The notes beneath the pieces are model-generated. The model made no database searches. It was not told the DNA's origin and was given only the letters and a program-made list of their open reading frames with translations. From Limnochorda sp. L945t (GTDB lineage Bacteria; Bacillota; Limnochordia; Limnochordales; Geochordaceae), in assembly GCF_035593305.1 (NCBI RefSeq), contig NZ_CP141615.1, forward strand, positions 2,821,722 through 2,885,721: a stretch of 64,000 bases of DNA, in the 5' to 3' direction. Positions 1 through 64,000 of the stretch are shown here, in pieces; within the stretch, counting starts at the first letter, position 1; every line of letters starts with the position of its first letter. The position numbers were made by a program, and so were the translations under genes.

Positions 1-330
1 CCGCACCCGCGCGACCACCTCGCGGGGGCTGAACGGTTTGGTGATGTAGTCGTCGGCTCCGAGCTCCAACCCGACGACCCGGTCGACCTCGTCACCCCGC
101 GCCGTCAGCATGATGATGGGAAGGTCCGACTCGTTGCGGAGGCGCCGGCACACCTCGCGGCCGTCGAGCCCGGGCAGCAGCAGGTCGAGCAGCACGAGGT
201 CCACGCCCCGGGAACGGGCCAGCCCGAGAGCCTCCAGACCGTCGCCGGCGATCACGACCCGGAAGCCTTCGGCCTCCAGGTACGCGCGCAGCACCTGGGT
301 GATCTCGGGCTCGTCGTCGACCACGAGAAT
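1..330 (-). CDS. Response regulator, receiver domain (partial, runs off the left edge)
   Basis: The minus strand encodes the N-terminal receiver domain of a two-component response regulator. An ILVVDDE start with the acidic pocket is followed by a phospho-acceptor Asp in a VLLDLLLPG strand, a Thr-Ala (MLTARG) and the invariant Lys in a TKPFSP turn. The DNA-binding domain lies outside the window, so the output family is not shown; the receiver looks OmpR-like. The frame has no ATG or TTG near its beginning. The first GTG (322-324) would remove the first strand, while an ATG with a good ribosome-binding site (381-383) is in another frame. It is divergent from galE. The cognate kinase is not adjacent. 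Confidence 0.8.
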   Translation of the reverse strand, partial: MLVVDDEPEITQVLRAYLEAEGFRVVIAGDGLEALGLARSRGVDLVLLDLLLPGLDGREVCRRLRNESDLPIIMLTARGDEVDRVVGLELGADDYITKPFSPREVVARVR

Positions 331-497
331 CGTCTTTCCCGCCGCCGGCGCCGCCGGTTGTACCCTATCCGTCGTTCACCCATCTCCGCCCCCTCTAGCT
401 TCTCCTGTCGCCCGTCATGCGTCAAGCCACGACGGCAGGGGCGACCCCGGGCCGGGAGGAATCCCTCTCCCCGGCGAAAGGCGGGTGCAGGCAAGGG

Positions 498-1472
498 TTG
501 AACGTACTGGTGACCGGCGGAGCCGGCTACGTCGGGAGCCACGCCGTGCTGGCGTTGTTGGAGGCAGGGCACGACGTGACGGTGCTCGACGACCTGTCGA
601 GCGGGCATCCGGAGGCGGTACGGGACGTGCCGCTGGCCGTGGCCGACGTCACCGACCGCGGCGCGCTGGAGCGCCTCGTGCGCGAGCGCGGCCCCTTCGA
701 TGCGGTCATGCACTTCGCGGGCAAGATCCAGGTCGGCGAGTCGGTGCGAAAGCCCGACCTCTACTTCCACGTCAACGTGGTGGGCACCCTTCATCTGCTG
801 GAGCTGCTGGCCCGGCACGGCACCCGGTGGTTCGTCTTCTCGTCGTCGGCCGCGGTGTATGGAGAGCCGGAGACCGTGCCGATTCCAGAAGAGCACCCCC
901 TGCGCCCGGCCAGCCCGTACGGGGAGACCAAGCGCGCGGTGGAGGCCATGCTTCCCTGGTGGGAAGAGGCGTATGGCCTGCGCTGGGTGAGCCTGCGCTA
1001 CTTCAACGCCGCCGGCGCCGACCCGCGAGGCCGGACCGGCGAGCGGCACGACCCCGAGACCCATCTCATCCCGGTCGTGCTGCAGGTTGCTCTCGGGCGG
1101 CGCGACGCGGTGGAGGTGTACGGGACCGACTGGCCCACCGCGGACGGGACGTGCGTGCGCGACTTCGTGCACGTGAGCGACCTGGCGACGGCCCACCGCC
1201 TGGCCCTCGAGCATCTGGGAAACGGTGGGGCCAGCGGCTGCTTCAACCTCGGCGGCGGTCAGGGGTGGTCGGTGCGGCAGGTCATCGAAGTGTGCCGGCA
1301 GGTGACGGGGCGGCCCATCCCCGTGCGAGAGGCCCCGCGCCGGCCGGGTGACCCGGCCGTGCTCGTGGCCGACCCCGCCCGGGCGCGCAGGCAGTTGCGG
1401 TGGCAGCCGCAGTTTTCCTCGCTCGAGACCATCGTCCGCACGGCCTGGGATTGGCACAAGGCAGGCTATTGA
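498..1472 (+). CDS. galE: UDP-glucose 4-epimerase
   Basis: GalE is an extended short-chain dehydrogenase that interconverts UDP-glucose and UDP-galactose with bound NAD, feeding envelope polysaccharides. The protein (324 aa) begins with the NAD-binding GGAGYVG loop at residues 7-13. It has the Ser-rich catalytic strand near 115-117 and the YxxxK pair at Y141 and K145. Its length fits the family (about 330). The TTG at 498 is chosen because it starts just before the NVLVTGG strand; an upstream ATG at 417 would add 27 residues unlike the family. The upstream response regulator is divergent. The stop codon lies inside the next promoter. Confidence 0.93.
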   Translation: MNVLVTGGAGYVGSHAVLALLEAGHDVTVLDDLSSGHPEAVRDVPLAVADVTDRGALERLVRERGPFDAVMHFAGKIQVGESVRKPDLYFHVNVVGTLHLLELLARHGTRWFVFSSSAAVYGEPETVPIPEEHPLRPASPYGETKRAVEAMLPWWEEAYGLRWVSLRYFNAAGADPRGRTGERHDPETHLIPVVLQVALGRRDAVEVYGTDWPTADGTCVRDFVHVSDLATAHRLALEHLGNGGASGCFNLGGGQGWSVRQVIEVCRQVTGRPIPVREAPRRPGDPAVLVADPARARRQLRWQPQFSSLETIVRTAWDWHKAGY

Positions 1473-1497
1473 CAGTCGCGCGTCACCCTTCTAGAAT
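1469..1497 (+). promoter_or_regulatory. Sigma-A type promoter for the ATP-grasp/kamA pair
   Basis: TTGACA (1469-1474), a 17-base spacer and TAGAAT (1492-1497) form a near-consensus vegetative promoter. It overlaps the galE stop codon and points at the ATP-grasp gene starting at 1624, leaving a leader of about 120 bases. Confidence 0.75.
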
Positions 1498-1623
1498 CGA
1501 GCCAGCCTGAGGGCTTGGCCGTGTCGCCGGTGCCACCCGGGCGGCAGGCGCCCCACAGAGGTGCACGACCGGCGTTCGGGCGCAGACGGGTTTGGGGCGG
1601 GAGATGACGGCCCCCTTCCAAAG

Positions 1624-2790
1624 ATGCAGCGAGTGCGCCTGGGGCTGGCTTTCAACCTGCGTCGCGAAGCGAAGCGCGACGGACCCGAGGACCAGGACGC
1701 GGAGTACGACGCGTGGAGTACGGTCTCGGCTCTGGCCGAGGCCCTTTCTTTTGGCAACACCTGTCAGGTCATCCCGCTCCCGGTGGAGCGGGATTTCGCG
1801 TCGTTGCTCGAGCGCCATCCGGTCGACGCCGTCTTCAACATGGCCGAGGGGTGGGGCGGGAGGAGCCGCGAGCTCCTGGCACCTGCGGTGCTCGAGATGG
1901 CAGGGGTACCCTACACGGGCTCGGACCCGGTCGCGCTGGGCCTGGCCATGGACAAGGCCATCGCCAAGGCCGTCGTGCAAAGCGCCGGCGTCCCGACGGC
2001 CCCCTCCGTCGTCGTGTCCCGCCTGGAGGAGCTCGAGGCGGTCGCCCCGGAGTGTTCCTACCCCGCCTTCGTCAAGCCCGTGGCGGAGGGATCGAGCAAG
2101 GGCGTCCGGGTCGAGTCGCGGGTCGATACGCCCGAGCAGCTCGCCCGCCAGGTGGAGCGGGTGCTGCGCGTCTACCGGCAGCCGGCGCTCGTGGAGGCGT
2201 TCCTGCCCGGAAGAGAGTTCAGCGTGGGGATCCTGGGCAACGACCGGCTGAGATGCCTGCCCGTTCTCGAGGTTCGCCCGCTCGTTCCTCCCGACGATCC
2301 CGGGAGGTTTATTTATTGCTATCACACCAAGAGCCGCAACCTGGAGGCCTTCTTGTGCCCGGCGCCGATCGACCGCGCGCTCGAAGCGCGCCTGGTCGCG
2401 CTCACGCAGACGGTCTTCCGGGCGCTCTCCCTGCGGGACGTGGCGCGGGTCGACTTCCGCCTGGACAGCGCCGGGCAGCCGCGATTCCTGGAGGTCAACC
2501 CGCTGCCGGGGCTTTCTGCCGCCAGCCTGCTGACGGCCCAGGGCGCGGCGGCAGGACTCGACCTGCCGCACCTGGTCGCCTCCATCGTCGCGGCGGCGGC
2601 GTCCCGCTGGGTACAGGAGCCGGGCCTGGGCGGCGACCGGCTGGCCCGCCTGATGGCGCTCCGGCAGGTGGCGTCGGAGATGGCGGCAGCGCCCGTCCCA
2701 CGGCTCCACGACGAGGCGGCGGCTCCCGGAGCGATCGCCGCGAGCGGCCACGGGACGCCGACCCGGAGCCAGGCACCGGTCCAGGGGTAA
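1624..2790 (+). CDS. D-alanine--D-alanine ligase-like ATP-grasp protein
   Basis: This 388-aa protein has the fold order of Ddl ligases: an N-terminal domain (DAVFNMAEG), then ATP-grasp segments with YPAFVKPVAEGSSKG in the ATP-binding loop, ALVEAFLPGREFSVG, and the C-terminal metal site VDFRLD ... FLEVNPLPGL. It should join a carboxylate to an amine using ATP, but the substrate is unknown. It lies 88 bases before a lysine 2,3-aminomutase on the same strand behind a strong promoter, so the substrate may be lysine or beta-lysine rather than D-Ala (inference). The ATG at 1624 gives the normal N-terminus. The last 60 residues are a low-complexity tail absent from classical Ddl. Confidence 0.8.
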   Translation: MQRVRLGLAFNLRREAKRDGPEDQDAEYDAWSTVSALAEALSFGNTCQVIPLPVERDFASLLERHPVDAVFNMAEGWGGRSRELLAPAVLEMAGVPYTGSDPVALGLAMDKAIAKAVVQSAGVPTAPSVVVSRLEELEAVAPECSYPAFVKPVAEGSSKGVRVESRVDTPEQLARQVERVLRVYRQPALVEAFLPGREFSVGILGNDRLRCLPVLEVRPLVPPDDPGRFIYCYHTKSRNLEAFLCPAPIDRALEARLVALTQTVFRALSLRDVARVDFRLDSAGQPRFLEVNPLPGLSAASLLTAQGAAAGLDLPHLVASIVAAAASRWVQEPGLGGDRLARLMALRQVASEMAAAPVPRLHDEAAAPGAIAASGHGTPTRSQAPVQG

Positions 2791-2878
2791 AGGTTTGCCC
2801 GCCGGACGGCCCCCGACGGGCGCCGCCGCGGCGGGAATTACGGCCGGCCACGGCCGGTAGGAGGCGAAACGCACAGGC

Positions 2879-4069
2879 ATGAGCGGTGATGACGAAAAGC
2901 CTGGAGGAACGTCGTGGAAGGATTGGCGTTGGCAGTTCCGTCACCGTGTGCGCACCGTAGAGCAGCTCGCCCAGCATACCCAGGTGACACCGGAGATGGC
3001 CCAGGCCATCGAAGCGTGCTCGCACGAGTTTCGCTTCGCGATCACACCGTACTACCTGAGCCTCATCGACTGGTCCGATCCCGACGACCCGATCCGGCGG
3101 CAGGCGATCCCCAGCGCCGACGAGCTGGAGGACCCGCTCGGAGGCCGCGACCCCCTGCACGAGGAGGATCACTCCCCCGTGAAGGGTCTCGTGCACATGT
3201 ATCCGGACCGGGTCGCGTTCCTGGTCACGGCGGATTGCGCCATCTATTGCCGGCACTGCACCCGCAAGCGGTTCGTCGGCAAGGGCGGCAAGATGACGGA
3301 CGAAGACGTGGACCGGGGCATTGAATATATCCGGCGCACGCCCGCCATCCGGGACGTGTTGATCACCGGAGGCGATCCCCTGGTCGCCTCCGACGCGTGG
3401 CTCGAGGGGCTGATTTCCAGAATCCGGGCGATTCCGCACGTCGAGATCATCCGGATCGGGACCCGGATGCCGGTCACGATGCCCCAGCGCATCACCCAAG
3501 AACTGTGCGACATGCTCCAGAAGTACCATCCCATCTGGGTCAACACGCACTTCAACCATCCGCGCGAGATCACGCCGGAGTCGGCCGCCGCCGTGGATCG
3601 GCTCTTGCGGGCGGGCATTCCTGTCGGCAACCAGACGGTCCTGCTCAAGGGGGTCAACGATGACCCGGCGGTCATGCGGGAGCTGGTACAGGGGCTCTTG
3701 AAGATCCGGGTACGGCCGTACTACCTGTACCAGTGCGACATGCTGCGGGGGACGGCCCACTTCCGCACACCCATCGAGACCGGGCTCGAAATCATCCGGG
3801 CCCTGCAGGGATGGACGACGGGGTTCGCCGTTCCCACGTTCGTCGTGGATTCGCCGATCGGGAAGATCCCGATCATGCCCCAAAATTTGGTCGAACGCGG
3901 CGACGGCTACATCGTGCTGCGCAACTACGAAGGCCGCACCGTGCGGCTTCCCAACCCGTCTCCGTCGCTCCCGGAGCAGGCGGTGGCGGCCGCGGCGGCC
4001 GTCTCGACCAACGGGCGTGCGTCGGCCAACGGGCATTCCAAGGACGGGGCCGGAGCTTCCGGAAAGTAG
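2879..4069 (+). CDS. kamA: Lysine 2,3-aminomutase (radical SAM, PLP-dependent)
   Basis: KamA converts L-lysine to L-beta-lysine using a SAM-derived radical, a [4Fe-4S] cluster and PLP. The 396-aa protein has the cluster motif CxxxCxxC at C120, C124 and C127, followed by TRKRFVG. ITGGDPL, the VNTHFNHPREIT segment and the YLYQCDM region are typical of the family. Its length matches clostridial KamA better than the shorter EF-P-modifying EpmB. A ribosome-binding site (TAGGAGG) precedes the ATG. The acetyltransferase that makes N-acetyl-beta-lysine in other bacteria is not nearby; the upstream ATP-grasp ligase is the likely partner. A clear terminator follows. Confidence 0.93.
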   Translation: MSGDDEKPGGTSWKDWRWQFRHRVRTVEQLAQHTQVTPEMAQAIEACSHEFRFAITPYYLSLIDWSDPDDPIRRQAIPSADELEDPLGGRDPLHEEDHSPVKGLVHMYPDRVAFLVTADCAIYCRHCTRKRFVGKGGKMTDEDVDRGIEYIRRTPAIRDVLITGGDPLVASDAWLEGLISRIRAIPHVEIIRIGTRMPVTMPQRITQELCDMLQKYHPIWVNTHFNHPREITPESAAAVDRLLRAGIPVGNQTVLLKGVNDDPAVMRELVQGLLKIRVRPYYLYQCDMLRGTAHFRTPIETGLEIIRALQGWTTGFAVPTFVVDSPIGKIPIMPQNLVERGDGYIVLRNYEGRTVRLPNPSPSLPEQAVAAAAAVSTNGRASANGHSKDGAGASGK

Positions 4070-4110
4070 GCATGGGTCGCCCACATCGGCCCGTTCGTGC
4101 AGCGGCCAGG

Positions 4111-4140
4111 AGCCGGGCTTGACAGCCCGGCTCTTTTTCT
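4111..4140 (+). terminator. Rho-independent terminator after kamA
   Basis: A perfect 9-bp stem (AGCCGGGCT / AGCCCGGCT) closed by a TGAC loop is followed by CTTTTTCT. It ends the ATP-grasp/kamA transcription unit. Confidence 0.85.
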
Positions 4141-4163
4141 GTTTGTTGAATGGGCAGGGTGCG

Positions 4164-4193
4164 TTGGAAGGAGCGGTGCAGGGCAAATAGAAT
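4164..4193 (+). promoter_or_regulatory. Probable sigma-A promoter for the HTH/coiled-coil gene
   Basis: TTGGAA (4164-4169), an 18-base spacer and TAGAAT (4188-4193); a second TAGAAT follows at 4195-4200. It lies between the kamA terminator and the next start codon. Confidence 0.5.
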
Positions 4194-4262
4194 CTAGAAT
4201 GTCTGGAACCCGAGTGCTTCCCCGGAGATCCGTTGAACCGTCGATCTCGACGAGAGGAGCGT

Positions 4263-5150
4263 GTGCAGAGCATGCCGGACAACCCGGAGCGCACCGAGCA
4301 GTGGTCTGGTTCGACGAACGGCGGTGACGACGAGGACTTCAACGGCCTCGATCTCGCGGAAGTGCCGACTGCCCCTGCCCATCTGGAAGACGAGCAAGGT
4401 GGGACAGCCGAGCCCGCTCAGGCGAGCCCGGCCCAGCCGGGCCGGGTCGCCGCGGAGGCGGCGCAAGCCCCCGTGCGGCGGCGGCGCGGCGGACGCCCGC
4501 GGGTCACCGCGGAGCAAGACCAGCGTATTCTAGAAGCGTTCGAGCGGGCAAAGAAAGAAAACCGCTCGCTGCGCGAAGTGGCCAACGAGCTCGCCCGAGA
4601 GCTCGGCCAGCCCGCCGATTACATCAACCAGCGGTACTATTACCTGCAGCGCAAGGCGCGGCCCGAAGGCGTGGGGGCCCGGGCAGCGGGCGGGCGGCGC
4701 CGCGGGGCAGCCGGCCGAGCCGAGGCACCGCGGCGAGCGGCCCCGGCAGCGGGCGCGCCGGCCCGGGCGGAGAAGGCCCCTGCTCCGGCGGAAGGCCGCA
4801 GGGGAGGGCGGCGCGCGGCGGCGGCAAGGACGGCTCCGCCAGCCCCCACGGCAGCGCCGGCAGCGGCGCCTGCGCCCGCGGCGGGCGACCTCGCCGCGAT
4901 CTCGCGCGCTTTGAGTGAACTCAGCGAACTGACCCGCAGCCAGTTGACCGCCATCGTCGATCGGTTGCAAAAGTTGGAATCTCGCCTCACCTCTCTCGAG
5001 CGGCAGCCGGCGGGTGCCGATGCCAACGTGGACCAGGTGCTCGAGCGGCTCGGGCAGGTGCTCCAGGAGCGAAGCCGCGCCGCCAGGAGCCGGGACCGGG
5101 TGAAGGGCGCGCTTCAGGAATTCCTGAAAACTCTCGAAGAGAGTGTATAG
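4263..5150 (+). CDS. HTH and coiled-coil protein, RsfA/Myb-like, putative regulator
   Basis: The protein (295 aa) has three parts. An acidic N-terminus (1-70) leads to a basic helix-turn-helix segment (about 75-130, VTAEQDQRILEAFERA ... YINQRYYYLQRK). A long Ala/Arg/Pro-rich linker follows. The C-terminal region (about 205-295) is a predicted coiled coil with heptads of Leu and Ile. This layout recalls the prespore regulator RsfA, with a Myb-like domain followed by a coiled coil, but the match is by architecture only. GTG 4263 and ATG 4272 both follow AGAGGAG; the choice is uncertain. It has its own promoter and precedes the barrel-like gene by 43 bases. Confidence 0.55.
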   Translation: MQSMPDNPERTEQWSGSTNGGDDEDFNGLDLAEVPTAPAHLEDEQGGTAEPAQASPAQPGRVAAEAAQAPVRRRRGGRPRVTAEQDQRILEAFERAKKENRSLREVANELARELGQPADYINQRYYYLQRKARPEGVGARAAGGRRRGAAGRAEAPRRAAPAAGAPARAEKAPAPAEGRRGGRRAAAARTAPPAPTAAPAAAPAPAAGDLAAISRALSELSELTRSQLTAIVDRLQKLESRLTSLERQPAGADANVDQVLERLGQVLQERSRAARSRDRVKGALQEFLKTLEESV

Positions 5151-5193
5151 CGAGAGGTACTGCCCGGCGCCAACCAGGGAGGTGTACGAGGTC

Positions 5194-6375
5194 ATGCGCA
5201 GGTGGACGTTCGGGGTCGTAGGGGCCGCGGTCCTGGCGTGGTCCGGGGTGGCTCAGGCAGCGGGCGGGGCCGTCGCGCCCTCCCCGTACCTGGTGCTCGG
5301 CAGCCCGGTGGCCGCCAACCCTGCCGCCTTTGCGTGGCAGGCTTTGTCCCTGTCGGCGGGACCCGTGAGCCTGGAGTCGTTCTCCAGCGCCTGGACCGTG
5401 GGGGACGTGGTGCGATCCGCGACGTCCGGGGATCCATGGAAAGCCATCGGAGAGCTCGCCAGCCGGTACCCCGGGGAGGCCGAGGTCCTCCGTACGTCGG
5501 GCGCGGCCCGGCTGCGGGCCAACGTCATGGCGTTCGAGGTGGGCTACGGCCTGATGGCCCAGGCCGGCGCTCATCTTCCCGCGGGTTTCCTGAGGCTCGC
5601 GGCCGACGCGGCCCGCCAAGCGCTCGGCGGACCTTACGACCTCACCGGGACACGCCTCGTCAGCGCGGCGTGGTCCGACCTCTCGGTTCGGGCCAACACG
5701 CCGGTACCGGTCATCCCGAAGGCGCTCGGGCTCTCCAGCTTCTCCGTGGGAGCGGGCATCCACTTCCTGAAGGGCCACGGGTATTATGCGTTGAACGCCG
5801 ACGGCACGTTCTCGCCACCGGCTGCAACCGGCCCTGCCCTCCGGGCGTGGAGATCGCGTGACGGCACCGGCTACGCCGTGGATGCCGGCATCGTGGCCGG
5901 CCTGCGCCCGAGCTTCTCGGTGGAGGCTGCCGTGGTGGGCTACGGACAGCTCCAGTGGACCGGCGTCGAAGAGCTCACCGAGCTCCAGGCCGACGGCACT
6001 TTGGTCTGGAAGGGAGCGCAGGACGTTACGTACGTCCTTCCCGCCACGGCCCTGGTCGCGGCGCACTGGCGGCCTCTCCCGGCAGGGCTGCTCGAGCTGA
6101 CCGGCGGCTATGCCCGGGTCGGGATCAACAAGCCCGGCGAGGAGGCGTTCAACCGGCTCTACGCCCAGGCGGACGCCGGCCTGGGGCGCTTCGTGCGCGC
6201 CGGGCTCGGGGTGGTCAAGGATTCCGTCGATCCCGAAGCCCGTGTCTACGGTTCGATCGGCGGAGGCGCCGGCGTCGTCACCGCCTCGCTCCAGGTGGTC
6301 AACCTCCAGGAGCTGCCGAAAGGCGCCGACGCCAAGTCGCTGGGTCTCGGGCTCATGGTCAGCGGCGGATTTTGA
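5194..6375 (+). CDS. Secreted beta-barrel-like protein, possible outer-membrane protein
   Basis: The 393-aa product starts with a signal peptide (basic MRRW, hydrophobic core, AQA cleavage near residue 22). The mature part is rich in alternating hydrophobic and polar strands with Gly and aromatic residues (GYGLMAQAGAH, FSVGAGIHF, GLRPSFSVEAAVVGYG, ELTGGYARVGI). It ends GLMVSGGF, with the terminal Phe typical of BAM-assembled outer-membrane proteins. The overall look resembles DUF5723/PorV-type barrels. No enzyme motif is visible. The ATG at 5194 follows GGGAGG. In a diderm Firmicute this would sit in the outer membrane; in a monoderm it would be hard to explain. Function is unknown. Confidence 0.6.
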   Translation: MRRWTFGVVGAAVLAWSGVAQAAGGAVAPSPYLVLGSPVAANPAAFAWQALSLSAGPVSLESFSSAWTVGDVVRSATSGDPWKAIGELASRYPGEAEVLRTSGAARLRANVMAFEVGYGLMAQAGAHLPAGFLRLAADAARQALGGPYDLTGTRLVSAAWSDLSVRANTPVPVIPKALGLSSFSVGAGIHFLKGHGYYALNADGTFSPPAATGPALRAWRSRDGTGYAVDAGIVAGLRPSFSVEAAVVGYGQLQWTGVEELTELQADGTLVWKGAQDVTYVLPATALVAAHWRPLPAGLLELTGGYARVGINKPGEEAFNRLYAQADAGLGRFVRAGLGVVKDSVDPEARVYGSIGGGAGVVTASLQVVNLQELPKGADAKSLGLGLMVSGGF

Positions 6376-6420
6376 CGAGGGCCCGGGCGTCGGCGGGGGC
6401 TCGAGGCTCGGTAGGCGAGA

Positions 6421-6458
6421 GGAGAGGGCGCAGGGCCGGGAACGGGCCCCCCCTCTCC
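6421..6458. terminator. Hairpin between convergent genes, possible bidirectional terminator
   Basis: Outer arms GGAGAGGG (6421-6428) and CCCTCTCC (6451-6458) enclose a GGGCC/GGCCC inner stem, between the convergent barrel-like gene and degV. There is no strong T-tract. Confidence 0.35.
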
Positions 6459-6478
6459 CCGGCGGTCTCCTGCCGGCT

Positions 6479-7333
6479 TCATGTTTCCCACCAGTACGAC
6501 ACGCCCACGAGGCCCGGCCCGGTGTGGGTCGCCACCGCCGGCGTGAAGTAGCCGAAGTACCGCTCCACGATGGGGAAACGCTCCTCGATCCGCTCCAGGA
6601 CGGCCTGCCCGTCGTCTCTTGCTTCGGCATGCATCACGCCCACGTGCAACCGGCCGCTCGACATCGCGGGCCGCTCGGAGGCGATCAGCTCCACCAGCCG
6701 CTCCAGAGCCCGCCCCCACGAACGCACGCGATCCGCCGTGTCCACCACGCCGTCCTGCCCGATCGTGATGATCGGCTTGATTTGCAGCAAAGACCCCACG
6801 GCCGCGGCCGCCCGTCCCACCCGGCCGGTGCGCTGCAGGTACCGCAGCGTGTGCACCGCGGCATACATGGCGACTCGGGGCCGCAGCTGGCGCACCCTGG
6901 TCTCCACCTCCGCAGCGCTGGCCCCCGTACTCGCAACGCGCGCCGCCTCCAGCACCAGGAACCCCTGTGCGATGGAGGCCGTCTTGGTGTCGACGATCGT
7001 CGCCCGGCCGCCCCACTCCCTCGCCGCCGTCATGGCCGCGTCGTAGGCGCCGCTCAGGCGAGCCGACGGCGTGAGCACCACGACCTCCTCGGCCTCCCGG
7101 GAAGCATCCTCGAACGCCTCGAGATACGACTGGGGCGTCGGCCGGGAGGTGATCGGCAGCGGGTCCGCCAGGGCCAACCGCCGGTAGAACTCCTCCAGGG
7201 TCAGATCGATCCCCTCCCGGTAGGACGTCTCGCCGAAGATCACGATCTGCGGCACGACCCGTACGCCGTACCGGCGGTAGACCGCCTCCGGCAGGTTGGC
7301 GACGGTGTCCGTGATGACGGCGACGCGAGTCAC
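6479..7333 (-). CDS. DegV family fatty-acid-binding protein
   Basis: DegV (FakB-type) proteins bind a fatty acid and present it to a FakA kinase for incorporation into phospholipid. The 284-aa protein starts VAVITDTVANLP, where the TDS/TDT loop holds the carboxylate. It has the YREGIDLTLEEFY segment, TSRPTPQSY, a VVLTPSARLSGAYDAA motif and IVDTKTASIAQGF, all typical. The C-terminal domain (IKPIITIGQDGVV ... VGVMHAEA) is complete. It is the second minus-strand gene after tdk, with a 142-base gap, and converges with the barrel-like gene. The fakA partner is not in the window. Confidence 0.9.
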   Translation of the reverse strand: MTRVAVITDTVANLPEAVYRRYGVRVVPQIVIFGETSYREGIDLTLEEFYRRLALADPLPITSRPTPQSYLEAFEDASREAEEVVVLTPSARLSGAYDAAMTAAREWGGRATIVDTKTASIAQGFLVLEAARVASTGASAAEVETRVRQLRPRVAMYAAVHTLRYLQRTGRVGRAAAAVGSLLQIKPIITIGQDGVVDTADRVRSWGRALERLVELIASERPAMSSGRLHVGVMHAEARDDGQAVLERIEERFPIVERYFGYFTPAVATHTGPGLVGVSYWWET

Positions 7334-7475
7334 GGGCCTCCCCCCTCGCTGTCAGGCTGCCGCGGGGCCCATGCGTTCCGAGGCATATCGTACCATACCC
7401 TGGAAGAGCGCCGGTTGCTGCGGCTCGGGGTTTGAGCCTCTAAGGGATTCACCGGGCAACGGGCGCAAGGTTGGC

Positions 7476-8090
7476 TCACGCTCCGGCGGGCCGCGATGCC
7501 GCCCCTGCGGGCCGCCCGGCAGCTACGGCAGGTGAGACCCAACAGCGCAGGCAACGGGGCTCGTACGACTCGGCCCCTCCGATGAGCACCCGCTCGCCGG
7601 GCCCTGCCGGCTGCCCGTCGACCAGGCGCTGGGTGCGGGTGGCGTCAGCCCCGCACCGCACGCAGATGGCAGAAAGCTTCACGACTTCGTCGGCGAGGGC
7701 GAGGAGCACGGGCATGGGCCCGAAGGGCTGTCCCTGATAGTCGAGATCGAGACCTGCCACCGCCACCTCGTGGCCACGCTCGACCAGGTCGACGACGACC
7801 CCGGCGATCCCGTCGTCGAAGAACTGCCCCTCGTCGATGGCCACCAGGGTGTTGGGTGCCTGGCCCGCCAGGTAGGCGATCTCCGAGGCCGAACGCACGA
7901 TGTGGGCCTCCATGAGCAAACCGTCGTGGCTCGAGATCCCGTGGCTACGGGTATCGACCCAGGGCTTGAACAGCAGGACCGGACGCCGGGCATGCAGGGC
8001 GCGCCGGATCCTGCGCAATAGCTCGCTGGACTTGCCCGCGAACATGGGGCCACAGATGACGCTCAGCCTCCCTGCCACGCCTTCTCCCAT
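7476..8090 (-). CDS. tdk: Thymidine kinase
   Basis: Tdk phosphorylates thymidine to dTMP in the salvage pathway. The 204-aa protein has the P-loop GPMFAGKSSELLRR near the start, the IDEGQFF Walker B-like motif, and a zinc-ribbon with CVRC and a later CLRC. These mark the type II (TK1-like) family, and its length agrees. The ATG at 8090 is the first Met before the RLSVICGPMF strand. A short Ala/Gly tail extends the C-terminus. It is divergent from the fix operon. Confidence 0.92.
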   Translation of the reverse strand: MGEGVAGRLSVICGPMFAGKSSELLRRIRRALHARRPVLLFKPWVDTRSHGISSHDGLLMEAHIVRSASEIAYLAGQAPNTLVAIDEGQFFDDGIAGVVVDLVERGHEVAVAGLDLDYQGQPFGPMPVLLALADEVVKLSAICVRCGADATRTQRLVDGQPAGPGERVLIGGAESYEPRCLRCWVSPAVAAGRPAGAASRPAGA

Positions 8091-8235
8091 CCCCCTCGGG
8101 CCGATCGGCCCGTCTGATCCCCCACCAGGCGTTCGCCACCCGTGCCGGCACTCCCTGGCCGGCACGGAGGATTCGGGACGATCGGCCCCGTTGCATGTCC
8201 CGTAGATGCCAAGACGAGCCCGTGGTAATCTTAGC

Positions 8236-8255
8236 CTTGTGAAGTCTTTCACGAG
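8236..8255. promoter_or_regulatory. Imperfect dyad upstream of the fix operon, possible operator
   Basis: CTTGTGAA and TTCACGAG flank a GTCT centre (7 of 8 arm bases symmetric). It lies 51 bases before the etfB start in the tdk/etfB divergent region. No convincing -35/-10 pair was found beside it, so the role is uncertain. Confidence 0.3.
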
Positions 8256-8306
8256 CCGCGCGCCCGGCAGTACGGAAGGGCGGCGCCTCGGCGGGAGGGG
8301 TTTGGG

Positions 8307-9161
8307 CTGCACATCGTCGTGTGCATCAAGCAGGTGCCGGACAGCCGCGAAATCCGGGTGGATCCCAAGACCAACACCTTGATGCGCCAGGGCGTTCCGT
8401 CCGTCGTCAACCCGTACGACCTCCACGCCGTCGAGGAGGCCGTCCGCATCAAGGGGCGGTTCCCGGGGACCCGCGTCACGGCGCTTTCCATGGGGCCGAT
8501 GATGGCCGTGAGCGCCGTCAAGGAGTGCGTGGCCCTGGGCGCAGACGAGGGCGTGCTCATCAGCGACCGGGCGTTTGCCGGAGCCGATACGCTGGCGACC
8601 TCGTACGCCCTCGCCGAGGGGATCCGCAAGGCCGCGTCCTTGTGGGGGCCGGTCGACCTCGTGCTGTGCGGGAAGCAGACCATCGACGGCGACACGGGGC
8701 AGGTGGGCCCAGGCCTGGCAGCCCGGCTGCAGTTCGAGCAGCTCACGTACGTCGACGCCATCGATCGGCTGGACCCGTCCGAGCGGCGGATCCGGGTGCG
8801 CCGCCACCTCGAGGACGGCGCGGAGGTGGTCGAGACATCCTTGCCCGCGGTGCTGACCGTCATGGAGACCATCAACAAGGTCCACCGGGCATCCCTGCCG
8901 GCGGTGCTCCGAGCCGTGCGCTACCAGCCCATCGTCTGGACCCTCAAGGATTTCCCGGAAATCGACCGCGGCCAGATCGGGCTCAAGGGGTCTCCCACCG
9001 TGGTCGGCAAGGCGTGGGTCCCCGAACCGATCCGGAGAGCGGGCCAGCGCCTGGAGGGGCAGCCTCCTGAGGCAGCGGCTCACGCGCTCTTCGAGCTCTT
9101 GGACCAGCGCCGGCTGCCCGAGAAGCTCGGGTGGGCACCCGCGGCAGTCGCGAAAGGGTGA
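8307..9161 (+). CDS. fixA: Electron transfer flavoprotein beta subunit (FixA type)
   Basis: The FixA/EtfB subunit pairs with FixB and binds the bifurcating FAD or AMP and NADH. The protein (284 aa) reads HIVVCIKQVPDSREIRVDP at the start and has the VNPYDLHAVEEAVRIK segment, SMGP, ALGADEGVLISD and CGKQTIDGDTGQVGPGLA motifs of the family. The only start codon that gives this N-terminus and has a well-placed ribosome-binding site (GGGAGGGG at 8293-8300) is CTG at 8307. A GTG at 8319 would trim four residues and lies 18 bases from that site. It is the first gene of fixABCX, 7 bases before fixB. Confidence 0.9.
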   Translation: MHIVVCIKQVPDSREIRVDPKTNTLMRQGVPSVVNPYDLHAVEEAVRIKGRFPGTRVTALSMGPMMAVSAVKECVALGADEGVLISDRAFAGADTLATSYALAEGIRKAASLWGPVDLVLCGKQTIDGDTGQVGPGLAARLQFEQLTYVDAIDRLDPSERRIRVRRHLEDGAEVVETSLPAVLTVMETINKVHRASLPAVLRAVRYQPIVWTLKDFPEIDRGQIGLKGSPTVVGKAWVPEPIRRAGQRLEGQPPEAAAHALFELLDQRRLPEKLGWAPAAVAKG

Positions 9162-9168
9162 CGAAGAG

Positions 9169-10290
9169 ATGACCGGTTGCGTGGCGCCACGCCCGGAGCC
9201 GGATGAGACGGCAGCGACCGAGCAGAGCGTTTCGCCGGAGAGCCGGGAGTGGCGGGGAATCCTGGTCGTGGTCGAGCAGCACGACGGCGAGGCCCGCCCC
9301 GTCAGCTGGCAATTGCTCGGGCAGGCACGGCGCATGGCCGAGAAGCTGGGATGCGAGGTCATGGCGCTGGTGATGGGGCACGGGGTCGAGCCCGTCGCTC
9401 GCCTGGCCATCGCTTACGGCGCGGACGTCGTGTACCTCGCGAACCACCCGGCCCTCGCGACGTACCGTACGCAGCCTTACAGCGAAGCCGTGCTCCATGT
9501 CATCCGCCACTTCCGGCCCGAGATCGTCTTGGTCGGCGCGACCTACACGGGCAGGGACCTCGCCGGGGCGATCGCCACGAGGATACCGACAGGGCTGACG
9601 GCCGACTGCACGATGCTCGACGTCGAGCCGCCCCCCTCCCGGCTCCTGCTGGCCAGCCGCCCCGCCTTCAGCGAGAAGCTCATGGCCACCATCCTGTGCA
9701 AGCGACACCGGCCCCAGATGGCCACGGCGCGCCCGGGGGTGTTCGAGGCGCTGGAGCCCGATCCCGGGCGCACGGGCCGCATCCAACCGGTGGAGGTCGT
9801 GCTGGACGAGTCGCGCATCGCGGCTAGAGTCGTGGAGATCGCCCGCTCCCACGATCGAGTCCGCCTCGAGGAGGCCCGGGTCATCGTGGCCGGCGGCCGG
9901 GGGCTGGGCGGCCCTCAAGGGTTTCGCCTGCTGCGGGAGCTGGCCGACGCCCTGGGAGGAGAGGTCGGCGCCAGCCGCCCGGCGGTCGAGGCCGGGTGGA
10001 TCGACCACGCCCACCAGGTCGGGCAGACGGGGCACACGGTGCGACCCCGGTTGTACATCGCCTGCGGCATCAGCGGCGCGGTGCAGCACCTGGTCGGCAT
10101 GAGCGGCGCCGAAACCGTGGTCGCCGTCAACCGCGACCCGGACGCTCCCATCATGGCTGCGGCCGACGTGGCCATCGTGGGAGATCTCTACGAGGTGGTG
10201 CCCGCGCTCATCGAAGAAGCCCGCAGGCGGCGAGGGCTTCCGGCGTCGGCCCTCGCCTCTCGAAGAAGTGGTGACGAGCATGGCCGCTGA
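9169..10290 (+). CDS. fixB: Electron transfer flavoprotein alpha subunit (FixB type)
   Basis: FixB/EtfA carries the second FAD and passes electrons to FixC. The 373-aa protein has an N-terminal Rossmann-like domain (VVVEQHDGEARPVSWQLLGQAR ... GADVVYL ... ETVLVGATYTGRDLA). Its C-terminal FAD domain carries VAGGRGLGG, VGQTGHTVRPRLYIACGISGAVQHLVGM and VAVNRDPDAPI, the standard FAD-binding signature. About 30 extra residues precede the usual start. It follows fixA directly and overlaps fixC by 11 bases. Confidence 0.95.
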   Translation: MTGCVAPRPEPDETAATEQSVSPESREWRGILVVVEQHDGEARPVSWQLLGQARRMAEKLGCEVMALVMGHGVEPVARLAIAYGADVVYLANHPALATYRTQPYSEAVLHVIRHFRPEIVLVGATYTGRDLAGAIATRIPTGLTADCTMLDVEPPPSRLLLASRPAFSEKLMATILCKRHRPQMATARPGVFEALEPDPGRTGRIQPVEVVLDESRIAARVVEIARSHDRVRLEEARVIVAGGRGLGGPQGFRLLRELADALGGEVGASRPAVEAGWIDHAHQVGQTGHTVRPRLYIACGISGAVQHLVGMSGAETVVAVNRDPDAPIMAAADVAIVGDLYEVVPALIEEARRRRGLPASALASRRSGDEHGR

Positions 10291-11599
10291 GCATTTCGAT
10301 GCCATTGTCGTGGGCGCAGGCCCGGCGGGCGCGTCCGCGGCGCTGGTGCTCGCTTCCTCCGGGCTGTCGGTGGCGCTCCTCGATCGGGGCGAGTTCCCCG
10401 GAGCCAAAAACATGTTCGGCGGGGTGCTGTACCGCCACGCGATCGAGGCGCTGGTCGGCGAAGCGTGGAAAGAAAACGGCTTTCCGGTCGAGCGCGTGGT
10501 CACCGAGCAGCGCTACTGGTTGCTCGGCCCGGAGTCCATGGTGACCGTGGGCCACCGGCACGAGGCGTTCGGTCGGGAGCCCAACGCGTGGACCGCCTTC
10601 CGGGCGCGGTTCGACCCGTGGTTCGCCGCCAAGGCCGAGCAGGCCGGCGCCCTGGGCGTCTACCAGACCACGGTCGTCGACCTTTTGCGCGACCCGAAGA
10701 CCGGCCGGGTGACAGGCGTCCTGACCGACCGGGACGAGGGAGAGCTTTACGCCGACGTGGTCGTGATCGCCGACGGGGTCAACTCGCTGCTCCGGGAGAA
10801 GCTGGGGCTGCCCCGGTGGCGCCCCGATCAGGTGAGCCTGGCGGTCAAGGAAGTGCTGGCGCTGCCCCGGGAGACCATCGAAAGCCGCTTCAACCTCGAG
10901 GGTAACGAGGGAGTCACCATCGAGTTCCTGGGGGACACCTCGCAAGGAATGGTGGGCCTGGGCTTCCTCTACACCAACAAGGAAAGCCTGTCGCTCGGCA
11001 TCGGCGTCATGATCGACGATCTGGCCCGCCACCGCATCGCGCCGTACGAACTACTGGAGTCCGTCAAGCGCCACCCGATGATCCGGCGGCTGATCGCGGG
11101 GGCGGAGAGCGTGGAATACTCCGCCCACATGATCCCGGAGGGCGCTTACGATGCGCTCCCGCCCGCCCTGGCCGGCGACGGGTGGGTGCTCTGCGGAGAT
11201 GCGGCAGGGCTGGTCAACTTCCTCCACCGGGAGGGTACCAACCTGGCGATGCTCTCCGGCCAGATGGCCGGCCGGGTCATCGCCGAGGCCCACCGGCGGG
11301 GCGATCTCAGCGCCCGCAGCCTGATGGCGTACGACCGGGAGCTGCGTGCCTCCGCCATCGGGAGGGACCTCCGCAGGATCCGGCGCATGCCCTCCATGTT
11401 GCACCGGTGGGGTGGACGCCGGTTGTTCGGCGATCTGGTGGGCGGCATCAACCGGGCGGCTTACCGGTACTTCCTGGCCGACGGCACGCCCAAGCGCCAG
11501 GCAGAAGCCGAGGCGCTGCGGGAGATCGTACGAGCGGCAGGCGGCTGGAGGCCGTTGATGCGTCTTGCCTGGGACGGATTTCGGGGGGTGCGAGGATGA
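10280..11599 (+). CDS. fixC: FAD-dependent ETF:quinone oxidoreductase-like protein FixC
   Basis: FixC is the flavoprotein that takes electrons from FixAB and delivers them to quinone in the electron-bifurcating fix complex. The 439-aa protein has the GxGxxG FAD loop at residues 12-17, LLDRGEFPGAKNMFGGVLY, the VVVIADGVNSLLRE second nucleotide motif, and GDAAGLVNFLHREGTNLAM near the C-terminus. The ATG at 10280 lies inside the end of fixB, showing translational coupling. It ends in an ATGA overlap with fixX. Confidence 0.95.
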   Translation: MAAEHFDAIVVGAGPAGASAALVLASSGLSVALLDRGEFPGAKNMFGGVLYRHAIEALVGEAWKENGFPVERVVTEQRYWLLGPESMVTVGHRHEAFGREPNAWTAFRARFDPWFAAKAEQAGALGVYQTTVVDLLRDPKTGRVTGVLTDRDEGELYADVVVIADGVNSLLREKLGLPRWRPDQVSLAVKEVLALPRETIESRFNLEGNEGVTIEFLGDTSQGMVGLGFLYTNKESLSLGIGVMIDDLARHRIAPYELLESVKRHPMIRRLIAGAESVEYSAHMIPEGAYDALPPALAGDGWVLCGDAAGLVNFLHREGTNLAMLSGQMAGRVIAEAHRRGDLSARSLMAYDRELRASAIGRDLRRIRRMPSMLHRWGGRRLFGDLVGGINRAAYRYFLADGTPKRQAEAEALREIVRAAGGWRPLMRLAWDGFRGVRG

Positions 11600-11964
11600 A
11601 GGCGGCTCCTGCCACGACGGCCGGCGCGAGTGCCGCGGCGGTGGACGCCGGCGACGGGAGGCCCCGGGGGCAGCAGGCGAGGCCTCCCTCCCCGGCCGCC
11701 GTCGAGAAGAAGCTCTTTTCCATCCGCTATCGGGCGGACGAGGCGTCCCACCTGTCCCTGGCCGATCCGGAGCGCTGCACGAGGTGCGAGCGCCCGTGCC
11801 TCTGGTTTTGCCCGGCCGCCGTCTACCAGTGGGAAGACGGCCACATGCGCCTGGCGTACGAAAACTGCCTCGAATGCGGTACGTGCCGGGTCGCCTGCCC
11901 CTCGGCCAACGTGGTGTGGCATTACCCGACGGGCGGATGCGGCATCGCTTACAAGAGGGGCTGA
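11596..11964 (+). CDS. fixX: Ferredoxin-like protein FixX
   Basis: FixX is the ferredoxin-like partner of FixC. The 122-aa protein has a long low-complexity N-terminus (about 40 residues). A ferredoxin domain follows with two four-Cys groups, CTRCERPCLWFC and CLECGTCRVAC, suggesting two iron-sulfur clusters. It ends VWHYPTGGCGIAYKRG, the usual FixX C-terminus. The ATGA overlap with fixC shows it is the last gene of the operon. NADH oxidation by this complex would reduce quinone and a low-potential ferredoxin together. Confidence 0.93.
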   Translation: MKAAPATTAGASAAAVDAGDGRPRGQQARPPSPAAVEKKLFSIRYRADEASHLSLADPERCTRCERPCLWFCPAAVYQWEDGHMRLAYENCLECGTCRVACPSANVVWHYPTGGCGIAYKRG

Positions 11965-12059
11965 CCGAGGCCCGGAGGGATGGGGCGAGAAGAAGATGCC
12001 GTCCGGCGCCTCGCTCGCCGCCTGCACCGGACGGCTCCTGCCCATGGACCTGCAAGAAG

Positions 12060-12135
<76 letters not shown>

Positions 12136-12152
12136 ACCGGCTCGGACGAGGT

Positions 12153-12229
12153 TGGTAGCGGCGGCTGGACTCGAACCAGCGACTCCGCGGGTATGAACCG
12201 CGTGCTCTGACCAACTGAGCTACGCCGCC
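12153..12229 (-). tRNA. tRNA-Met (CAT), elongator
   Basis: The cloverleaf has acceptor GGCGGCG/CGCCGCT, anticodon loop TTCATAC (anticodon CAT), T loop GTTCGAG and an encoded CCA. The acceptor and anticodon-arm sequence resemble the Bacillus elongator tRNA-Met. A lysidine-modified tRNA-Ile2 is a less likely reading. Confidence 0.88.
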
Positions 12230-12233
12230 AAGG

Positions 12234-12310
<77 letters not shown>

Positions 12311-12387
12311 TCGTCACACCCGTCCGATCTGCTCGCCGCGTTCGCGAGCACCCATAACATATACACCCATCGGCCGTTTCCGTCAAC

Positions 12388-13041
12388 TCACGCGCCCACG
12401 AAGACGGACTCGGCCACGCGGTGGCCGACGACCTGCTCCTTGCCGTCCACGACCAGGGTGATGGGCTCGTCGAAGGGGCGCAGCGCCTCGACCCGCACGC
12501 GGGCGCCCGGTACGAGCCCGCAGTCGCGCAGGTACCGCAACAGCTCAGGGTCATCCTCCCGTACCCGCACGACGGCCCCCTCCTCGCCCGGCTGCATCCG
12601 CGCAAGGGGCTTGGCCGGGCGCTCGACGACCCTCCCATCGGACGTCGGAATGGGATAGCCGTGCGGGCACGTGGTCGGCGCTCCGAGCAACCGGTCGAAT
12701 CCCTCCAGCACTTCCCGCGGCAGGGCGTGCTCCATGCGATGGGCCATCTCGTCGACCCGGTCCCACGGGATCTCCAGGATGTCCGTCAAGAACCGCTCCG
12801 CCAGCCGGTGCCTCCGGATGACGTCGAGCGCCAGGCGCTCTCCGTGGGGCGTCAGGGAAACTCCCGCGTACTCCCGGTACTCGACCAGCCCCTCGGCCGC
12901 CAGTTTCTGGAACATCGCCGTGGCGGACGCGGCCGATACTCCCAGCCTGGAGGCCACGACCGTCGTCGAACCCTTCTCCCCCTGCTGGGTGAGCCGGTAG
13001 ATCGCCGCCAGGTAATCCTCTTTGGACTGGGACAGCTCCAT
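12388..13041 (-). CDS. DtxR/MntR-family metal-dependent transcriptional repressor
   Basis: The 217-aa repressor has an N-terminal winged helix (about 5-62, SQSKEDYLAAIY ... STTVVASRLGVSAASATAMFQKLA), a metal-binding dimerisation domain (65-140) with CPHGYPIP, and a C-terminal FeoA/SH3-like domain. The key metal positions are mixed. D9 matches MntR, where DtxR has Met. Before the E104-H105 pair, position 101 is His, where DtxR has Cys and MntR has Glu. The metal (Fe, Mn or other) therefore cannot be assigned. The ATG at 13041 follows a promoter at 13079-13109. No metal-transport target gene adjoins it. Confidence 0.9.
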   Translation of the reverse strand: MELSQSKEDYLAAIYRLTQQGEKGSTTVVASRLGVSAASATAMFQKLAAEGLVEYREYAGVSLTPHGERLALDVIRRHRLAERFLTDILEIPWDRVDEMAHRMEHALPREVLEGFDRLLGAPTTCPHGYPIPTSDGRVVERPAKPLARMQPGEEGAVVRVREDDPELLRYLRDCGLVPGARVRVEALRPFDEPITLVVDGKEQVVGHRVAESVFVGA

Positions 13042-13078
13042 GCGCTCCGCCGTCCTCGCCGGGTCGGGCCTGCACCTG

Positions 13079-13109
13079 ATCATAGCCTCCCGCACTCCCC
13101 CGCCGTCAA
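13079..13109 (-). promoter_or_regulatory. Promoter of the DtxR-family repressor
   Basis: On the minus strand TTGACG (13104-13109), a 19-base spacer and TATGAT (13079-13084) lie about 40 bases before the ATG. The spacer is longer than ideal, which could indicate regulated use. Confidence 0.45.
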
Positions 13110-13234
13110 CCGCCCTGGCCACCGTGGGGGTAGGGGCGCCCGCATGGCGCCAAGACGATGGCAGGTGCGCCGCGTCGTCACATGGTACTCGAGCGGGTGA
13201 GAGCGAGGGCCCGTGGGAGGGTGGGACGGCTTTC

Positions 13235-14761
13235 GTGGCGCCATCCCTGTTTGCGGCCGTGGACATGGGGTCGAGCGGGGTGCGCTCGCTGGTCGTAGAC
13301 GGCGACGCTCGACCGGTGGGCGAGGCTGCGGTCGAGGTGCCCGTCGAGACTGCAGAGCCCGGCCAGGCCGAGGTCTCCCCTGACGCCATCTGGGGCGGTG
13401 TGCTCGGCACGCTCCGCCGGGCCCTGGAGCAAGCCACGGCAACCCGGCCCGGGGCACGGCTGGAAGGCATCGGGCTCAGCTCCGCCCTGTTCACCCTGCT
13501 GGGCGTGGACGCCGGAGGGCAGCCGGTCACGCCGGTCTACACCTGGATGGACCGGCGCGCCGCCCCCGAAGTCGCCGCATACCGTCACGACCCCGTCGCT
13601 CGGAGCCTGTACCGGAGGACCGGCTGCCCCTTGCACGCGCTCCACCCTCTGGCCAAAGTGCGGTGGCTGCGGCGCACCCGGGCGGAGAGCTTCGCCCGGG
13701 CCGCCCGCTGGATCTCCGCGAAGGAGTACGTGCTGTCCCGGTGGTTCGGGCGCTACGTGGTCGACGTCTCCATCGCGTCCAGCACGGGCTACTTCAACAT
13801 CCTCACCCACGACTGGGATGACGAGGCGTTGGCCTTTGCCGGACTGCGACGCTCCCAGCTCTCCGATCCGGTCGACGCGGCCTTCGCCCTCACGGGCATG
13901 GACCCGGCCATCGCCTCCTACCTGGGCATCGACCCGGCGACGCCGGTGGCGGCCGGAGCCGGCGACGGGATGCTCGCGCACGTGGCGAGCGGCGGCACGG
14001 GCCCCTCCGTTTTCAGCTCCACCGTGGGCACCAGCGGCGCGGTACGCGTGCTCCACGACCGCCCGCTCCTCGATCCGCTGCAGCGCACCTGGTGCTACTG
14101 CCTCGACCGGCAGTGGTGGGTCGCGGGAGGCGCCATCAACAACGGCGGCGTCGTGCTGCAGTGGCTGCGCCGCCTGCTGGTGCAAGTCGCCTCTCCCGAC
14201 GGCAACCGCGGCCTCTCTTACCAGGAGTTCGACCGGCTGGCCGCCTCGGTGCCACCGGGCAGCCGGGGCCTCGTGTTCGTGCCCCTCCTGACCGGAGAGC
14301 GGAGCCCGGGGTGGAACGACCGGGCGTCCGGCGTGGTGGCCGGGCTTCGGATCGACCACGGGCCAGCCGACTGGGCGCGGGCCGCCATGGAAGGCGTGAC
14401 GTACCGGATGCTGCAGGTGTACCGGGCCCTGGTCGAGCTCACCGGAGCCGAAGGGGAGCTGAGGGCAAGCGGCGGCTACACCCGCTCCGAGACGTGGCTG
14501 CAGATGCAGGCGGACGTCTTCGGCAGGCCCGTCACGGCCCTGGAGCTGCGGGAGGCGTCGGCGCTCGGCGCGGCCATCGCCGCCATGAAGGCCGTGGGGT
14601 TCATCGAAAGCTGGGCCGCTGCCGGGCGGCTCGTGGCCTCCGGCCGGCGCTACCGCCCGGACCCCGATCGCCACGCCGTCTACCGGCGAGGCTACGAAGT
14701 TTTCCAGAAGGTCTACGCGGCCATGGAGCCGCTCTTCGACGAGCTGGCGGGTCTGGCATAG
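13235..14761 (+). CDS. FGGY-family sugar kinase, gluconokinase-like
   Basis: FGGY kinases phosphorylate sugars or sugar acids with ATP. The 508-aa protein begins LFAAVDMGSSGVRSLVVD (phosphate loop), has YTWMDRRA in the substrate region, a second ATP motif at AGAGDGMLAHVASGG and SSTVGTSGAVRVL, then the C-terminal GERSPGWNDRASG and RASGGYTRSETWLQMQADVFG. The last two are characteristic of gluconokinase/xylulokinase-type members. GTG 13235 follows GGGAGGGTGGGA and gives the expected N-terminus. The exact substrate is not clear. It is monocistronic and ends in two overlapping hairpins. Confidence 0.85.
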   Translation: MAPSLFAAVDMGSSGVRSLVVDGDARPVGEAAVEVPVETAEPGQAEVSPDAIWGGVLGTLRRALEQATATRPGARLEGIGLSSALFTLLGVDAGGQPVTPVYTWMDRRAAPEVAAYRHDPVARSLYRRTGCPLHALHPLAKVRWLRRTRAESFARAARWISAKEYVLSRWFGRYVVDVSIASSTGYFNILTHDWDDEALAFAGLRRSQLSDPVDAAFALTGMDPAIASYLGIDPATPVAAGAGDGMLAHVASGGTGPSVFSSTVGTSGAVRVLHDRPLLDPLQRTWCYCLDRQWWVAGGAINNGGVVLQWLRRLLVQVASPDGNRGLSYQEFDRLAASVPPGSRGLVFVPLLTGERSPGWNDRASGVVAGLRIDHGPADWARAAMEGVTYRMLQVYRALVELTGAEGELRASGGYTRSETWLQMQADVFGRPVTALELREASALGAAIAAMKAVGFIESWAAAGRLVASGRRYRPDPDRHAVYRRGYEVFQKVYAAMEPLFDELAGLA

Positions 14762-14778
14762 CCGGCGCCCGTTCCTGC

Positions 14779-14816
14779 GCCGGCACCGGCTCGCCGGGCG
14801 GTGCCGGCCTCTTCCT
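14779..14816 (+). terminator. Terminator after the sugar kinase
   Basis: GCCGGCACC (14779-14787) pairs with GGTGCCGGC (14800-14808), followed by CTCTTCCTC. A competing upstream hairpin, GCCGGCGC/GCGCCGGC (14761-14784), shares its left arm. Confidence 0.6.
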
Positions 14817-14843
14817 CCCGCCGCTCAGGCGAGGCCGACGTGC

Positions 14844-14932
14844 TGGTGCCGGGAGCGGGATTCGAACCCGCACGGGCTTCGCCAGCCCAGAGGATTTTAA
14901 GTCCCCCGCGTCTGCCGTTTCGCCACCCCGGC
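14844..14932 (-). tRNA. tRNA-Leu (TAA)
   Basis: A class II tRNA of 89 bases with a long variable arm (GGGCTGGCGAAGCCC). The acceptor is GCCGGGG/TCCCGGC, the anticodon loop is CTTAAAA (anticodon TAA), the T loop is GTTCGAA, and CCA is encoded. Confidence 0.95.
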
Positions 14933-14957
14933 CCCGGAAGGCGCCGCCCTCGTGCTT

Positions 14958-15707
14958 TCAACACTCTGTCCTCATTCTACGGGCATGCGCCTGCTGCGGC
15001 AAGGTGGGGGCCTTGCCCTCGCCCCCGCACCCGGCCCGCTCGCACCGGCAGCCGGCCGACCCGCTCACGTCGACCCCGGTCGCGGCCAGCTGCCTCGTCA
15101 CCCACTCCCCGATCGGGTTGTCGCCCCGCCCGAGGTAGTCCGCCAGGTGGGCGTGCAGGCACTTGATGCCGGCCGGCTCGCGGATGCCCGCGACGCCGCT
15201 CGTGGCCAGCCGCTCGAGCGCGTGGGGAGGAAGGCCTCGAACGCTCGGAGCCGGGCCGCCGGCGCCGGGCGCCCCCGTTGTCCCCATCAGCAGCCTGCGG
15301 AGGCGGGCAGCCCCACGGTGCGCCGCTTCGAGGCGGGCGGCCAGCGCCTGGTCGCGGCGCACTTCCGTCGCCAGGCGGTGGATTGACCCTTGCGACTCGA
15401 TGCGGCTCACCGCTTCGACCAGGTACGGGCAGGTCAGCCACAACGTGGTGGGAAACGGGCGGAGCCGGCCATGGCGGTCGGGGACGAGCGGAGCCGTCAC
15501 CGTCACGAGAGGCTTGCCAAACCGGCAGCGGGCCCCGACGGCCACGATCCCCCGTGCCGGCCGCCCCAGCTGCTCGCCGGCGATCGCCTCGTCGCCCGGC
15601 CCCACGGGGTCCCACCACCCGGGCAACTCCCCCGGTCTTGCGCCCCCAACGAAAGAGCGGCCGGTCACCCCGGCCGCTCCCCTGTCGTCCCCATCGTCAC
15701 GGATCAC
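14958..15707 (-). CDS. DUF501 family protein
   Basis: The 249-aa product matches the DUF501 family of Gram-positive bacteria: EQLGRPARGIVAVGARCRFGKPLVT, FPTTLWLTCPYLVEAVSRIESQG and the late GIKCLHAHLADYLGRGDNPIGEWV. The conserved Cys residues (RCRFG, LTCP, KCLH and the final CRCERAGC) look like metal ligands. The family has no settled function. The first 35 residues are not conserved, so the true start may be a later GTG. It follows the S1-domain gene by 15 bases on the same strand, within the cell-division block where DUF501 genes are usually found. Confidence 0.85.
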   Translation of the reverse strand: MIRDDGDDRGAAGVTGRSFVGGARPGELPGWWDPVGPGDEAIAGEQLGRPARGIVAVGARCRFGKPLVTVTAPLVPDRHGRLRPFPTTLWLTCPYLVEAVSRIESQGSIHRLATEVRRDQALAARLEAAHRGAARLRRLLMGTTGAPGAGGPAPSVRGLPPHALERLATSGVAGIREPAGIKCLHAHLADYLGRGDNPIGEWVTRQLAATGVDVSGSAGCRCERAGCGGEGKAPTLPQQAHARRMRTEC

Positions 15708-15722
15708 GCCGGGACGAGCCCG

Positions 15723-16109
15723 TCAACCCCGGCGAGTGCCGCGCCCGCCCCGCTTGGAATCCATGCTGCGCCGCAGGTCCTGCTGGCGCTGCTCGCTTTC
15801 CTTCATGAAGCGCTGGAGCTTCTCCTCGAACGAAGACCCACGCCCCCGGGCTCCGCGGCCGCCACTGCGCTGAGGGGGCCCGTACACCTGCCGGATGGAA
15901 AGCCCCACCCTGCCGTCCGACACGTTGATGACCTTGACTTTGACGACCTGGTTTTCCGTCAGGTAATCGCGCACGTCCCGGACGTACGTATCCGCTATCT
16001 CCGAGATGTGCACCAAACCGGTCACCCCGTCAGGCAGCTCCACGAACGCTCCGAAATGGGTAATCCCGGTAACCTTCCCCTCCAGAACGCTGCCGACTTC
16101 AACGGCCAT
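15723..16109 (-). CDS. yabR: S1 RNA-binding domain protein, YabR-like
   Basis: The 128-aa protein consists of one S1 domain (VGSVLEGKVTGITHFGAFVELPDGVTGLVHISEIADTYV ... VKVKVINVSDGRVGLSIRQ) plus a basic, coiled tail. This is the size and layout of Bacillus YabR, encoded next to divIC. It should bind RNA in the cytoplasm; its role is not defined. ATG 16109 is the start that fits the family. A consensus promoter lies 65 bases upstream. Confidence 0.88.
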   Translation of the reverse strand: MAVEVGSVLEGKVTGITHFGAFVELPDGVTGLVHISEIADTYVRDVRDYLTENQVVKVKVINVSDGRVGLSIRQVYGPPQRSGGRGARGRGSSFEEKLQRFMKESEQRQQDLRRSMDSKRGGRGTRRG

Positions 16110-16173
16110 GCGGAAGCCAATTCCTCCCCCGTCGTCGAGGCTTGTGCCCGAAGGGCCTACCACGGGCACCCCG

Positions 16174-16202
16174 ATTATAGGAGGCGGCGCAATTCCTGTC
16201 AA
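16174..16202 (-). promoter_or_regulatory. Consensus sigma-A promoter for yabR/DUF501
   Basis: On the minus strand TTGACA (16197-16202), exactly 17 bases, then TATAAT (16174-16179): a full match to the vegetative consensus, unusual in such GC-rich DNA. Confidence 0.88.
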
Positions 16203-16229
16203 TACGGCGATTGGCGGCCTTGCAAGCGA

Positions 16230-17870
16230 TTAACTTCCGCCCTTTTCGAGTTTGCCCGAGTCGGTTCGAACCGGCGGACCCCCGCGGCTCTGCTCCGGAG
16301 CATCCTGGAGCTCCCGTTTCGCCTCGTCCCAAAGCGCGTCCATCTCCTGCAGGCTCATCTCGTCCAGGATCCGGCCCTGCTCCTTCGCCTTCTCCTCCAC
16401 CATACGAAAGCGCCGGGCGAAACGGTGCACGGCGTCGCGCAACGCGAGTTCGGCGTCGACGTGCATGTAGCGGGCGACGTTGACGATCGCGAACAAGAGG
16501 TCGCCCAGTTCCCGGTGGGTGGCATCGGGGTCCTGGTCGGCCCATGCCCGGCGGAGCTCCAGGGCCTCCTCCAGCGCCTTGCGCCCCGCCCCCGAGACGT
16601 CGGGCCACTCGAAGCCCACCTCGGCCGCCTTGCGCTGGACGGCGTCGGCGTACGCCAGCGCCGGCAAGGCCCGCGCCACGTCGTCCATGCGGCTCGACGG
16701 CGCCGCCGGCTCGCCCTTCTCCTGCCGTTCTTCCCGCTTGATGGCTTCCCAGCGCTGCAGCACCTCGGCGGCGGTCCTGGCGGTCGCGTCCCCGAAAACG
16801 TGGGGGTGGCGCCGTACCAGCTTGGCCCGCAGGCGTTCGATCACCCCCGCCAGGTCGAAGAGCCCCTGCTCGTCGCCGATCTGCGCCTGGAACAGCACCT
16901 GCAGCAGGAGGTCGCCCAGCTCCTCCTCCAGGCCCGCCATGTCGTCGCGCTCGATGGCGTCGCACACCTCGTACGCCTCTTCGATCACGTACTTGCGCAG
17001 CGACATCGGGCTCTGGCGGCGATCCCACGGGCAGCCGTCCGGGGCACGCAGCCTGGCCATCACCCTGGCCAGCACTTCGATACCCTCCCCAGGGCCAGGC
17101 ACCGCCCCGGGATCCGCCGGCGGCACGTACACCGCCGTCTCGTGGTCGAAGCGCCGCCCGCGATCGAGCTCGTGCAGGGGCAGCCACTCGATGTGCGCGG
17201 CTGCTCCCGCTCCCGCGCGCCGGATGAGCGCCACGGGCTGATTGTCGCCCCGGAGCTGGCCCAGCACCGCCTTGACCTGGGAGGCGAGCACCGGGCTGTC
17301 GACCTGGAGCACGAGATAACCCCGACGCCGTTCCCACGCCCGTCCCGCCGGGGGCGGCAGGGTCTGCGGCGACGAGGGCGCGCTCGCCAGGTCGTGGGCG
17401 TCCACGAAGGCGGCCCCCACCTCCAGCGGGTCCACGCCCAGTTCGGCCCATGCCGCTTCCGCGCCGCTCAAGCTGGGGATCACCTCGACCTGCACGCCCC
17501 GCTCCCGGGCCCTGGCGAGCAGGAGCGTCACGCTGCGCTCCCCTATCAGGGGATGGCCGGGCACGGCGAAGGTCACGCCGCCGCCCCCTCCTGTGGCCGG
17601 GCTGCCCGACGTCTCCCCCGAGGCGTCCATCGCCAGGAGCGCCTCCGCCATGGCTTCGTAAACCTGGTCGAAGGTCTCGTAGCGCTCGTACAGTTGGTCG
17701 AACGTGGAGAACGCCACGCCCCACTCGCGTAGTGTCGCGGCCATGGCATGCTTCGCCGTTCGCAGGACGAGCGTGCCGGCCTGCCGGAGCGCTCGCTCTG
17801 CCCGCACCGAGAGGAGGTCGGCCGGCCCGGGACCGAGGCCCACTACCGTGATCGCCATGCCCATCGCCAC
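16230..17870 (-). CDS. mazG: MazG-family protein with tetrapyrrole methylase domain (YabN)
   Basis: The 546-aa protein joins an N-terminal SAM-dependent tetrapyrrole-methylase-like domain (ITVVGLGPGPADLLSVRAERAL, FAVPGHPLIGERSV) to a C-terminal MazG pyrophosphohydrolase (LRAPDGCPWDRRQSPMSLRKYVIEEAYEV, EELGDLLLQVLFQ with the EExxD-type metal motifs, repeated near HRELGDLLFAIVNVARY). MazG cleaves NTPs to NMPs and helps sanitise the pool. This fusion is YabN in Bacillus, encoded next to yabO/yabP as here. The start lies in an intergenic region shared with the divergent SpoIID-domain gene. Confidence 0.93.
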   Translation of the reverse strand: MAMGMAITVVGLGPGPADLLSVRAERALRQAGTLVLRTAKHAMAATLREWGVAFSTFDQLYERYETFDQVYEAMAEALLAMDASGETSGSPATGGGGGVTFAVPGHPLIGERSVTLLLARARERGVQVEVIPSLSGAEAAWAELGVDPLEVGAAFVDAHDLASAPSSPQTLPPPAGRAWERRRGYLVLQVDSPVLASQVKAVLGQLRGDNQPVALIRRAGAGAAAHIEWLPLHELDRGRRFDHETAVYVPPADPGAVPGPGEGIEVLARVMARLRAPDGCPWDRRQSPMSLRKYVIEEAYEVCDAIERDDMAGLEEELGDLLLQVLFQAQIGDEQGLFDLAGVIERLRAKLVRRHPHVFGDATARTAAEVLQRWEAIKREERQEKGEPAAPSSRMDDVARALPALAYADAVQRKAAEVGFEWPDVSGAGRKALEEALELRRAWADQDPDATHRELGDLLFAIVNVARYMHVDAELALRDAVHRFARRFRMVEEKAKEQGRILDEMSLQEMDALWDEAKRELQDAPEQSRGGPPVRTDSGKLEKGGS

Positions 17871-18017
17871 CTGCCCTGGGTTTCCAACACTGGCGATTCT
17901 AGCTGGCCCCGCCCCACCCGTACAAGCGCGCGGCCGTCCCGTGACACACTAGCCAGGCGAAGAGGGCCTATCCAAGCTCCAGTCGATGGCCCGGAGGAGG
18001 CACGCTGACACCCCGAC

Positions 18018-18995
18018 ATGTCAAACCGCAAGCGAACTGCCGTCCTGACCACCTTGGGACTCCTGATCGTGGCGGGGGCGGTGTTCTACCTCTCAGGATT
18101 TCCCGGAAGTCCCCCGCCGGAGCGCGGGCAGCCCGGCCAGGTCCAGCGCTTCCAGAGCGAACCCCGCATCTCCCTTTACGTCAACCAGACCGGCCAGCGC
18201 ACGGAGATCCCCATCGAACAGTACGTGGCCGGCGTCGTGGCCGGCGAGATGTGGGAAAACTGGCCGGAGAGCGCGTACGCCGCCCAGGCGATCCTGGCCC
18301 GCACCTTCACCCTGGAGATGATGTCCAGGGGCGGCACCCGCTCGCTCCACGGCACGGACATGTCGACCGATCCGGTCGAGACCCAGGCCTATAACCCCTC
18401 TCGCATCAGCCCGGCCATTCGCCGGGCGGTCGACAGCACCCGGGGGCAGGTGTTGACGTACCAGGGGCGCTACGCCAAGGCGTGGTTCCACGCCTACAGC
18501 GGCGGCCAGACTACGACGCCACAGGAAGGGTTGGGGCTTCCCGACGAACAGGCGCCCTACCTGCGTCCCGTGAAGCTGCCGTCCAACCCGCTGGTGCCGG
18601 GCCAGTTCCGCTCCTGGCGGGCGGAGTTTTCCGAGGCGGAAGTGCGCAGCGCCCTGGCCAAGAAGGGGATCACGGTCGGCACGATCCAGTCCATCCACGT
18701 CACCTCGAGGGGCCCGACGGGCCGGATCACCCAGGTCGAGGTGGTCGGCTCCGGGGGGCGGCGCACCATCAGCGGCAACGACCTGAGGGTCGCGCTGGGG
18801 TCGGACCGCATGCGCTCTACCCTGGCGCGCACCTTCACCTTTGCCAAGGGCCGGCTGGTGGTGGAGGGGACCGGCTCCGGGCACGGGGTCGGCTTGAGCC
18901 AGTGGGATGCGCTGTTGATGGCGCGCCAGGGACGCTCGGCCCAGCAGATCGTGCAGGCCTTCTATCCCGGCGCTCGCATCGAGAAGTTGTGGTGA
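18018..18995 (+). CDS. SpoIID/LytB domain protein
   Basis: SpoIID-type lytic enzymes cut denuded glycan strands during engulfment. The 325-aa protein has an N-terminal membrane anchor (about 9-28) and the SpoIID core: IEQYVAGVVAGEMWENWPESAYAAQAILARTF with the catalytic Glu in GEM, then STRGQVLTYQGRYAKAWFHAYSGGQT and the terminal GSGHGVGLSQWDALLMA. In Bacillus spoIID lies elsewhere; this copy leads into yabP and yabQ and may be the mother-cell enzyme or a paralogue. A GGAGGAGG site lies about 20 bases before the ATG, which is long. Confidence 0.9.
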   Translation: MSNRKRTAVLTTLGLLIVAGAVFYLSGFPGSPPPERGQPGQVQRFQSEPRISLYVNQTGQRTEIPIEQYVAGVVAGEMWENWPESAYAAQAILARTFTLEMMSRGGTRSLHGTDMSTDPVETQAYNPSRISPAIRRAVDSTRGQVLTYQGRYAKAWFHAYSGGQTTTPQEGLGLPDEQAPYLRPVKLPSNPLVPGQFRSWRAEFSEAEVRSALAKKGITVGTIQSIHVTSRGPTGRITQVEVVGSGGRRTISGNDLRVALGSDRMRSTLARTFTFAKGRLVVEGTGSGHGVGLSQWDALLMARQGRSAQQIVQAFYPGARIEKLW

Positions 18996-19031
18996 GCGGG
19001 CTGCATATAGATGGCCCGGAGGTGCGCGCCG

Positions 19032-19322
19032 GTGGCGGAGCGGGGGGAACAGCCGGGACAGGTTCGCCATCAGCTCCTGCTCAAGGGGCGCCAGCAGCTG
19101 GAGCTGCAGGGCGTCCTCAGCGTCGACAGCTTCGACGAACAGGTGATGACGCTGCAGACCGACGCGGGCACGCTGATCATTCGCGGGGAGGGCATGCAGA
19201 TTCACGCCCTCGACGTCGATCAGGGCACGATGGCCGTCACCGGCCTCGTCCACAGCCTCGAGTACGCGCAGGAGGCGGCGAAGCGCAGGGTGCGCGGCAT
19301 CTTGCGCCGGCTCACCCGGTGA
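19032..19322 (+). CDS. yabP: Sporulation protein YabP
   Basis: YabP is a small sigma-E-controlled protein needed for efficient spore formation. The 96-aa product matches the YabP/YqfC fold (QLLLKGRQQLELQGVLSVDSFDEQVMTLQTDAGTLIIRGEGMQIHALDVDQGTMAVTGLVHSLEY). GTG 19032 is chosen because GGAGGTG lies 7 bases upstream; an ATG at 19011 precedes that site and would add seven unconserved residues. It follows the SpoIID gene by 36 bases and precedes yabQ by 131. Confidence 0.9.
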   Translation: MAERGEQPGQVRHQLLLKGRQQLELQGVLSVDSFDEQVMTLQTDAGTLIIRGEGMQIHALDVDQGTMAVTGLVHSLEYAQEAAKRRVRGILRRLTR

Positions 19323-19453
19323 CCCCGAGGACCCGCGCCCCGGCAGGGCGTCACGCCGTGCCGTCCGCTCACGCTCGCTCTCGCCGTCTTTTCACCTCTC
19401 CCGCCCCACCCCCATAGCATGGTGAGCGTCGCCGGATAGGGGGTTGGGCGGAC

Positions 19454-19843
19454 ATGATCACGCTCCTGGGCCAGATGGCCCTGGTGGGGAGGGTCGCGCT
19501 GGCCGGCGTCGTCCTGGGCCTGGCGTGGGACCTCTACCGTTGCTTCAAAGGCATGATGCGTTTCGGGCGCCGCTCGCCCGCGCTGTTCGTGCTCGACCTC
19601 GTCTTCCTCGCCGTGCTCGGGCCCGTCGCCTTCACCCTGCTCCTCGTCGCCGACGGGGCCCAGATGCGGCTGTCCACGCTCGTGGGGCTCGGGACCGGTG
19701 CTGTGGTCTACTTCGTCACGTTGAGCCCGCTCGTGGAGCAGGCGTGCTGGTCGGTGTGGGCCGGCCTGGGAGCCCTGGCCCGGCGCGCCTGCGGCGCGTG
19801 GTGGGGGATCGTGCGTCGCAGCCGCCCCTGGGGGGTGCCCTGA
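19454..19843 (+). CDS. yabQ: Spore cortex biosynthesis protein YabQ
   Basis: YabQ is a mother-cell membrane protein required for cortex assembly. The 129-aa product has an N-terminal hydrophobic segment with GLAWDLYRCFKGMMR, then two further transmembrane spans (LFVLDLVFLAVLGPVAFTLL and LVGLGTGAVVYFVTLSPLV), as expected for YabQ. The C-terminus is basic. It is co-directional with yabP and the following DivIC-like gene. Confidence 0.88.
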   Translation: MITLLGQMALVGRVALAGVVLGLAWDLYRCFKGMMRFGRRSPALFVLDLVFLAVLGPVAFTLLLVADGAQMRLSTLVGLGTGAVVYFVTLSPLVEQACWSVWAGLGALARRACGAWWGIVRRSRPWGVP

Positions 19844-19957
19844 GCGCCCCGGGGCACCCGTTCTCCAACGCGGGCAGGAGCTCGGCCCCCGTCCGGGGAA
19901 GTAGGATGCTTCGCCGGCCTCAACGGCCGCTGGGGCCGGCGACGGGGGTCGGTCGGG

Positions 19958-20293
19958 GTGGTCTTCCACTTTCGGGGGCGGCGCTACCGCCTGGGCCGCA
20001 AGCTATGGGTGCGGGCCGGCGTGCTCGTCGCCCTCATGGGCATCGCTTCGTTCGCGGGAGCGGCCTACCGGACCTACGAGATGCACCGCAGGCTCGATCG
20101 CCTGCAGGCGGCCATCGCCGCGCAGCGCTCGAGCAACGCCCGCCTGGAGAAGGCGCTGCGGGAGGCGTCCCAACCGGCTGCGGTGGAGTCGAGGGCACGG
20201 GTCATGCTGGGGCTCGTGAAGCCCGGGGAGCAGGTCTTCGAGCCGGCCGTGGTGGTGCCGCCCGGCGACCCGTATCGGGTGGACAAGCGTTAG
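19958..20293 (+). CDS. FtsB/DivIC-like septum formation initiator
   Basis: The 111-aa protein has a short basic cytoplasmic N-terminus, one membrane span (about 19-40), and a coiled coil (YEMHRRLDRLQAAIAAQRSSNARLEKALREA) followed by the family's short C-terminal block (AVESRARVMLGLVKPGEQVF). DivIC/FtsB pairs with FtsL and FtsQ/DivIB at the division site and at the sporulation septum. Its place after yabQ is the conserved position of divIC. The start is a GTG; a slightly earlier start cannot be excluded. Confidence 0.85.
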   Translation: MVFHFRGRRYRLGRKLWVRAGVLVALMGIASFAGAAYRTYEMHRRLDRLQAAIAAQRSSNARLEKALREASQPAAVESRARVMLGLVKPGEQVFEPAVVVPPGDPYRVDKR

Positions 20294-20352
20294 CACCGGT
20301 CTCCGCCCCGCCCCCCACGCCCGTGCTGCCCGTGCGCGGGCGTGGGCCGGTG
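20294..20352. terminator. Bidirectional terminator hairpin between divIC-like gene and spoVT
   Basis: CCCACGCCCG (20314-20323) pairs with CGGGCGTGGG (20337-20346), inside outer arms CACCGG and CCGGTG at the two ends. It separates convergent genes; there is no long T-tract. Confidence 0.45.
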
Positions 20353-20416
20353 CTTGCCGGGGCGGCCGGGGGAAGCGTGAAGGCACGGTGGCGTTCGTGC
20401 CGCGCGCGGACCGCCT

Positions 20417-20971
20417 TTACTGCTCCATCTGCTTGGCCAGAAAACCGGCGGCCGTCTCCGCCAGCTTCAGTTCGAGCTCACCGACGCGCTTGTCGGGCTC
20501 CTTGGTCCCCAGCACTACCGCTCCGATGGGATCCCCTTCGGCGATGATGGGGGCGACGACCATGGAGATGAACTCCCAGCGCTCTTCCTCCTCACCCTCC
20601 CCCGGGGCTCGGGTCTCTCCGGGGCGGGGGAAGAGCACCGGTTTGCGGCCTTCCATGACCCGCTCGATCGCGGGGGTCACCGGCTTGTCCATCCATTGCT
20701 TCTTGGGCGCACCGGCTACCGCCACCACCGCGTCCCGGTCGGTAATGATCGCGATATGGCCGGTCGTCTCGTAGAGCGAGTCTGCGTACTCCTGGGCAAA
20801 CTCCCCCAGCTCGCCGATGGGGGAGTATTTCTTCAGGATGACCTCGCCCTCGCGGTCCACGAAAATCTCGAGCGGGTCTCCCTCACGAATCCTGAGGGTC
20901 CTGCGGATCTCCTTGGGTATGACCACTCGCCCGAGGTCGTCGATGCGCCGGACGATCCCGGTAGCCTTCAC
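20417..20971 (-). CDS. spoVT: Stage V sporulation protein T (AbrB-family regulator)
   Basis: SpoVT is a forespore regulator that tunes sigma-G genes. The 184-aa protein has an N-terminal AbrB swapped-hairpin DNA-binding domain (KATGIVRRIDDLGRVVIPKEIRRTLRIREGDPLEIFV) and a C-terminal GAF-like domain (about 55-180). GTG 20971 gives exactly the family N-terminus and follows GGAGGGGTGG; an upstream ATG adds five residues. A sigma-G-type promoter lies upstream at 21069-21098. Confidence 0.95.
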   Translation of the reverse strand: MKATGIVRRIDDLGRVVIPKEIRRTLRIREGDPLEIFVDREGEVILKKYSPIGELGEFAQEYADSLYETTGHIAIITDRDAVVAVAGAPKKQWMDKPVTPAIERVMEGRKPVLFPRPGETRAPGEGEEEERWEFISMVVAPIIAEGDPIGAVVLGTKEPDKRVGELELKLAETAAGFLAKQMEQ

Positions 20972-21068
20972 GTGCCACCCCTCCACATCACAACCTGCAC
21001 TTCCACGACTGCCGCCGGCCGGTTGCCTGCCGTAGCGCCTGCCGCGATCTTCTCCTGCTTCCCGGCCG

Positions 21069-21098
21069 TAGTATACAGCCGTGCAATTTGACCTATAC
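21069..21098 (-). promoter_or_regulatory. Sigma-G/sigma-F type promoter of spoVT
   Basis: On the minus strand GTATA (21094-21098), 18 bases, then TATACTA (21069-21075). This matches the forespore consensus (GHATR, 18 bases, CATWHTA) except for one base at the start of the -10, and fits known sigma-G control of spoVT. Confidence 0.6.
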
Positions 21099-21146
21099 AG
21101 GGCGGTTTTCGCCGGGTTTCATCGCCATGGTAGCGATGGACACCCC

Positions 21147-24100
21147 CTAGCTCTTCACTCCGCCGCTTACCGTCGCCTCAACGCCCTTGGCCTGGGGCCA
21201 CGCCTCCCGGACCTGTTCCAGAAGCGTGCGCAACGCCGCCAGCAACTGCCCGTCGTCCAGCCCCGCCCGCCGCAGCCACACCACGTCGGTCCGGTTGGGG
21301 CGGAAGCTCAGGCGCCCCCGGAGCATCGAGGCGGCCCTGGCGACTCCCACCGGCGGTAGCTGGATCCCCGGCCAGGCTTTGACGGCTGCGCTGTCGCGCT
21401 CCAGCGTGATCGTCGCCACGCCCGTCTCCCGAGCCAGGAGCTTGAGCCGGGCCACCTCCAACAGGTGCTCGACGCTGACCGGCAGCTCCCCGAAACGGTC
21501 CCTCAGGTCGGCCGCAATCGCCTCGATTTCGTCGTAACCTTCAGCGGCGGCGATCCGCCGGTAAAACTCGACCTTCTGCGCCGCATCCGGTACGTACTCG
21601 TCCGGCAGGTACGCATCGACACTCAGATCCAGCACGGGCTCGGGCGGCTTCTGCACCGTCTCGCCCTTCACCTCACGGACCGCCTCTTCCAGTAGCCGGC
21701 AATACATCTCGAACCCGACCGAAGCGATGTGACCGTGCTGCTCGGGCCCCAAGAGATTCCCCGCGCCCCGGATCTCCAGGTCTCGCAGCGCGATCTTGAA
21801 GCCCGAGCCCAGCTCCGTGAACTCCCGGATCGCCTCCAGCCGGCGCTCCGCATCCTCCGAGAGCACCCGCTCCTTGCGGTACGTGAAGTACGCGTACGCC
21901 ACCCGGTGCGAGCGCCCGACCCGGCCCCGCAACTGGTACAGCTGGGCGAGGCCCATCCGGTCGGCGTCGTATACGATCAGCGTATTGACGTTGCCAATGT
22001 CCATGCCCGTCTCGATGATGGTCGTGCAGACCAGCACGTCGTACTGGCCGTTGAGGAAATCGAGCATGACCTGCTCGAGGCGGGACTCGTCCATCTGCCC
22101 ATGCGCCACCGCCACCCTGGCCTCCGGCACCAGAGCCTGGACGTGGGCGGCCATGCGGTCGATGGTCTGGACCCGGTTGTAGACGAAGTAGACTTGCCCT
22201 TGCCGCGCCAGCTCCCGGGTGATGGCGTCCCGGATGAGATCGTCCTGGAACTCTACCACATACGTTCGAACCGGATAACGCCCTTCTGGGGGGGTCTCAA
22301 TCACGCTCATGTCCCGCAGCCCTGACAGCGCCATGTGCAGGGTACGGGGAATGGGGGTCGCGGTCATCGTCAAGACGTCGACCGTACGGCGCAGTTCTTT
22401 CAAGCGCTCCTTCTGGGCCACGCCGAAGCGCTGCTCCTCGTCTACGATGACCAAGCCGAGGTTCTTGAACTGCACGTCCTTCGACAACAACCGGTGGGTG
22501 CCGATCACGACGTCGATCGTGCCCAGCCGAAGCCCCTCGATGATGGCCGCCTGCTCGCTCGCGGATTGGAAGCGGGAGAGCATCTCGAGCCGCACCGGGT
22601 AGCCGGCCATCCGCTCCGAGAACGTGCGGTAGTGCTGCTGGGCCAGGATCGTCGTCGGCACCAGCACGGCCACCTGGCGCCCGTCGGCCACCGCTTTGAA
22701 CGCGGCCCGCATGGCCACCTCGGTCTTGCCGTACCCGACGTCACCGCACAAGAGCCGGTCCATGGGGCGCGGCCGCTCCATGTCTCGCTTGACCTCTTCG
22801 GTGGCCCGTAGCTGGTCCGGGGTCTCCTCGTACGGGAACGCCTCCTCGAACTCCCGTTGCCACGGCGAATCAGGGCCAAAGGCGATACCGGGCTGGGCCT
22901 GGCGGGCCGCATAGAGTTCCAGCAGCGACCTGGCCATCTCGTGAACGGATTCTTCCACCCGCTTCTTGACCCTGGCCCACTCGCCCCCGCCGAGCCGGTG
23001 CAGCTTGGGCGGCTCGTCGTCGCTGCCGATGTACTTTTGCAGCAGGTGGACCTGGTCGGTCGGCACGTACAGCCGGTCTTCTCCGGCGTAGCGCACTACC
23101 AGGTAGTCCCGCCGTACTCCCGCGACGTCCATCGTTTGAATGCCCTGGTAGCGGCCGATGCCGTGGTTGACGTGCACCACGTAGTCGCCCTCGCGCAGCT
23201 CCAGGTAGTCCGTGATGCGCGCCCCGGCCTCCGTGGGCGCCGTCCTGGCGCGCCGGGCCGGGCGCCTTGGGGTGCCGTACACCTCCGCCTCGGTGAGCAC
23301 CAGCAGCCGCAGCTCGGCCAGCTCGAATCCCGACTCCAGGGGTGCCGGCACCACCACCACGTTGCCGGGCTTGAGCTGGCCGTCGAGCCGCTCCGAAAGG
23401 ATCGCGGGCACCGACTCGCCTACCAGGCCCTCACGTACCCGCTCCGCCCGGCCCTGCCCGCTCAGGGCCAGGAGCACGCGGAAGCGCTGCCGCTGGCGGT
23501 TGCGCAGCTCGTCGGCGAGAAGCTGCCAGTTGCCGTGGAACGAGTCGGCGGGGCGGACGGGCAGGGAGTGCACGTGCTGGGGTTCGGTCTCCGCCAGGCG
23601 ACGCGGCAGGAGGGTCAGGTACAACGTTCGGCTGCGGCGGGACGCCCGAACCAGGTCGTCCCACCACCCGAACACCCGGTCCTCCTCGGGGAGGACCCGC
23701 CCCCGCTCCAGCAGGGAAGTGAAGGTCTCGCTCCACTCGGTCTGCGCCGCACTCACCCGCTCCTTCAAGCGCGAGGGGTCGTCCAGCACCACCAGGGCCG
23801 GGGCGCCATACTCGGGCAACAGGGGGAGCCGGCCGAAGAAGAGCGGCCGGTACTGGTCGGCGCCTTCGACGTACCCTTGTTGCGAGATACGCTCCAGATG
23901 GGCGCCCGTGCGATCGAGGAGCTTTTGCGCCTCCTCCTCCTTGCCCACCGCGCGCAGCCGCTGCGCCTGCCGGCGCGCCGACGCCTCCAGGCGCGCCAGG
24001 CCCTCGCCGGGGCCGTCGCCGGGTAGCAGGAACTCCCGGGCCGGTCCGAGCACCACCTCCTCCAGGTGCCCGGCCGAACGCTGGCTCTCCACGTCGAAGA

Positions 24101-24758
24101 GGCGGATGGATTCCACCACGTCGTCGAACCACTCGATCCGCACCCCTGCGCTGCGGTCCAGGGGCAGGCAGTCCAGGATGTCTCCCCGCAAGCTCAGCTG
24201 CCCGGGCCCCTGCACTTTCGTGCGGCGCTCGTAACCCGCCGCCGTCAGGGCGCGGGCGAGCTCCGCCGGATCCCTCCGATCTCCCACCCGGATCCGGTGC
24301 ACGTGGCGGGCGAGCACGTCGGCCGGCACGAGCCGCTCGGTGGCCGCCGTCACCTCCGCCACCACCACGGAGACCGGGCGACCTGCGCCGGCCAGGCGCA
24401 TCAGCGCGTCCAGCCGTTGCCCGACCAGTTCGGGAGACGGGGAGACCTCTTCGTGGGGCAGGGTCTCCACGGCCGGGAAGTAGCCGACCCGCTCCTCGCC
24501 GACGAGGTGCAGCAGGTCGTCCCTCCAGCGCTCGGCCGTGGTACGCGTGTGGGTGAGCACCAGGACGGGTAGCGGCTCCTGGGCCCGACCGTTGAGCTCT
24601 TCGAAGAGCGCGGCCACGAGCGTGCTTTTCTGGGAACCCGTGACCCCCACGACCATCTGCTCGGACGGGACCTCAGAAAAGCCCCGCACGATGCGGCGAA
24701 CGCTCTCCGCCTCGCGTACCAGGCTCACCAGCCCTGCCAGTACCATGCTCGACGCCAA
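21147..24758 (-). CDS. mfd: Transcription-repair coupling factor
   Basis: Mfd removes RNA polymerase stalled at DNA lesions and recruits UvrA. The 1203-aa protein shows the UvrB-like N-terminal module (GSQKSTLVAALFEELNG ... TLPHEEVSPSPELVGQRL), the RNA polymerase interaction domain (DYVVHVNHGIGRYQGI), then the RecG-like motor with GDVGYGKTEVAMRAAF (Walker A), VDEEQRFGV (Walker B), TATPIPRTL and the C-terminal TRCF domain. The length fits (Bacillus 1177). The start is ATG 24758 or ATG 24746. It lies between pth and spoVT as in Bacillus, though the small fin gene is absent. Confidence 0.96.
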   Translation of the reverse strand: MASSMVLAGLVSLVREAESVRRIVRGFSEVPSEQMVVGVTGSQKSTLVAALFEELNGRAQEPLPVLVLTHTRTTAERWRDDLLHLVGEERVGYFPAVETLPHEEVSPSPELVGQRLDALMRLAGAGRPVSVVVAEVTAATERLVPADVLARHVHRIRVGDRRDPAELARALTAAGYERRTKVQGPGQLSLRGDILDCLPLDRSAGVRIEWFDDVVESIRLFDVESQRSAGHLEEVVLGPAREFLLPGDGPGEGLARLEASARRQAQRLRAVGKEEEAQKLLDRTGAHLERISQQGYVEGADQYRPLFFGRLPLLPEYGAPALVVLDDPSRLKERVSAAQTEWSETFTSLLERGRVLPEEDRVFGWWDDLVRASRRSRTLYLTLLPRRLAETEPQHVHSLPVRPADSFHGNWQLLADELRNRQRQRFRVLLALSGQGRAERVREGLVGESVPAILSERLDGQLKPGNVVVVPAPLESGFELAELRLLVLTEAEVYGTPRRPARRARTAPTEAGARITDYLELREGDYVVHVNHGIGRYQGIQTMDVAGVRRDYLVVRYAGEDRLYVPTDQVHLLQKYIGSDDEPPKLHRLGGGEWARVKKRVEESVHEMARSLLELYAARQAQPGIAFGPDSPWQREFEEAFPYEETPDQLRATEEVKRDMERPRPMDRLLCGDVGYGKTEVAMRAAFKAVADGRQVAVLVPTTILAQQHYRTFSERMAGYPVRLEMLSRFQSASEQAAIIEGLRLGTIDVVIGTHRLLSKDVQFKNLGLVIVDEEQRFGVAQKERLKELRRTVDVLTMTATPIPRTLHMALSGLRDMSVIETPPEGRYPVRTYVVEFQDDLIRDAITRELARQGQVYFVYNRVQTIDRMAAHVQALVPEARVAVAHGQMDESRLEQVMLDFLNGQYDVLVCTTIIETGMDIGNVNTLIVYDADRMGLAQLYQLRGRVGRSHRVAYAYFTYRKERVLSEDAERRLEAIREFTELGSGFKIALRDLEIRGAGNLLGPEQHGHIASVGFEMYCRLLEEAVREVKGETVQKPPEPVLDLSVDAYLPDEYVPDAAQKVEFYRRIAAAEGYDEIEAIAADLRDRFGELPVSVEHLLEVARLKLLARETGVATITLERDSAAVKAWPGIQLPPVGVARAASMLRGRLSFRPNRTDVVWLRRAGLDDGQLLAALRTLLEQVREAWPQAKGVEATVSGGVKS

Positions 24759-24866
24759 CTCCTCACCACGCGCTCTCGGCCGGCCTGCTCCGCTGGTGGG
24801 GAGCGGCCGGCTTCACCGTCCTCGCCGAAGCTTTCTTTTTGGATCGTGACGCCGGCGCCGACGCTG

Positions 24867-25478
24867 TCAAGGACGCTGCTCTCCGGGCGACGCCGCGTTG
24901 AATCGGGCCATGGCCTCCTCGACGCCGTAACGGCCCCAGCACTCGGCCGCCTGCGCGGCCATCGCCACGGCGTCGTCCAGCAGGGGCTCCTCGTCCGGCC
25001 CGGGCGGCTGCAGCACGTAGTCGACGCCGCTCACTCCGGGAGGGGGCTCGCCGATGCCGATCCGGAGTCTCGCAACCTGGGAGGTGCCCAGGTGATCGAG
25101 GATCGACTGCATACCCTTATGCGCGCCGCTGCTCCCGCCGCGCCGGATCCGGATTCGGCCCGGGGGCAGCGCCATGTCGTCGTACACGACGAGGACAGCG
25201 TCCAGAGGCACGCGCCACCGGTCGACCAGGCATGCCACCGCCCGGCCGCTCTCGTTCATGTAGGTCAACGGGTAGGCGAGGAGCCACTCGATGCCCGCGG
25301 ACCGGGCCCGCACCACCATCGCCTCGCACAGCGCGACGGGCCGGGCGCCGCCCAGCCGGCGCGCCAGGTGGTCGAGGGCGCGAAAACCCATGTTGTGCCG
25401 TGTCGTCGCGTAGCGGGGCCCCGGGTTACCGAGGCCCACCACCAACCGCACGGCAGAGACCGGGCCCGTCCCGCCCAC
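24867..25478 (-). CDS. pth: Peptidyl-tRNA hydrolase
   Basis: Pth releases tRNA from peptidyl-tRNAs that fall off the ribosome. The 203-aa protein has the N-terminal VVGLGNPGPRYATTRHNMGF with the catalytic His, PLTYMNESG, VVYDDMALPPGRIRIRRGGSSGAHKGMQSI and RLRIGIG. All catalytic residues (Asn, His, Asp) are visible. It follows the L25 gene by 11 bases and is certainly in the same operon. Confidence 0.95.
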   Translation of the reverse strand: MGGTGPVSAVRLVVGLGNPGPRYATTRHNMGFRALDHLARRLGGARPVALCEAMVVRARSAGIEWLLAYPLTYMNESGRAVACLVDRWRVPLDAVLVVYDDMALPPGRIRIRRGGSSGAHKGMQSILDHLGTSQVARLRIGIGEPPPGVSGVDYVLQPPGPDEEPLLDDAVAMAAQAAECWGRYGVEEAMARFNAASPGEQRP

Positions 25479-25489
25479 CGGACCGGATC

Positions 25490-26167
25490 TCAGCGCTCCT
25501 TCTCGTCCTCTTCTTCCTCAGCCTCGCGCTTTCTCGTGACCCGCTCCGGCTCGGCCGGCGCCGCCTCGACCGCGGCCGGCTGTGCCTGCTCCTCGGCCGT
25601 GGACCTCGGCACGATCGCGCTCACCAGCACGGTCTCCGGGTCGGTCAGGATGCGCAGCCCCTCAGGGACCGGAAGGTCTGCCACCGTGAGGCTTTGGCCG
25701 GCGTCCAGGGACGCCACGTTGACCGCGAAGTAGGGCGGGATGGCCGTGGGCAAGCACTCCACCTCGATCTCGCGCTCGCCCATGGCCGGCACGAGCCCCC
25801 GCCGCTCGAGCTCCTCGGCCCCCTCCACGAGCACCGGCACCGAGGCCCTGACCGGGCGGTCCATCGGAGGCGCGTAGAAGTCCACGTGGAGGATCTCCCC
25901 GCTCACGGGGTCCCGCTGGACCTCCTTCACCAGCGCCTGGCGCTCCGGCGCCCCATCGACCTCTCCTTCCACCTTCACCCGGATCAGTTTCGCCCGCGAC
26001 CCCTCGGAGCGCAACAGGCGCTCCAGGGCGCGACCGTCCACCTCGATGGGCAGGGACGTCCCGGGACCGTAGAGGCTTCCCGGCACCCGGCCGCTCCGGC
26101 GCAGCTTGCGTGCCGCCCCTTTACCCGTCTGGGTGCGGGACGAGACGGCGATCTCCAGGTCTGCCAC
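25490..26167 (-). CDS. ctc: 50S ribosomal protein L25/Ctc
   Basis: L25 (Ctc) binds 5S rRNA. The 225-aa protein has the N-terminal L25 domain (TGKGAARKLRRSGRVPGSLYGPG ... VKEVQRDPVSGEILHVDFY) and the C-terminal TL5-type domain. It ends with a highly acidic Glu-rich tail of about 15 residues. It lies 4 bases after prs and directly before pth, the usual Firmicute order. Confidence 0.94.
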   Translation of the reverse strand: MADLEIAVSSRTQTGKGAARKLRRSGRVPGSLYGPGTSLPIEVDGRALERLLRSEGSRAKLIRVKVEGEVDGAPERQALVKEVQRDPVSGEILHVDFYAPPMDRPVRASVPVLVEGAEELERRGLVPAMGEREIEVECLPTAIPPYFAVNVASLDAGQSLTVADLPVPEGLRILTDPETVLVSAIVPRSTAEEQAQPAAVEAAPAEPERVTRKREAEEEEDEKER

Positions 26168-26171
26168 GATC

Positions 26172-27182
26172 TCAGGTCACCTCCGCCCGCCTTGCGGCGG
26201 GAGTTGGAATCGTGAAGAGCCGGCTGACGGACTCCTCGGTGAAAATGCTCCGGATGGCCTCGGCGAGCAGGGGCGCCACCGACAGCACCCGCAGGCGGTC
26301 GAAGGCCACCCTGGCGGGCAGGGGAATCGTATCCGTGATCACGACCTCTACGATGGGCGCCGCGGCCATCCGCTCGAAGGCGCCCGGCGAGAAGATCCCG
26401 TGGGTGGCGCACCCGTACACCGCCCGTGCTCCTTCCTCGACCAGCGCGGTCGCCGCCTGGGCCAGCGTGCCGCCGGTGTCAATGATATCATCCACCAGGA
26501 TGGCGGTGTGACCGGCCACGTCGCCGATGACGTGCATGACCTCGGCCACGTTGGGTTCGGGGCGCCGCTTGTCGCAGATCGCCAGCCCGCACCCGAGGCG
26601 CTCGGCCAGTTCACGGGCCCGCACCACGCCGCCCACGTCCGGCGCCACCACCACCGGCGAAGGCAGGTGGAGCGAGGCGAAGTAGTCGGCGAGGATGGGC
26701 AGCGCCTTGAGGTTGTCCACGGGAATGTCGAAAAACCCCTGGATCTGGCCGGCGTGCAGGTCGATGGTCAGCACCCGGTCCGCACCGGCGGCGGCGAGCA
26801 GGTTGGCGAGCAGCTTGGCCGAAATCGGGTCCCTGGCCTGCATCTTCCGGTCCTGACGGGCGTATCCGTAGTACGGGACGACGGCGGCCACCTCTGCGGC
26901 GGAGGCGCGCTTCATGGCGTCGATCATGATGAGGAGTTCCATCACGTTCTCTGCGGGGGCGAACGTGGATTGGATGATGAAGACGTGAGCTCCCCGCACG
27001 CTCTCCAGGATGCGCACGTTGACCTCGCCGTCCCGGAACCGCCCCACCCTCGCGGCTCCGAGGTCGACACCCAGGCAGGCCGCTACGTCCCGGGCCAGCT
27101 GTGGATTGGCGTTGCCGCTGAAGATCCGCAGGCGTTTGTGATGATGATCCAGCCGAGGCTCCAGGGAGGCGCCGTCGATCAT
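26172..27182 (-). CDS. prs: Ribose-phosphate pyrophosphokinase
   Basis: Prs makes PRPP from ribose 5-phosphate and ATP for nucleotide, His and Trp synthesis. The 336-aa protein shows IFSGNANPQLARDVA, FRDGEVNVRILESVRGAHVFIIQS, PYYGYARQDRK, TIDLHAGQIQGFFDIPVDNL and the PRPP-binding VDDIIDTGGTL. The ATG at 27182 overlaps the glmU stop codon (ATGA) and follows GAGGGGGTGG, so the two are translationally coupled. Confidence 0.96.
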   Translation of the reverse strand: MIDGASLEPRLDHHHKRLRIFSGNANPQLARDVAACLGVDLGAARVGRFRDGEVNVRILESVRGAHVFIIQSTFAPAENVMELLIMIDAMKRASAAEVAAVVPYYGYARQDRKMQARDPISAKLLANLLAAAGADRVLTIDLHAGQIQGFFDIPVDNLKALPILADYFASLHLPSPVVVAPDVGGVVRARELAERLGCGLAICDKRRPEPNVAEVMHVIGDVAGHTAILVDDIIDTGGTLAQAATALVEEGARAVYGCATHGIFSPGAFERMAAAPIVEVVITDTIPLPARVAFDRLRVLSVAPLLAEAIRSIFTEESVSRLFTIPTPAARRAEVT

Positions 27183-28411
27183 GCCCTTCCACCCCCTCTG
27201 GGATATCCGCCGGCGTCCGGAAAAGCTACCGCCCCCACCCGCGCGCCCGCCCGAATGCGAGTCCCTCTTGGTGCAATCCAGGCACCGGCACCAACGCGGG
27301 CACCCTTCCCCACCCGGCATTCGACGAGCATCGTGCCTTCTACGACCACGTCATCCTCCAGTTGACAGTCTATCAAAACGGCGCCAGGACCTATCCAGCA
27401 CCGTTCTCCCAGGCGGGTCTCCCCCAAGAGCCAGGCTCCGGCATGCAAGACGCTGTCCCTGCCCACCTCCACCCAGGGATCCACCACGCACGGGGGATCG
27501 CCGGCGAACGTCACGCCCGAGGCCATGAGCCTGCCCCGGGCCGCCCCCCGCAACAACGCCTCCATCTGGTGCAGCTGGCGGCGGTCGTTGACGCCAAGGA
27601 TCTCCTGCGGGTCTTCCACGGGGACGGCCACGACCCCGCCGGCCGGGCTCGCGGCCAGCAAGCCCACCGCGTCGGTGAGATAATACTCGTGCTGAGCGTT
27701 GTCCGGGCGCAGGGCGGCGAGGGCGCGCTCGAGCGCCGGGCGTGCGAAGGCGTAGACGCCCGCGTTGATCTCCCGGATGGCGCGCTGCTCGGGGGTGGCG
27801 TCCCGCTCCTCCACCACGCTCGTGACCCGCTCCGGCTCTCCCGGAGCCCGGATGACGCGCCCGTAACCATGAGGGTCGTCCAGCAGGGCGGTGAGCATGG
27901 CGAGCTCGGCGCCCGCAGCCCGGCGGCGCTCGCAGAGCCGCTGCAGCGTCCCTTCGGAGACGAGGGGCGTATCCGCGTACGAGACCACCACCTCGTCCAC
28001 GGAGGGGGCGAGGTGGGGCAGGGCTTGCAGCACCGCGTGCCCGGTACCCAGTTGGGGTTGCTGGCGCGCGAACGTGACGGCCATGCCCATCCGGCGCGCC
28101 CACCGGCCGAGCTCCGCCTCGACCTGCTCGGCCTCGTGCCCGGTCACCACCACGACCTGAGCCGGCTGCCAGCGGCGGGCGGTCTCCAGCGCGAAGCTCC
28201 CGAGAGGCCTGCCACACAGGGGATGGAGCACCTTGGGCAGGGACGACTTCATGCGGGTGCCCATGCCGGCGGCCAGGAGGACCCACGCGGTGGCCGCGCG
28301 GGACGCTTCGCGTCCCTGTCGGGCGCGAAACGACCCTCCTGACGCGCTCGTTCCTGCCCCCCCGCCCGGTCCTGGCACCCCGACCCCGTCCCGGTGGCTC
28401 ATGGCAGCCAT
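27179..28411 (-). CDS. glmU: GlmU-like UDP-GlcNAc pyrophosphorylase with truncated acetyltransferase domain
   Basis: The N-terminal uridylyltransferase domain is intact: WVLLAAGMGTRMKSSLPKVLHPLCGRP, SYADTPLVSEGTL, DDPHGYGRVIR, INAGVYAF and NDRRQLHQMEALL. The left-handed beta-helix that follows has only about six hexapeptide turns (VDPWVEVGRDSVLHAGAWLLG to RAGARVGAVAF). It stops before the region that holds the acetyltransferase Lys, His and Tyr residues. The protein is about 410 aa, but about 35 are N-terminal extension, so 80-90 residues are missing from the C-terminus (Bacillus GlmU is 456). No remnant follows, because prs overlaps the stop by four bases. It can make UDP-GlcNAc from GlcNAc-1-P but probably not acetylate GlcN-1-P. 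Confidence 0.88.
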   Translation of the reverse strand: MAAMSHRDGVGVPGPGGGAGTSASGGSFRARQGREASRAATAWVLLAAGMGTRMKSSLPKVLHPLCGRPLGSFALETARRWQPAQVVVVTGHEAEQVEAELGRWARRMGMAVTFARQQPQLGTGHAVLQALPHLAPSVDEVVVSYADTPLVSEGTLQRLCERRRAAGAELAMLTALLDDPHGYGRVIRAPGEPERVTSVVEERDATPEQRAIREINAGVYAFARPALERALAALRPDNAQHEYYLTDAVGLLAASPAGGVVAVPVEDPQEILGVNDRRQLHQMEALLRGAARGRLMASGVTFAGDPPCVVDPWVEVGRDSVLHAGAWLLGETRLGERCWIGPGAVLIDCQLEDDVVVEGTMLVECRVGKGARVGAGAWIAPRGTRIRAGARVGAVAFPDAGGYPRGGGRA

Positions 28412-28493
28412 GCCCACGCCGGCCGATCTTCCATGACGCCTTTCATCGGTGCCCTGCATGGTTCGCCGAGCGACGTCGATTTCCTCCGGGCGG

Positions 28494-28528
28494 CAGCAGG
28501 ACCCCCAGGTGGAGCGGGGGTCCTGCTG
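28494..28528 (-). terminator. Hairpin after the spore protein gene
   Basis: A perfect 13-bp stem (CAGCAGGACCCCC / GGGGGTCCTGCTG) with a 9-base loop lies just past the SASP stop codon and before glmU. It lacks a T-tract, so it may stabilise the mRNA end as well as terminate. Confidence 0.55.
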
Positions 28529-28562
28529 TGGTGCCCCAACCGACCAGACCGGGGCTCCAAAC

Positions 28563-28868
28563 TTACCGGTTGTTGGTCTGGGCCGGCTGGGCCGGGTTCT
28601 GGACGGTGAGCGGGTTTTGCAGGGCCTGCTGGAATCCGGCCTTGACACCGGACGTGGCCTGCTCGATGAGCGCCTGCTCGGCCGCCGCGATCATGCGGCG
28701 TACCATGTGACCACCGACGGCGCCCGTCACCCGCGACGGCATGTCGCCCCAGTAGTCGCTCTGAGGTACCTGGACGCCCAGCTCGTTGGCGACTTCGTAC
28801 TTGAACTGGTTGAGGTTGCGGGCCGCGTCCAGGACCAGGGGGCGGTTTCGCTTCTGCCCGAGAGCCAC
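28563..28868 (-). CDS. Alpha/beta-type small acid-soluble spore protein
   Basis: These abundant proteins coat forespore DNA and are degraded at germination. The 101-aa product carries both family signatures: NQFKYEVANELGV, with the GPR protease site, and GAVGGHMVRRMIAAAEQAL. The C-terminus is Asn/Gln-rich. A GTG start follows GGGAGGTGA. A weak forespore-like promoter (CATAG, 18 bases, AAGACTA on the minus strand) and a 7-bp hairpin lie just upstream. It shows the organism makes endospores. Confidence 0.94.
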   Translation of the reverse strand: MALGQKRNRPLVLDAARNLNQFKYEVANELGVQVPQSDYWGDMPSRVTGAVGGHMVRRMIAAAEQALIEQATSGVKAGFQQALQNPLTVQNPAQPAQTNNR

Positions 28869-28980
28869 CGACTCGTCACCTCCCTTGCCCGGGCCTAGTC
28901 TTGGGCAAGGCCGAGGCGCGCTATGGCGAGAGTTGTTTCCGTCCCTGCCAAAAGACCGAGCGCCCGGGCGAGGCGGCGGG

Positions 28981-30252
28981 TCACTTCTCGTACGGCTGGC
29001 CGTCCGCCGCGGGGGGCACGACCCGGCCGACGACGCCGGAAATGGCGATCATGGTCGCGATGTACGGCGCCATCAACAGGAACTCGGAGGGGATGGGCAC
29101 CTGGAGGATCTGCAGCTTGGTTTGCAGCGAGTCGGCAAACCCGAAAACGAGCGAGGAGGCGAAGGCTCCGAACGGTGTCCAGTTACCGAAGATCATGGCG
29201 GCAAGCCCAATGAAGCCGCGCCCTGCCGTCATGACCTCGTCGAAGCGCCCCACGGAGCCAATGGTGAAGTACGCTCCCCCGATGCCTGCTACCATGCCTC
29301 CCAACAGGACGCTCAGGTACCGGGTGCGCCACACGTTGATCCCGAGCGTATCGGCCGCCCTGGGGTGCTCCCCTACGGCCCGCATCCGCAGGCCGAAACG
29401 GGTGCGGAAGAGCAGCACGTGCACCCCGATGACCAGCGCGAGCATGAGGTACGGGATCAGACTGTTCTCGAACAGCACCGGCCCGACGATCGGGATCTTG
29501 ACCAGCCCCGGCACGGCCCAGACCGGTAACGTGCCGGAATTGTTGAGCCACATGTACTTCTCCAGGAAACGGGCGGAGGCGTAGCTCGTCGCGCCGACGG
29601 CGAAGATGTTGATCACCGTGCCGCTCACGATCTGATCGACCCGGTACTTGATGGCGAGCACGCCGTGGACCAGGCCCAGCAAGCCGCCCACGGCGACGGC
29701 GGCCACCAGCGCCAGGTACAGGTTGCCCGTCACGCTCCCGACCACGACGGCCACCATCGCGGCGCTCAACATCATCCCCTCGATGGCGATGTTGATGACC
29801 GCCGCCCTTTCGCACAGCACCCCGCTCAGGGCTCCCAGCGCGATCGGGGTGGCCCGCAACAGCGTGCTCTCCAGCATCCCGAGCAGGTTGAGCGACTGTC
29901 CCTGCACCGCCCAGACCAGGAAGGCCACCACGAAGGCGCTCACGGAAAGCCCGACGACCACCCCGCCGCGAAGCCGCGGCCAGGCCAGGTAGCCGCCTGC
30001 CAACGCCGCGGCGACCGCGGCCAGCACGTATATGGCAGGAGCCGCAGGGATGACCAGATCCGGAAGCTCGACGGCCTGTGTGAACCCGCCGGGATTGAGC
30101 CCGAATACCGCGTCCACCCCGGCCGGGGTCGACCGGCCGAATAGCGCCACGATGGCCGCCGCGATGACGAACGCCACGACGGCAGGCGTGCTGCTTCGCC
30201 GCCCCAGCATGGCCTGCGAGACGGCCGTGGCCGGCGATACCGCAGTGCTCAC
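28981..30252 (-). CDS. Nucleoside-type ABC transporter permease, second subunit
   Basis: This is one of two membrane subunits of a BMP-dependent importer (NupQ/YufQ type). The protein (about 423 aa) has 8-10 hydrophobic segments and the family patterns AVINIAIEGMMLSAAMVAVVVG, GLLGLVHGVLAIKYRVDQIVSGTVINIF, GEHPRAADTLGINV and YFTIGSVGRFDEVMTAGRGFIGLAAMIFGNW. GTG 30252 overlaps the end of the upstream permease gene (GTGA). It has a longer N-terminal hydrophobic region than typical. It is the last gene of a four-gene minus-strand operon. Confidence 0.92.
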   Translation of the reverse strand: MSTAVSPATAVSQAMLGRRSSTPAVVAFVIAAAIVALFGRSTPAGVDAVFGLNPGGFTQAVELPDLVIPAAPAIYVLAAVAAALAGGYLAWPRLRGGVVVGLSVSAFVVAFLVWAVQGQSLNLLGMLESTLLRATPIALGALSGVLCERAAVINIAIEGMMLSAAMVAVVVGSVTGNLYLALVAAVAVGGLLGLVHGVLAIKYRVDQIVSGTVINIFAVGATSYASARFLEKYMWLNNSGTLPVWAVPGLVKIPIVGPVLFENSLIPYLMLALVIGVHVLLFRTRFGLRMRAVGEHPRAADTLGINVWRTRYLSVLLGGMVAGIGGAYFTIGSVGRFDEVMTAGRGFIGLAAMIFGNWTPFGAFASSLVFGFADSLQTKLQILQVPIPSEFLLMAPYIATMIAISGVVGRVVPPAADGQPYEK

Positions 30253-31415
30253 CCTTTCCCCCACCCCCGGGTCAGGACCGGGCCGGCTTCGGCGCGCGTG
30301 CGCAGCCGGTAAAGGGCCCGGATCAGGGCCGGCGCCGCCACGAAGGCGATGATCAGCGCCTGCAGGATGGTGATGATGTCGATGGGAATGCCGGCGACCG
30401 ACTGCATCCGGGTCGCTCCGCTCCGGAGCGTACCGAACAGCAGCGAGGCCAGGATGACCCCCACCGGGTGCGACCCGCCCAGCAGCGCCAGGGCAATGCT
30501 GTCGAACCCGTAGCCCGGGGAGAAGCCCTGCCCCAGCCAGTGATCGACGCCCAGCACCTGGTTGGCCCCTGCCAGGCCTGCCAGCGCCCCGCTGATCGTC
30601 ATGGCCACCACGTAGCTGCGCTCGACGGAGATGCCCGCAGTGCGGGCCGCCGAAGGGTTGACCCCGACGCTGCGCAGCTCGAAGCCGAGCGGCGTGCGCC
30701 ACAGCAGCCACCAGACCACCGCCGCGATCGCCAGCGCCAGGAAGAACCCCACGTGGAACCGGATGGGCGGTGCGAACAGCTGGGGCAGGTAGGCCGAAGG
30801 AAGCACCTCCGGGCTGACGGGCACGAACCCCGGGCTGCCGCCCGGGCCAGGCCGCTTCATGGGCCCGTTGAGCAGCCAGTCGCTCAGGCGGAAGGCCACG
30901 TAGTTCATCATGATCGTGTTGACGACTTCGTGGGCGCCGGTGCGCGCCTTGAGGTACCCGGGGATGGCGGCCCACACCGCCCCGGCGCCGGCGCCGGCCA
31001 GCAAGGCGAGCGGCAGGTGCACGGCCGCCGGCATCCCGCGGACCGCATAGCCCACCCAGACCGAGGCCAGCGCTCCCGCGAAGAGTTGCCCCTCGACCCC
31101 GATGTTGAACAGCCCCGCCCGGAACCCGAGCGCCACCGCCAGGCCCGCCAGGATGTACGGCGTCGCCGTGATCAGGCTCTCCGAGACGGCGTACGGGGAG
31201 CCGAGCGCACCCTCCCACAGCGCCCCGTAGGCGCGCGCCACACTGTGCCACGTGGCGGCGGCCGCCGCCCCCCAACGGGCGGGGCCGGCCGCCCAGGCGC
31301 GCAGCACCTCCAGGTCCGTCACCACGATGATGACGGCGCCCACGACGAGCCCCGTCACGACGGCCAGCACCGGCACCGCCACGGCTCGAGCCGCCTGGAG
31401 CCCCCGCGCCTTCAT
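30249..31415 (-). CDS. Nucleoside-type ABC transporter permease, first subunit
   Basis: The 388-aa protein (NupP/YufP type) has an N-terminal span followed by the core permease: GLAVALGFRAGLFNIGVEGQLFAGALASVWVG, YLKARTGAHEVVNTIMMNYVAF, FELRSVGVNPSAARTAGI and FSPGYGFDSIALALLGGSHPVGVILASLLFG. It overlaps its neighbours on both sides by four bases (ATPase upstream, second permease downstream), showing tight coupling. Confidence 0.93.
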   Translation of the reverse strand: MKARGLQAARAVAVPVLAVVTGLVVGAVIIVVTDLEVLRAWAAGPARWGAAAAATWHSVARAYGALWEGALGSPYAVSESLITATPYILAGLAVALGFRAGLFNIGVEGQLFAGALASVWVGYAVRGMPAAVHLPLALLAGAGAGAVWAAIPGYLKARTGAHEVVNTIMMNYVAFRLSDWLLNGPMKRPGPGGSPGFVPVSPEVLPSAYLPQLFAPPIRFHVGFFLALAIAAVVWWLLWRTPLGFELRSVGVNPSAARTAGISVERSYVVAMTISGALAGLAGANQVLGVDHWLGQGFSPGYGFDSIALALLGGSHPVGVILASLLFGTLRSGATRMQSVAGIPIDIITILQALIIAFVAAPALIRALYRLRTRAEAGPVLTRGWGKG

Positions 31416-32977
31416 GCCGCCGCCCCTGCCATCAGCAGGCCCAAGCGGTGCCGGTCCATCCGCGCGCGGTCCTCGAGCGCCACCACCTGGCCCCGGTACA
31501 TCACGGCGATCCGGTCGGACAGCCCCAGGATCTCCTCGAGCTCCGTAGAGACCAGCACCACGCCGGCGCCGGCCTCCCGCTGGTCCAGGATGCGGCGGTG
31601 GATGTACTCGACCGAGGCCACGTCGAGGCCCCGGGTCGGCTGGGAGGCGAGCAGCAACCGGATGGGCCTGGAAAACTCCCGTGCCATGATGACCTTTTGC
31701 TGGTTACCCCCCGACAGCGCGCTCACCGGCATGTCCACCGACGGGGTGCGGATGTCGAAGGTCCGCACCAGCTCCTCGGCACGCCGGCGCAGGACGTCCA
31801 TGTGCAGCATCCCGCGGCTCGACGCCGGAGGGCGATGGTAGTTGTTGAGGGCCAGATTCTCGTAAATGGGAAAAGGCAAGATGAGCCCGTCCCGCTGGCG
31901 GTCCTCGGGGACGTACGCGACCCCCATCTCCCAGAGGTCCCGCACGCTCAAACCCGCTGTGGAGCGGCCCAGCACGCGGATCTCCCCCGCCGCCACCGGC
32001 CGCAACCGGGCCAGGGCCTCCATCAGCTCGGTCTGCCCGTTGCCCTGCACGCCAGCGATCCCCAGGATCTCGCCTGCCCGCACCTCGAAGCTCACGCCCC
32101 GCACCGTGGCGACGTGCCGGTCGTCGACCACCCACAGGTTGCGCACCGCCAGCACCTCAGCGCCCGGGCGGGCCGGCGGTTTGTCCAGCTCGAGGCTGAC
32201 GGCGCGCCCCACCATCATGGCGGCGAGCTGCGCCTCGTCGCTCCGATCCGGGGTCGTGGCCCCCACGACCCGCCCCTGGCGGAGCACCACGATGCGATCG
32301 GCGATCGCGAGCGCCTCTTTGAGCTTGTGGGTGATGAAGATGACCGAGTGCCCGGCGCGCGCCAGCCCCTCGAGGATGGCGAACAGCTCGTCCACTTCCT
32401 GCGGGGTGAGCACGGCCGTCGGCTCGTCCAGGATCAGCACCCGGGCGCTCCGGTACAGGAGTTTGATGATCTCGACCCGCTGCTGCACGCCCACCGGCAG
32501 GTCCCGCACCAGCGCGCCGGGCTCCACCTGAAGCCCGTAACGCGTCGAGATGTCGGCCACGCGCCGGGCCGCCTCGCGCGCGTCGACGAAAAACCTCCCC
32601 CGCACCGGCTCCGCCCCGAGGACCACGTTTTCGGCCACGGTCATGACGGGGACCAGCATGAAGTGCTGGTGGACCATGCCGATCCCGGCACGCATGGCGT
32701 CCGAGGGGCTGTCGAAGCGGACCCGCCGGCCCGCCACCCGGATCTCCCCCTCGTCGGGAGAGAGCAGGCCGTACAGCACGTTCATCAGGGTCGTCTTGCC
32801 CGCCCCGTTCTCCCCCAGAAGGGCCAGGATCTCTCCCTGGCGGAGCTCCAGGTCGACGTGGTCGTTGGCCACGACGCCCGGGAATCGCTTGACGATGCCT
32901 CGCAGCTGCAGGACGACGTCGCTCAATCTCCCGGCCTCACGATCCGTAGAAGGTGCAACGGGCAGGGGCGGCGGCAC
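31412..32977 (-). CDS. Nucleoside-type ABC transporter ATP-binding protein (double cassette)
   Basis: The 521-aa protein holds two ABC cassettes in tandem. The first has LLGENGAGKTTLMNVLYG (Walker A), GMVHQHFMLVPVMTVAENV, a VGVQQRVEIIKLL signature and VLILDEPTAVLTP. The second has GIAGVQGNGQTELMEAL, LSGGNQQKVIMAREFSRP and LLLASQPTRGLD. The altered Walker B of the second cassette (Ser-Gln in place of Asp-Glu) is usual in this family. The start is uncertain: GTG 32977 sits one base after GGGAGG, and TTG 32926 is an alternative. Confidence 0.93.
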   Translation of the reverse strand: MPPPLPVAPSTDREAGRLSDVVLQLRGIVKRFPGVVANDHVDLELRQGEILALLGENGAGKTTLMNVLYGLLSPDEGEIRVAGRRVRFDSPSDAMRAGIGMVHQHFMLVPVMTVAENVVLGAEPVRGRFFVDAREAARRVADISTRYGLQVEPGALVRDLPVGVQQRVEIIKLLYRSARVLILDEPTAVLTPQEVDELFAILEGLARAGHSVIFITHKLKEALAIADRIVVLRQGRVVGATTPDRSDEAQLAAMMVGRAVSLELDKPPARPGAEVLAVRNLWVVDDRHVATVRGVSFEVRAGEILGIAGVQGNGQTELMEALARLRPVAAGEIRVLGRSTAGLSVRDLWEMGVAYVPEDRQRDGLILPFPIYENLALNNYHRPPASSRGMLHMDVLRRRAEELVRTFDIRTPSVDMPVSALSGGNQQKVIMAREFSRPIRLLLASQPTRGLDVASVEYIHRRILDQREAGAGVVLVSTELEEILGLSDRIAVMYRGQVVALEDRARMDRHRLGLLMAGAAA

Positions 32978-33026
32978 GCCTCCCGTTGACCGAGACGAGC
33001 CCGGCTCCGCCCCTGCCCACGAGCCG

Positions 33027-34067
33027 TCACCGAGAAGCCAGTACCTTGTCGACGCTGATCTCGCCGCTTACCAGCTTCGCCTTGACCTGCTCGAGCTCTT
33101 GCTTCAAAGAGGCGGGCACCTTCTCCTCGTACTCGTGGAACGGTGCGATGCCCACCCCGCCGTTGGCCAGCGTGCCGACGTAGGTGCCGCCCTTGAACGA
33201 CCCGCTCTGGACCGCCTTGATGGCGTCGAAGACGGCCACGTCCATGTTCTTCACGACGCTGGTCAGGTAGGTGCTGCGGTACTCCGGAGCGCTCACGTAC
33301 CAGTCGGTGTCGACGCCGATGATCATCCGCTTGCGGTCCCGGGCGGCCGCCGCCGACCCGAGCCCGACGGGCCCGGCCACGGGCATGACGATGTCGGCGC
33401 CCTCGTCAAACAGCGACTCGGCAAACCGGCGCCCGTCGTCGGTGCTCTCGAAGTTGCCGGTGAACAGGCCCTTGCCGGTGGCGCTGGTCCAGCCCAGCAC
33501 CCGCACGTTCTTCCCCTTCACCTGGTTGTAGTACGTGACCCCGGCCTCGAAACCCCGCATGAAGATGGTGACCGGCGGGATGGCGATCCCTCCGAAGGTC
33601 CCCACCTTCCCCGTCTTGGTCATCCCGGCAGCGAGGTAGCCTGCGAGGAAGGCCGCCTGATCGGTGGCAAAGGTCAGCCCGAGGACGTTGGGCAAAGCCG
33701 GCTCGTAGCTGAAGTCCACGATGGCGAACTTTTGCTGCGGATAGCGCTGCGCGAACTCCTTGGTGGCGTCCCCGAGCAGGAAACCGACCGTGACGATGAG
33801 GTCGTACTTCTGCGAGACGAACTCCTGAATGTTCTTCGCGTAGTCGGTCTGCTGTTGCGACTCCAGGTACCGGCCCTCGACCCCCAGCTTGTCGATGGCC
33901 TCCAGGACGCCCTTCCAGGCCGTGGCATTGAAACTCTTGTCGTCGATCCCTCCGACGTCCGTGACCTGCCCGACCCTGATCTTCGCGGCCGACGCCGACC
34001 CTACCGCCAGCGTCAGGGCCAGGGCCGCCAGGCCCAACGCGCGCAGAAACCGTTTCAACGGCGCCAC
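33027..34067 (-). CDS. BMP-family substrate-binding protein (nucleoside/PnrA type)
   Basis: BMP proteins capture purine nucleosides for the ABC importer encoded downstream. The 346-aa protein has a signal peptide ending SASA near residue 27, then KIRVGQVTDVGGIDDKSFNATAWKGV, YLESQQQTDYAKNIQEFV and KYDLIVTVGFLLGD, all typical. In monoderm Firmicutes it would be a lipoprotein, but here there is no Cys anywhere in the protein, so it must be released as a soluble protein. It is the first gene of the four-gene transporter operon, 49 bases before the ATPase. Confidence 0.94.
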   Translation of the reverse strand: MAPLKRFLRALGLAALALTLAVGSASAAKIRVGQVTDVGGIDDKSFNATAWKGVLEAIDKLGVEGRYLESQQQTDYAKNIQEFVSQKYDLIVTVGFLLGDATKEFAQRYPQQKFAIVDFSYEPALPNVLGLTFATDQAAFLAGYLAAGMTKTGKVGTFGGIAIPPVTIFMRGFEAGVTYYNQVKGKNVRVLGWTSATGKGLFTGNFESTDDGRRFAESLFDEGADIVMPVAGPVGLGSAAAARDRKRMIIGVDTDWYVSAPEYRSTYLTSVVKNMDVAVFDAIKAVQSGSFKGGTYVGTLANGGVGIAPFHEYEEKVPASLKQELEQVKAKLVSGEISVDKVLASR

Positions 34068-34154
34068 CCCTCCCGGCGTTGAACTGGTATCGTGCCAGAG
34101 GCCCGAACCGAAACCCGGAGTTCGCCGGGGAGCGGGTCAACCCCTCTCGGCAGC

Positions 34155-35384
34155 CTAGCGGCCCGCCAGCGCGCGTTGCAGGAAAGCCGTCACCTGGGGC
34201 CGGGCGAATTCGGCCGGCACCGGCTCCCCGGCCCGCAGCCGCCGCCGTAGCTCGGTCCCGCTCAACACGACCCGGCCTGCGTGCCCGTGCGGGCAGGTGC
34301 GCTCGCTGGCCATACCTCCGCATGCCCGGCAGAAGAACGCTCCGCCGAACTTCAGGGGGACGATTCCGAGCACCCCCGGGTCGAACCGGTCGAAGAACGC
34401 CTGCGCCTCGTAAGGCCCGTAGAAGCCGTCGGCTCCGGCGTGGTCCCTACCGACCACGAAGTGGGTGCACCCGTAGTTGCGGCGCACGATCGCGTGGAAA
34501 ACCGCCTCCCGCGGCCCGGCGTAGCGCATCGGGGCCGGGAAGGCCGAAAGCACGGTCCGTTCCGGCGGATAATAGTGCCAGAGCAGGATCTCGTAGGCCC
34601 GCATCCGGACGCCCGAGGGGAGGTCGGCGTCCCGGGTCGGGCCTACGAGGGGATGGATCAGGAGCCCGTCGACCTGCTCCAGCGCGCACTTCTGGAGGTG
34701 TTCGTGAGCCCGGTGGGCGGGGTTGCGCGTCTGGAAGGCCGCCACGCTCCTCCACCCCGCCGCTAGGAAGAGCTGGCGCGTCCTCGCAGGTCTCATCGTC
34801 AACGAGGCCGGCAGCCCCCTGGGGCGCCACCACTCCAGGACCTCCACCGGGCCTCCCGCGCACCACTCCGGTGCCCGGAACAGGCGGGCCACTCCCGGGT
34901 GCGAGGGGTCCTCCGTGCCGTAGACTCGCCGCGCCTCTTCCCGCAGGTCGACCTTCCAGACGTCGGTGACGGTGAGCCCGCCGGCCAGCACACCCGGCTG
35001 CCGGGCCGGCCCCGCCGCGGCGCCCTCCGGTGAATCGCCCTCCACGAGGGCCAGCGCGTCTCCCGGGCGCAGCCGCGCGGCCAGCGTTCCGTCGATGCGC
35101 AATACGATCGGGATCGTCCACGGCAACCCGCCGGGCAGGGTCATGCGGCAGACCACCTGTTCGTAGGCCTGCCGGTCCATGAAGCCTTCGAGCGGGCTGT
35201 ACGCCCCGTCGGCGACGAGCAGGAGGTCACTGGCCTGTTCCTCGGAAAGCCTCCAGACGGCGTCGAAGCTCCGGGTGCGGAGCTCGGCGGCTCGCCGCCC
35301 ACGCACCCGGGCGTTGACCAGTCGCCCGCCGTAAGGGGCGATGGGGCCGGCGTCCCGGCAACCGGGCCCGCTGTGGTCGCTCAC
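34155..35384 (-). CDS. sat: Sulfate adenylyltransferase (ATP sulfurylase)
   Basis: Sat makes APS from sulfate and ATP, the first step of sulfate assimilation. The 409-aa protein has the N-terminal PUA-like domain (GAYSPLEGFMDRQAYEQVV) and the catalytic QTRNPAHRAHEHLQ with the HxxH-type motif. It also has LIHPLVGPTRDADL, the GRDHAGADGFYG loop and a C-terminal zinc-binding-like CRACGG ... CPHG. GTG 35384 overlaps the cysH stop (GTGA) and follows GAGGAGGG. Confidence 0.95.
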   Translation of the reverse strand: MSDHSGPGCRDAGPIAPYGGRLVNARVRGRRAAELRTRSFDAVWRLSEEQASDLLLVADGAYSPLEGFMDRQAYEQVVCRMTLPGGLPWTIPIVLRIDGTLAARLRPGDALALVEGDSPEGAAAGPARQPGVLAGGLTVTDVWKVDLREEARRVYGTEDPSHPGVARLFRAPEWCAGGPVEVLEWWRPRGLPASLTMRPARTRQLFLAAGWRSVAAFQTRNPAHRAHEHLQKCALEQVDGLLIHPLVGPTRDADLPSGVRMRAYEILLWHYYPPERTVLSAFPAPMRYAGPREAVFHAIVRRNYGCTHFVVGRDHAGADGFYGPYEAQAFFDRFDPGVLGIVPLKFGGAFFCRACGGMASERTCPHGHAGRVVLSGTELRRRLRAGEPVPAEFARPQVTAFLQRALAGR

Positions 35385-36154
35385 GACGCAGGGCCCTCCT
35401 CTCGCGCTCCCGTCCAGACCGGAAGCGCCCGGCCGTCTTCCGGGAGCTGGGTGGCGTGGAGGCCGCACTCGGTCTTGGCTCGCCCTCTCCACCTTCCGGC
35501 CCGCTCCTCCTCCCCGTCGGCCACGGGCGAAGTGCAGGGCCGGCATCCGATGCTGGGGTAGCCCCGGTCGTGCAACGGGTTGTACGGCACCCCGAAGGAA
35601 CGGATGAACCTCCACACGTCCTCGCGGCTCCACGTGCACAGCGGGTTGACCTTGACGAGGCCCCATCTGCCGTCCCACTCCACGACCCGGGCGTTGCGCC
35701 GGGTGGGCGCCTGCTGGCGGCGGATGCCCGTCACCCAGGCCGAGTAGCCGCGCAAGAAGGCCTGGAGCGGCTCGAGCTTCCGCAACTGGCAGCAGCGGTC
35801 CGGATCGCGCTCCCACAGGGCCTCGCCGTAGCGCCTCGCCTGCTGGTGGAGAGGGAGGGACGGCTCGACCCGGATGAGATGGACGGGATAGAGCGTCCTT
35901 ACCTCCTCGATGAGCCGGTACGTCTCTTCGAACAGCAACCCCGTGTCGAGGTAGAAGACGTCGACGCCCGGCCGGATGGACGCCGCGAGGTGCAGGATGA
36001 CCATGTCCTCGGCCCCGAAACTGCACGCCAAGCAGATGCGCGAGCCAAAGGTACCCAGGGCCCACTCCAGGATCTCCCGGGCAGAGCGCGTCTCGAGCCG
36101 GGCCGCCTCGACCGCCATCGCCTCCGGCGACTCCTGCGGATCGGACACGGACAT
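35381..36154 (-). CDS. cysH: Phosphoadenylyl/adenylyl-sulfate reductase, iron-sulfur type
   Basis: CysH reduces activated sulfate to sulfite with thioredoxin. The 257-aa protein begins the core with ICLACSFGAEDMVILHLAA, has VFYLDTGLLFEETYRL, and carries the cysteine pairs CC (RDPDRCCQLRK) and CRPC that bind a [4Fe-4S] cluster, then ECGLH with the catalytic Cys. The cluster marks the APS-using type, so no APS kinase is needed; none is present. The ATG at 36154 follows GGAGGAGGG. The sulfite reductase is not in the window. Confidence 0.94.
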   Translation of the reverse strand: MSVSDPQESPEAMAVEAARLETRSAREILEWALGTFGSRICLACSFGAEDMVILHLAASIRPGVDVFYLDTGLLFEETYRLIEEVRTLYPVHLIRVEPSLPLHQQARRYGEALWERDPDRCCQLRKLEPLQAFLRGYSAWVTGIRRQQAPTRRNARVVEWDGRWGLVKVNPLCTWSREDVWRFIRSFGVPYNPLHDRGYPSIGCRPCTSPVADGEEERAGRWRGRAKTECGLHATQLPEDGRALPVWTGAREEGPAS

Positions 36155-36338
36155 GCGAGTAGCCCTCCTCCATGGCCAACGGGCCGGAGCTTCCCGAAGC
36201 CGGTAGTGCGGGTGCACCATCCATTGCTATGGCGCGGACCCGGGTCCTGCCACCGGATTCCGGGGCCGGATCCCGGGGCCGGATACGGTGGCGGCGAACG
36301 CGCGGTGCGCCGCCGGGGAGGAGATGGTCCTTTCTGTT

Positions 36339-36357
36339 GCGAATACGACGTATTAGC
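36339..36357. promoter_or_regulatory. 19-bp near-perfect palindrome, likely operator of the copper module
   Basis: GCGAATACGACGTATTAGC is symmetric around a single central A (8 of 9 arm pairs match, with AATACG/CGTATT perfect). It sits 30 bases before the regulator start, between it and the divergent cysH. It was not seen elsewhere by eye. Confidence 0.6.
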
Positions 36358-36386
36358 ACATCACCGCACGGACCCGGGGAGAAGGC

Positions 36387-36956
36387 ATGCTGGGGCCCGA
36401 ACGACATCGGCGCATCCTCGAGCACCTACGCCAGCACGGCTCCGCCACAGTACAGGCGCTGTGCCGGATGCTGGGCGTCTCGCGCATGACGGTCCAGCGG
36501 GATCTGGCCGCCCTCGCCCGGCGCGGCGTGCTGGTCCGCGTGCGGGGTGGGGCCGTCCGGGCAGACGTCCCACCCGCGGGCGCACCCGATCGCTGTGAGA
36601 TCTGCGGGGTGCCCGTTCGCGTACGGGATGCGTTCGTCGTCGTCGACGATAGCGGCAGGCGCCATATGGCATGTTGCCCCCATTGCGGAGTGCTGCTGGC
36701 CCGGATGGTGGCCCCTGCCACCGCCCTGGCGGCCGATTTCCTGACCGGTCGCGTCCTGGAGGCCAGGAGTGCCACGTACGTGGTGGACTCCGAGGTCCAT
36801 ACCTGCTGCTCTCCGTCCGTACTGGCCTTCGCCGGGGCCGACGAGGCCTCCCGGTTTCAGGGCGCGTTCGGCGGGAAGCTGGTCCGGTGGGCCGGCCTCT
36901 CGCGCGAGCTCACCCACCCTCGTGCGTTGCCCGGCCCGTCCCGTAACGTCTCGTAA
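36387..36956 (+). CDS. DeoR-type HTH fused to a cysteine-rich NosL-like domain, putative copper regulator
   Basis: The N-terminus (about 5-57) is a DeoR winged helix (RHRRILEHLRQHGSATVQAL, CRMLGVSRMTVQRDLAALA). It is followed not by a sugar-phosphate sensor but by a NosL-like domain (about 68-170): CEIC at C70/C73, a HMACCPHC cluster at H93-C100, and SATYVVDSEVHTCC at C140/C141. FAGADEASRFQGAFGGKLVRW then matches the NosL C-terminal strand and helix. NosL binds Cu(I). The two genes directly downstream encode copper chaperones, so it probably senses copper and acts on the palindrome at 36339-36357 (inference). GGAGAAGG precedes the ATG. The protein is 189 aa. Confidence 0.75.
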   Translation: MLGPERHRRILEHLRQHGSATVQALCRMLGVSRMTVQRDLAALARRGVLVRVRGGAVRADVPPAGAPDRCEICGVPVRVRDAFVVVDDSGRRHMACCPHCGVLLARMVAPATALAADFLTGRVLEARSATYVVDSEVHTCCSPSVLAFAGADEASRFQGAFGGKLVRWAGLSRELTHPRALPGPSRNVS

Positions 36957-36985
36957 GAGGCACAAGGAAGGGGGGCAAACTCACC

Positions 36986-37603
36986 ATGCAAAGGCTCCGC
37001 ACGTCCCGGCGGATCTGGATCCTGGTAGCCCTCGTCGTGATCGCGGGCGCCGCGTCGGCCGTCGGATGGTCCCTGACCCGCCCGAGGGCGCCGGGTTTCC
37101 GGGGGGCCGCGGTCAATCCCCCGTACCCCGCCCCCGACTTCACCCTGGTCGACCAGAGGGGGGAGCCTTTTCGGTTCTCGTCCTTGCGCGGCAAAGTGGT
37201 CGCCCTGTACTTCGGGTACACCTTCTGCCCGGACGCCTGCCCCGGCACGCTCCTCAACTTCCGCCAGGCTCGCCAGCTGCTGGGCAACCAGGCCGACCGG
37301 GTGCAGTTCGTCTTCGTGAGCGTCGATCCGGATCGGGACTCGCCCGAGAGGATCCGGGAGTACCTGTCCAACTTCGACCCGAGCTTCCTGGGGCTCACCG
37401 GTAAGCCGGCCCAGGTGACGGCCGTGCTCAGGCAGTACGGGGTGGTGGCGGAGAAAGTCTACGTCGAGGGCTCCAGCGCCGGGTATCTCATGAATCACAC
37501 CGCCTCGGTCTATCTCATCGACCCCAACGGGATGATGCGGGTCATGGTCTTCTACGGGCAGAGAGCGGAAGACCTGGCCCACGACATCCGGCAACTCCTG
37601 TAA
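36986..37603 (+). CDS. Sco1/SenC-family copper chaperone
   Basis: Sco proteins deliver copper to the CuA site of cytochrome oxidase or act as thiol reductases. The 205-aa protein has one N-terminal membrane anchor (about 10-29) and a thioredoxin-like domain facing outside. It carries the metal motif CPDACP (C81 and C85) and the distant H171 in NHTASVYLID, the complete Cu ligand set. It is 29 bases after the regulator and 21 bases before the PCuAC gene. No oxidase genes are in the window. Confidence 0.93.
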   Translation: MQRLRTSRRIWILVALVVIAGAASAVGWSLTRPRAPGFRGAAVNPPYPAPDFTLVDQRGEPFRFSSLRGKVVALYFGYTFCPDACPGTLLNFRQARQLLGNQADRVQFVFVSVDPDRDSPERIREYLSNFDPSFLGLTGKPAQVTAVLRQYGVVAEKVYVEGSSAGYLMNHTASVYLIDPNGMMRVMVFYGQRAEDLAHDIRQLL

Positions 37604-37624
37604 AGGGAAGGGACGGGGTACGGT

Positions 37625-38191
37625 ATGGCAGAGCGGTTGCAGAGCCGGTTGTTGGGGAGGCGGGGCGAGCTGCGGCGCCCGGCCGGCGCGCCACTCGTGG
37701 CCGGCGCCGCGCTGGTGGCCGCCGCATTCGTGTGGGCGTTTTCGACGGGCCTCGCCGGGGCCGCGGCTCCGGCAAAGGCGGCCGGCGCGGCCCAAGCGCC
37801 ACCCCAGGGCATCCGGGTGGAGGACGTCTGGGCCAGGCCGGCAAAGGCCATGGGAGGCCATGGAGATGCCTCCATGGGGATGACCGGCGCCATTTTCCTC
37901 ACGTTGGTCAACGACAGCGCGTCCACGCGCTACCTGGTGGCGGTGAAGTCCGACGTGGCCGGCGCGGTGGAGCTCCATGAGACCCGGATCGTCGACAACG
38001 TCATGAAGATGCAGCCGGTGGCCCGCATCGAGGTACCGGCCAAGGGGCGGGCCCAGCTCAAGCCTGGCGGGTACCACATCATGCTGCTCGGGCTGCGCCG
38101 CACCCTGGCAGAGGGCGACCGCTTCCGGGCCACCCTGGTCTTCGACGACGGCTCCGAGCTGGCGGTCGACGTACCGGTCGAGATGCGCTGA
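37625..38191 (+). CDS. PCu(A)C-type periplasmic copper chaperone
   Basis: PCuAC proteins hold Cu(I) outside the membrane and pass it to Sco or CuA. The 188-aa protein has a membrane anchor or signal segment (about 22-46) and the exact family motif HX10MX21HXM at H118, M129, H151 and M153. An insertion before the core (AMGGHGDASMGM, about 75-86) adds His and Met residues that may bind a second metal. It ends the three-gene copper operon, before a strong hairpin. Confidence 0.93.
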   Translation: MAERLQSRLLGRRGELRRPAGAPLVAGAALVAAAFVWAFSTGLAGAAAPAKAAGAAQAPPQGIRVEDVWARPAKAMGGHGDASMGMTGAIFLTLVNDSASTRYLVAVKSDVAGAVELHETRIVDNVMKMQPVARIEVPAKGRAQLKPGGYHIMLLGLRRTLAEGDRFRATLVFDDGSELAVDVPVEMR

Positions 38192-38255
38192 AGCGGCCGC
38201 ACGCCCCCCCCTCACCCGGGCACGGGTCGCGGGGCGGCCGGTGGCCGAGAACGTC

Positions 38256-38286
38256 CCCTGAGCGGCCACGCAGCGGCCGCTCAGGG
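38256..38286. terminator. Bidirectional terminator hairpin between the copper operon and sodC
   Basis: A perfect 12-bp stem, CCCTGAGCGGCC (38256-38267) with GGCCGCTCAGGG (38275-38286), and a 7-base loop. It contains the sodC stop codon and separates convergent genes. Confidence 0.65.
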
Positions 38287-38874
38287 CCTCTGGATGACGC
38301 CACAAGCGAGGCGCTTGCCGGAGGCTCCTGCCGGCTGGGTACGGTAGTCGTCCGGGTTTTCGTGGATGATGACCGCGCGCCCGAGGATGGCCGCGACACG
38401 AAGGCGTGACGTGAAGAAAGTCATGGACGCCCGGCCGGCGTTGGAGAAGAGCACCGGGAAGTCACCGGCATGGTTGCCGTGGGGCTGGCCGCTGTCGTCG
38501 AAATGCCCCCCTGCGGCCAGGAACGGATCGGTCGCGTCGCCCACCGTGCAGTCACCCTTCTCGTGGATGTGGAACCCGTGGGGCCCGATGGGCGCCCTCC
38601 CCGGCGTCGCCGGGGCGTAGGGCGGCAACCCCTCGACCTCCACGGTCACCCGAACGCCCCCTTGGGTCTCCTGGAAACGGATCGTTCCGGAGATCTCAGG
38701 CGCCAGCGGGCCCCCGCGCACGTACGCCACGGCCTCCGGCGGTTTGCCGATGTTGCGCAGCACCCTCGCCGCGGCCAGGAGGGCCACGAGCGCCAGGACC
38801 AGCGCCGCCACCACGATCCGGTCTCGCCGGCCGGATGGGTCGCTCGCCCGCCTGCTGCCCACCAGGGGCACCAC
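38281..38874 (-). CDS. sodC: Copper/zinc superoxide dismutase
   Basis: SodC detoxifies superoxide outside the cytoplasm. The 197-aa protein has an N-terminal membrane anchor (about 19-37) and a complete Cu/Zn site: H102 and H104 (GFHIHEKGDC), H124 (GGHF), H132, H135 and D138 (zinc loop) and H171 (VIIHENPDDY). The disulfide pair is C109/C191 and the guiding Arg is in GKRLAC. It converges with the copper chaperone operon, which may load it. Cu/Zn SOD is uncommon in spore-formers, though Bacillus YojM is a relative. Confidence 0.95.
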   Translation of the reverse strand: MVPLVGSRRASDPSGRRDRIVVAALVLALVALLAAARVLRNIGKPPEAVAYVRGGPLAPEISGTIRFQETQGGVRVTVEVEGLPPYAPATPGRAPIGPHGFHIHEKGDCTVGDATDPFLAAGGHFDDSGQPHGNHAGDFPVLFSNAGRASMTFFTSRLRVAAILGRAVIIHENPDDYRTQPAGASGKRLACGVIQRP

Positions 38875-38986
38875 CCCCGGGGAAACGATATGGGGGCAAT
38901 GGCGGCGCCATCACCGACTACGGACGATTACGGCGCGTCCACCGCGCTCTGTCCCGTTGGTAGGCAGATCGCTTCGTAGGACGAGG

Positions 38987-41248
38987 CTATCCTTGCTCGT
39001 CCTCGGCCTTCCCCAGGTAGCGATCGAACCAGTCGACGATCCGGTCTAGGCGAAAGACCCGGTGCCACGGCTTACCGCCGCGGCTCAGGCCGTGGCTTTC
39101 CCCGGCGAAGCGCACGAACTCCACCGGAACCTTGCGCCACTTGAGCGCCGTGTAGAGCTGCTCCGCCTGTTCGATGGGACAGCGCAGGTCCATCTCTGAG
39201 TGGAGAATCAGGGTCGGCGTGTGGATCTGGCCGGCGTAGTGGATGGGCGACATCGACAGGTAGCGGGGAGCGTCGGCCCACGGGGGCTGGCGCAGGTCGT
39301 AAAGGTCGAAGACGCCGATATCGCTCGTGCCGAAGAAACTGTGCTCGTTGGTCACACTGCGCATGGTCACGGCCGCCTTGAAGCGGTCGGTGTGGCCGAT
39401 GATCCAGTTGGTCATGTAGCCTCCGTAGCTGCCGCCCGCCACGCCCAACCGCTCGGGGTCGATGAAGTCGAACCGCTCCAGCGCGGCGTCGACCAGGGCC
39501 ATGACGTCGCGGTAATCGAGATGGCCCCAGTCCCCCCGGATGGCCGCGCAGAACGCCTGCCCGTATCCCTGGCTGCCCCGCGGGTTGGTGTAGATGACGC
39601 CGTACCCCCGGGCGGCGAGCAACTGGAACTCGAAGAAGAAGGCGTGGGCGTACATGGCCATGGGCCCGCCGTGAATCTCGAGGACGACCGGGTAGCGCCG
39701 CCCCGGCCGGGCCCCTACGGGCCGGATGGCCCACCCGTCGAGGCGCAGCCCGCCGGACTCGAACGCGAAGGGCTCCGGCTCCGACAGCTCCACCTCCCCG
39801 AGGAGCGCCCCGTTGGCGTGGGAAAGCTGGCGCAAGCCCGCGAGGCTCCTGTACGGAGGCCCGTCCAGGCGACCGGCCCATACCTCTCCCGGTCGCAGCG
39901 GGTCGGTCATGACCACGGCCACCTGCCCCGAGCGGGAGCGAACGCTCACTGCCTGGATGACCTGGCGCCCCTCGAGCAGGGGTGTGATGGGCGCGGCCGG
40001 CGCAGGCCCGGCCGTCGTTTCGCCGGGCAGCCCGAACCAGAGCAGGTCCACCGAGCCCCTGCGGCTCACCTGGGCGAACAGCCCCGACCCGTCGGCAGCC
40101 CACACCACGCCGTCGCCGCCGTCCCCGGCCACGTCGGTCAGGGCCTGGTTGCCGAGACAAAGGTCGGCCGCGGCGGTGAGGGAGATCGGAGGGCGCTCGT
40201 CGCGGGCCAGGTCGAGCAGGTAGAGGTGATGGTTGCTGTACTGGTCGTACTCCAGGTCGAAGGCCGTGAAGGCGAGATGCCTGCCGTCGGGCGAGGCCAT
40301 GACGTCCGTCACCCGGAGCTCGGACCGGGTCAGCTTCTCCAGGCCCGGGCCGGTTTCAGGTGGCGCGCCTCGCGCCGGCTCTTGGGGGGCAGGGAGGAGG
40401 TAGACGTCGCTCCAACGCTGGTAGTCTGCATCGGGGTCGGGATTGGCGACGATGGCAAGGCGCGATCCGTCGGCCAGCCAGTCGCATGCCCGGACGTCCC
40501 ACTCTCCTGCCGTGAGCTGCACCGGGTCCGGGATGGAGGCCGGGCCTGCGGGCACGCTCGCACCGTCAGCCTGCGCGGACCGGCCGCCCACCTCCTCCCC
40601 TGCCACTTCGTCCAGGAAGACGAGGAATAGGTGGCGCCGCTTGCGGCCGAAGAAGCCCACCCCGTCTTCCTTGTACAGCAGCCGGGTGATGACCTGCACG
40701 TCCCGGTTAAACCGGCGGTACGGCTCCTTCTCGTCGGGGTCCTCGTCTCCCAGCCGCTCGAGCCCCTTTTCGGTGTCGAGCACGGCCACGAACGCGATGC
40801 GCCGGCCGTCGGGCGCCCAGACGGGCACGCCCGCCCCGTGCTTGAGCCGGGTCAGGGGACGGGCCTCGCCCCCATCGGCCGGCATCACGAAGAGTTGGAA
40901 GGGCGCCGTCTCCTGCCCCCGAGACGCTGCGCTGCCTCCGGCCCTGCTCGCCTCGGGCGGCACCAGGGGCCTGTCCGACAAGAAGGCCAGCCACCGGCCG
41001 TCCGGCGACCAGCGAGGCGCCTTGTCCTGGCCCGGCCCCGCGGTGAAGGCCCGTGCCGGCCCGGAGCCATCGGACGGGGCCACCATGATCCGGGAGCGAT
41101 ACTGGTCGGCCTCCGGGTCGATCCAGCGCTCGACCCATGCGACGTTGCGCCCGTCTGGCGACAGCTGCACGTCGCCCACGAAGCGCATCCGCAGCAGATC
41201 CCGCGACTCGAGGCGCCGCTTGCGCGGCGCAGGGCCCGATGTCTCCAT
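38987..41248 (-). CDS. S9-family prolyl oligopeptidase / acylaminoacyl-peptidase
   Basis: The 753-aa enzyme has a seven-bladed beta-propeller (about 25-480, with repeated SPDGR motifs: LSPDGRNVAWV, WSPDGRWLAFLS, WAPDGRRIAFV, ASPDGRHLAFT) and a C-terminal alpha/beta hydrolase. The nucleophile Ser lies in GVAGGSYGGYMTNW, the Asp in SEMDLRCPIEQAEQ and the His in GESHGLSRGG. There is no signal peptide, so it degrades oligopeptides in the cytoplasm. The start could be ATG 41248 or GTG 41287. Confidence 0.93.
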   Translation of the reverse strand: METSGPAPRKRRLESRDLLRMRFVGDVQLSPDGRNVAWVERWIDPEADQYRSRIMVAPSDGSGPARAFTAGPGQDKAPRWSPDGRWLAFLSDRPLVPPEASRAGGSAASRGQETAPFQLFVMPADGGEARPLTRLKHGAGVPVWAPDGRRIAFVAVLDTEKGLERLGDEDPDEKEPYRRFNRDVQVITRLLYKEDGVGFFGRKRRHLFLVFLDEVAGEEVGGRSAQADGASVPAGPASIPDPVQLTAGEWDVRACDWLADGSRLAIVANPDPDADYQRWSDVYLLPAPQEPARGAPPETGPGLEKLTRSELRVTDVMASPDGRHLAFTAFDLEYDQYSNHHLYLLDLARDERPPISLTAAADLCLGNQALTDVAGDGGDGVVWAADGSGLFAQVSRRGSVDLLWFGLPGETTAGPAPAAPITPLLEGRQVIQAVSVRSRSGQVAVVMTDPLRPGEVWAGRLDGPPYRSLAGLRQLSHANGALLGEVELSEPEPFAFESGGLRLDGWAIRPVGARPGRRYPVVLEIHGGPMAMYAHAFFFEFQLLAARGYGVIYTNPRGSQGYGQAFCAAIRGDWGHLDYRDVMALVDAALERFDFIDPERLGVAGGSYGGYMTNWIIGHTDRFKAAVTMRSVTNEHSFFGTSDIGVFDLYDLRQPPWADAPRYLSMSPIHYAGQIHTPTLILHSEMDLRCPIEQAEQLYTALKWRKVPVEFVRFAGESHGLSRGGKPWHRVFRLDRIVDWFDRYLGKAEDEQG

Positions 41249-41308
41249 GACTACCGCCCACCGCCTCTCTTCGACTCGCTCGCTCACCGGGCCGGATGGT
41301 GCGTCGTC

Positions 41309-41659
41309 TCACGACCCCGCTCCGGCCTTGCGCTCTCCCGCCGCCGCCATCTCCACGAGCCCCAGGGCCAGGATGCCGAGCAGCATGTGCAAGAGGGTAA
41401 AGCCCCTCCCCTGTACGGACTGGGACAAGATGGCAGCTCCCGTCAGCAAGGGCAACAAGGGGGCAAAGCGCGCGGCCGCTCGCAGGCCCGGCACGGGTAC
41501 GTTCTCTCTCGGGCGAAAGCCTGCCAGCGCCAGGAGCGCGATCACCACCCCGAGCGTGACGTGCGTCTCCCACAGGAGCCCTGCCCGCAACAGCCCACCG
41601 AACCGGCTGAGGCCCATCAACGCCTGCACGTAGAACAGGATCCGCAACAGAAGGGTCAT
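41309..41659 (-). CDS. Small membrane protein of unknown function
   Basis: The 116-aa product has four hydrophobic segments (LLLRILFYVQALMGL, VTLGVVIALLALAGF, FAPLLPLLTGAAIL, LLHMLLGILALGLVEM). Three His residues lie near membrane ends. The spacing is like small cytochrome-b-type or DUF membrane subunits, but no family was recognised. ATG 41659 follows GGGGGG and precedes the first span. It lies 61 bases upstream of the peptidase gene on the same strand; a functional link is not evident. Confidence 0.6.
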   Translation of the reverse strand: MTLLLRILFYVQALMGLSRFGGLLRAGLLWETHVTLGVVIALLALAGFRPRENVPVPGLRAAARFAPLLPLLTGAAILSQSVQGRGFTLLHMLLGILALGLVEMAAAGERKAGAGS

Positions 41660-41731
41660 GCCATCCCCCCGCCCGCAGGACACGTGGTGCAACGCTACAG
41701 TATGCCACGCGGCGTGATACCCGGGGCATCC

Positions 41732-43396
<1,665 letters not shown>

Positions 43397-43521
43397 GGCT
43401 GCGTCGCCCCTCTCCCATCGCTGGATCAGAGCCGCGCGTGCATTACCCGCAAGGCGCGGCGCTTCCTCCAGGGACATTCGTCCCGTCCCCCCGTCCCCCA
43501 CTGGCCGGTGACATCCGTCCA

Positions 43522-43550
43522 TTGGCGGGACGGCCCGGCGCAGGTATGGT
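43522..43550 (+). promoter_or_regulatory. Sigma-A type promoter of the BlaI-like gene
   Basis: TTGGCG (43522-43527), a 17-base spacer and TATGGT (43545-43550). The palindrome at 43561-43579 would cover the transcription start, as expected for autorepression. Confidence 0.6.
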
Positions 43551-43560
43551 GAGCCATGAG

Positions 43561-43579
43561 CACTACAAGGCGTAGCGTC
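43561..43579. promoter_or_regulatory. BlaI-type operator, copy 1
   Basis: CACTACAAGGCGTAGCGTC lies just downstream of the blaI-like promoter. It matches the 19 bases at 45063-45081 in 17 positions. The symmetric CTAC ... GTAG core recalls BlaI/MecI operators. Confidence 0.65.
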
Positions 43580-43638
43580 CGCCGGTCGTACCCTTTCGCC
43601 GGCCGGGCGTGCGCTGGGGGCAACGGCGAGGAGAGCCC

Positions 43639-44124
43639 ATGACACCGCGTCGTGGATCACGGGACGACGGCCCCGGAGCGGCGGGCACCTCCGCAACGGG
43701 AGCGCCGGGCCTGGGCGAGCTCGAGGCTCAGGTGATGGAGGCGCTGTGGACGATGGGGGAGGCAAGCATCCGGGACGTGTGGGAGCGGCTGCGTCCGGGC
43801 CGGAAGCGGCCCCTCGCCTTCAACACGGTCATGACCGTGATGAACCGGCTCGTGGAAAAGGGGCTTCTCCGGCGCAGCGGTGCTCGCGGCCACTACCTCT
43901 TCCGGCCTGCTCTTTCTCGGGAAGCGTACGCCAGGGACCTGGCCCGCACCATCAACCGTCGTATCTTCGATGTCTTCCAGGACGCAGCCGTCGCCGGGTT
44001 CGTGGAGTCCATCCGGGAGCTCGACACGGAGTCCTTGCGGCAGCTCGAGGCATTCATCCACCGGGAGCGGGTGAGCAGGGGTGATGAGCCGTCTCCGCAG
44101 GCCGGCGAGCCGCCCGCCGGCTGA
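43639..44124 (+). CDS. BlaI/MecI/CopY-family transcriptional repressor
   Basis: The 161-aa protein has an acidic, Gly-rich N-terminal extension (1-25), then the BlaI winged helix ([27 protein letters not shown] ... [21 protein letters not shown]) and the C-terminal dimerisation helices ([20 protein letters not shown]). BlaI repressors are inactivated by cleavage triggered by an M56 membrane protease, and such a gene follows directly. The ATG at 43639 follows GCGAGGAG. No beta-lactamase or penicillin-binding protein gene is near; the probable target is the molybdoenzyme operon at 45110-50217. Confidence 0.92.
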
Positions 44125-44134
44125 GGAGGGCAGC

Positions 44135-44986
44135 GTGAGCCGGATGGCCCGGCAAGATCTCCTGGCAAGTCTCGCCTTCTGGCTCTTGCCGGGTGCGGCC
44201 GCCGCGGCCACGGCCGGCATCGTGGCGGGCCTCGCCGTGCACGGCCTGACCCCGCGGATGGGATGGTGCTGGGGCGCCCTCAAGTGCACCCGCACGTACG
44301 GCCGATGGTTCTTCTTCACGCTCTTCCTGATGCTGGCCTTCACGGTGGCGGGAGCCGCCGTTTCCCTCGCGCGCCGTATCCGGGCGAGCCGGCGCCTCCT
44401 CGCCGGGCTGCTGGAGCTCCGGACACCGGCTCCGGCGCGCCTGCAGCACCTTGCCAGGAGCCTGGGGATGGAGCAGCGGATTGACGTGGTGGACGAGGCG
44501 GCGCCCGTCGTCTTCACCCACGGGCTGTTGCGGCCGAGGGTCCTCCTTTCGCGGGGGATCCTGGACCGCCTGAGCGACGAGGAGCTGGCCGCCGTGCTGG
44601 CCCACGAGCGCTACCACGTGCTCCGCCACGACCCGTTGCGTGTGCTGGTGGCGGGGGCGGCCGCCGACGCCCTCTTCTATCTGCCGGCCGCCGGCGAACT
44701 CCATCGTTGGTGGGACTCGGCCCGGGAGCTGGCCGCCGACGCGGCCGCCGTGGTGGCGCTCGGCCGGCTCCATCTGGCGCAGGCGCTGCACAAGCTCGGC
44801 TCCTGGCGCGAGGAGCCGTCGCCCTTCGCCATCGCCGGCGCGATGGGCGTGCTGGACTTGCGCATCACGCAGCTCGTCCATCCGGAACGGGCCTCCAACC
44901 GTATCCGGCTCTCTTTGCGCGCCGTGGCTGTGGCCAGCCTCTTCGCCGGTCTGCTGCTCGCCGGCTTCTTCGGGAGGTGCAGGTAG
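44135..44986 (+). CDS. M56 (BlaR1-like) membrane metallopeptidase without sensor domain
   Basis: The 283-aa protein has membrane spans at about 12-37 and 57-79, then the gluzincin core with zinc motif HERYH (H157, E158, H161) and a downstream SARELAADAAAV segment with the third ligand. A last span (about 263-279) ends in GRCR. BlaR1 has a large penicillin-binding domain after this; here the protein stops. The loop between the first two spans is short and carries C45 and C51 (WCWGALKC), a possible redox or metal sensor. GTG 44135 follows GAGGAGGG, 10 bases after the repressor gene. Confidence 0.88.
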   Translation: MSRMARQDLLASLAFWLLPGAAAAATAGIVAGLAVHGLTPRMGWCWGALKCTRTYGRWFFFTLFLMLAFTVAGAAVSLARRIRASRRLLAGLLELRTPAPARLQHLARSLGMEQRIDVVDEAAPVVFTHGLLRPRVLLSRGILDRLSDEELAAVLAHERYHVLRHDPLRVLVAGAAADALFYLPAAGELHRWWDSARELAADAAAVVALGRLHLAQALHKLGSWREEPSPFAIAGAMGVLDLRITQLVHPERASNRIRLSLRAVAVASLFAGLLLAGFFGRCR

Positions 44987-45060
44987 GGGCTCCGGGCCCG
45001 GGGCTTCGCCATCGTGGGGGGAGGCCGCGGAGCTTCGACACAAGCGATTTCGTGGGTCAA

Positions 45061-45081
45061 GACACTACATGGCGTAGTGTC
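45061..45081. promoter_or_regulatory. BlaI-type operator, copy 2, before the molybdoenzyme operon
   Basis: A perfect palindrome: arms GACACTAC and GTAGTGTC around ATGGC. The inner 19 bases match copy 1 at 43561-43579 in 17 positions. It lies 28 bases before the TTG start of the iron-sulfur subunit gene. Confidence 0.75.
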
Positions 45082-45109
45082 AAGGGGGAGAAAGGAAGGG
45101 GGGATCTCC

Positions 45110-45796
45110 TTGAGCGATGCTACACGCGCGGCGAGCGCCCGGGTGGCAGCCGCCGCGCCCCGAGGTCCCAAGTGGGCCATGGTCATCGACCTGGCCAAGT
45201 GCGTGGGGTGCGACACCTGTACGGTGTCGTGCAAGGCCGAGAACCGCACGCCACCCGGCGTTTCGTATAACGTCCTCGTCGAAGAGGAGGTCGGCGCGTT
45301 CCCCAACGTGCGCCGCGTCCGGATCCCCAGGCCGTGCATGCAGTGCGACAACGCCCCCTGCGTCCAGGTCTGCCCGGTCGGCGCGACGTTCAAGATGGAC
45401 AACGGCATCGTGGCGATCGACTACGACCGCTGCATCGGGTGTCGCTACTGCATGGCCGCCTGCCCCTACGGAGCCCGTTCCTTCGACTTCGGAGAGAGCT
45501 ACGAGGACGAGATGGAAGGGTTCGACGAGGTCCAGGCGCCGGAGTACGGGATCGCCCGGGGGCGGCGCGAACGTGGGAGTTCTCCTGTGGGCAACGTGCG
45601 CAAGTGCCACTTCTGCTTCCACCGCCTGGAACGGGGCGAGGAGCCTGCCTGCGTCGAGACCTGCGTGGCCAACGCCCGGTATTTCGGTGACCTCAACGAC
45701 CCCAACAGCGTGGTCTCCCAGCTGGTCGCCGGCCCCCGGGCGTTTCGGCTCAAAGAGGAACTGGGCACCGAGCCCAGGGTCTGGTACTTGCGGTAG
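45110..45796 (+). CDS. Four-cluster iron-sulfur subunit of a molybdopterin oxidoreductase
   Basis: The 228-aa protein carries sixteen Cys in four groups (C31/34/37/41, C76/79/84/88, C108/111/114/118, C166/169/181/185), enough for four [4Fe-4S] clusters, as in TtrB, PsrB and DmsB. It would carry electrons between the membrane subunit and the catalytic subunit. There is no Tat signal of its own, so it is probably co-exported with the catalytic subunit. TTG 45110 follows AAGGGGGG. An earlier in-frame ATG (45014) is rejected because that reading would run through the operator. It is the first gene of a three-gene operon. Confidence 0.93.
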
Positions 45797-45838
45797 CCGG
45801 CCGACCGGCTGCGGTCAACGGGAGAGGAGCGAGGGGTC

Positions 45839-47056
45839 ATGGCAGTGTCGCATTCGTCGGGAACCCTGACCTGGCGCACGCGCTCCACGGCAAAGGCGGA
45901 GATCTGGACCCGACCCACCCCCGGGAGGGTCGTGCTTTTGCTCGCCCTGGCGGCGGGGCTGGCCGTGGGGGTCTGGGCGCTCGCCGTCCGGATCGGGCAG
46001 GGGCTGTCCAGCACCTGGCTCACGTCGATCACGCCCTGGGGCGCCTGGGTCGCCCTTTACATCTTCTTCGTGGGCTTGAGCGCGGGCGCGTTCTTGCTGT
46101 CTTCGGCCGTATACGTCCTGGGCCGCCACGATCTCGAGCCCGTCGGGCGGGAGGCCCTCGTCGTCGCGATCTTGAGCATGGGGGCCGCCCTGGGCTTCAT
46201 CGCGCTGGATCTGGGGCGGATGGACCGGGCGCTCGCCGCGTTCTTCTTCTGGAACCCGACGAGCGTGCTGGCGTGGGAGATGCGCTTTTACATCCTGTAC
46301 GTCGCCATCCTGGCAGCCGAACTGTGGCTTTCCGTCCGGGCCGGCCGCGAGGCGCGCGCCCGCCGGTGGCTCAAGGCGCTCGGTATCAGCGGGATTCCCA
46401 TCGCCATCTTCGGTGTCCACGGGGGCACGGGGCTGTTGTTCGCGGTGCTCAAAGCGCGCCCGCTCTGGAACACCGGCCTCTATCCGGTCCTGTTCGTCGT
46501 ATCGGCCCTGGTCTCCGGCACGGCGCTGGTGACGCTGCTGTACGCCCTGCGCCCCGTGGTGTGGCGCCGGAACGTCGACCGATCGCTGCTCTCGAGCCTG
46601 AGCCGCGCGCTGCTGGCTTTCCTTGCGGTCGAGGGCGGGCTCGAGCTGTTCGAGTACGTCGTGGCTGCCTACCGTGGCGAGCCCCTGGAAGGGGAGGCCC
46701 TTCGTCTCATGTGGTCCGGCGACCTGGCCTGGCTGTTTTGGGGTGTCCAGGTGCTGCTCGGCATGGTGGTGCCCACCGTGATCCTGCTCCGCCGGCCGGA
46801 TCGACCCACGGCGGTGGCGGCCGGCGCCGGCCTGGTCATCGCCGGCATCCTGGCGGTACGGTTCAACATCGTGCTGCCGCAGATGCTGGCGCCGGTGATG
46901 GAGGGGCTGCCGGCCGGGGTCTACCTGCCCTCGGCCGTCGAGTGGGGCGCCTCGCTGGGCATCCTCAGCGCCTTTACCGGCGCCTATCTGGCCTTCGGGA
47001 CATGGCTGCCGCTGCATGATGGCGAGGCCGCCGACGCCGGGCGAGAGGATCGGTGA
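45839..47056 (+). CDS. NrfD/PsrC-family quinone-interacting membrane subunit
   Basis: NrfD-type proteins exchange electrons with the quinone pool. The 405-aa protein has about ten membrane spans beginning at residue 30. It contains TSITPWGAWVALYIFFVGLSAGAFLLSSAVYVLG (typical of the family's second span), LGFIALDLGRMDRALAAFFFWNPTS, and a late VLPQMLAPVMEGLPAG loop. The size is between TtrC and PsrC/ArrC. It lies 42 bases after the iron-sulfur gene and overlaps the catalytic-subunit gene by four bases. Confidence 0.93.
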   Translation: MAVSHSSGTLTWRTRSTAKAEIWTRPTPGRVVLLLALAAGLAVGVWALAVRIGQGLSSTWLTSITPWGAWVALYIFFVGLSAGAFLLSSAVYVLGRHDLEPVGREALVVAILSMGAALGFIALDLGRMDRALAAFFFWNPTSVLAWEMRFYILYVAILAAELWLSVRAGREARARRWLKALGISGIPIAIFGVHGGTGLLFAVLKARPLWNTGLYPVLFVVSALVSGTALVTLLYALRPVVWRRNVDRSLLSSLSRALLAFLAVEGGLELFEYVVAAYRGEPLEGEALRLMWSGDLAWLFWGVQVLLGMVVPTVILLRRPDRPTAVAAGAGLVIAGILAVRFNIVLPQMLAPVMEGLPAGVYLPSAVEWGASLGILSAFTGAYLAFGTWLPLHDGEAADAGREDR

Positions 47057-50000
47057 GCGAGCCCATGTCACCCACCCAGGAGAAGGTGACCCGCCGCCGG
47101 CTACTGGTAGGGGCCGGCGCGCTCGGACTGGCCGCGGCCGCCGCCGGGGGCGTCATGCTCTCGGCCGCCCGCCGGATTCCCGTGGTGCGGGGGGCCGGAC
47201 GGCCCGGCCCGTCCGGCAACGCCCCGCACGGGATCGGCAACTCCTTTGGCGATTTCGGCGCCCAGGACGTCATCTACACTGTCTGTGAGCAGTGCAACAC
47301 CCACTGCACCATCGCGGTGCGGCTGCAGGAGGGCGCCGACGGCCGCCGCAGGGTGCGGAAGATCGCCGGCAACCCTTATAGCCCCCTCAACACGGTGCCC
47401 TTCGGGCCCATCCCGTACGAGACCGGGCCGGAGCAGGCGGCAGCGGGGGCAGGGCCGGAGGCCTTGCGCCGGACGGGCCGTTCGCTCAGGGGAGGACGCA
47501 CCTGCCTCAAAGGGCAGGCCGGCATCCAGACGGTTTACGACCGGCTGCGCCTCACCCGGCCGCTGCGGCGGGCCGGTCCCCGGGGAAGCGGGCGCTGGGA
47601 GAGCGTCTCGTGGGAGGAGGCGCTCGACCAGATCGTCAACGGCAGCAAGGTCCTCGGCACCCCGGGGCTACGCGACGTATGGGCCTACGTCTCCCAGGAA
47701 CAGGTGCAAGCCGACCTCGCCCGCCTCCAGGCCGGCCAGCTGAGCCAGGAAGCCTTCCGAGAGCGCTACCGCAACGTGCTCATCGACCCCGACGTGCCTC
47801 AGCTCGGCCCGCGCGCCAACCAGGTGGTCAACCTGGGGGGCGACCGGCGAGATTTCATGCACGGCCGCTTCTGGCCCGCCAGCGTCGGCAGCCTCAACGC
47901 GTACGACCACGGCGGGGTCTGCGGCGCAAGCGGCGTGCTGGGCACGGTGAGGTCGTTCAACCCCCGCAAGAAAAAACAGCGCCTGTACGTCGACCTCCAG
48001 CACTGCGAGTTCACCATCGTCTGGGGCACCAATCCCATGGTCGCCAACAAAGGGCCCACCTGGCTCGCCCCCGCGCTGACCGAGGCGCTCGCCAGGGGCA
48101 TGAAGATGGCGGTCATCGACCCGCGCCTGAGCGAGACCGCCAACAAGGCCCACTGGTGGGTGCCCATCGCCCCGGGCACGGATGGCGCCCTGGCGCTCGG
48201 GATGGCCCGGTGGATCGTGGAGCACGGCCGCTACGACGCCCGATACCTGGCCAACCCCAACCGCGAGGCGGCCCGGGCCGACGGTGAGCCCACGTGGACC
48301 GACGCCACGCACCTCGTGCGCCTCGACCGCCCGGAACGCCCCAAGCTGCGCCTGTCCGACCTGGGCATGACCTCGAAGGAGAAGGACGACTTCGTCGTGG
48401 CGCTGCCGGGCGGTAAGGTCGCGCCCGCCGGTCAGGCTCCGGAAGGGGCGCTGGAGTTCGACGGCCGGGTCGGGGGAATTCCCGTCAAGTCGGTCTTCAC
48501 CCTGTTCAAGGAACGGGTGCTGGAGCGAACCCTCGAGGAGTACGCCTCCATCTCGGGCGTCGACGTCGAGACCATCGAGCGGCTCGCGGCGGAGTTCACC
48601 TCCCACGGCAAGCGCGTGGGCATTATCGCCTACCGGGGCCCGGCCATGCACGCCAACGGGTACGAGGCGCTTCGCGCCATCAACGCCCTCAACCATCTCG
48701 TGGGCAACCACGACTGGAAGGGCGGGAGCATCACCACCGGCGCGCACTTCCAGGAACTGAAGGGGCGCTACGACCTCCTGGCGGTGCCGGGCGGGTTGAA
48801 GCCATGGGGTATCCCGCTCGCTCGTAACGGCGTGGCGTACGAACGCACTCCCCTCTTCCAGAGGGACGGCTACCCGGCGCGGCGCCCCTGGTTTCCGCTG
48901 GGAGGCAACACGGTGCAAGAAGTGCTGGCCAGCGCGGCGGAGGGCTATCCTTACCGGATCGGGGCGCTGTTCGTGCACCGGCTCTCCCCCGTGCTCTCCC
49001 TGCCGGCGGGCTCCCGGATCGCCGAGACGTTGAAGGATACCCGGGCGATCCCGCTCTTGGTCGTGATGGACGTCGAGATGAGCGAGACCGCGTCGTTCGC
49101 CGACTTCGTCCTCCCGGACCTCACGTACCTCGAGCGCTGGGGGCGCGAGACCATCTACCCCAACGCCCTGCAGCGCATCAGCAGCGTCATGCAGCCGGTG
49201 GTGCGCGCCTTCGACGGCCCGCGGGCGGTGGAGGACGTCTGGATCGCGATCGGGCGGCGCATGGGGTGGCCCGGGGTGGGAGAAGGGGCTTTTGCGGACG
49301 GAGGCTCGCTCGAGTCGGCGGAAGACTTCTACCTGAAGATGGTGGCCAACATCGCCCTCGACCGCACCCCGGTGCCCGACGCCTCGCCGGCGGAGATGGA
49401 GATGTTCGACAAGAGCCGGCGCATGGCGCTGGGGCCGGCGTTCGACGTGGAGCGCTGGAAGCGGGCCGTGCGGCCCGAGGAGTGGCCCAAGGTCGTCACC
49501 GTGCTCAACCGGGGCGGGCGCTTCGAGCCCCCTGGCCAGGAATACGAGGGAGAGTGGGTGCGCTACCGGTTGGAGGACGAGGCGCACTTTTACGACGAGG
49601 GCACCGCCGCCGCCCGTCATCCGTACGACGGACGGCTGATGGACGGCCTGCCCCGCTGGCAGCCCCCCGTCTCCTTCGCAGGCAAGCCGCTGGAGCAGGT
49701 GGGCACCCGGGGATTGCGGCGCCCGCTCCGGCTCATCAACTGGAAGGCACGCCACATCGGCACGCACCGTAACATCCAGGATGCGTGGCTGCGGGAGATC
49801 GCTTCCGACAACCCGCTGTGGATCCATCCGGCGGACGCCGCGGCGCGGGGTATCCGGAACGGCGACCGGGTGCGCATCCGGTCGGCGCTCCTGGAGGTCG
49901 AGGGACGCGCGCTGGTCACGCAGGCCATCCGGCCGGGCACCGTGGGAGCGTGCTACAACTTCGGGCACTTCGCGTACGGCGCAGCCGGCTACACCATCGA

Positions 50001-50217
50001 CGGGCACCCGGTGAGGCCCGCGCGCCGTTACGGCCATACGCCGTTCCGCCTGGGTGGGCCGGGTAACCAGGCGGGGTACGCCGCCGGGCGCGGCGAGGGT
50101 TTTTCGGTCAACCACCTGCTCCCGGAGGATCCCGACGCCCCAGGGGCAGGGGTCTCCGACGTGCTGGGGGCCGGGGCCGCGCAGTACGACGTGTGGGTCG
50201 ACGTGAGCCGGGCATAG
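47053..50217 (+). CDS. Tat-exported molybdopterin oxidoreductase catalytic subunit (TtrA/PsrA/ArrA-like)
   Basis: The 1054-aa enzyme starts with a Tat signal (TRRRLLVGAGALG, Arg at 14-16) and a [4Fe-4S] motif with C78, C81, C85 and C151. Molybdopterin domains follow (WESVSWEEALDQIV, FTIVWGTNPMVANKGPTW, VIDPRLSETANKAHWWVPIAPGTDGAL) and a C-terminal MGD-binding domain. C290 in AYDHGGVCGASG is the likely Mo ligand. The size and Cys ligand fit the tetrathionate/polysulfide/arsenate reductase branch; the substrate cannot be read from sequence alone. The GTG start overlaps the NrfD gene. Confidence 0.92.
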   Translation: MSEPMSPTQEKVTRRRLLVGAGALGLAAAAAGGVMLSAARRIPVVRGAGRPGPSGNAPHGIGNSFGDFGAQDVIYTVCEQCNTHCTIAVRLQEGADGRRRVRKIAGNPYSPLNTVPFGPIPYETGPEQAAAGAGPEALRRTGRSLRGGRTCLKGQAGIQTVYDRLRLTRPLRRAGPRGSGRWESVSWEEALDQIVNGSKVLGTPGLRDVWAYVSQEQVQADLARLQAGQLSQEAFRERYRNVLIDPDVPQLGPRANQVVNLGGDRRDFMHGRFWPASVGSLNAYDHGGVCGASGVLGTVRSFNPRKKKQRLYVDLQHCEFTIVWGTNPMVANKGPTWLAPALTEALARGMKMAVIDPRLSETANKAHWWVPIAPGTDGALALGMARWIVEHGRYDARYLANPNREAARADGEPTWTDATHLVRLDRPERPKLRLSDLGMTSKEKDDFVVALPGGKVAPAGQAPEGALEFDGRVGGIPVKSVFTLFKERVLERTLEEYASISGVDVETIERLAAEFTSHGKRVGIIAYRGPAMHANGYEALRAINALNHLVGNHDWKGGSITTGAHFQELKGRYDLLAVPGGLKPWGIPLARNGVAYERTPLFQRDGYPARRPWFPLGGNTVQEVLASAAEGYPYRIGALFVHRLSPVLSLPAGSRIAETLKDTRAIPLLVVMDVEMSETASFADFVLPDLTYLERWGRETIYPNALQRISSVMQPVVRAFDGPRAVEDVWIAIGRRMGWPGVGEGAFADGGSLESAEDFYLKMVANIALDRTPVPDASPAEMEMFDKSRRMALGPAFDVERWKRAVRPEEWPKVVTVLNRGGRFEPPGQEYEGEWVRYRLEDEAHFYDEGTAAARHPYDGRLMDGLPRWQPPVSFAGKPLEQVGTRGLRRPLRLINWKARHIGTHRNIQDAWLREIASDNPLWIHPADAAARGIRNGDRVRIRSALLEVEGRALVTQAIRPGTVGACYNFGHFAYGAAGYTIDGHPVRPARRYGHTPFRLGGPGNQAGYAAGRGEGFSVNHLLPEDPDAPGAGVSDVLGAGAAQYDVWVDVSRA

Positions 50218-50224
50218 GGAGGGC

Positions 50225-50248
50225 GAGCGGGCGCGGCACGCCCCGCTC
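50225..50248. terminator. Short hairpin between convergent genes
   Basis: GAGCGGGCG pairs with CGCCCCGCTC (one bulged C), between the molybdoenzyme gene and the convergent ytaF-like gene. No T-tract. Confidence 0.3.
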
Positions 50249-50251
50249 CCC

Positions 50252-50839
50252 TCACAGCAGCTGGCGCAAACCGAGCAACACCAGGAGCGCCCCCGCCACC
50301 AGAGGGCCCCTGATCCCGAGCCAGCGTGCCGCATAGTGGGTCGCCAGGCGGTCCCCGCCCCAAAGGGCCAGGTAGCTGAACAGCGCCGTTACGAAGGCGG
50401 TGGGCAGGGCCCCCAGATGCCACAGACCGGCAACGAACCCGTTGGCCAGGCAGTTGAGGCCCAGGGCCGTCCCGAGGAGCAGCCCCTCGGCGAGGCCGAT
50501 CGAGCCCGACCGGTCGAGGTCGGCCCGATGGGGCTCGCGCAGCAGCCCCAGGATCGGGCTCTGCCGGGGCGCCGCCCGGTGCTCCGCCGCCATGAAGTAC
50601 ACGCCCATGGCGATGAGCAGGAGCGCGCCCGCGGTGCTGGCCACGCTCGCTCGCACCAACCCGCGGACGAAATGGCCGGCCGAGGCCGACAACACCGTGA
50701 AGAGGAAAGCCTCCAACGCCACCACCAAATTGGCGCCGGCCGGGACGTGGATGGCTCCCGCTCCCAGCGCCATCCCTACGCCGAGGTTGTCGAGGTTGGC
50801 TGCGATCCCGATGAGCAATAACTGCAGCCACGTGACCAT
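50252..50839 (-). CDS. ytaF: YtaF-family sporulation membrane protein
   Basis: The 195-aa protein has six membrane segments in two related halves: LLLIGIAANLDNLGVGMALGAGAI and LLLGTALGLNCLANGFVAGLWHLG. The acidic LDNLGVG motif marks the MntP/YtaF superfamily. YtaF members are kept in spore-formers, and transport of a cation is suspected but not shown. The ATG at 50839 gives the family N-terminus. It follows the SleB-type gene on the same strand by 108 bases. Confidence 0.85.
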   Translation of the reverse strand: MVTWLQLLLIGIAANLDNLGVGMALGAGAIHVPAGANLVVALEAFLFTVLSASAGHFVRGLVRASVASTAGALLLIAMGVYFMAAEHRAAPRQSPILGLLREPHRADLDRSGSIGLAEGLLLGTALGLNCLANGFVAGLWHLGALPTAFVTALFSYLALWGGDRLATHYAARWLGIRGPLVAGALLVLLGLRQLL

Positions 50840-50947
50840 CGCTCCCGAAGCCGCCCCTTCCCGGGCCGCGCCGGGGAGCGGGTCGCCCGGCCCCCCGGAT
50901 CGTCCCTGCATCCTATGGGGCGGGCAGCCTCAGGGGTTCTCGGCCTC

Positions 50948-51625
50948 TCAGCGGGCGAACACGTGGCGGCCGATCCGGCGTACCACCGGGCGATTCCAGA
51001 TCCACGGGCTCGAGGTGCGGGCCGGGTTGTAGTAATAGACGGCGCCTCCGGTCGGGTCCCACCCGGCGAGCGCGTCCAGGACGGCCCTGTAGGATGCCTG
51101 GTCGGGCCGCAGGTTGACCTGCCCATCGTATACCGCCGTGAAGGCCCACGGCTCGAAGACGACCCGCTCGACCGTGTGGGGAAAGCGCGGGTCGTCGAGC
51201 CGGTTGAGGACTACGGCCGCCACGGCGACTTTCCCCACGTAAGGCTCCCCCCGAGCCTCGCCGTAGACCAGCCGCGCCATCAGCTCCAGCTCCCACGGCG
51301 TGACGGAGCGGCGCCACCGGCCGTCCCAGGCGCGGCGCCGCTCGGAGACAAGCGGCCCGGCCTTCACGTCGTGGCCCGCGACACGCTCCAACCCGGCGGC
51401 ATCGCGCGCCGTGACCTGCGACGCATCCGTCTCCGTTCGAGCGCTCGACGCTCCCGTGAGCGCCGCGGAGAGCAGGGCGCCCGCCTGGGCCACCACGACG
51501 ATGACCAGCAAGATCCATGCCGAAGCCCGTAACAGCCGTCCTGTGTCGCCCGGAGGGCGACCCGGAGCGGACTGCGCCATCCGCGGCGAGCGGGACCACG
51601 GTGCCACTTCCTCTTCACCGGTCAC
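50948..51625 (-). CDS. SleB-type cell wall hydrolase
   Basis: The 225-aa protein has an N-terminal membrane segment (about 32-56) and a C-terminal Hydrolase_2/SleB catalytic domain: LELMARLVYGEARGEPYVGKVAVAAVVLNRL, with the catalytic Glu in YGEARGE, then FEPWAFTAVYDGQVNL and a GGAVYYYNPART segment. SleB lytic transglycosylases open the spore cortex; this anchored form without a peptidoglycan-binding domain resembles CwlJ/SleB relatives. It lies next to the ytaF-like gene. Confidence 0.88.
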   Translation of the reverse strand: MTGEEEVAPWSRSPRMAQSAPGRPPGDTGRLLRASAWILLVIVVVAQAGALLSAALTGASSARTETDASQVTARDAAGLERVAGHDVKAGPLVSERRRAWDGRWRRSVTPWELELMARLVYGEARGEPYVGKVAVAAVVLNRLDDPRFPHTVERVVFEPWAFTAVYDGQVNLRPDQASYRAVLDALAGWDPTGGAVYYYNPARTSSPWIWNRPVVRRIGRHVFAR

Positions 51626-51766
51626 GGCCCGCGCTCACCCCTCCCCCAAGCCGTCGGTCGCCCGCCTGCCGCGCCGGAGCTGGCTACGGCGACGACGCTG
51701 CACGGATCTCCATGGTAAGCGGCAAAGAGCCCGGGCCCAAGGGCAAGCCGGTGGCAACGGTACCGC

Positions 51767-52654
51767 TTACTGCCTCGTCGGATCGAGCGCGTCGCGCAGC
51801 GCGTCCCCCAGGAAGTTGAAGCCGAGCACGGTGACCATGATGGCGAGCCCGGGGAAGACCGAATACCACCAGGCGTTGAAGATGTAACTCTGTCCCGTAT
51901 TGACCATGGTGCCCCAGCTGGGGATGGGCTGCTGGATGCCGAGCCCCAGGAAGCTGAGGGTCGCCTCGTTGAGGATCGCGCCGGCCGTCCCCAGAGTGCC
52001 CGCCACGATCATGGGGGCAATCCCGTTGGGCAGGATGTGGCGCAGCAAGACGCGCCCCGGCGAGGCTCCCACGGCGTACGCAGCCGTCACGTACTCCAGC
52101 TCCTTGAGGGCGAGCACCTGGCTGCGCATCAGGCGCGCCTCGCTCGGCCATCCGATGACCCCGAGGGCCGCGGCGATGGTGGTGGGCGTCGGCTCGAGGA
52201 TGGCCACCACCGCGATGAGGAACAACAGGGACGGGATGGCGAAGAAGATGTCGGTCACGCGCATCATGACGTCGTCGAAGCGCCCGCCCAGGTAGCCGGC
52301 CAGGCCTCCCACGACCATGCCGATGGCAAGGGAGACGCCCTCGGCGACGAGGCCGATGCGCAGCGAGATCCGGGCTCCGTACACGATCCGGCTCAGGATG
52401 TCCCGGCCCAGCTCGTCGGTGCCGAGCGGATGCTCCGGCGAAGGCGGCTTGAGCCTCGCCTCCACGATGTTTTGCTCGAAGGGGTCGTACGGGGCGATGG
52501 CCGGCGCAGCCACGGCCACCACCACGAGCGCGAGCACGATGGCGAGACCCGCCAGGCCGAGACGGTGCCGCCCGAAGGCGGCCACGAAGCGGCCTTGTGG
52601 CGAGCGCACCGCCGCCTCGATCGTCGCGTGCTCCACCCAGGCTTGCTGGCTCAC
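51767..52654 (-). CDS. Peptide ABC transporter permease, DppC/OppC type
   Basis: The 295-aa protein has an N-terminal OppC-specific segment, six membrane spans, and the permease EAA-type loop (AYAVGASPGRVLLRHILPNGIAPMIV). HPLGTDELGRDILSRIVYGARISL is the family signature. It follows the DppB gene by 11 bases. No ATPase genes follow in the operon, so the ATPases must be shared or encoded elsewhere. Confidence 0.94.
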   Translation of the reverse strand: MSQQAWVEHATIEAAVRSPQGRFVAAFGRHRLGLAGLAIVLALVVVAVAAPAIAPYDPFEQNIVEARLKPPSPEHPLGTDELGRDILSRIVYGARISLRIGLVAEGVSLAIGMVVGGLAGYLGGRFDDVMMRVTDIFFAIPSLLFLIAVVAILEPTPTTIAAALGVIGWPSEARLMRSQVLALKELEYVTAAYAVGASPGRVLLRHILPNGIAPMIVAGTLGTAGAILNEATLSFLGLGIQQPIPSWGTMVNTGQSYIFNAWWYSVFPGLAIMVTVLGFNFLGDALRDALDPTRQ

Positions 52655-52665
52655 AGGCTACCCCT

Positions 52666-53610
52666 TCACTCGTACCGGATCCTCGGATTGACCAGGGCGT
52701 AGGTGAGGTCGATCAGCAGGTTGACCGTCACGAAGATGAGGGAGCCGAACAAGAGCGTCCCGAGGATGACCGGCGTGTCCCGCCGCATGATGGCTGCCAC
52801 CACCGCCCGTCCGAGGCCGGGCCAGTTGAAGACGGTCTCCGTCACCACGGAGCCGCCCATCAAATACCCCACGTCGAGCCCGATGACGGTCACCACGGGC
52901 ACCAGGGCGTTCTTGAGCTGGTGACGCAGCACGACCCGCCACCGCGACAGCCCCTTGGCCGAGGCCGTGACGATGTAGGGCTGGGAGCGCACCTCCAGCA
53001 TGGAGGATCGGGTGATGCGGGCGATGGTGGCCGACAGGTGGGTCCCCAGCACCAGGGAGGGCAGGACCATGTAGATGAGCTCGCCACCCCCGTAGCCCGC
53101 TACCGGGAAGAGGGCCACCCCGTACCGATCCTGGGTCAAGAACATCTTGGCCAGGATCGCCTGCCAGAAGACCGGCATGGCGACGCCGATCAGCGCCAGG
53201 AGCATGAGCGTGTGGTCGATCCACGTGTACTGGCGCTCGGCGGCCACGATCCCGGCCGGCAGCCCCACGGCGACGGCCACCAGCATCCCTCCCGCCATCA
53301 GCTGCAGCGTCCTTGGGAAGCGGTAGCCGATGACGTCGCGCACCGGCTGCTCCAGGACGTACGAGTCGCCCAGGTCTCCGCGCGCCGTGCGGCCCAGGAA
53401 GCGCACGTACTGCACGTACCAGGGGTCGTCCAGCCCGAGGCGCTGGCATACCCGCGCAATGGTCTCCGGGTCGGCGCGCCGGTAGCTCTCGCCCATCACC
53501 GCTCGGACGGGGTCGCCCGGCATGAGGTACGAGAGCACGAAGATGACGGTGAACACGCCCCACAGGGTGGGGATGGCGAGGGCCAGGCGCCGGATCACGT
53601 AGCGCAGCAT
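52666..53610 (-). CDS. Peptide ABC transporter permease, DppB/OppB type
   Basis: The 314-aa protein has six spans and the DppB patterns: MLRYVIRRLALAIPTLWGVFTVIFVLSYLMPGDPVRAVMG at the start, SYVLEQPVRDVI, the cytoplasmic loop ASAKGLSRWRVVLRHQLKNALVPVVTVIGL, and the final NLLIDLTYALVNPRIRYE. It lies 55 bases after the binding-protein gene and 11 before the DppC gene. Confidence 0.95.
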   Translation of the reverse strand: MLRYVIRRLALAIPTLWGVFTVIFVLSYLMPGDPVRAVMGESYRRADPETIARVCQRLGLDDPWYVQYVRFLGRTARGDLGDSYVLEQPVRDVIGYRFPRTLQLMAGGMLVAVAVGLPAGIVAAERQYTWIDHTLMLLALIGVAMPVFWQAILAKMFLTQDRYGVALFPVAGYGGGELIYMVLPSLVLGTHLSATIARITRSSMLEVRSQPYIVTASAKGLSRWRVVLRHQLKNALVPVVTVIGLDVGYLMGGSVVTETVFNWPGLGRAVVAAIMRRDTPVILGTLLFGSLIFVTVNLLIDLTYALVNPRIRYE

Positions 53611-53665
53611 CGTACGAGTAGACGGTGCGGGGGCCGCTCGACGGGCGGCCCCGCACCCGGCCTCC

Positions 53666-55294
53666 TCACCGCTCGAGCCAGACGTACTTCATGGGAGTGC
53701 GGTACGTGCCGGCCGAGGCAACGTAGAAATCGTGCACGTACGGCTTCACCCAGTAAAACACCTTGCTGTACGACAGCGGCACCCACGGCACGTCGGCCAG
53801 GATCATCTCGTGGATCTTCTTATAGAGGGCGTTGCGCTTGGCCGGGTCGGTCGTCGCCGTCGCCTGGTCGATCAGCTTGTCCACCTCGGGGTTGTCGTAC
53901 TTGGTGTCGTCCCTGCCCTTGTAGAACAGGAAGTTGAAGACCTCGCTGGGATCCTCGAAGTCGGCGCTCCAGCCGCTCAGGAAGAGGGCGACTTCGTCCT
54001 CCCCGATGTGGCTCCAGTACGTGGTGTTGTCCTCGGACTTGAGCTTGATGCGGATCCCTACCCGCCGCAGCATCTCCTGGATGGCCGCATGGGTGGGTTC
54101 CGTCGCGCTGGACGCATAGTAGTAGTAGGTAATCTCCGGCAGCCCCTTTCCGCCGGGATACCCCGCCTCGGCCAGGAGCTGCTTGGCCCGCTCCGGATCG
54201 AACGGGTACCCTTCGACGTCCGCAGCCGGCATGGAGGGCGGGAGCACGCCCTTGTCGGCAGGGTAGCGGGCGCCCTCCATGAGCACGTTCCACAGCTCGT
54301 CCTTGTTGATGGCGTAATTGAAGGCGAGCCGCAGGGCCCGGTTGTCCTTGAAGGGCCCCGCCGTCCACTTGAAGCCCAGGTACCGCACGTTGAGGCCCGG
54401 CAGCTCGTGGTACTCCCCGGCAAACTCGCTCTTGACCGCCGCCAGCTGGCCCGGCGGCGCGTCGAGCAGGACGTCGAGCTCTCCCTGGCGGTACTGGAAC
54501 ACCTGGGTGTTGGGGTCGGGCACGTTGATGAAGGTCAGGACGTCGAGCTTCGGATACCCCTTCTGCCAGTAGTCGGGGTTCTTGACCAGCGTGATGTGGT
54601 CGTCCCGGCGCCACTCCTTGAAGACGAACGGCCCGGTGCCTACCGGGTGGTTGGAAAACTGCGCGCCGAGCTGCTCGTACGCCTCCTGCGGCACGACGTA
54701 GGCGTTGACCAGGTCGTAGAGGAAGCGGTGGTTGGGCGCTTCCAGGGTGATCTGCAGCGTGTAGTCGTCGAGCGCCCGCAGCCCCTCGACGTCCTTCGCC
54801 TTGCCTTCGGTGAACGCCTTGGCTCCCTTGACCGCCTCCAGGTACTCCGGGTGCTCGGAGACCGCGGTATCCCCGCTCAGGAACATCTTGAAGGACCAGA
54901 TCCAGTCCCGGGCCTTGACCTCGCGGTCCTTGTACGTCACTCCCGGCGCCGCCTGGAACCGGACCCCCTTGCGCAGGTGGAAGGTATAGACCTTCCCGTC
55001 CGGAGAGATCTCCCAGCGCTCGGCAAGCTCCGGCACGACCTGGCTCGTCTTGGGGTCGAACGTGACCAGCCCTTCGTACACGTTGTTGATGATACGGCGG
55101 GTCGCGACGGTCGTCGAACGGAACGGGTTGAGGTGCTCGGGATCGGCCGCAATCGGGTAACGAAACGTCATGGGACTCCGAGAGGCGGCTTGCGCCACGT
55201 CGCTTCCGCCCACCGGGCCTCCTGCAAATAGGGCGCAACTGCCGACGAGAACGAGCCCCGCCAGGACGGCTATCCCGGCGCGCGCACCTTTCAT
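53666..55294 (-). CDS. Peptide/dipeptide ABC transporter substrate-binding protein
   Basis: This 542-aa family 5 extracellular solute-binding protein captures oligopeptides. It has a signal peptide with a possible lipobox (LVGSC at residues 16-20) and, further on, a second possible cleavage site at VAQAAS. The binding domain shows FRYPIAADPEHLNPFRSTT, VVPELAERWEISPDGKVYTFHLRKGVRF, the signature YTLQITLEAPN and GTGPFVFKEW. ATG 55294 follows AGGAAGGAG. It heads the three-gene peptide importer operon. Confidence 0.94.
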   Translation of the reverse strand: MKGARAGIAVLAGLVLVGSCALFAGGPVGGSDVAQAASRSPMTFRYPIAADPEHLNPFRSTTVATRRIINNVYEGLVTFDPKTSQVVPELAERWEISPDGKVYTFHLRKGVRFQAAPGVTYKDREVKARDWIWSFKMFLSGDTAVSEHPEYLEAVKGAKAFTEGKAKDVEGLRALDDYTLQITLEAPNHRFLYDLVNAYVVPQEAYEQLGAQFSNHPVGTGPFVFKEWRRDDHITLVKNPDYWQKGYPKLDVLTFINVPDPNTQVFQYRQGELDVLLDAPPGQLAAVKSEFAGEYHELPGLNVRYLGFKWTAGPFKDNRALRLAFNYAINKDELWNVLMEGARYPADKGVLPPSMPAADVEGYPFDPERAKQLLAEAGYPGGKGLPEITYYYYASSATEPTHAAIQEMLRRVGIRIKLKSEDNTTYWSHIGEDEVALFLSGWSADFEDPSEVFNFLFYKGRDDTKYDNPEVDKLIDQATATTDPAKRNALYKKIHEMILADVPWVPLSYSKVFYWVKPYVHDFYVASAGTYRTPMKYVWLER

Positions 55295-55423
55295 GGCCGG
55301 ACACGCTCCTTCCTGCGCTGCGCGATGGCTGCGTCGTCGCAACCTGGTGCCCCGAGGTTTCGACACCCCTGGACAAAGCCCTCTCCCCGGGGGACACCTG
55401 CCAGCAGGAGACGAGGGGGGCCG

Positions 55424-55922
55424 GCGCCGAACGGGCAACTGCGCCGGGGAGATCGGCTATCTCATCGTGGACGGCCCGGGTCCGGAGCGGCAAGGACCTC
55501 TGGGCTTCGGACACCTCGAGCGCAGGCTCGCCATCCCGTACCTGGTGGAGCGGGCTCGGGCTGCTCACCTTGCCGGGCCGACCGCGGACGACCAGGCAGC
55601 CCTGGGAGCCCTCTTCACCGCTGCCCGCGAAGGACGGCCCGAGGCGTCGGCCGTCGTCGACGAGGTCATCGAGAGGCTGGCCCGGGCGCTGACCAACGTC
55701 GCGGTCATCCTCGCCCCGCAGGCGATCGTCCTGGGAGGGCCCGTGGGCGCCCTGGTGCAGCACATCGTGCCCCAGCTGGCCGGCCGCTTGAGGGCGCTTT
55801 CGCCCATCGTCCCCGAGGTCCGGGCCTCGCGGCTCGGCGACCGGGCCGGCCTCGTGGGGGCGGCGGCGCTGGCCGCCATGCACGCCAAGGCGTCGATCCT
55901 GGAGCGGTTCGAGAGGGGGTGA
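55424..55922 (+). pseudogene. C-terminal remnant of a ROK-family regulator or sugar kinase
   Basis: The frame reads GNCAGEIGYLIVDGPG ... GFGHLERRLAIPYLVE ... VDEVIERLARALTNVAVILAPQAIVLGGPVGALVQHIVPQLAGRL, matching the last 165 residues of ROK proteins. The N-terminal HTH and first half of the kinase fold are missing; upstream lies the start of the divergent peptide-binding gene. The zinc motif CxCGxxGCxE is also lost (LGFGHLE instead). It sits 68 bases before the sugar-binding gene, where ROK regulators usually lie, so it is probably the decayed regulator of that operon. Confidence 0.6.
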
Positions 55923-55990
55923 GGCGCCCGTCGCCAGGCGCCGGGTGCCGGAGGGACCGACAGTTCCTCGAGTCGAAGGGGGAGCCAGGC

Positions 55991-57055
55991 TTGCAGAGAC
56001 TTCGCAGCATTCGCACGTGGATGGCAGCGCTGGTCGTCCTGGCGGCAGCCGCTACGCTGGCCACCGCACCCGCCGTGGCAGCCGCCAAGAAACCGCCGTA
56101 CACCGTGGCCATCAGCAACGGGTTCGTCGGCAGCGAGTGGCGCATCCAGATGGTGGAGAGCGCCAAGAAGGTGTTCGACGAGTACAAGAGCAAAGGGCTC
56201 GTGAAGGGTGAGCTCTACGTCAACCATGCAGGCCCCGACGTGACCGCGCAGATCGCCCAGATCCGCAACATGATCAACCGCGGCTTCGACGTGATCATCA
56301 TCAACCCCAACTCCCAGACCGCGCTCAACCCGGTCATCGAAGAAGCCGCCGACCGCGGCATCGTGGTCATCGTGGTCGACCAGGAAGTGACGAGCCCCAA
56401 GGCCGTCAACGTCGTCATCGACCAGGCCGAGTGGGCCCGGATCTCGGCCCGGTGGCTGGCGGAGAAGCTCCAGGGCAAGGGTAACATCGTGGTCATCAAC
56501 GGCCTGGCGGGCCACCCGGCCAACGAGGACCGCTGGCGCGGCGCCCGCGAGGTTTTCGGCCGGTACCCCGGTATCAAGATCCTGACCATGACCCACGCCA
56601 ACTGGGACCAGGCCACCGGCCAGCAGGTGATGTCCAACCTGCTCGCCACCTATCCCAACATCGACGGGGTCTGGGTCCAGGACGGCATGGCGGAGGGCGC
56701 GCTGCGAGCGGTGCTGGCCTCGGGCCGCAAGTTGCCGCTCATGTCCGGTGAGGCCCGGGTCGGCTACATGCGCCTCTGGGACCAGCTGAAGAAGGAAAAG
56801 GGCTTCCAGGCCATCGGCGTGGTCAACCCGCCGGGAGTCGCCGCCAGCGGGCTGCGGATCGCCATGCAGATCCTGCAGGGCCGCCAGTTCAAGGACGGCG
56901 TGCTCGCCCGGGGCAACACGCTCTACGTGCCCATCCCCGGCATCGTCACCAACGACAACTTCGACGAGCTGTGGGCCAAGTACAAGGATTACCCCGACGC
57001 CTACGCACTCGACGGGTGGCTGACCGAGGAGGAGGCCCGGTCCTACTTCAAGTGA
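55991..57055 (+). CDS. Sugar ABC transporter substrate-binding protein (RbsB/periplasmic binding protein type)
   Basis: The 354-aa protein has a signal peptide (hydrophobic core, AVAAA near residue 33) and a type I periplasmic binding fold: YTVAISNGFVGSEWRIQMVESAKK, QIAQIRNMINRGFDVIIINPNSQTALNPVIEEA and WVQDGMAEGALRAVL. There is no Cys in the protein, so it is not a lipoprotein. TTG 55991 follows AAGGGGGAG. The ligand may be a monosaccharide or polyol; the oxidoreductase at the operon end suggests an inositol- or sugar-like compound. Confidence 0.93.
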   Translation: MQRLRSIRTWMAALVVLAAAATLATAPAVAAAKKPPYTVAISNGFVGSEWRIQMVESAKKVFDEYKSKGLVKGELYVNHAGPDVTAQIAQIRNMINRGFDVIIINPNSQTALNPVIEEAADRGIVVIVVDQEVTSPKAVNVVIDQAEWARISARWLAEKLQGKGNIVVINGLAGHPANEDRWRGAREVFGRYPGIKILTMTHANWDQATGQQVMSNLLATYPNIDGVWVQDGMAEGALRAVLASGRKLPLMSGEARVGYMRLWDQLKKEKGFQAIGVVNPPGVAASGLRIAMQILQGRQFKDGVLARGNTLYVPIPGIVTNDNFDELWAKYKDYPDAYALDGWLTEEEARSYFK

Positions 57056-57164
57056 GGCCGGGGCGGGACTGATACCCCGGAGGGAGGGCGGCCGCCCGGG
57101 CGCAAGGGGGCGGGGGCCTCCCTCCGCCGCACCTCTTGATTGGATCGAGGAAGGAGCAAACACC

Positions 57165-58691
57165 GTGCCGCACCTCGAGGCGGTGGGCATCGAAAAGCGG
57201 TTCGGGGGCGTCGTGGCTCTGCAGGGAGCCTCGTTCGAATGTCGCCCCGGCGAGGTCCATGCGCTCCTCGGAGCCAACGGCTCGGGGAAGAGCACCCTGG
57301 CCAAGATCCTGACCGGCGTCGTGGCACCCGACGCGGGGGTCGTGAAGGTCGACGGGCGGCAGGTGTCCATTTCAGGCCCCTCCGACATGTACCGCCTCGG
57401 GATCGCCGCGGTCTACCAGGAACTGAGCCTCGTGCCCCAGCTCTCCGTCGCAGAAAACATCCTGCTCGGTCATGAACGCGTGCGCCACGGCCTGGTCGAC
57501 GAGCCCGCCACGTGGCGGCTCGCCGCCGAGTGCCTGGAGCCTTTCACCCGGAGCCTGGGCCGCCGGCTGCCCCTGCACCTGGTGGTCGCGGAGCTGTCGC
57601 CCGCCGAGCAGCAGATGGTCGAGATCGCCAAGGCACTATCCCGCCGGCCCCGGCTCCTGATCCTCGACGAGGCGACGGCCTCCTTGCGCAGCCGGGAAGT
57701 CGACGCGCTCTTCGAGGTGGTGCGCCGGCTGCGGGCTGAAGGGAGTACCGTCGTCTTCATTTCCCATCGCCTGGAGGAGGTGTACCGGGTCTGCGACCGG
57801 GCCACGGTGCTCCGCAACGGGCAAACGGCGGCGACGGTCTCGCTCTCCGCCACGACGCCCGATGATCTGCTGCGGCTGATGGTGGGCGACGTGGAGGCGC
57901 CTGCACGCCAACCGAGGCTCCCGGCGGCAGGCCCGCAGCAACCCGTGCTGCGGGTCGAGCAGCTGGTGTCGGGGCGGGTGCTGCGGGGCGTCACCCTCGC
58001 GGTGGGCAGGGGCGAGGTCGTGGGGCTGGGCGGGCTGCAGGGCCAGGGGCAGTCGGAGCTGCTCAAGGCGCTGTTCGGTGCGCTTCCCGCCCAGTGGCGC
58101 CGGTACGAGATCGACGGCCGGCCGGCCAGGGTGCACAGGGTGGCCGACGCGATCCGCCGGGGAGTGGTGCTCATCCCGGGCAACCGGAGCCAGGAGGGGC
58201 TGTTCATGCCCCGCCCGATCCTGGAAAACCTCACGCTACCGAGCCTGGGGCTGCGCTCCCGGATGGGGCTGCTTTCGAACGCACGAGAGCAAAGCGCTGC
58301 CCGGCAAGCGGTCGAGTCGCTGGAGATCAAAGTCGCCGACCTCCTGCAGCCCGTCTCCAGCCTCAGCGGCGGCAACCAGCAGAAGGTGGTCGTCGGCAAG
58401 TGGCTGCTGAGCCAGCCCCGCCTGCTCCTGATGGATGACCCCACCAAAGGGGTGGACGTGCGTGCACGGCTGGAACTCTACCGCTCGATCGAGCAGATGC
58501 GCGCCAGCGGCCTCGGGGTGTTGCTCAACTCCAGCGACGACACGGAGCTCCTGACCCTCTGCGACCGGGTGCTGGTGATGTACGAGGGCCAGATCGTCGA
58601 CGAGCTCCGGGGAGAGCGCCTCACCGGGCAAGAGCTGGTAGCCGCTGGCTTGCGCCTGGTCCGTGGGGAGAGGGTGACGTCGGGTGGGTGA
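57165..58691 (+). CDS. Sugar ABC transporter ATP-binding protein (RbsA/MglA type)
   Basis: The 508-aa protein has two ABC cassettes. The first has LLGANGSGKSTLAKILTG, YQELSLVPQLSVAENILLG, ELSPAEQQMVEIAKAL (signature) and LLILDEATASL. The second has LGGLQGQGQSELLKALFG, LSGGNQQKVVVGKWL and LLLMDDPTKGVDVRAR. It starts at a GTG after AAGGAG. It overlaps the first permease gene by eight bases. Confidence 0.95.
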   Translation: MPHLEAVGIEKRFGGVVALQGASFECRPGEVHALLGANGSGKSTLAKILTGVVAPDAGVVKVDGRQVSISGPSDMYRLGIAAVYQELSLVPQLSVAENILLGHERVRHGLVDEPATWRLAAECLEPFTRSLGRRLPLHLVVAELSPAEQQMVEIAKALSRRPRLLILDEATASLRSREVDALFEVVRRLRAEGSTVVFISHRLEEVYRVCDRATVLRNGQTAATVSLSATTPDDLLRLMVGDVEAPARQPRLPAAGPQQPVLRVEQLVSGRVLRGVTLAVGRGEVVGLGGLQGQGQSELLKALFGALPAQWRRYEIDGRPARVHRVADAIRRGVVLIPGNRSQEGLFMPRPILENLTLPSLGLRSRMGLLSNAREQSAARQAVESLEIKVADLLQPVSSLSGGNQQKVVVGKWLLSQPRLLLMDDPTKGVDVRARLELYRSIEQMRASGLGVLLNSSDDTELLTLCDRVLVMYEGQIVDELRGERLTGQELVAAGLRLVRGERVTSGG

Positions 58692-59703
58692 ACGAGGGGC
58701 TCCGGGAGAGCTCCTGCTGGGCGCCGGGGTGCCGGGGCCGACCGCGAGCGAACGGCTTCGCCGGGGATTACCGTTGTGGATCAGCCTGGTCGTGCTCGGC
58801 GCCGTGGTGGCCGTGAACGGCGCCCTGCAGCCCAACTTCTTCGAGATGCCCGTGCTGCGGGCCAACGTGGCCACCTTCCTGCCCCTCATCGCGGCGGCGG
58901 TGGGCCAGACGCTGGTGGTGCTGACGGGAGCCATCGACCTCTCGGTCGGCGGGATCGTGACCCTGGTCAACGTGGTCACGGTCCGCTTGCTGAGCGGTCT
59001 GGGCCCAGAGCCCGGCACCGGGGGCGTCCTGCTGGCGCTCGCCGCAGGCCTCCTGGTCGGGGTCCTGACCGGCACCGTCAACGGCCTGCTCGTGGCACAC
59101 CTGCGGCTGCAGTCGATCATCGCGACCTTTGCCACGAGTTTCGTCTGGATGGGCCTCGCCCTTTACGTGATGCCGACGCCGGGAGGCAGCGTGCCCGAGC
59201 TCGTTTACCGGACGTACCGCGGCTATTTCCTGGGAATACCCGTGGTCGCCTGGGTCGTGCTGGTGGTGCTCGGGCTGTGGTGGGTGATCAAGCGCACCCG
59301 CCTCGGGCGGTACCTGTACGCCGTCGGTGGCAACGCCGCCAGCGCCTACGCCAGCGGCGTCCCCGTCTCCCTCGTCATGGTGGCGGCCTATGCGCTCGAG
59401 GGCCTGTTTGCCGGGATAGCCGGGCTCGCGCTGACCGCCGACATCGCCTCGGGCGACCCGCTGGTGGGTGAGCCGCTGACGCTCTCCTCCATCACCGCGG
59501 TGGTCATTGGAGGGACCCGGCTGGCGGGCGGCGTGGGGGGAGCCGGCGGATCGGCGGCAGGGGCCGCCGTCCTCGGCCTCATCCGTAACGTGATTTTCTT
59601 CGCCAACGTCCCGCCCTTTTATCAGGACTTCATATCCGGCCTCATCGTCATCGGCGCGCTGGCCGCCGCGGCGCTCGGCTCGGTGAGGAGGCGGTCCGTG
59701 TGA
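58684..59703 (+). CDS. Sugar ABC transporter permease, first subunit (RbsC type)
   Basis: The 339-aa permease has about ten spans and the family core VGQTLVVLTGAIDLSVGGIVTLVNVV, GTVNGLLVAHLRLQSIIATFATSFVWMG, YLYAVGGNAASAYASGVPVSLV and AVVIGGTRLAGGVGGAGGSAAGAAVLGLI. It overlaps the ATPase gene and, by four bases, the second permease gene. Confidence 0.94.
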   Translation: MGERGAPGELLLGAGVPGPTASERLRRGLPLWISLVVLGAVVAVNGALQPNFFEMPVLRANVATFLPLIAAAVGQTLVVLTGAIDLSVGGIVTLVNVVTVRLLSGLGPEPGTGGVLLALAAGLLVGVLTGTVNGLLVAHLRLQSIIATFATSFVWMGLALYVMPTPGGSVPELVYRTYRGYFLGIPVVAWVVLVVLGLWWVIKRTRLGRYLYAVGGNAASAYASGVPVSLVMVAAYALEGLFAGIAGLALTADIASGDPLVGEPLTLSSITAVVIGGTRLAGGVGGAGGSAAGAAVLGLIRNVIFFANVPPFYQDFISGLIVIGALAAAALGSVRRRSV

Positions 59704-60719
59704 AGTCCCCGCAGCCGCTCGCCGCGCAGCAGTGGAGGCAGCACGCCCCTGCCGGCGCGCTGGCCACCGGCGCCCGGCGCCTCGGGCGTAACCCCACCCT
59801 GGTCGCCTTGTTGCTGGTGGTGGCGTTGTTCGGCCTGGGGCAGGCGCTGTCACCGGGTTTCCTCAGCTACGGCCAGGTGCTCAACGTCTTGCGGATCGCA
59901 TCATTCCTCGGGATCGTGGCGGCCGGGCAGACCCTGGTCGTCATCTCGGGAGGGGAGGGCATCGACCTGTCGGTCGGCGCCGTCATGAGCCTGGCCGCCG
60001 TCATGACGGCCCACATCACGCTGGCGAGGGATGCGTTGCTGCTGCAGGCGCTCGCCGCGGTCCTCGTGACCGGCCTTGCCCTCGGCGCCCTCAACGGTGT
60101 CGGCATCGCTTACTTGCGGATCCCCCCGCTCGTCATGACCCTGGGGATGACGGGCGTGGTGCAGGGGTTGACGCTCGTATACACCCAGGGACAGCCCAAA
60201 GGGCGGGCAGCGCCCCTGCTCAACGAGATCGTGGTGCACCCGTGGGTATGGGGGATCCCGGGCATTTTGTTCTTGTGGCTTGCGGTCGCGATAGGGATGA
60301 CCGTCTTGTTGAGCCGGACCTCCTTTGGAAGGCGGCTTTACGCCATCGGGGCCAACCGGACGGCCGCGCTCTTGTCCGGCATCCACGTACCCCGGATGGT
60401 GGTGGCGACATACGCCCTCAGCGGCGCGCTGGCCGCCCTGGCGGGCTATCTTTTCGTAGGGTACACCACCACCGTCTTCCTCGACATCGGCGGCGACTAC
60501 GTGCTGCGCTCCGTCGCCGCGGTGGTCGTCGGGGGGACCTCGCTGGCAGGAGGCGCCGGGAGCTACACCGGTTCGGTGGTCGGCGCGGTGGTGCTCACGG
60601 TGCTCGAGGCCATCCTGACCACGCTCCGCATGGGGGAGGCGGGGCGGCAGGTCGTGCACGGCCTCGTGCTGGTGCTGCTCCTGGCCGCGTACGGGCGCCA
60701 GCGCCGGTTGCGGCAGTAA
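59700..60719 (+). CDS. Sugar ABC transporter permease, second subunit (RbsC type)
   Basis: The 339-aa permease has VAAGQTLVVISGGEGIDLSVGAVMSLAAVM, LNGVGIAYLRIPPLVMTLGMTGVVQG, LYAIGANRTAALLSGIHVPRMVV and AVVVGGTSLAGGAGSYTGSVVGAVVL. Two different permeases in the operon suggest a heterodimeric channel, whereas ribose importers use one. GTG 59700 overlaps the first permease (GTGA). Confidence 0.94.
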   Translation: MKSPQPLAAQQWRQHAPAGALATGARRLGRNPTLVALLLVVALFGLGQALSPGFLSYGQVLNVLRIASFLGIVAAGQTLVVISGGEGIDLSVGAVMSLAAVMTAHITLARDALLLQALAAVLVTGLALGALNGVGIAYLRIPPLVMTLGMTGVVQGLTLVYTQGQPKGRAAPLLNEIVVHPWVWGIPGILFLWLAVAIGMTVLLSRTSFGRRLYAIGANRTAALLSGIHVPRMVVATYALSGALAALAGYLFVGYTTTVFLDIGGDYVLRSVAAVVVGGTSLAGGAGSYTGSVVGAVVLTVLEAILTTLRMGEAGRQVVHGLVLVLLLAAYGRQRRLRQ

Positions 60720-60784
60720 CGCCTTCGCTCGAGCGAAGCGCGGGCCACCCGTGGCAGGAAGCTGGGAAAGGGGTAGGGAGCGAA

Positions 60785-62044
60785 ATGGCCAGGCGGATCG
60801 GAGTGGGCTTCGTAGGCAGCGGGTTCATCGCGCGATTCCACGCGAGGAGCTGGGTGGGGGTACGCGACGGCGACATCGTGGCCGTCGCCTCGCCCAATCC
60901 TCAGTCTCGCAAGGAGTTCGCCGAGTTGTGCCGGGAGCTCGGGGTCGGAGAGGTTGCCGGATACGACGACGTGGCGGCCATGGTGCGCCAGAGTGACGTC
61001 GAGGCCGTCTGGATCACGGCGCCCAACCACGTACGGGTGCCGCTGGTGCAGGCGATCGTCGACGAGGTGCGGGCCGGGCGCTCCAAGGTCCGGGCCATCG
61101 CCATCGAAAAGCCGCTCGCCCGTAACGTGGCCGAGGCGCGCAAGCTGGTCGAGATGGTCGAGGGCGCCGGGCTGCTGCACGCGTACCTGGAAAACCAGGT
61201 TTTCGCCCCCTCGCTCACCCGGGGCAAAGAGATCGCCTGGCGGCGCGGCGCCGCCTTGTCGGGTACGCCTTACCTGGCCCGGGCCGCCGAAGAGCACGGC
61301 GGGCCGCACCGGCCGTGGTTCTGGAGGGGGCCGCTGCAGGGCGGCGGCGTGCTGAGCGACATGATGTGCCACTCGGTGGAGGCCGGGAGGTACATGTTGA
61401 CGCCTCCCGATCGGCCCGACTATCTGCGTCCGGTGGCGGTCACCGCCAGCATCGCCAACCTCAAGTGGAGCCGGCCGCGCTACGCGGAGCTGCTGCGCCG
61501 GCAAACCGGCGGCGAAGTGGACTACGGCCGCGCGCCGGCCGAGGACTACGCCAGCGCCGAGATCGTCTACGAGACGGCCGACGGGGATCTGGTCATCACC
61601 CAGGCCAACACGTCGTGGAGCTTCTCGGGAGCAGGCCTGCGCCTGACCTTCGAACTGCTCGGGCCCGAGTACTCGCTGTCGATCAACACGCTCGAGCCCG
61701 AGTCCAAGATCTTCTTCAGCCGCAACGTGCAGGGCCCGGCCGGGGAGGATCTGGTCGAAAAGCAGGCGGCCGAGCAGGGCCAGATGCCCTACCTGGGAGA
61801 CGAGGCCCACGTCTACGGCTACACCGCCGAAAACCAGCACGTGACGGCCGCCTTCGCGCAAGGCCGGATGCCGAGGGAGACGCTGCGGGACGGGCTGCTC
61901 GTCACGCAGCTCCTGATGGCGGCCTACCGGGCGGCCGAGGCGGGCATGACGATGCGGTTCGCGCCGGACAACCTGGACGAGTTCGTGCCGCTGGTGCAGC
62001 AGGATCGCTGGTCGCCGCGGCAGATCGCCGAGCGGGCGCACTGA
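60785..62044 (+). CDS. Gfo/Idh/MocA-family NAD(P)-dependent oxidoreductase
   Basis: The 419-aa protein has a Rossmann fold (IGVGFVGSGFIARFHARSW, VAVASPNPQ), the EKPLARNVAEARKLVEMV motif with the catalytic Lys of EKP, and a C-terminal beta-sheet domain (MMCHSVEAGRYML, with the likely catalytic His). These enzymes oxidise sugars or polyols such as inositol. It is the last gene of the sugar importer operon, 65 bases after the second permease, so its substrate is probably the imported compound. Confidence 0.93.
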   Translation: MARRIGVGFVGSGFIARFHARSWVGVRDGDIVAVASPNPQSRKEFAELCRELGVGEVAGYDDVAAMVRQSDVEAVWITAPNHVRVPLVQAIVDEVRAGRSKVRAIAIEKPLARNVAEARKLVEMVEGAGLLHAYLENQVFAPSLTRGKEIAWRRGAALSGTPYLARAAEEHGGPHRPWFWRGPLQGGGVLSDMMCHSVEAGRYMLTPPDRPDYLRPVAVTASIANLKWSRPRYAELLRRQTGGEVDYGRAPAEDYASAEIVYETADGDLVITQANTSWSFSGAGLRLTFELLGPEYSLSINTLEPESKIFFSRNVQGPAGEDLVEKQAAEQGQMPYLGDEAHVYGYTAENQHVTAAFAQGRMPRETLRDGLLVTQLLMAAYRAAEAGMTMRFAPDNLDEFVPLVQQDRWSPRQIAERAH

Positions 62045-62099
62045 CCGGGCAAAGGGCCGAGGGCCCGAACGACAGAGCTGCGACGTCCGACGCCAGGAA

Positions 62100-62132
62100 G
62101 ATGGGGCGGCATCCTGCCGCCCCATCGCTTTT
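62100..62132 (+). terminator. Rho-independent terminator of the sugar operon
   Basis: GATGGGGCGGCA pairs perfectly with TGCCGCCCCATC (12 bp) around a TCC loop, followed by GCTTTT. Confidence 0.85.
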
Positions 62133-62311
62133 CCACGGCCGTTCGCTACTCGCCCGGAAGCGCCGGCGAGGAAGCCGCGGCCGGCCGGTCAGATGACGGC
62201 CGTCGGCAGGCCGCGCAGACAGCGGCCCAGGGTATCACGAGAGTGGGCAACGCCTGATGAGGCATGGTACATTGGGTCCAGGCTCCTACGGGAAAGGGAT
62301 GGCCGGCCGTG

Positions 62312-62707
62312 GTGTCACGAGCAGGGGACTGGATCAGCCAGGCGCAGCGGGACCTCGAGCAGGCCGAGGATTCCCGCCGCGCGGGCCGTCACGAGTGGGC
62401 GTGCTTCGCCGCACAGCAAGCGGCCGAGAAAGCGGTCAAGGCCCTCCACCTGTACTTCGGCCAGGAGGCCTGGGGCCATGTCATCGCCCGTCTTCTAGGC
62501 GAATTGCCTCCGGCCATCGCGGTGCCGGCCGATCTCGTGGACAAAGCCCATGTCCTCGACGGGTTCTACATCGCCCCGCGTTACCCGAACAGTCATCCGG
62601 AAGGGGCCCCCTTCCAGCATTTCGGGTCGCTGCAGAGTGAGGAGGCGATCCGGTATGCCCGTGAGATCCTTGCGTTCGTCAGTGATGAGATGGCCCGGCC
62701 GCGATGA
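62312..62707 (+). CDS. hepT: HEPN-domain protein, HepT-like toxin
   Basis: The 131-aa protein is an all-helical HEPN domain: DWISQAQRDLEQAEDSRRAGRHEWACFAAQQAAEKAVKALHLYFG. The RNase-type motif RX4H is present at R90 to H95 (RYPNSH). HepT toxins cut RNA and are inactivated by AMPylation from MntA. The GTG at 62309 or 62312 is the start. The next gene, a minimal nucleotidyltransferase, overlaps it by 23 bases, the usual toxin-antitoxin arrangement. The pair lies just after the sugar operon terminator. Confidence 0.85.
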   Translation: MSRAGDWISQAQRDLEQAEDSRRAGRHEWACFAAQQAAEKAVKALHLYFGQEAWGHVIARLLGELPPAIAVPADLVDKAHVLDGFYIAPRYPNSHPEGAPFQHFGSLQSEEAIRYAREILAFVSDEMARPR

Positions 62708-63050
62708 AGTTGACCGGGCGATCCGGGAGTGGGCGCAGACGGCGGCCTCGCAGGACCCGCGGGCGCTCCGGATCGGCTACTTTGGCTCATACGCCAGAGG
62801 CGATTGGGGCGTTGGCAGCGACCTCGATCTCGTCGTGGTGGTCGCATCATCGGAGCAGCCCTTCGAGCGCCGGGGCAGCGGGTGGTATCCGAAGGGTGTC
62901 CCGGTGCCGGTCGATGTCCTCGTGTACACGCTGGACGAATGGGAGCGGCTGCAGGAAACGAGCCCGTTCGCCCGGCGGGCGGCGGACGAAGCCATCTGGG
63001 TCTACGTCCGGGCTGGGTCCCCGGGTGGGCAGAGGGAGCAGGGATCCTAA
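62685..63050 (+). CDS. mntA: Minimal nucleotidyltransferase, MntA-like antitoxin
   Basis: The 121-aa protein has the exact nucleotidyltransferase motif GSX10DXD (G34, S35, D46, D48) in FGSYARGDWGVGSDLDLVVVV, then PVPVDVLVYTLDEW with the third acidic residue. It is expected to add AMP groups to the HepT-like partner and so block its RNase activity. The ATG at 62685 lies inside the hepT frame. Its TAA stop overlaps the stop of the convergent histidine kinase. Confidence 0.85.
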   Translation: MRWPGRDEVDRAIREWAQTAASQDPRALRIGYFGSYARGDWGVGSDLDLVVVVASSEQPFERRGSGWYPKGVPVPVDVLVYTLDEWERLQETSPFARRAADEAIWVYVRAGSPGGQREQGS

Positions 63051-64000
63051 TGGGCACCGGGTACGTGCCATCGAGGAAGCCGCGGCGGGATTCGCGGTCT
63101 ACGACCCGGAGATGGTCGCGTCGTGGCGATCCCCGTCAAGGGGATCCAGACGGTCAGGGTGGTGCCCAGGCCCGGACGGCTGTCGATGTGCCACGCTCCC
63201 CCCATCTCCACGACCCGCGCTGCGATGCTGCGCAGGCCCAACCCCGGTTGCAGCGTAGCCGGGTCGAATCCGGCCCCGTCGTCCCGAATGCTGAGGCGGA
63301 GTTGCCCGTCGGGCGTCACGTCCAGGTGCACCTCCGCCCGGGCAGCTCCGGCATGGACGGCGATGTTGTTGAAGGCCTCTTCCAGCACCCGATAGGCGGC
63401 GAGACGGATGGACTCCGGGATGCGGTTGTCGGCCACGTTGTCCAGTGCGGCGAGGCGCTCCCTCACCTGCACGTCCACGTCGAAGCGGTCGCGAAAGCGC
63501 TGTGCCAGGGAACGCACGGCAGGCACGAGCCCCACCCGGATGATCGACGGATGCAGCAGGTGGCTCGCCTCTCGAACCTCACGCTCTCGTACCGCCTCGA
63601 GCAGCCCTCGTGCCGATGACAACAGCTCCCGTGCGCGCTCGGGCTGGGCGGCCAACTCGGCCTCTGCCTCGCTGACCTGGTGGACGGCGACCAGGAGCCG
63701 GGTCTGGACAGCCCCGTGCAGCATCTCGGCGATGTTCCGGCGTAGCTGTTCCTCCCGTTCGGTCACCATCCGGCGGGAGCGTTGGAGTTCCGTGAAGGCA
63801 TGGGAAAAGCGCTGGGCCAGGAGCACCGATTGGGAGAGGATGAGGGCGAACAGCCCCAAGGGCAGCAACTCCACGGTGAACGCCAGATGATTGTAGTTCA
63901 ACAGGTCGTTGATGAGCGCTGCGAACAACGCCGCCGCCCCGGCGAGAAAGATGTACGCGCCGTCTCGCCGGCGCAGGACGGCCCTCACCATCCCGGCCAG
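63047..64000 (-). CDS. Sensor histidine kinase, NarL-type system (partial, runs off the right edge)
   Basis: The visible part (about 317 residues) begins in membrane spans (YIFLAGAAALFAALINDLLNYN, LLPLGLFALILSQSVLLAQRF) like the end of a 7TMR-DISM sensor. A HisKA_3 region follows with the phospho-acceptor His in RRNIAEMLHGAVQTRL. The HATPase domain shows RVLEEAFNNIAVHAGA, IRDDGAGFDP and GLGLRSIAARVVEMGG. A short basic Pro/Arg tail ends it. The partner response regulator would be a LuxR-type protein; it is not in the window. Confidence 0.88.
   Translation of the reverse strand: MAGMVRAVLRRRDGAYIFLAGAAALFAALINDLLNYNHLAFTVELLPLGLFALILSQSVLLAQRFSHAFTELQRSRRMVTEREEQLRRNIAEMLHGAVQTRLLVAVHQVSEAEAELAAQPERARELLSSARGLLEAVREREVREASHLLHPSIIRVGLVPAVRSLAQRFRDRFDVDVQVRERLAALDNVADNRIPESIRLAAYRVLEEAFNNIAVHAGAARAEVHLDVTPDGQLRLSIRDDGAGFDPATLQPGLGLRSIAARVVEMGGAWHIDSRPGLGTTLTVWIPLTGIATTRPSPGRRPRIPPRLPRWHVPGAH

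Follow-up and report, generated by a model that had tools for sequence, protein, structure and literature searches.

A distant YcnK-family regulator with a NosL-fold domain encoded beside Sco and PCuAC copper chaperone genes in Limnochorda

Introduction

Which signal is read by a regulator that carries a DeoR-type winged helix joined to a domain resembling NosL, the chaperone of nitrous oxide reductase, and does such a protein represent a new class of copper sensor? This question is raised by a gene in a 64,000-nucleotide stretch of DNA from Limnochorda sp. L945t (contig NZ_CP141615.1), denoted here as the window, for which an earlier note had proposed such a class. Published work on Bacillus subtilis describes copper-dependent repression of ycnKJI by YcnK (PMC8424229, PMC12154828, PMC13344008), which is annotated as a copper-responsive repressor of the DeoR family (PMC10991351). 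YcnK binds upstream of its own operon via a helix-turn-helix (PMC8424229), and this operon is up-regulated under copper starvation and down-regulated under copper-replete conditions (PMC12154828, PMC8424229). The following sections describe the architecture of the window protein, its relation to YcnK, its relatives in other phyla and the mode of action that these data suggest.

Architecture of the Regulator and Its Gene Neighborhood

The regulator gene of the earlier note was recovered as a 189-codon frame with an ATG start (Table 1). Its product has no signal peptide; the N-terminus is formed by the winged helix, matched by Pfam HTH_DeoR at residues 6-59 (E 3.2e-15). The Pfam family NosL (PF05573) is matched at residues 121-175 (E 7.7e-9, 36.4 bits vs a cut-off of 24) and thus covers just the last 55 residues of the second half. 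A DeoRC domain, the C-terminal sugar-phosphate sensor of classical DeoR/GlpR regulators, does not occur among the Pfam matches listed, and NosL is found in its place, as the earlier note had it. Judged by its domains, the protein would fall outside the classical sugar-phosphate group.

Table 1. Features of the regulator locus, the encoded protein and the paralogue. Positions refer to the window unless amino acid (aa) numbering or a contig (C1) or locus (L036) prefix is given.
Feature	Position	Strand	Remarks
YcnK-like regulator gene	36387-36956	+	ATG at 36387, stop codon ends 36956; 189 aa
DeoR-type winged helix of the regulator	aa 6-59		Followed by a linker
NosL-fold sensor domain of the regulator	aa ~68-176		Follows the linker
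Sco/SenC copper chaperone	36986-37603	+	205 aa; CxxxC (FCPDAC); Pfam SCO1-SenC E 4.2e-45; 29 bp downstream of regulator
PCu(A)C copper chaperone	37625-38191	+	188 aa; Pfam PCuAC E 2e-33; 21 bp downstream of sco
Cu/Zn superoxide dismutase (SOD)	38281-38874	-	197 aa; convergent; Pfam Sod_Cu E 5e-34
Candidate operator, imperfect palindrome TGCgAATACGaCGTATTaGCA	36338-36358	no strand	9/10 pairs; 28 bp before start codon
Second wHTH-NosL regulator, own genome	C1:765126-765737 (L036:1435-2058)	-	All seven Cys

The extent of the NosL-like half was delimited by profile and structure comparison. Profile comparison of the sensor half with NosL sequences of the same order gave a probability of 95.8% (E 7.5e-9) over 118 aligned columns, with C70/C73 placed on the CxxC and C96/C100 on the CxxxC pair of NosL. 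An AlphaFold2 model of the window protein (16 sequences in the alignment, mean pLDDT 84.5) was used for a Foldseek search, in which the best PDB match was NosL 7og7 (E 7.7e-6, TM 0.69 on the target). Residues 54-175 of the model superpose on this structure with Z 14.6 and an rmsd of 2.4 Å over 119 residues. Residues 65-170, for which the earlier note had suggested a comparison with NosL, are thus assigned to NosL, and not to an unrelated fold, by both profile and predicted structure. Profile, structure prediction and fold search thus agree on the NosL domain, which is fused to the DeoR winged helix. The seven Cys residues named in the earlier note (C70, C73, C96, C97, C100, C140, and C141) lie at exactly these positions, and H99 lies among them in the sensor domain; an eighth Cys, C26, is located in the winged helix and is not conserved in relatives.

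The fold and the CxxC and CxxxC pairs are shared with NosL. Unlike the window protein, NosL is exported as a lipoprotein and has no DNA-binding domain, and it lacks C140-C141 of the sensor; the window protein, in turn, does not belong to the exported or membrane-anchored proteins that assist nitrous oxide reductase. A design analogous to that of the window protein is known from archaeal HTH-TRASH metal regulators (CopT/CopR type), in which a winged helix is joined to a treble-clef metal-sensing domain. These proteins differ in having a single TRASH module and another HTH class. Two ordinary NosL genes are present elsewhere in the Limnochorda genome, adjoining nos-type (ABC) transporter genes. 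One of them (C1:108962-109288, L032) has a TAG codon in frame within the region matching NosL, which may reflect a pseudogene, a sequencing error or readthrough.

The Sco and PCuAC genes follow the regulator directly on the same strand, and the SOD gene is convergent, in accordance with the earlier description. Regulator, sco and the PCuAC gene probably form one operon. Upstream of the regulator, in divergent orientation, genes for PAPS reductase and ATP sulfurylase are found. The genome also encodes CuA-type oxidase subunits, a second Sco and two CsoR-family proteins, a gene set with which a separate sensor for copper acquisition or delivery would fit. The second regulator of the same type in this genome (207-aa frame, 43-45% identity to the window protein) lies in the order YtkA-like, regulator, CopC, CopD, so that each of the three domains found in Bacillus YcnJ has a gene of its own here.

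Relationship to YcnK

One Bacillus locus contains a regulator gene followed by genes for a CopC-CopD-YtkA fusion (YcnJ) and a DUF1775 protein (YcnI), the published ycnKJI order (PMC12154828). The window protein aligns with this regulator over residues 1-179 (29% identity, E 1e-27), the sensor-half profile retrieves it at E 2e-41, and it harbors all seven Cys residues and H99 of the window protein. Full-length homology to YcnK, a published copper-responsive repressor, makes a new sensor class untenable, and this part of the earlier proposal has to be given up. The C-terminal half of YcnK had reportedly been called NosL-like already in the primary papers of 2009 and 2012.

YcnK (CutR) of B. subtilis likewise consists of a DeoR-type winged helix and a NosL-like C-terminal half with about 190 aa in total, and its gene opens its own copper operon; the seven Cys residues and an ACCxHC motif are common to the window protein and the Bacillus ycnKJI regulator. 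The two differ in the presumed target, which is sco-PCuAC in the window vs YcnJ-YcnI, and in the C70-xx-C73 linker, which is shorter than in YcnK. The window protein also lacks the C-terminal Cys/His tail found in many Bacillaceae members. With its DeoR winged helix, the full-length homology of its sensor, the CxxC/CCxHC/CC set and an operon context of copper import or delivery, the window protein is, as judged from sequence, a YcnK-family protein, though a distant one. New here are the spread of this family beyond Bacilli, the Sco/PCuAC context and a Cys/His set separating the sensor from NosL, together with a promoter element common to Bacillaceae and, speculatively, a kinship with MerB.

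Relatives and the Conserved Cys/His Set

A two-sequence profile run against ~85,000 species genomes yielded 15 loci: one in Limnochordaceae Bu05 (96% identical), three in Chloroflexota, one in Desulfuromonadaceae and ten in Bacillaceae; one further relative was found in a Bacillus outside this set. The range of this copper regulator, so far described chiefly in Bacillus, thereby extends to Limnochordia, Chloroflexota and Desulfuromonadia. The aligned relatives, drawn from Limnochordaceae, Chloroflexota, a desulfuromonad and Bacillaceae, are as low as 27% identical to the window protein, and the seven Cys residues and H99 are invariant in 18/18 sequences, more than chance would give at such distances. 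The winged-helix residues R6, S32, M34, T35, R38 and D39 are invariant as well. Pfam recognizes both HTH_DeoR and NosL in 17 of the 18 relatives and the HTH in the remaining one. According to the alignment and the profile comparison, C97, H99, C140 and C141 are invariant in the sensor and absent from NosL and therefore mark the sensor. With this alignment, the residues worth mutating as likely copper ligands are reduced to eight.

In the order of the ycnKJI Bacillus, the sensor half is present in 24/120 genomes, with 15 strong matches; the weak ones may represent ordinary NosL-like proteins. It occurs in one genome of a wider phylum sample (n = 298). Among 59 relatives within Limnochordia, the wHTH-NosL fusion was found nowhere apart from the Bu05 locus. 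Horizontal transfer from Chloroflexota was considered, and no claim is made, since 9 of the 15 inner branches of the tree are left open; branches are long.

The neighborhoods of these relatives mostly encode import and oxidase-loading functions. A Sco gene follows the regulator in three further loci, from Virgibacillus/Cerasibacillus (L048, L050, and L052). Genes for YtkA-like lipoproteins lie beside the regulator in most Bacillaceae loci, and a CtaG gene is divergent from it in four loci. Individual Bacillaceae loci harbor CopC-CopD-YtkA and YcnI beside the regulator (L051), a CopA-type ATPase nearby (L046) or an HMA (CopZ-like) protein (L043). Clear copper neighbors were not found among the genes scanned on the Chloroflexota contigs. 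Linkage to copper genes extends across phyla, and the family is not tied to one particular operon but accompanies genes for copper import and oxidase loading.

In the desulfuromonad, genes for a regulator of the same type and a divergent OprC-like TonB receptor with ExbD lie near each other (L045:6010-6645 and 1822-3924). Among solved structures, the copper porin OprC is the best relative of this receptor (E 2.5e-37), which suggests outer-membrane copper import under YcnK-like control.

Proposed Mode of Action and Alternative Signals

The DeoR-type helix, the NosL fold, the conserved Cys/His residues and the neighboring copper genes together make a copper-sensing regulator the best reading, and in this respect the earlier proposal stands. 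More specifically, the window protein is probably a YcnK-type copper-responsive repressor that keeps the operon it shares with sco and PCuAC silent under copper sufficiency, a reading given a probability of roughly 85%. Repression, copper as the effector and the direction of the response would be as in YcnK. The N-terminal winged helix would bind an operator at its own promoter, putatively the palindrome of Table 1, and the C-terminal NosL-fold domain would bind cytosolic copper, probably Cu(I), via the conserved Cys/His set, whose Cys residues are the putative ligands. As long as copper is sufficient, the regulator-sco-PCuAC operon, the presumed target, would remain repressed; once copper becomes scarce, repression would lift, and the chaperones loading the CuA oxidase would be made.

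The signal could also be copper excess, with Cu(I) releasing the protein from DNA and sco, PCuAC, and perhaps SOD being induced under copper stress. Such a response would agree with the convergent Cu/Zn SOD gene, with genes for CopA and CopZ-like proteins in the vicinity of some Bacillaceae relatives and with the wording of one paper, in which cytosolic Cu+ is 'proposed to antagonize' YcnK (PMC13344008). It is made unlikely by the delivery and import functions of the Sco, CtaG, YtkA, CopC-CopD, and OprC-like neighbors, by the lowering of uptake genes by YcnK under copper excess (PMC10991351, PMC12154828), and by the two CsoR genes for efflux control in the genome itself.

If the NosL-like half held zinc for structural reasons or sensed redox state through its thiols, the signal would be zinc, disulfide stress or another stimulus, and not copper. 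CxxC and CxxxC pairs are of a kind that occurs in treble-clef/TRASH zinc sites, the presumed ancestors of the NosL/MerB fold, which is held to derive from duplicated TRASH modules (PMC4999995), and disulfides are possible among seven Cys residues. This explanation is quite improbable in view of the copper-gene linkage in five independent contexts, of the invariance of C97, H99, C140, and C141 in addition to the Cys pairs in common with NosL, and of the copper specificity of YcnK according to literature cited by PMC10991351.

Possible Relationship to MerB

Structures of the organomercurial lyase MerB were the next fold matches right after NosL in the Foldseek search. As in the YcnK-type regulators, a winged helix precedes a NosL/MerB-fold domain in MerB, and its pair C159-C160 falls at a place equivalent to C140-C141 in a profile alignment, itself a weak match; unlike the regulators, MerB is an enzyme with catalytic C96/D99/C159. 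The window family matches the MerB profile with a probability of 3.8-6.6%, no better than chance for two short profiles, and the sequence similarity is too weak to prove kinship beyond the shared fold. A forced whole-length profile comparison produced no convincing alignment, and PF03243 (MerB) is not among the best 25 of 40 Pfam matches for the window protein. A search for MerB in 120 Bacilli genomes returned no match, but neither did its control. That the window protein is itself a relative of MerB-like organomercury lyases and not a regulator, as the fold matches and the common order of domains might imply, has practically no chance of being correct: the recognition helix VSxMTxxRDL is kept with its five invariant residues (S32, M34, T35, R38, and D39) within a strong HTH_DeoR match, a Cys or His takes the place of the catalytic Asp99, mer genes are absent nearby, and there is next to no sequence similarity to MerB (probability 3.8%).

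With the window protein retained as a YcnK-type regulator, a speculative scenario with a small but not negligible chance is that no living proteins are more closely related to MerB than these regulators. The copper-sensing site C97, C100, and C140-C141 would then have become the mercury site C96, D99, and C159-C160 of MerB, and the winged helix would have been kept. No suitable outgroup for MerB exists according to a survey of mer genes (PMC8261052); if the scenario held true, the wHTH-NosL family would supply the one missing from the MerB phylogeny, and a starting point would be given for the origin of an enzyme that detoxifies methylmercury.

Promoter and Operator Candidates

With up to 1 mismatch allowed, the genome contains no second copy of the core of the palindrome ahead of the window regulator. 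An equally good palindrome was reached in 24/400 shuffles of the region, and the site is therefore only a candidate operator. It is not shared with the promoter of the paralogue, and a common operator of the regulator, SOD and paralogue promoters was rejected, with best matches at shuffle level. The upstream regions of the regulator and SOD genes share no element above shuffled controls, and a scan of positions 36200-39000 for sigma-70 promoters and terminators found none.

Ten Bacillaceae upstream regions share the element TGTTAnAG-TTTGTT-nnAA-TTTGTTA, which was not found upstream of the window regulator. Its Gibbs score of 205, vs 126-132 in shuffled controls, is inflated by the relatedness of the sequences, but the element is common to two Lentibacillus, several Virgibacillus and two Paucisalibacillus sequences. 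It lies about 50-70 bases before the start codon of the regulator, mostly 54-66 (L043-L053). The direct repeats within this element are spaced by roughly 10 bp.

Follow-up and report, generated by a model that had tools for sequence, protein, structure and literature searches.

Why should a gene for a BlaI-type repressor stand shortly before an operon for a respiratory molybdoenzyme, with nearly the same palindrome in front of each? BlaI-BlaR pairs are usually viewed as antibiotic-resistance switches, and the original prediction for this locus of a heat-loving bacterium (Limnochorda sp. L945t) was that such a repressor is linked to a Tat-exported molybdopterin reductase. We have examined this link in the stretch of 64,000 nucleotides that contains the locus (contig NZ_CP141615.1; hereafter the window), in the genome as a whole and in related loci of other bacteria. 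The predicted link of the BlaI-type repressor to the molybdoenzyme operon gains strong support in silico, as most related BlaI-M56 loci of other Bacillota carry the same operator at the same two positions and with a spacer of equal length.

Two operator-like sites and the genes behind them

The features of the locus are listed in Table 1. Both 19-mers that had drawn attention to it are present (43561–43579 and 45063–45081) and identical at 17 of 19 bases, and 28 bases do separate the second from the TTG start codon at 45110. The second 19-mer is not, as had been thought, a perfect palindrome; the symmetric element, GACACTAC-ATGGC-GTAGTGTC, has perfectly symmetric arms of 8 bp around a centre of 5 bp that is not palindromic, and is located in the 123-bp gap between the M56 gene and the three-gene reductase operon. 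Site 1 is imperfect, with a mismatch in its right arm. The repressor and the reductase operon had been recognised correctly but the gene for an M56 membrane protease, which lies between both sites, had been overlooked. It follows directly behind blaI in the same orientation, an arrangement shared by nearly all relatives.

Table 1. Predicted features of the blaI-M56-molybdoenzyme locus (positions in the window).
Feature	Position	Strand	Remarks
Weak promoter-like pair for blaI, TTGGCG-N17-TATGGT	43522–43550	+	Agrees with the consensus at 8 of 12 bases, the best pair around site 1; missed by stricter scan
Operator 1 (predicted)	43561–43579	+	CACTAC-AAGGC-GTAGCG(TC); second-best match of the genome; 72 of 79 related loci have their operator 1 at the orthologous position
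BlaI/MecI/CopY-family repressor, 161 aa	43639–44124	+	PF03965, 85.2 bits (cut-off 22.6)
M56 BlaR1-type membrane zinc protease, 283 aa	44135–44986	+	PF05569, 47.2 bits; HExxH (H157-H161), E198; C45 and C51 in predicted extracytoplasmic loop
Operator 2 (predicted)	45061–45081	+	Sole exact CACTAC-N5-GTAGTG of the genome; arms kept, spacer changed in Bu05
TtrB/SrdB/DsrO-like 4Fe-4S subunit, TTG start	45110–45796	+	66–76% identical to subunits adjoining TtrA-like genes in other Bacillota
NrfD/TtrC-like membrane subunit	45839–47056	+	PF03916, 123.3 bits
Tat-type molybdopterin reductase, TtrA/SrdA lineage, 1054 aa	47053–50217	+	Best NCBIfam match TtrA, 444.8 bits; 50–60% identity to homologues in ca. 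20 Bacillota

Within the window, only these two sites match when up to three mismatches are allowed, where 0.01 would be expected from dinucleotide shuffles of the window. The whole-genome search for the palindrome that had been proposed as a check (ACACTAC-N5-GTAGTGT; single contig of 3,313,549 bp) found site 2 as the single exact match and site 1 as the only place with two mismatches, so that these are the two best matches in the genome. The 15 further places with three mismatches represent the background level; since matches elsewhere in the genome do not exceed this level, the regulon seems limited to the two sites. We estimate the chance that the second-best genomic match would fall 60–80 bp upstream of a BlaI-family gene at approximately 3 in 100,000 (100 bp in 3.3 Mb).

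Conservation of the operator beside related BlaI-M56 pairs

Operator-like palindromes before the repressor's own gene and before its presumed target (43561 and 45063) are conserved in relatives. Loci encoding BlaI relatives were fetched by protein similarity alone, which resulted in 80 loci (L123–L202), or 79 when that of Bu05 (JADBKR010000008), a second strain of the same species as the window, is left out. The DNA sites were no part of this selection. The DNA-recognition helix of the window BlaI is identical to that of most BlaI relatives fetched; because FNTVMTVM served as one of the search peptides, loci with this helix were favoured. When at most one mismatch is allowed, CACTAC-N5-GTAGTG matches 139 times in the 80 loci; spacers of 1–4 and 6–9 bp give 0–1 matches each, a spacer of 0 bp gives seven and one of 10 bp gives 12. 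This operator is found before blaI in 72 of the 79 loci, behind the M56 gene and before the next gene in 58, and at both positions in 54, and there is no match outside these two positions in 1.42 Mb of related loci. It is conserved in the BlaI-M56 pairs of the Bacillaceae and Paenibacillaceae, and its exact form was found in 25 out of 398 genomes of the phylum. Bu05 retains the two arms of site 2, while its spacer is GGGGC where the window has ATGGC.

More distant BlaI-M56 pairs of the same order possess TACTAC-type sites at the same two positions, with a spacer of 5 bp and an FtrD-like next gene in one locus (L109) and a spacer of 4 bp and an ABC transporter as the next gene in another (L110). 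The sites of the latter, a Limnochorda-type relative (approximately 7083–7101 and 8481–8503), read ATACTAC-CGCT-GTAGTAT and ATTACTAC-ATGT-GTAGTAAT, whereas the spacer of the window family is 5 bp. A Bacillus-type blaI-M56-DsbA-like locus was also encountered in a genome labelled Arthrobacter beigongshangensis (L162), possibly a mislabelled or mixed assembly.

The first gene behind operator 2 in the relatives (n = 70) encodes DoxX in 29 cases, a DsbA-like thioredoxin in 17, DUF3105 in nine, DUF2231 in four and YceI in two, while a cytochrome c is among the single cases. The nearest relatives have a DsbD/CcdA-type protein (L125) and TlpA- and Rieske-like proteins (L124). What these targets share is a role in electron transfer and thiol chemistry of the envelope. 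A respiratory molybdoenzyme, although new as a target, fits this theme of envelope redox functions.

The molybdoenzyme operon might, alternatively, be a mere neighbour whose site is a relic or due to chance, next to a BlaI-M56 pair that forms a stand-alone autoregulated unit responding to cell-wall stress or beta-lactams. Self-regulation is indeed frequent in BlaI-BlaR pairs (PMC8457756), and class A beta-lactamase-like genes are present elsewhere in the genome. However, of the two sites it is the one at the molybdoenzyme operon that matches better, and both strains share its arms, the operator precedes the gene behind M56 in the majority of the relatives (58/79), no site occurs near the beta-lactamase-like genes, and the M56 protein lacks a penicillin-binding domain. 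We consider this explanation improbable. Many other bacteria have the same sites next to related pairs, which suggests that the link between BlaI and the molybdoenzyme is real and does not concern antibiotics.

Promoters and the proposed switch

The suggestion that site 1 coincides with the start of the blaI transcript was not confirmed; a weak promoter match lies just upstream of it (Table 1), a stricter scan gave none, and the -10 box that is embedded in operator 1 of Bacilli is absent from site 1. No good sigma-70 promoter was detected by promoter scans at site 2, and at operator 2 of the relatives the sigma-70 score is no better than at random positions. In many Bacilli (L128–L202) a T run resembling a terminator immediately precedes operator 2, and no sigma-70 promoter could be recognised for the gene that follows. 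Operator 1 of the Bacilli relatives contains a -10 box (TACAAT/TATAAT), and a TTGACA-like box (at least 5/6 matches) is present 16–18 bp upstream in 55 of 70 relatives compared to 1% of random positions. With the -10 box inside the operator, repression is likely to proceed by promoter occlusion, which for the Bacilli subfamily appears well supported at the sequence level.

The location of this box also bears on the idea that the palindromes are RNA hairpins, acting as leader stabilisers or attenuators, rather than repressor sites. In the leader, site 2 could fold into a hairpin of 8 bp at a distance of 28 bases from the start codon (z about -2), but no folding is predicted for site 1 (z 0.87), much of operator 1 is untranscribed in the relatives since it holds the -10 box, and the letters of CACTAC and GTAGTG are conserved with an exact 5-bp spacing, which goes beyond mere pairing. 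Hairpins are, therefore, a very unlikely explanation.

We favour a repressor-based switch. A dimeric BlaI would bind CACTAC-N5-GTAG(T/C)G at two places, in front of blaI and in front of the ttrBCA/srdBCA-like operon, and repress both units. Upon an extracytoplasmic signal other than a beta-lactam, the M56 protease would, by homology, cleave BlaI, which would turn on the reductase and reset the levels of repressor and protease. That the locus is such a two-operator BlaI-BlaR-type switch over itself and the operon, relieved by M56 proteolysis, seems likely from the sequence comparisons.

The repressor, the protease and the proposed inducing signal

The winged-helix Penicillinase_R domain of the repressor scores above the family cut-off of PF03965 (85.2 vs. 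22.6 bits), and its nearest solved relative is BlaI of M. tuberculosis (2g9w). Its score against the model for the Bacillus-type penicillinase repressor BlaI (NF012168) is 27.6 bits, below the cut-off of 180. Staphylococcus aureus BlaR1 cleaves BlaI between N101 and F102 (PMC9834060); G120-F121 of the window BlaI aligns with this site, so the phenylalanine at the P1' position is probably kept.

Cleavage would be dispensable if the repressor were relieved by direct binding of a ligand or metal, as CopY is. CopY/TcrY is the best NCBIfam match of the window BlaI (41.6 bits) and a copper cluster with SCO1, PCuAC and SodC is located 5–7 kb upstream. The score is, however, far under the cut-off of 121.95, the protein does not contain any cysteine and thus no C-terminal CXC copper motif, and the M56 gene lies next to blaI in the same direction, which is also the case in nearly all relatives. 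Direct release therefore seems quite unlikely, and proteolysis by M56 is preferred. In the small copper cluster itself (36387–38874), genes for SCO1/SenC and PCuAC come after an unusual fusion of a DeoR-type helix-turn-helix to NosL, and the opposite strand encodes a Cu/Zn superoxide dismutase.

The M56 protein is only ca. 18–36% identical to its M56 relatives, but the protease core HExxH...E is present, with H157, E158, H161 and E198 invariant. Its top match, both by sequence profile and by fold, is BlaR1 (8exp), and its structure model (mean pLDDT 85.5) ends after the last helix. A domain search of its 283 aa detected no penicillin-binding sensor or transpeptidase domain, and hence the signal should not be a beta-lactam; for the window pair such a signal is unlikely. 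It had been stated that there is no beta-lactamase here; beta-lactamase-like genes do occur elsewhere in the genome, but no operator-like site lies near them. A beta-lactam link was consequently rejected, both for the lack of a sensor and of operators at these genes. The two strong class A beta-lactamase-like genes are located at 2190350–2191030 and 2521968–2522573 of the genome contig.

A cysteine between the first and second long helices is present in 74 out of 76 M56 proteins. In the window protein this is C45, with C51 nearby, the alignment being ambiguous between the two. Alignment with BlaR1 puts this cysteine in the extracellular loop EL1 (residues 56–96), which in BlaR1 participates in beta-lactam signalling (PMC9834060). 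We hypothesise that this nearly invariant cysteine is a candidate sensor of a thiol or metal signal, and a redox or sulfur signal felt by it is, speculatively, the leading candidate for the inducer.

The molybdoenzyme operon and its probable recruitment

The gene order of the operon is B-C-A, as in ttrBCA and srdBCA. With the TtrA equivalog (NF011567) the reductase gives its best score of all models, 444.8 bits, which is below the cut-off of 1750; PhsA comes second with half this score. Profile scores and gene order together would place the reductase nearest to the tetrathionate/selenate-reductase (TtrA/SrdA) lineage, and its probable role is to transfer electrons from quinol to a compound of sulfur, selenium or arsenic. 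Since the probable source strain respires elemental sulfur, the preferred candidate substrate is tetrathionate or polysulfide. This strain, Carboxydochorda subterranea L945T, has a closed circular genome with 97% amino-acid identity to Limnochordaceae bacterium Bu05 and grows by elemental-sulfur respiration, while thiosulfate is not used (PMC11456536). Elsewhere in the genome a molybdoenzyme-like frame (619890–620324 of the contig) has one in-frame TGA, which may mean selenocysteine.

In a search of 73 genomes of the class, the reductase turned up in just two, that of the window and that of Bu05, which fits the tetrathionate reductases noted in two Limnochordales genomes, L945T included (PMC11456536). 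A recent import of the operon, as judged by its G+C content, was rejected, since there is no difference between operon (70.3%) and window (70.0%). In the 20 other Bacillota with enzymes that are 50–60% identical, no BlaI gene was found beside the TtrA-like genes, the nearest being ca. 67–80 kb off. The pairing of BlaI with a molybdoenzyme was thus seen in only one species among the genomes of the class and the 20 Bacillota examined. For this reason it is probable that the operon was brought under BlaI control in an ancestor of L945T and Bu05.

Implications and comparison with known systems

The target, a respiratory molybdoenzyme, is what is new here; the regulatory logic, a BlaI-BlaR-type switch, in this case without a beta-lactam sensor, is already known. 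Neither the CACTAC-N5-GTAGTG subfamily nor a molybdoenzyme target was found described in the literature, and the same holds for a link of BlaI to DoxX, DsbA, molybdoenzymes or tetrathionate; this is weak evidence of absence, as the subscription literature was mostly outside the search. Many of the loci examined here hold pairs that lack a beta-lactam sensor, and operator conservation across the Bacillota now ties one of them to respiratory and envelope redox genes. If true, this would represent a new mode of regulating anaerobic respiration, by repressor proteolysis instead of a two-component system. The conserved loop cysteine offers a testable candidate for the sensor. A further-reaching reading, which we regard as possible but doubtful, is that the sensor-less BlaI-M56 pairs form a widespread and apparently undescribed class, which would sense extracytoplasmic redox conditions or reactive sulfur through the single EL1-equivalent cysteine, without a ligand-binding domain, and control envelope electron-transfer and thiol genes, and which would here have been recruited as a substrate-inducible switch of tetrathionate or polysulfide respiration.

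The BlaI-M56 pairs of the Bacillaceae and Paenibacillaceae share with the window the operator, its spacer and two positions, the recognition helix and a sensor-less M56 protein with the loop cysteine, but differ in the first target (DoxX, DsbA-like, DUF3105, DUF2231 or YceI) and in the -10 box within operator 1. BlaI-BlaR1 and MecI-MecR1 of S. aureus have the winged-helix repressor, the HExxH...E core of the M56 protease, paired operators and the P1' phenylalanine in common with the window, which differs from them in its operator, in having a respiratory operon as target and in lacking the penicillin-binding sensor. BlaI of M. tuberculosis (Rv1846c), the nearest solved repressor, also has a tie to energy metabolism: it has been linked to the ATP synthase operon (PMC12565901, PMC5874750), a precedent for BlaI control of energy metabolism. 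Its regulon comprises several dispersed targets, the ATP synthase and other loci, in contrast to the two adjacent targets of the window, one of them a molybdoenzyme. In Clostridium thermocellum, BlaI_0696 and BlaI_1845 have small autoregulated BlaI-BlaR regulons according to DAP-seq, and BlaI_0696 binds inverted repeats that are also five nucleotides apart; the half-sites (GTCTAT/GACTAT) differ from those of the window, and the targets are thought to be antibiotic response genes (PMC8457756). The copper repressors CopY/CopR belong to the same family (PF03965) and recognise related TAC/GTA half-sites, but their operator is RNYKACANNYGTMRNY (PMC7253601) and they possess the CXC metal motif that is missing from the window BlaI.

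On the side of the target, ttrBCA of Salmonella and srdBCA of Bacillus selenatarsenatis resemble the window operon in their B-C-A gene order and in an enzyme of the TtrA/SrdA lineage. Salmonella ttrBCA is regulated by the TtrRS two-component system, whereas the predicted regulator of the window operon is the adjacent BlaI-M56 pair.
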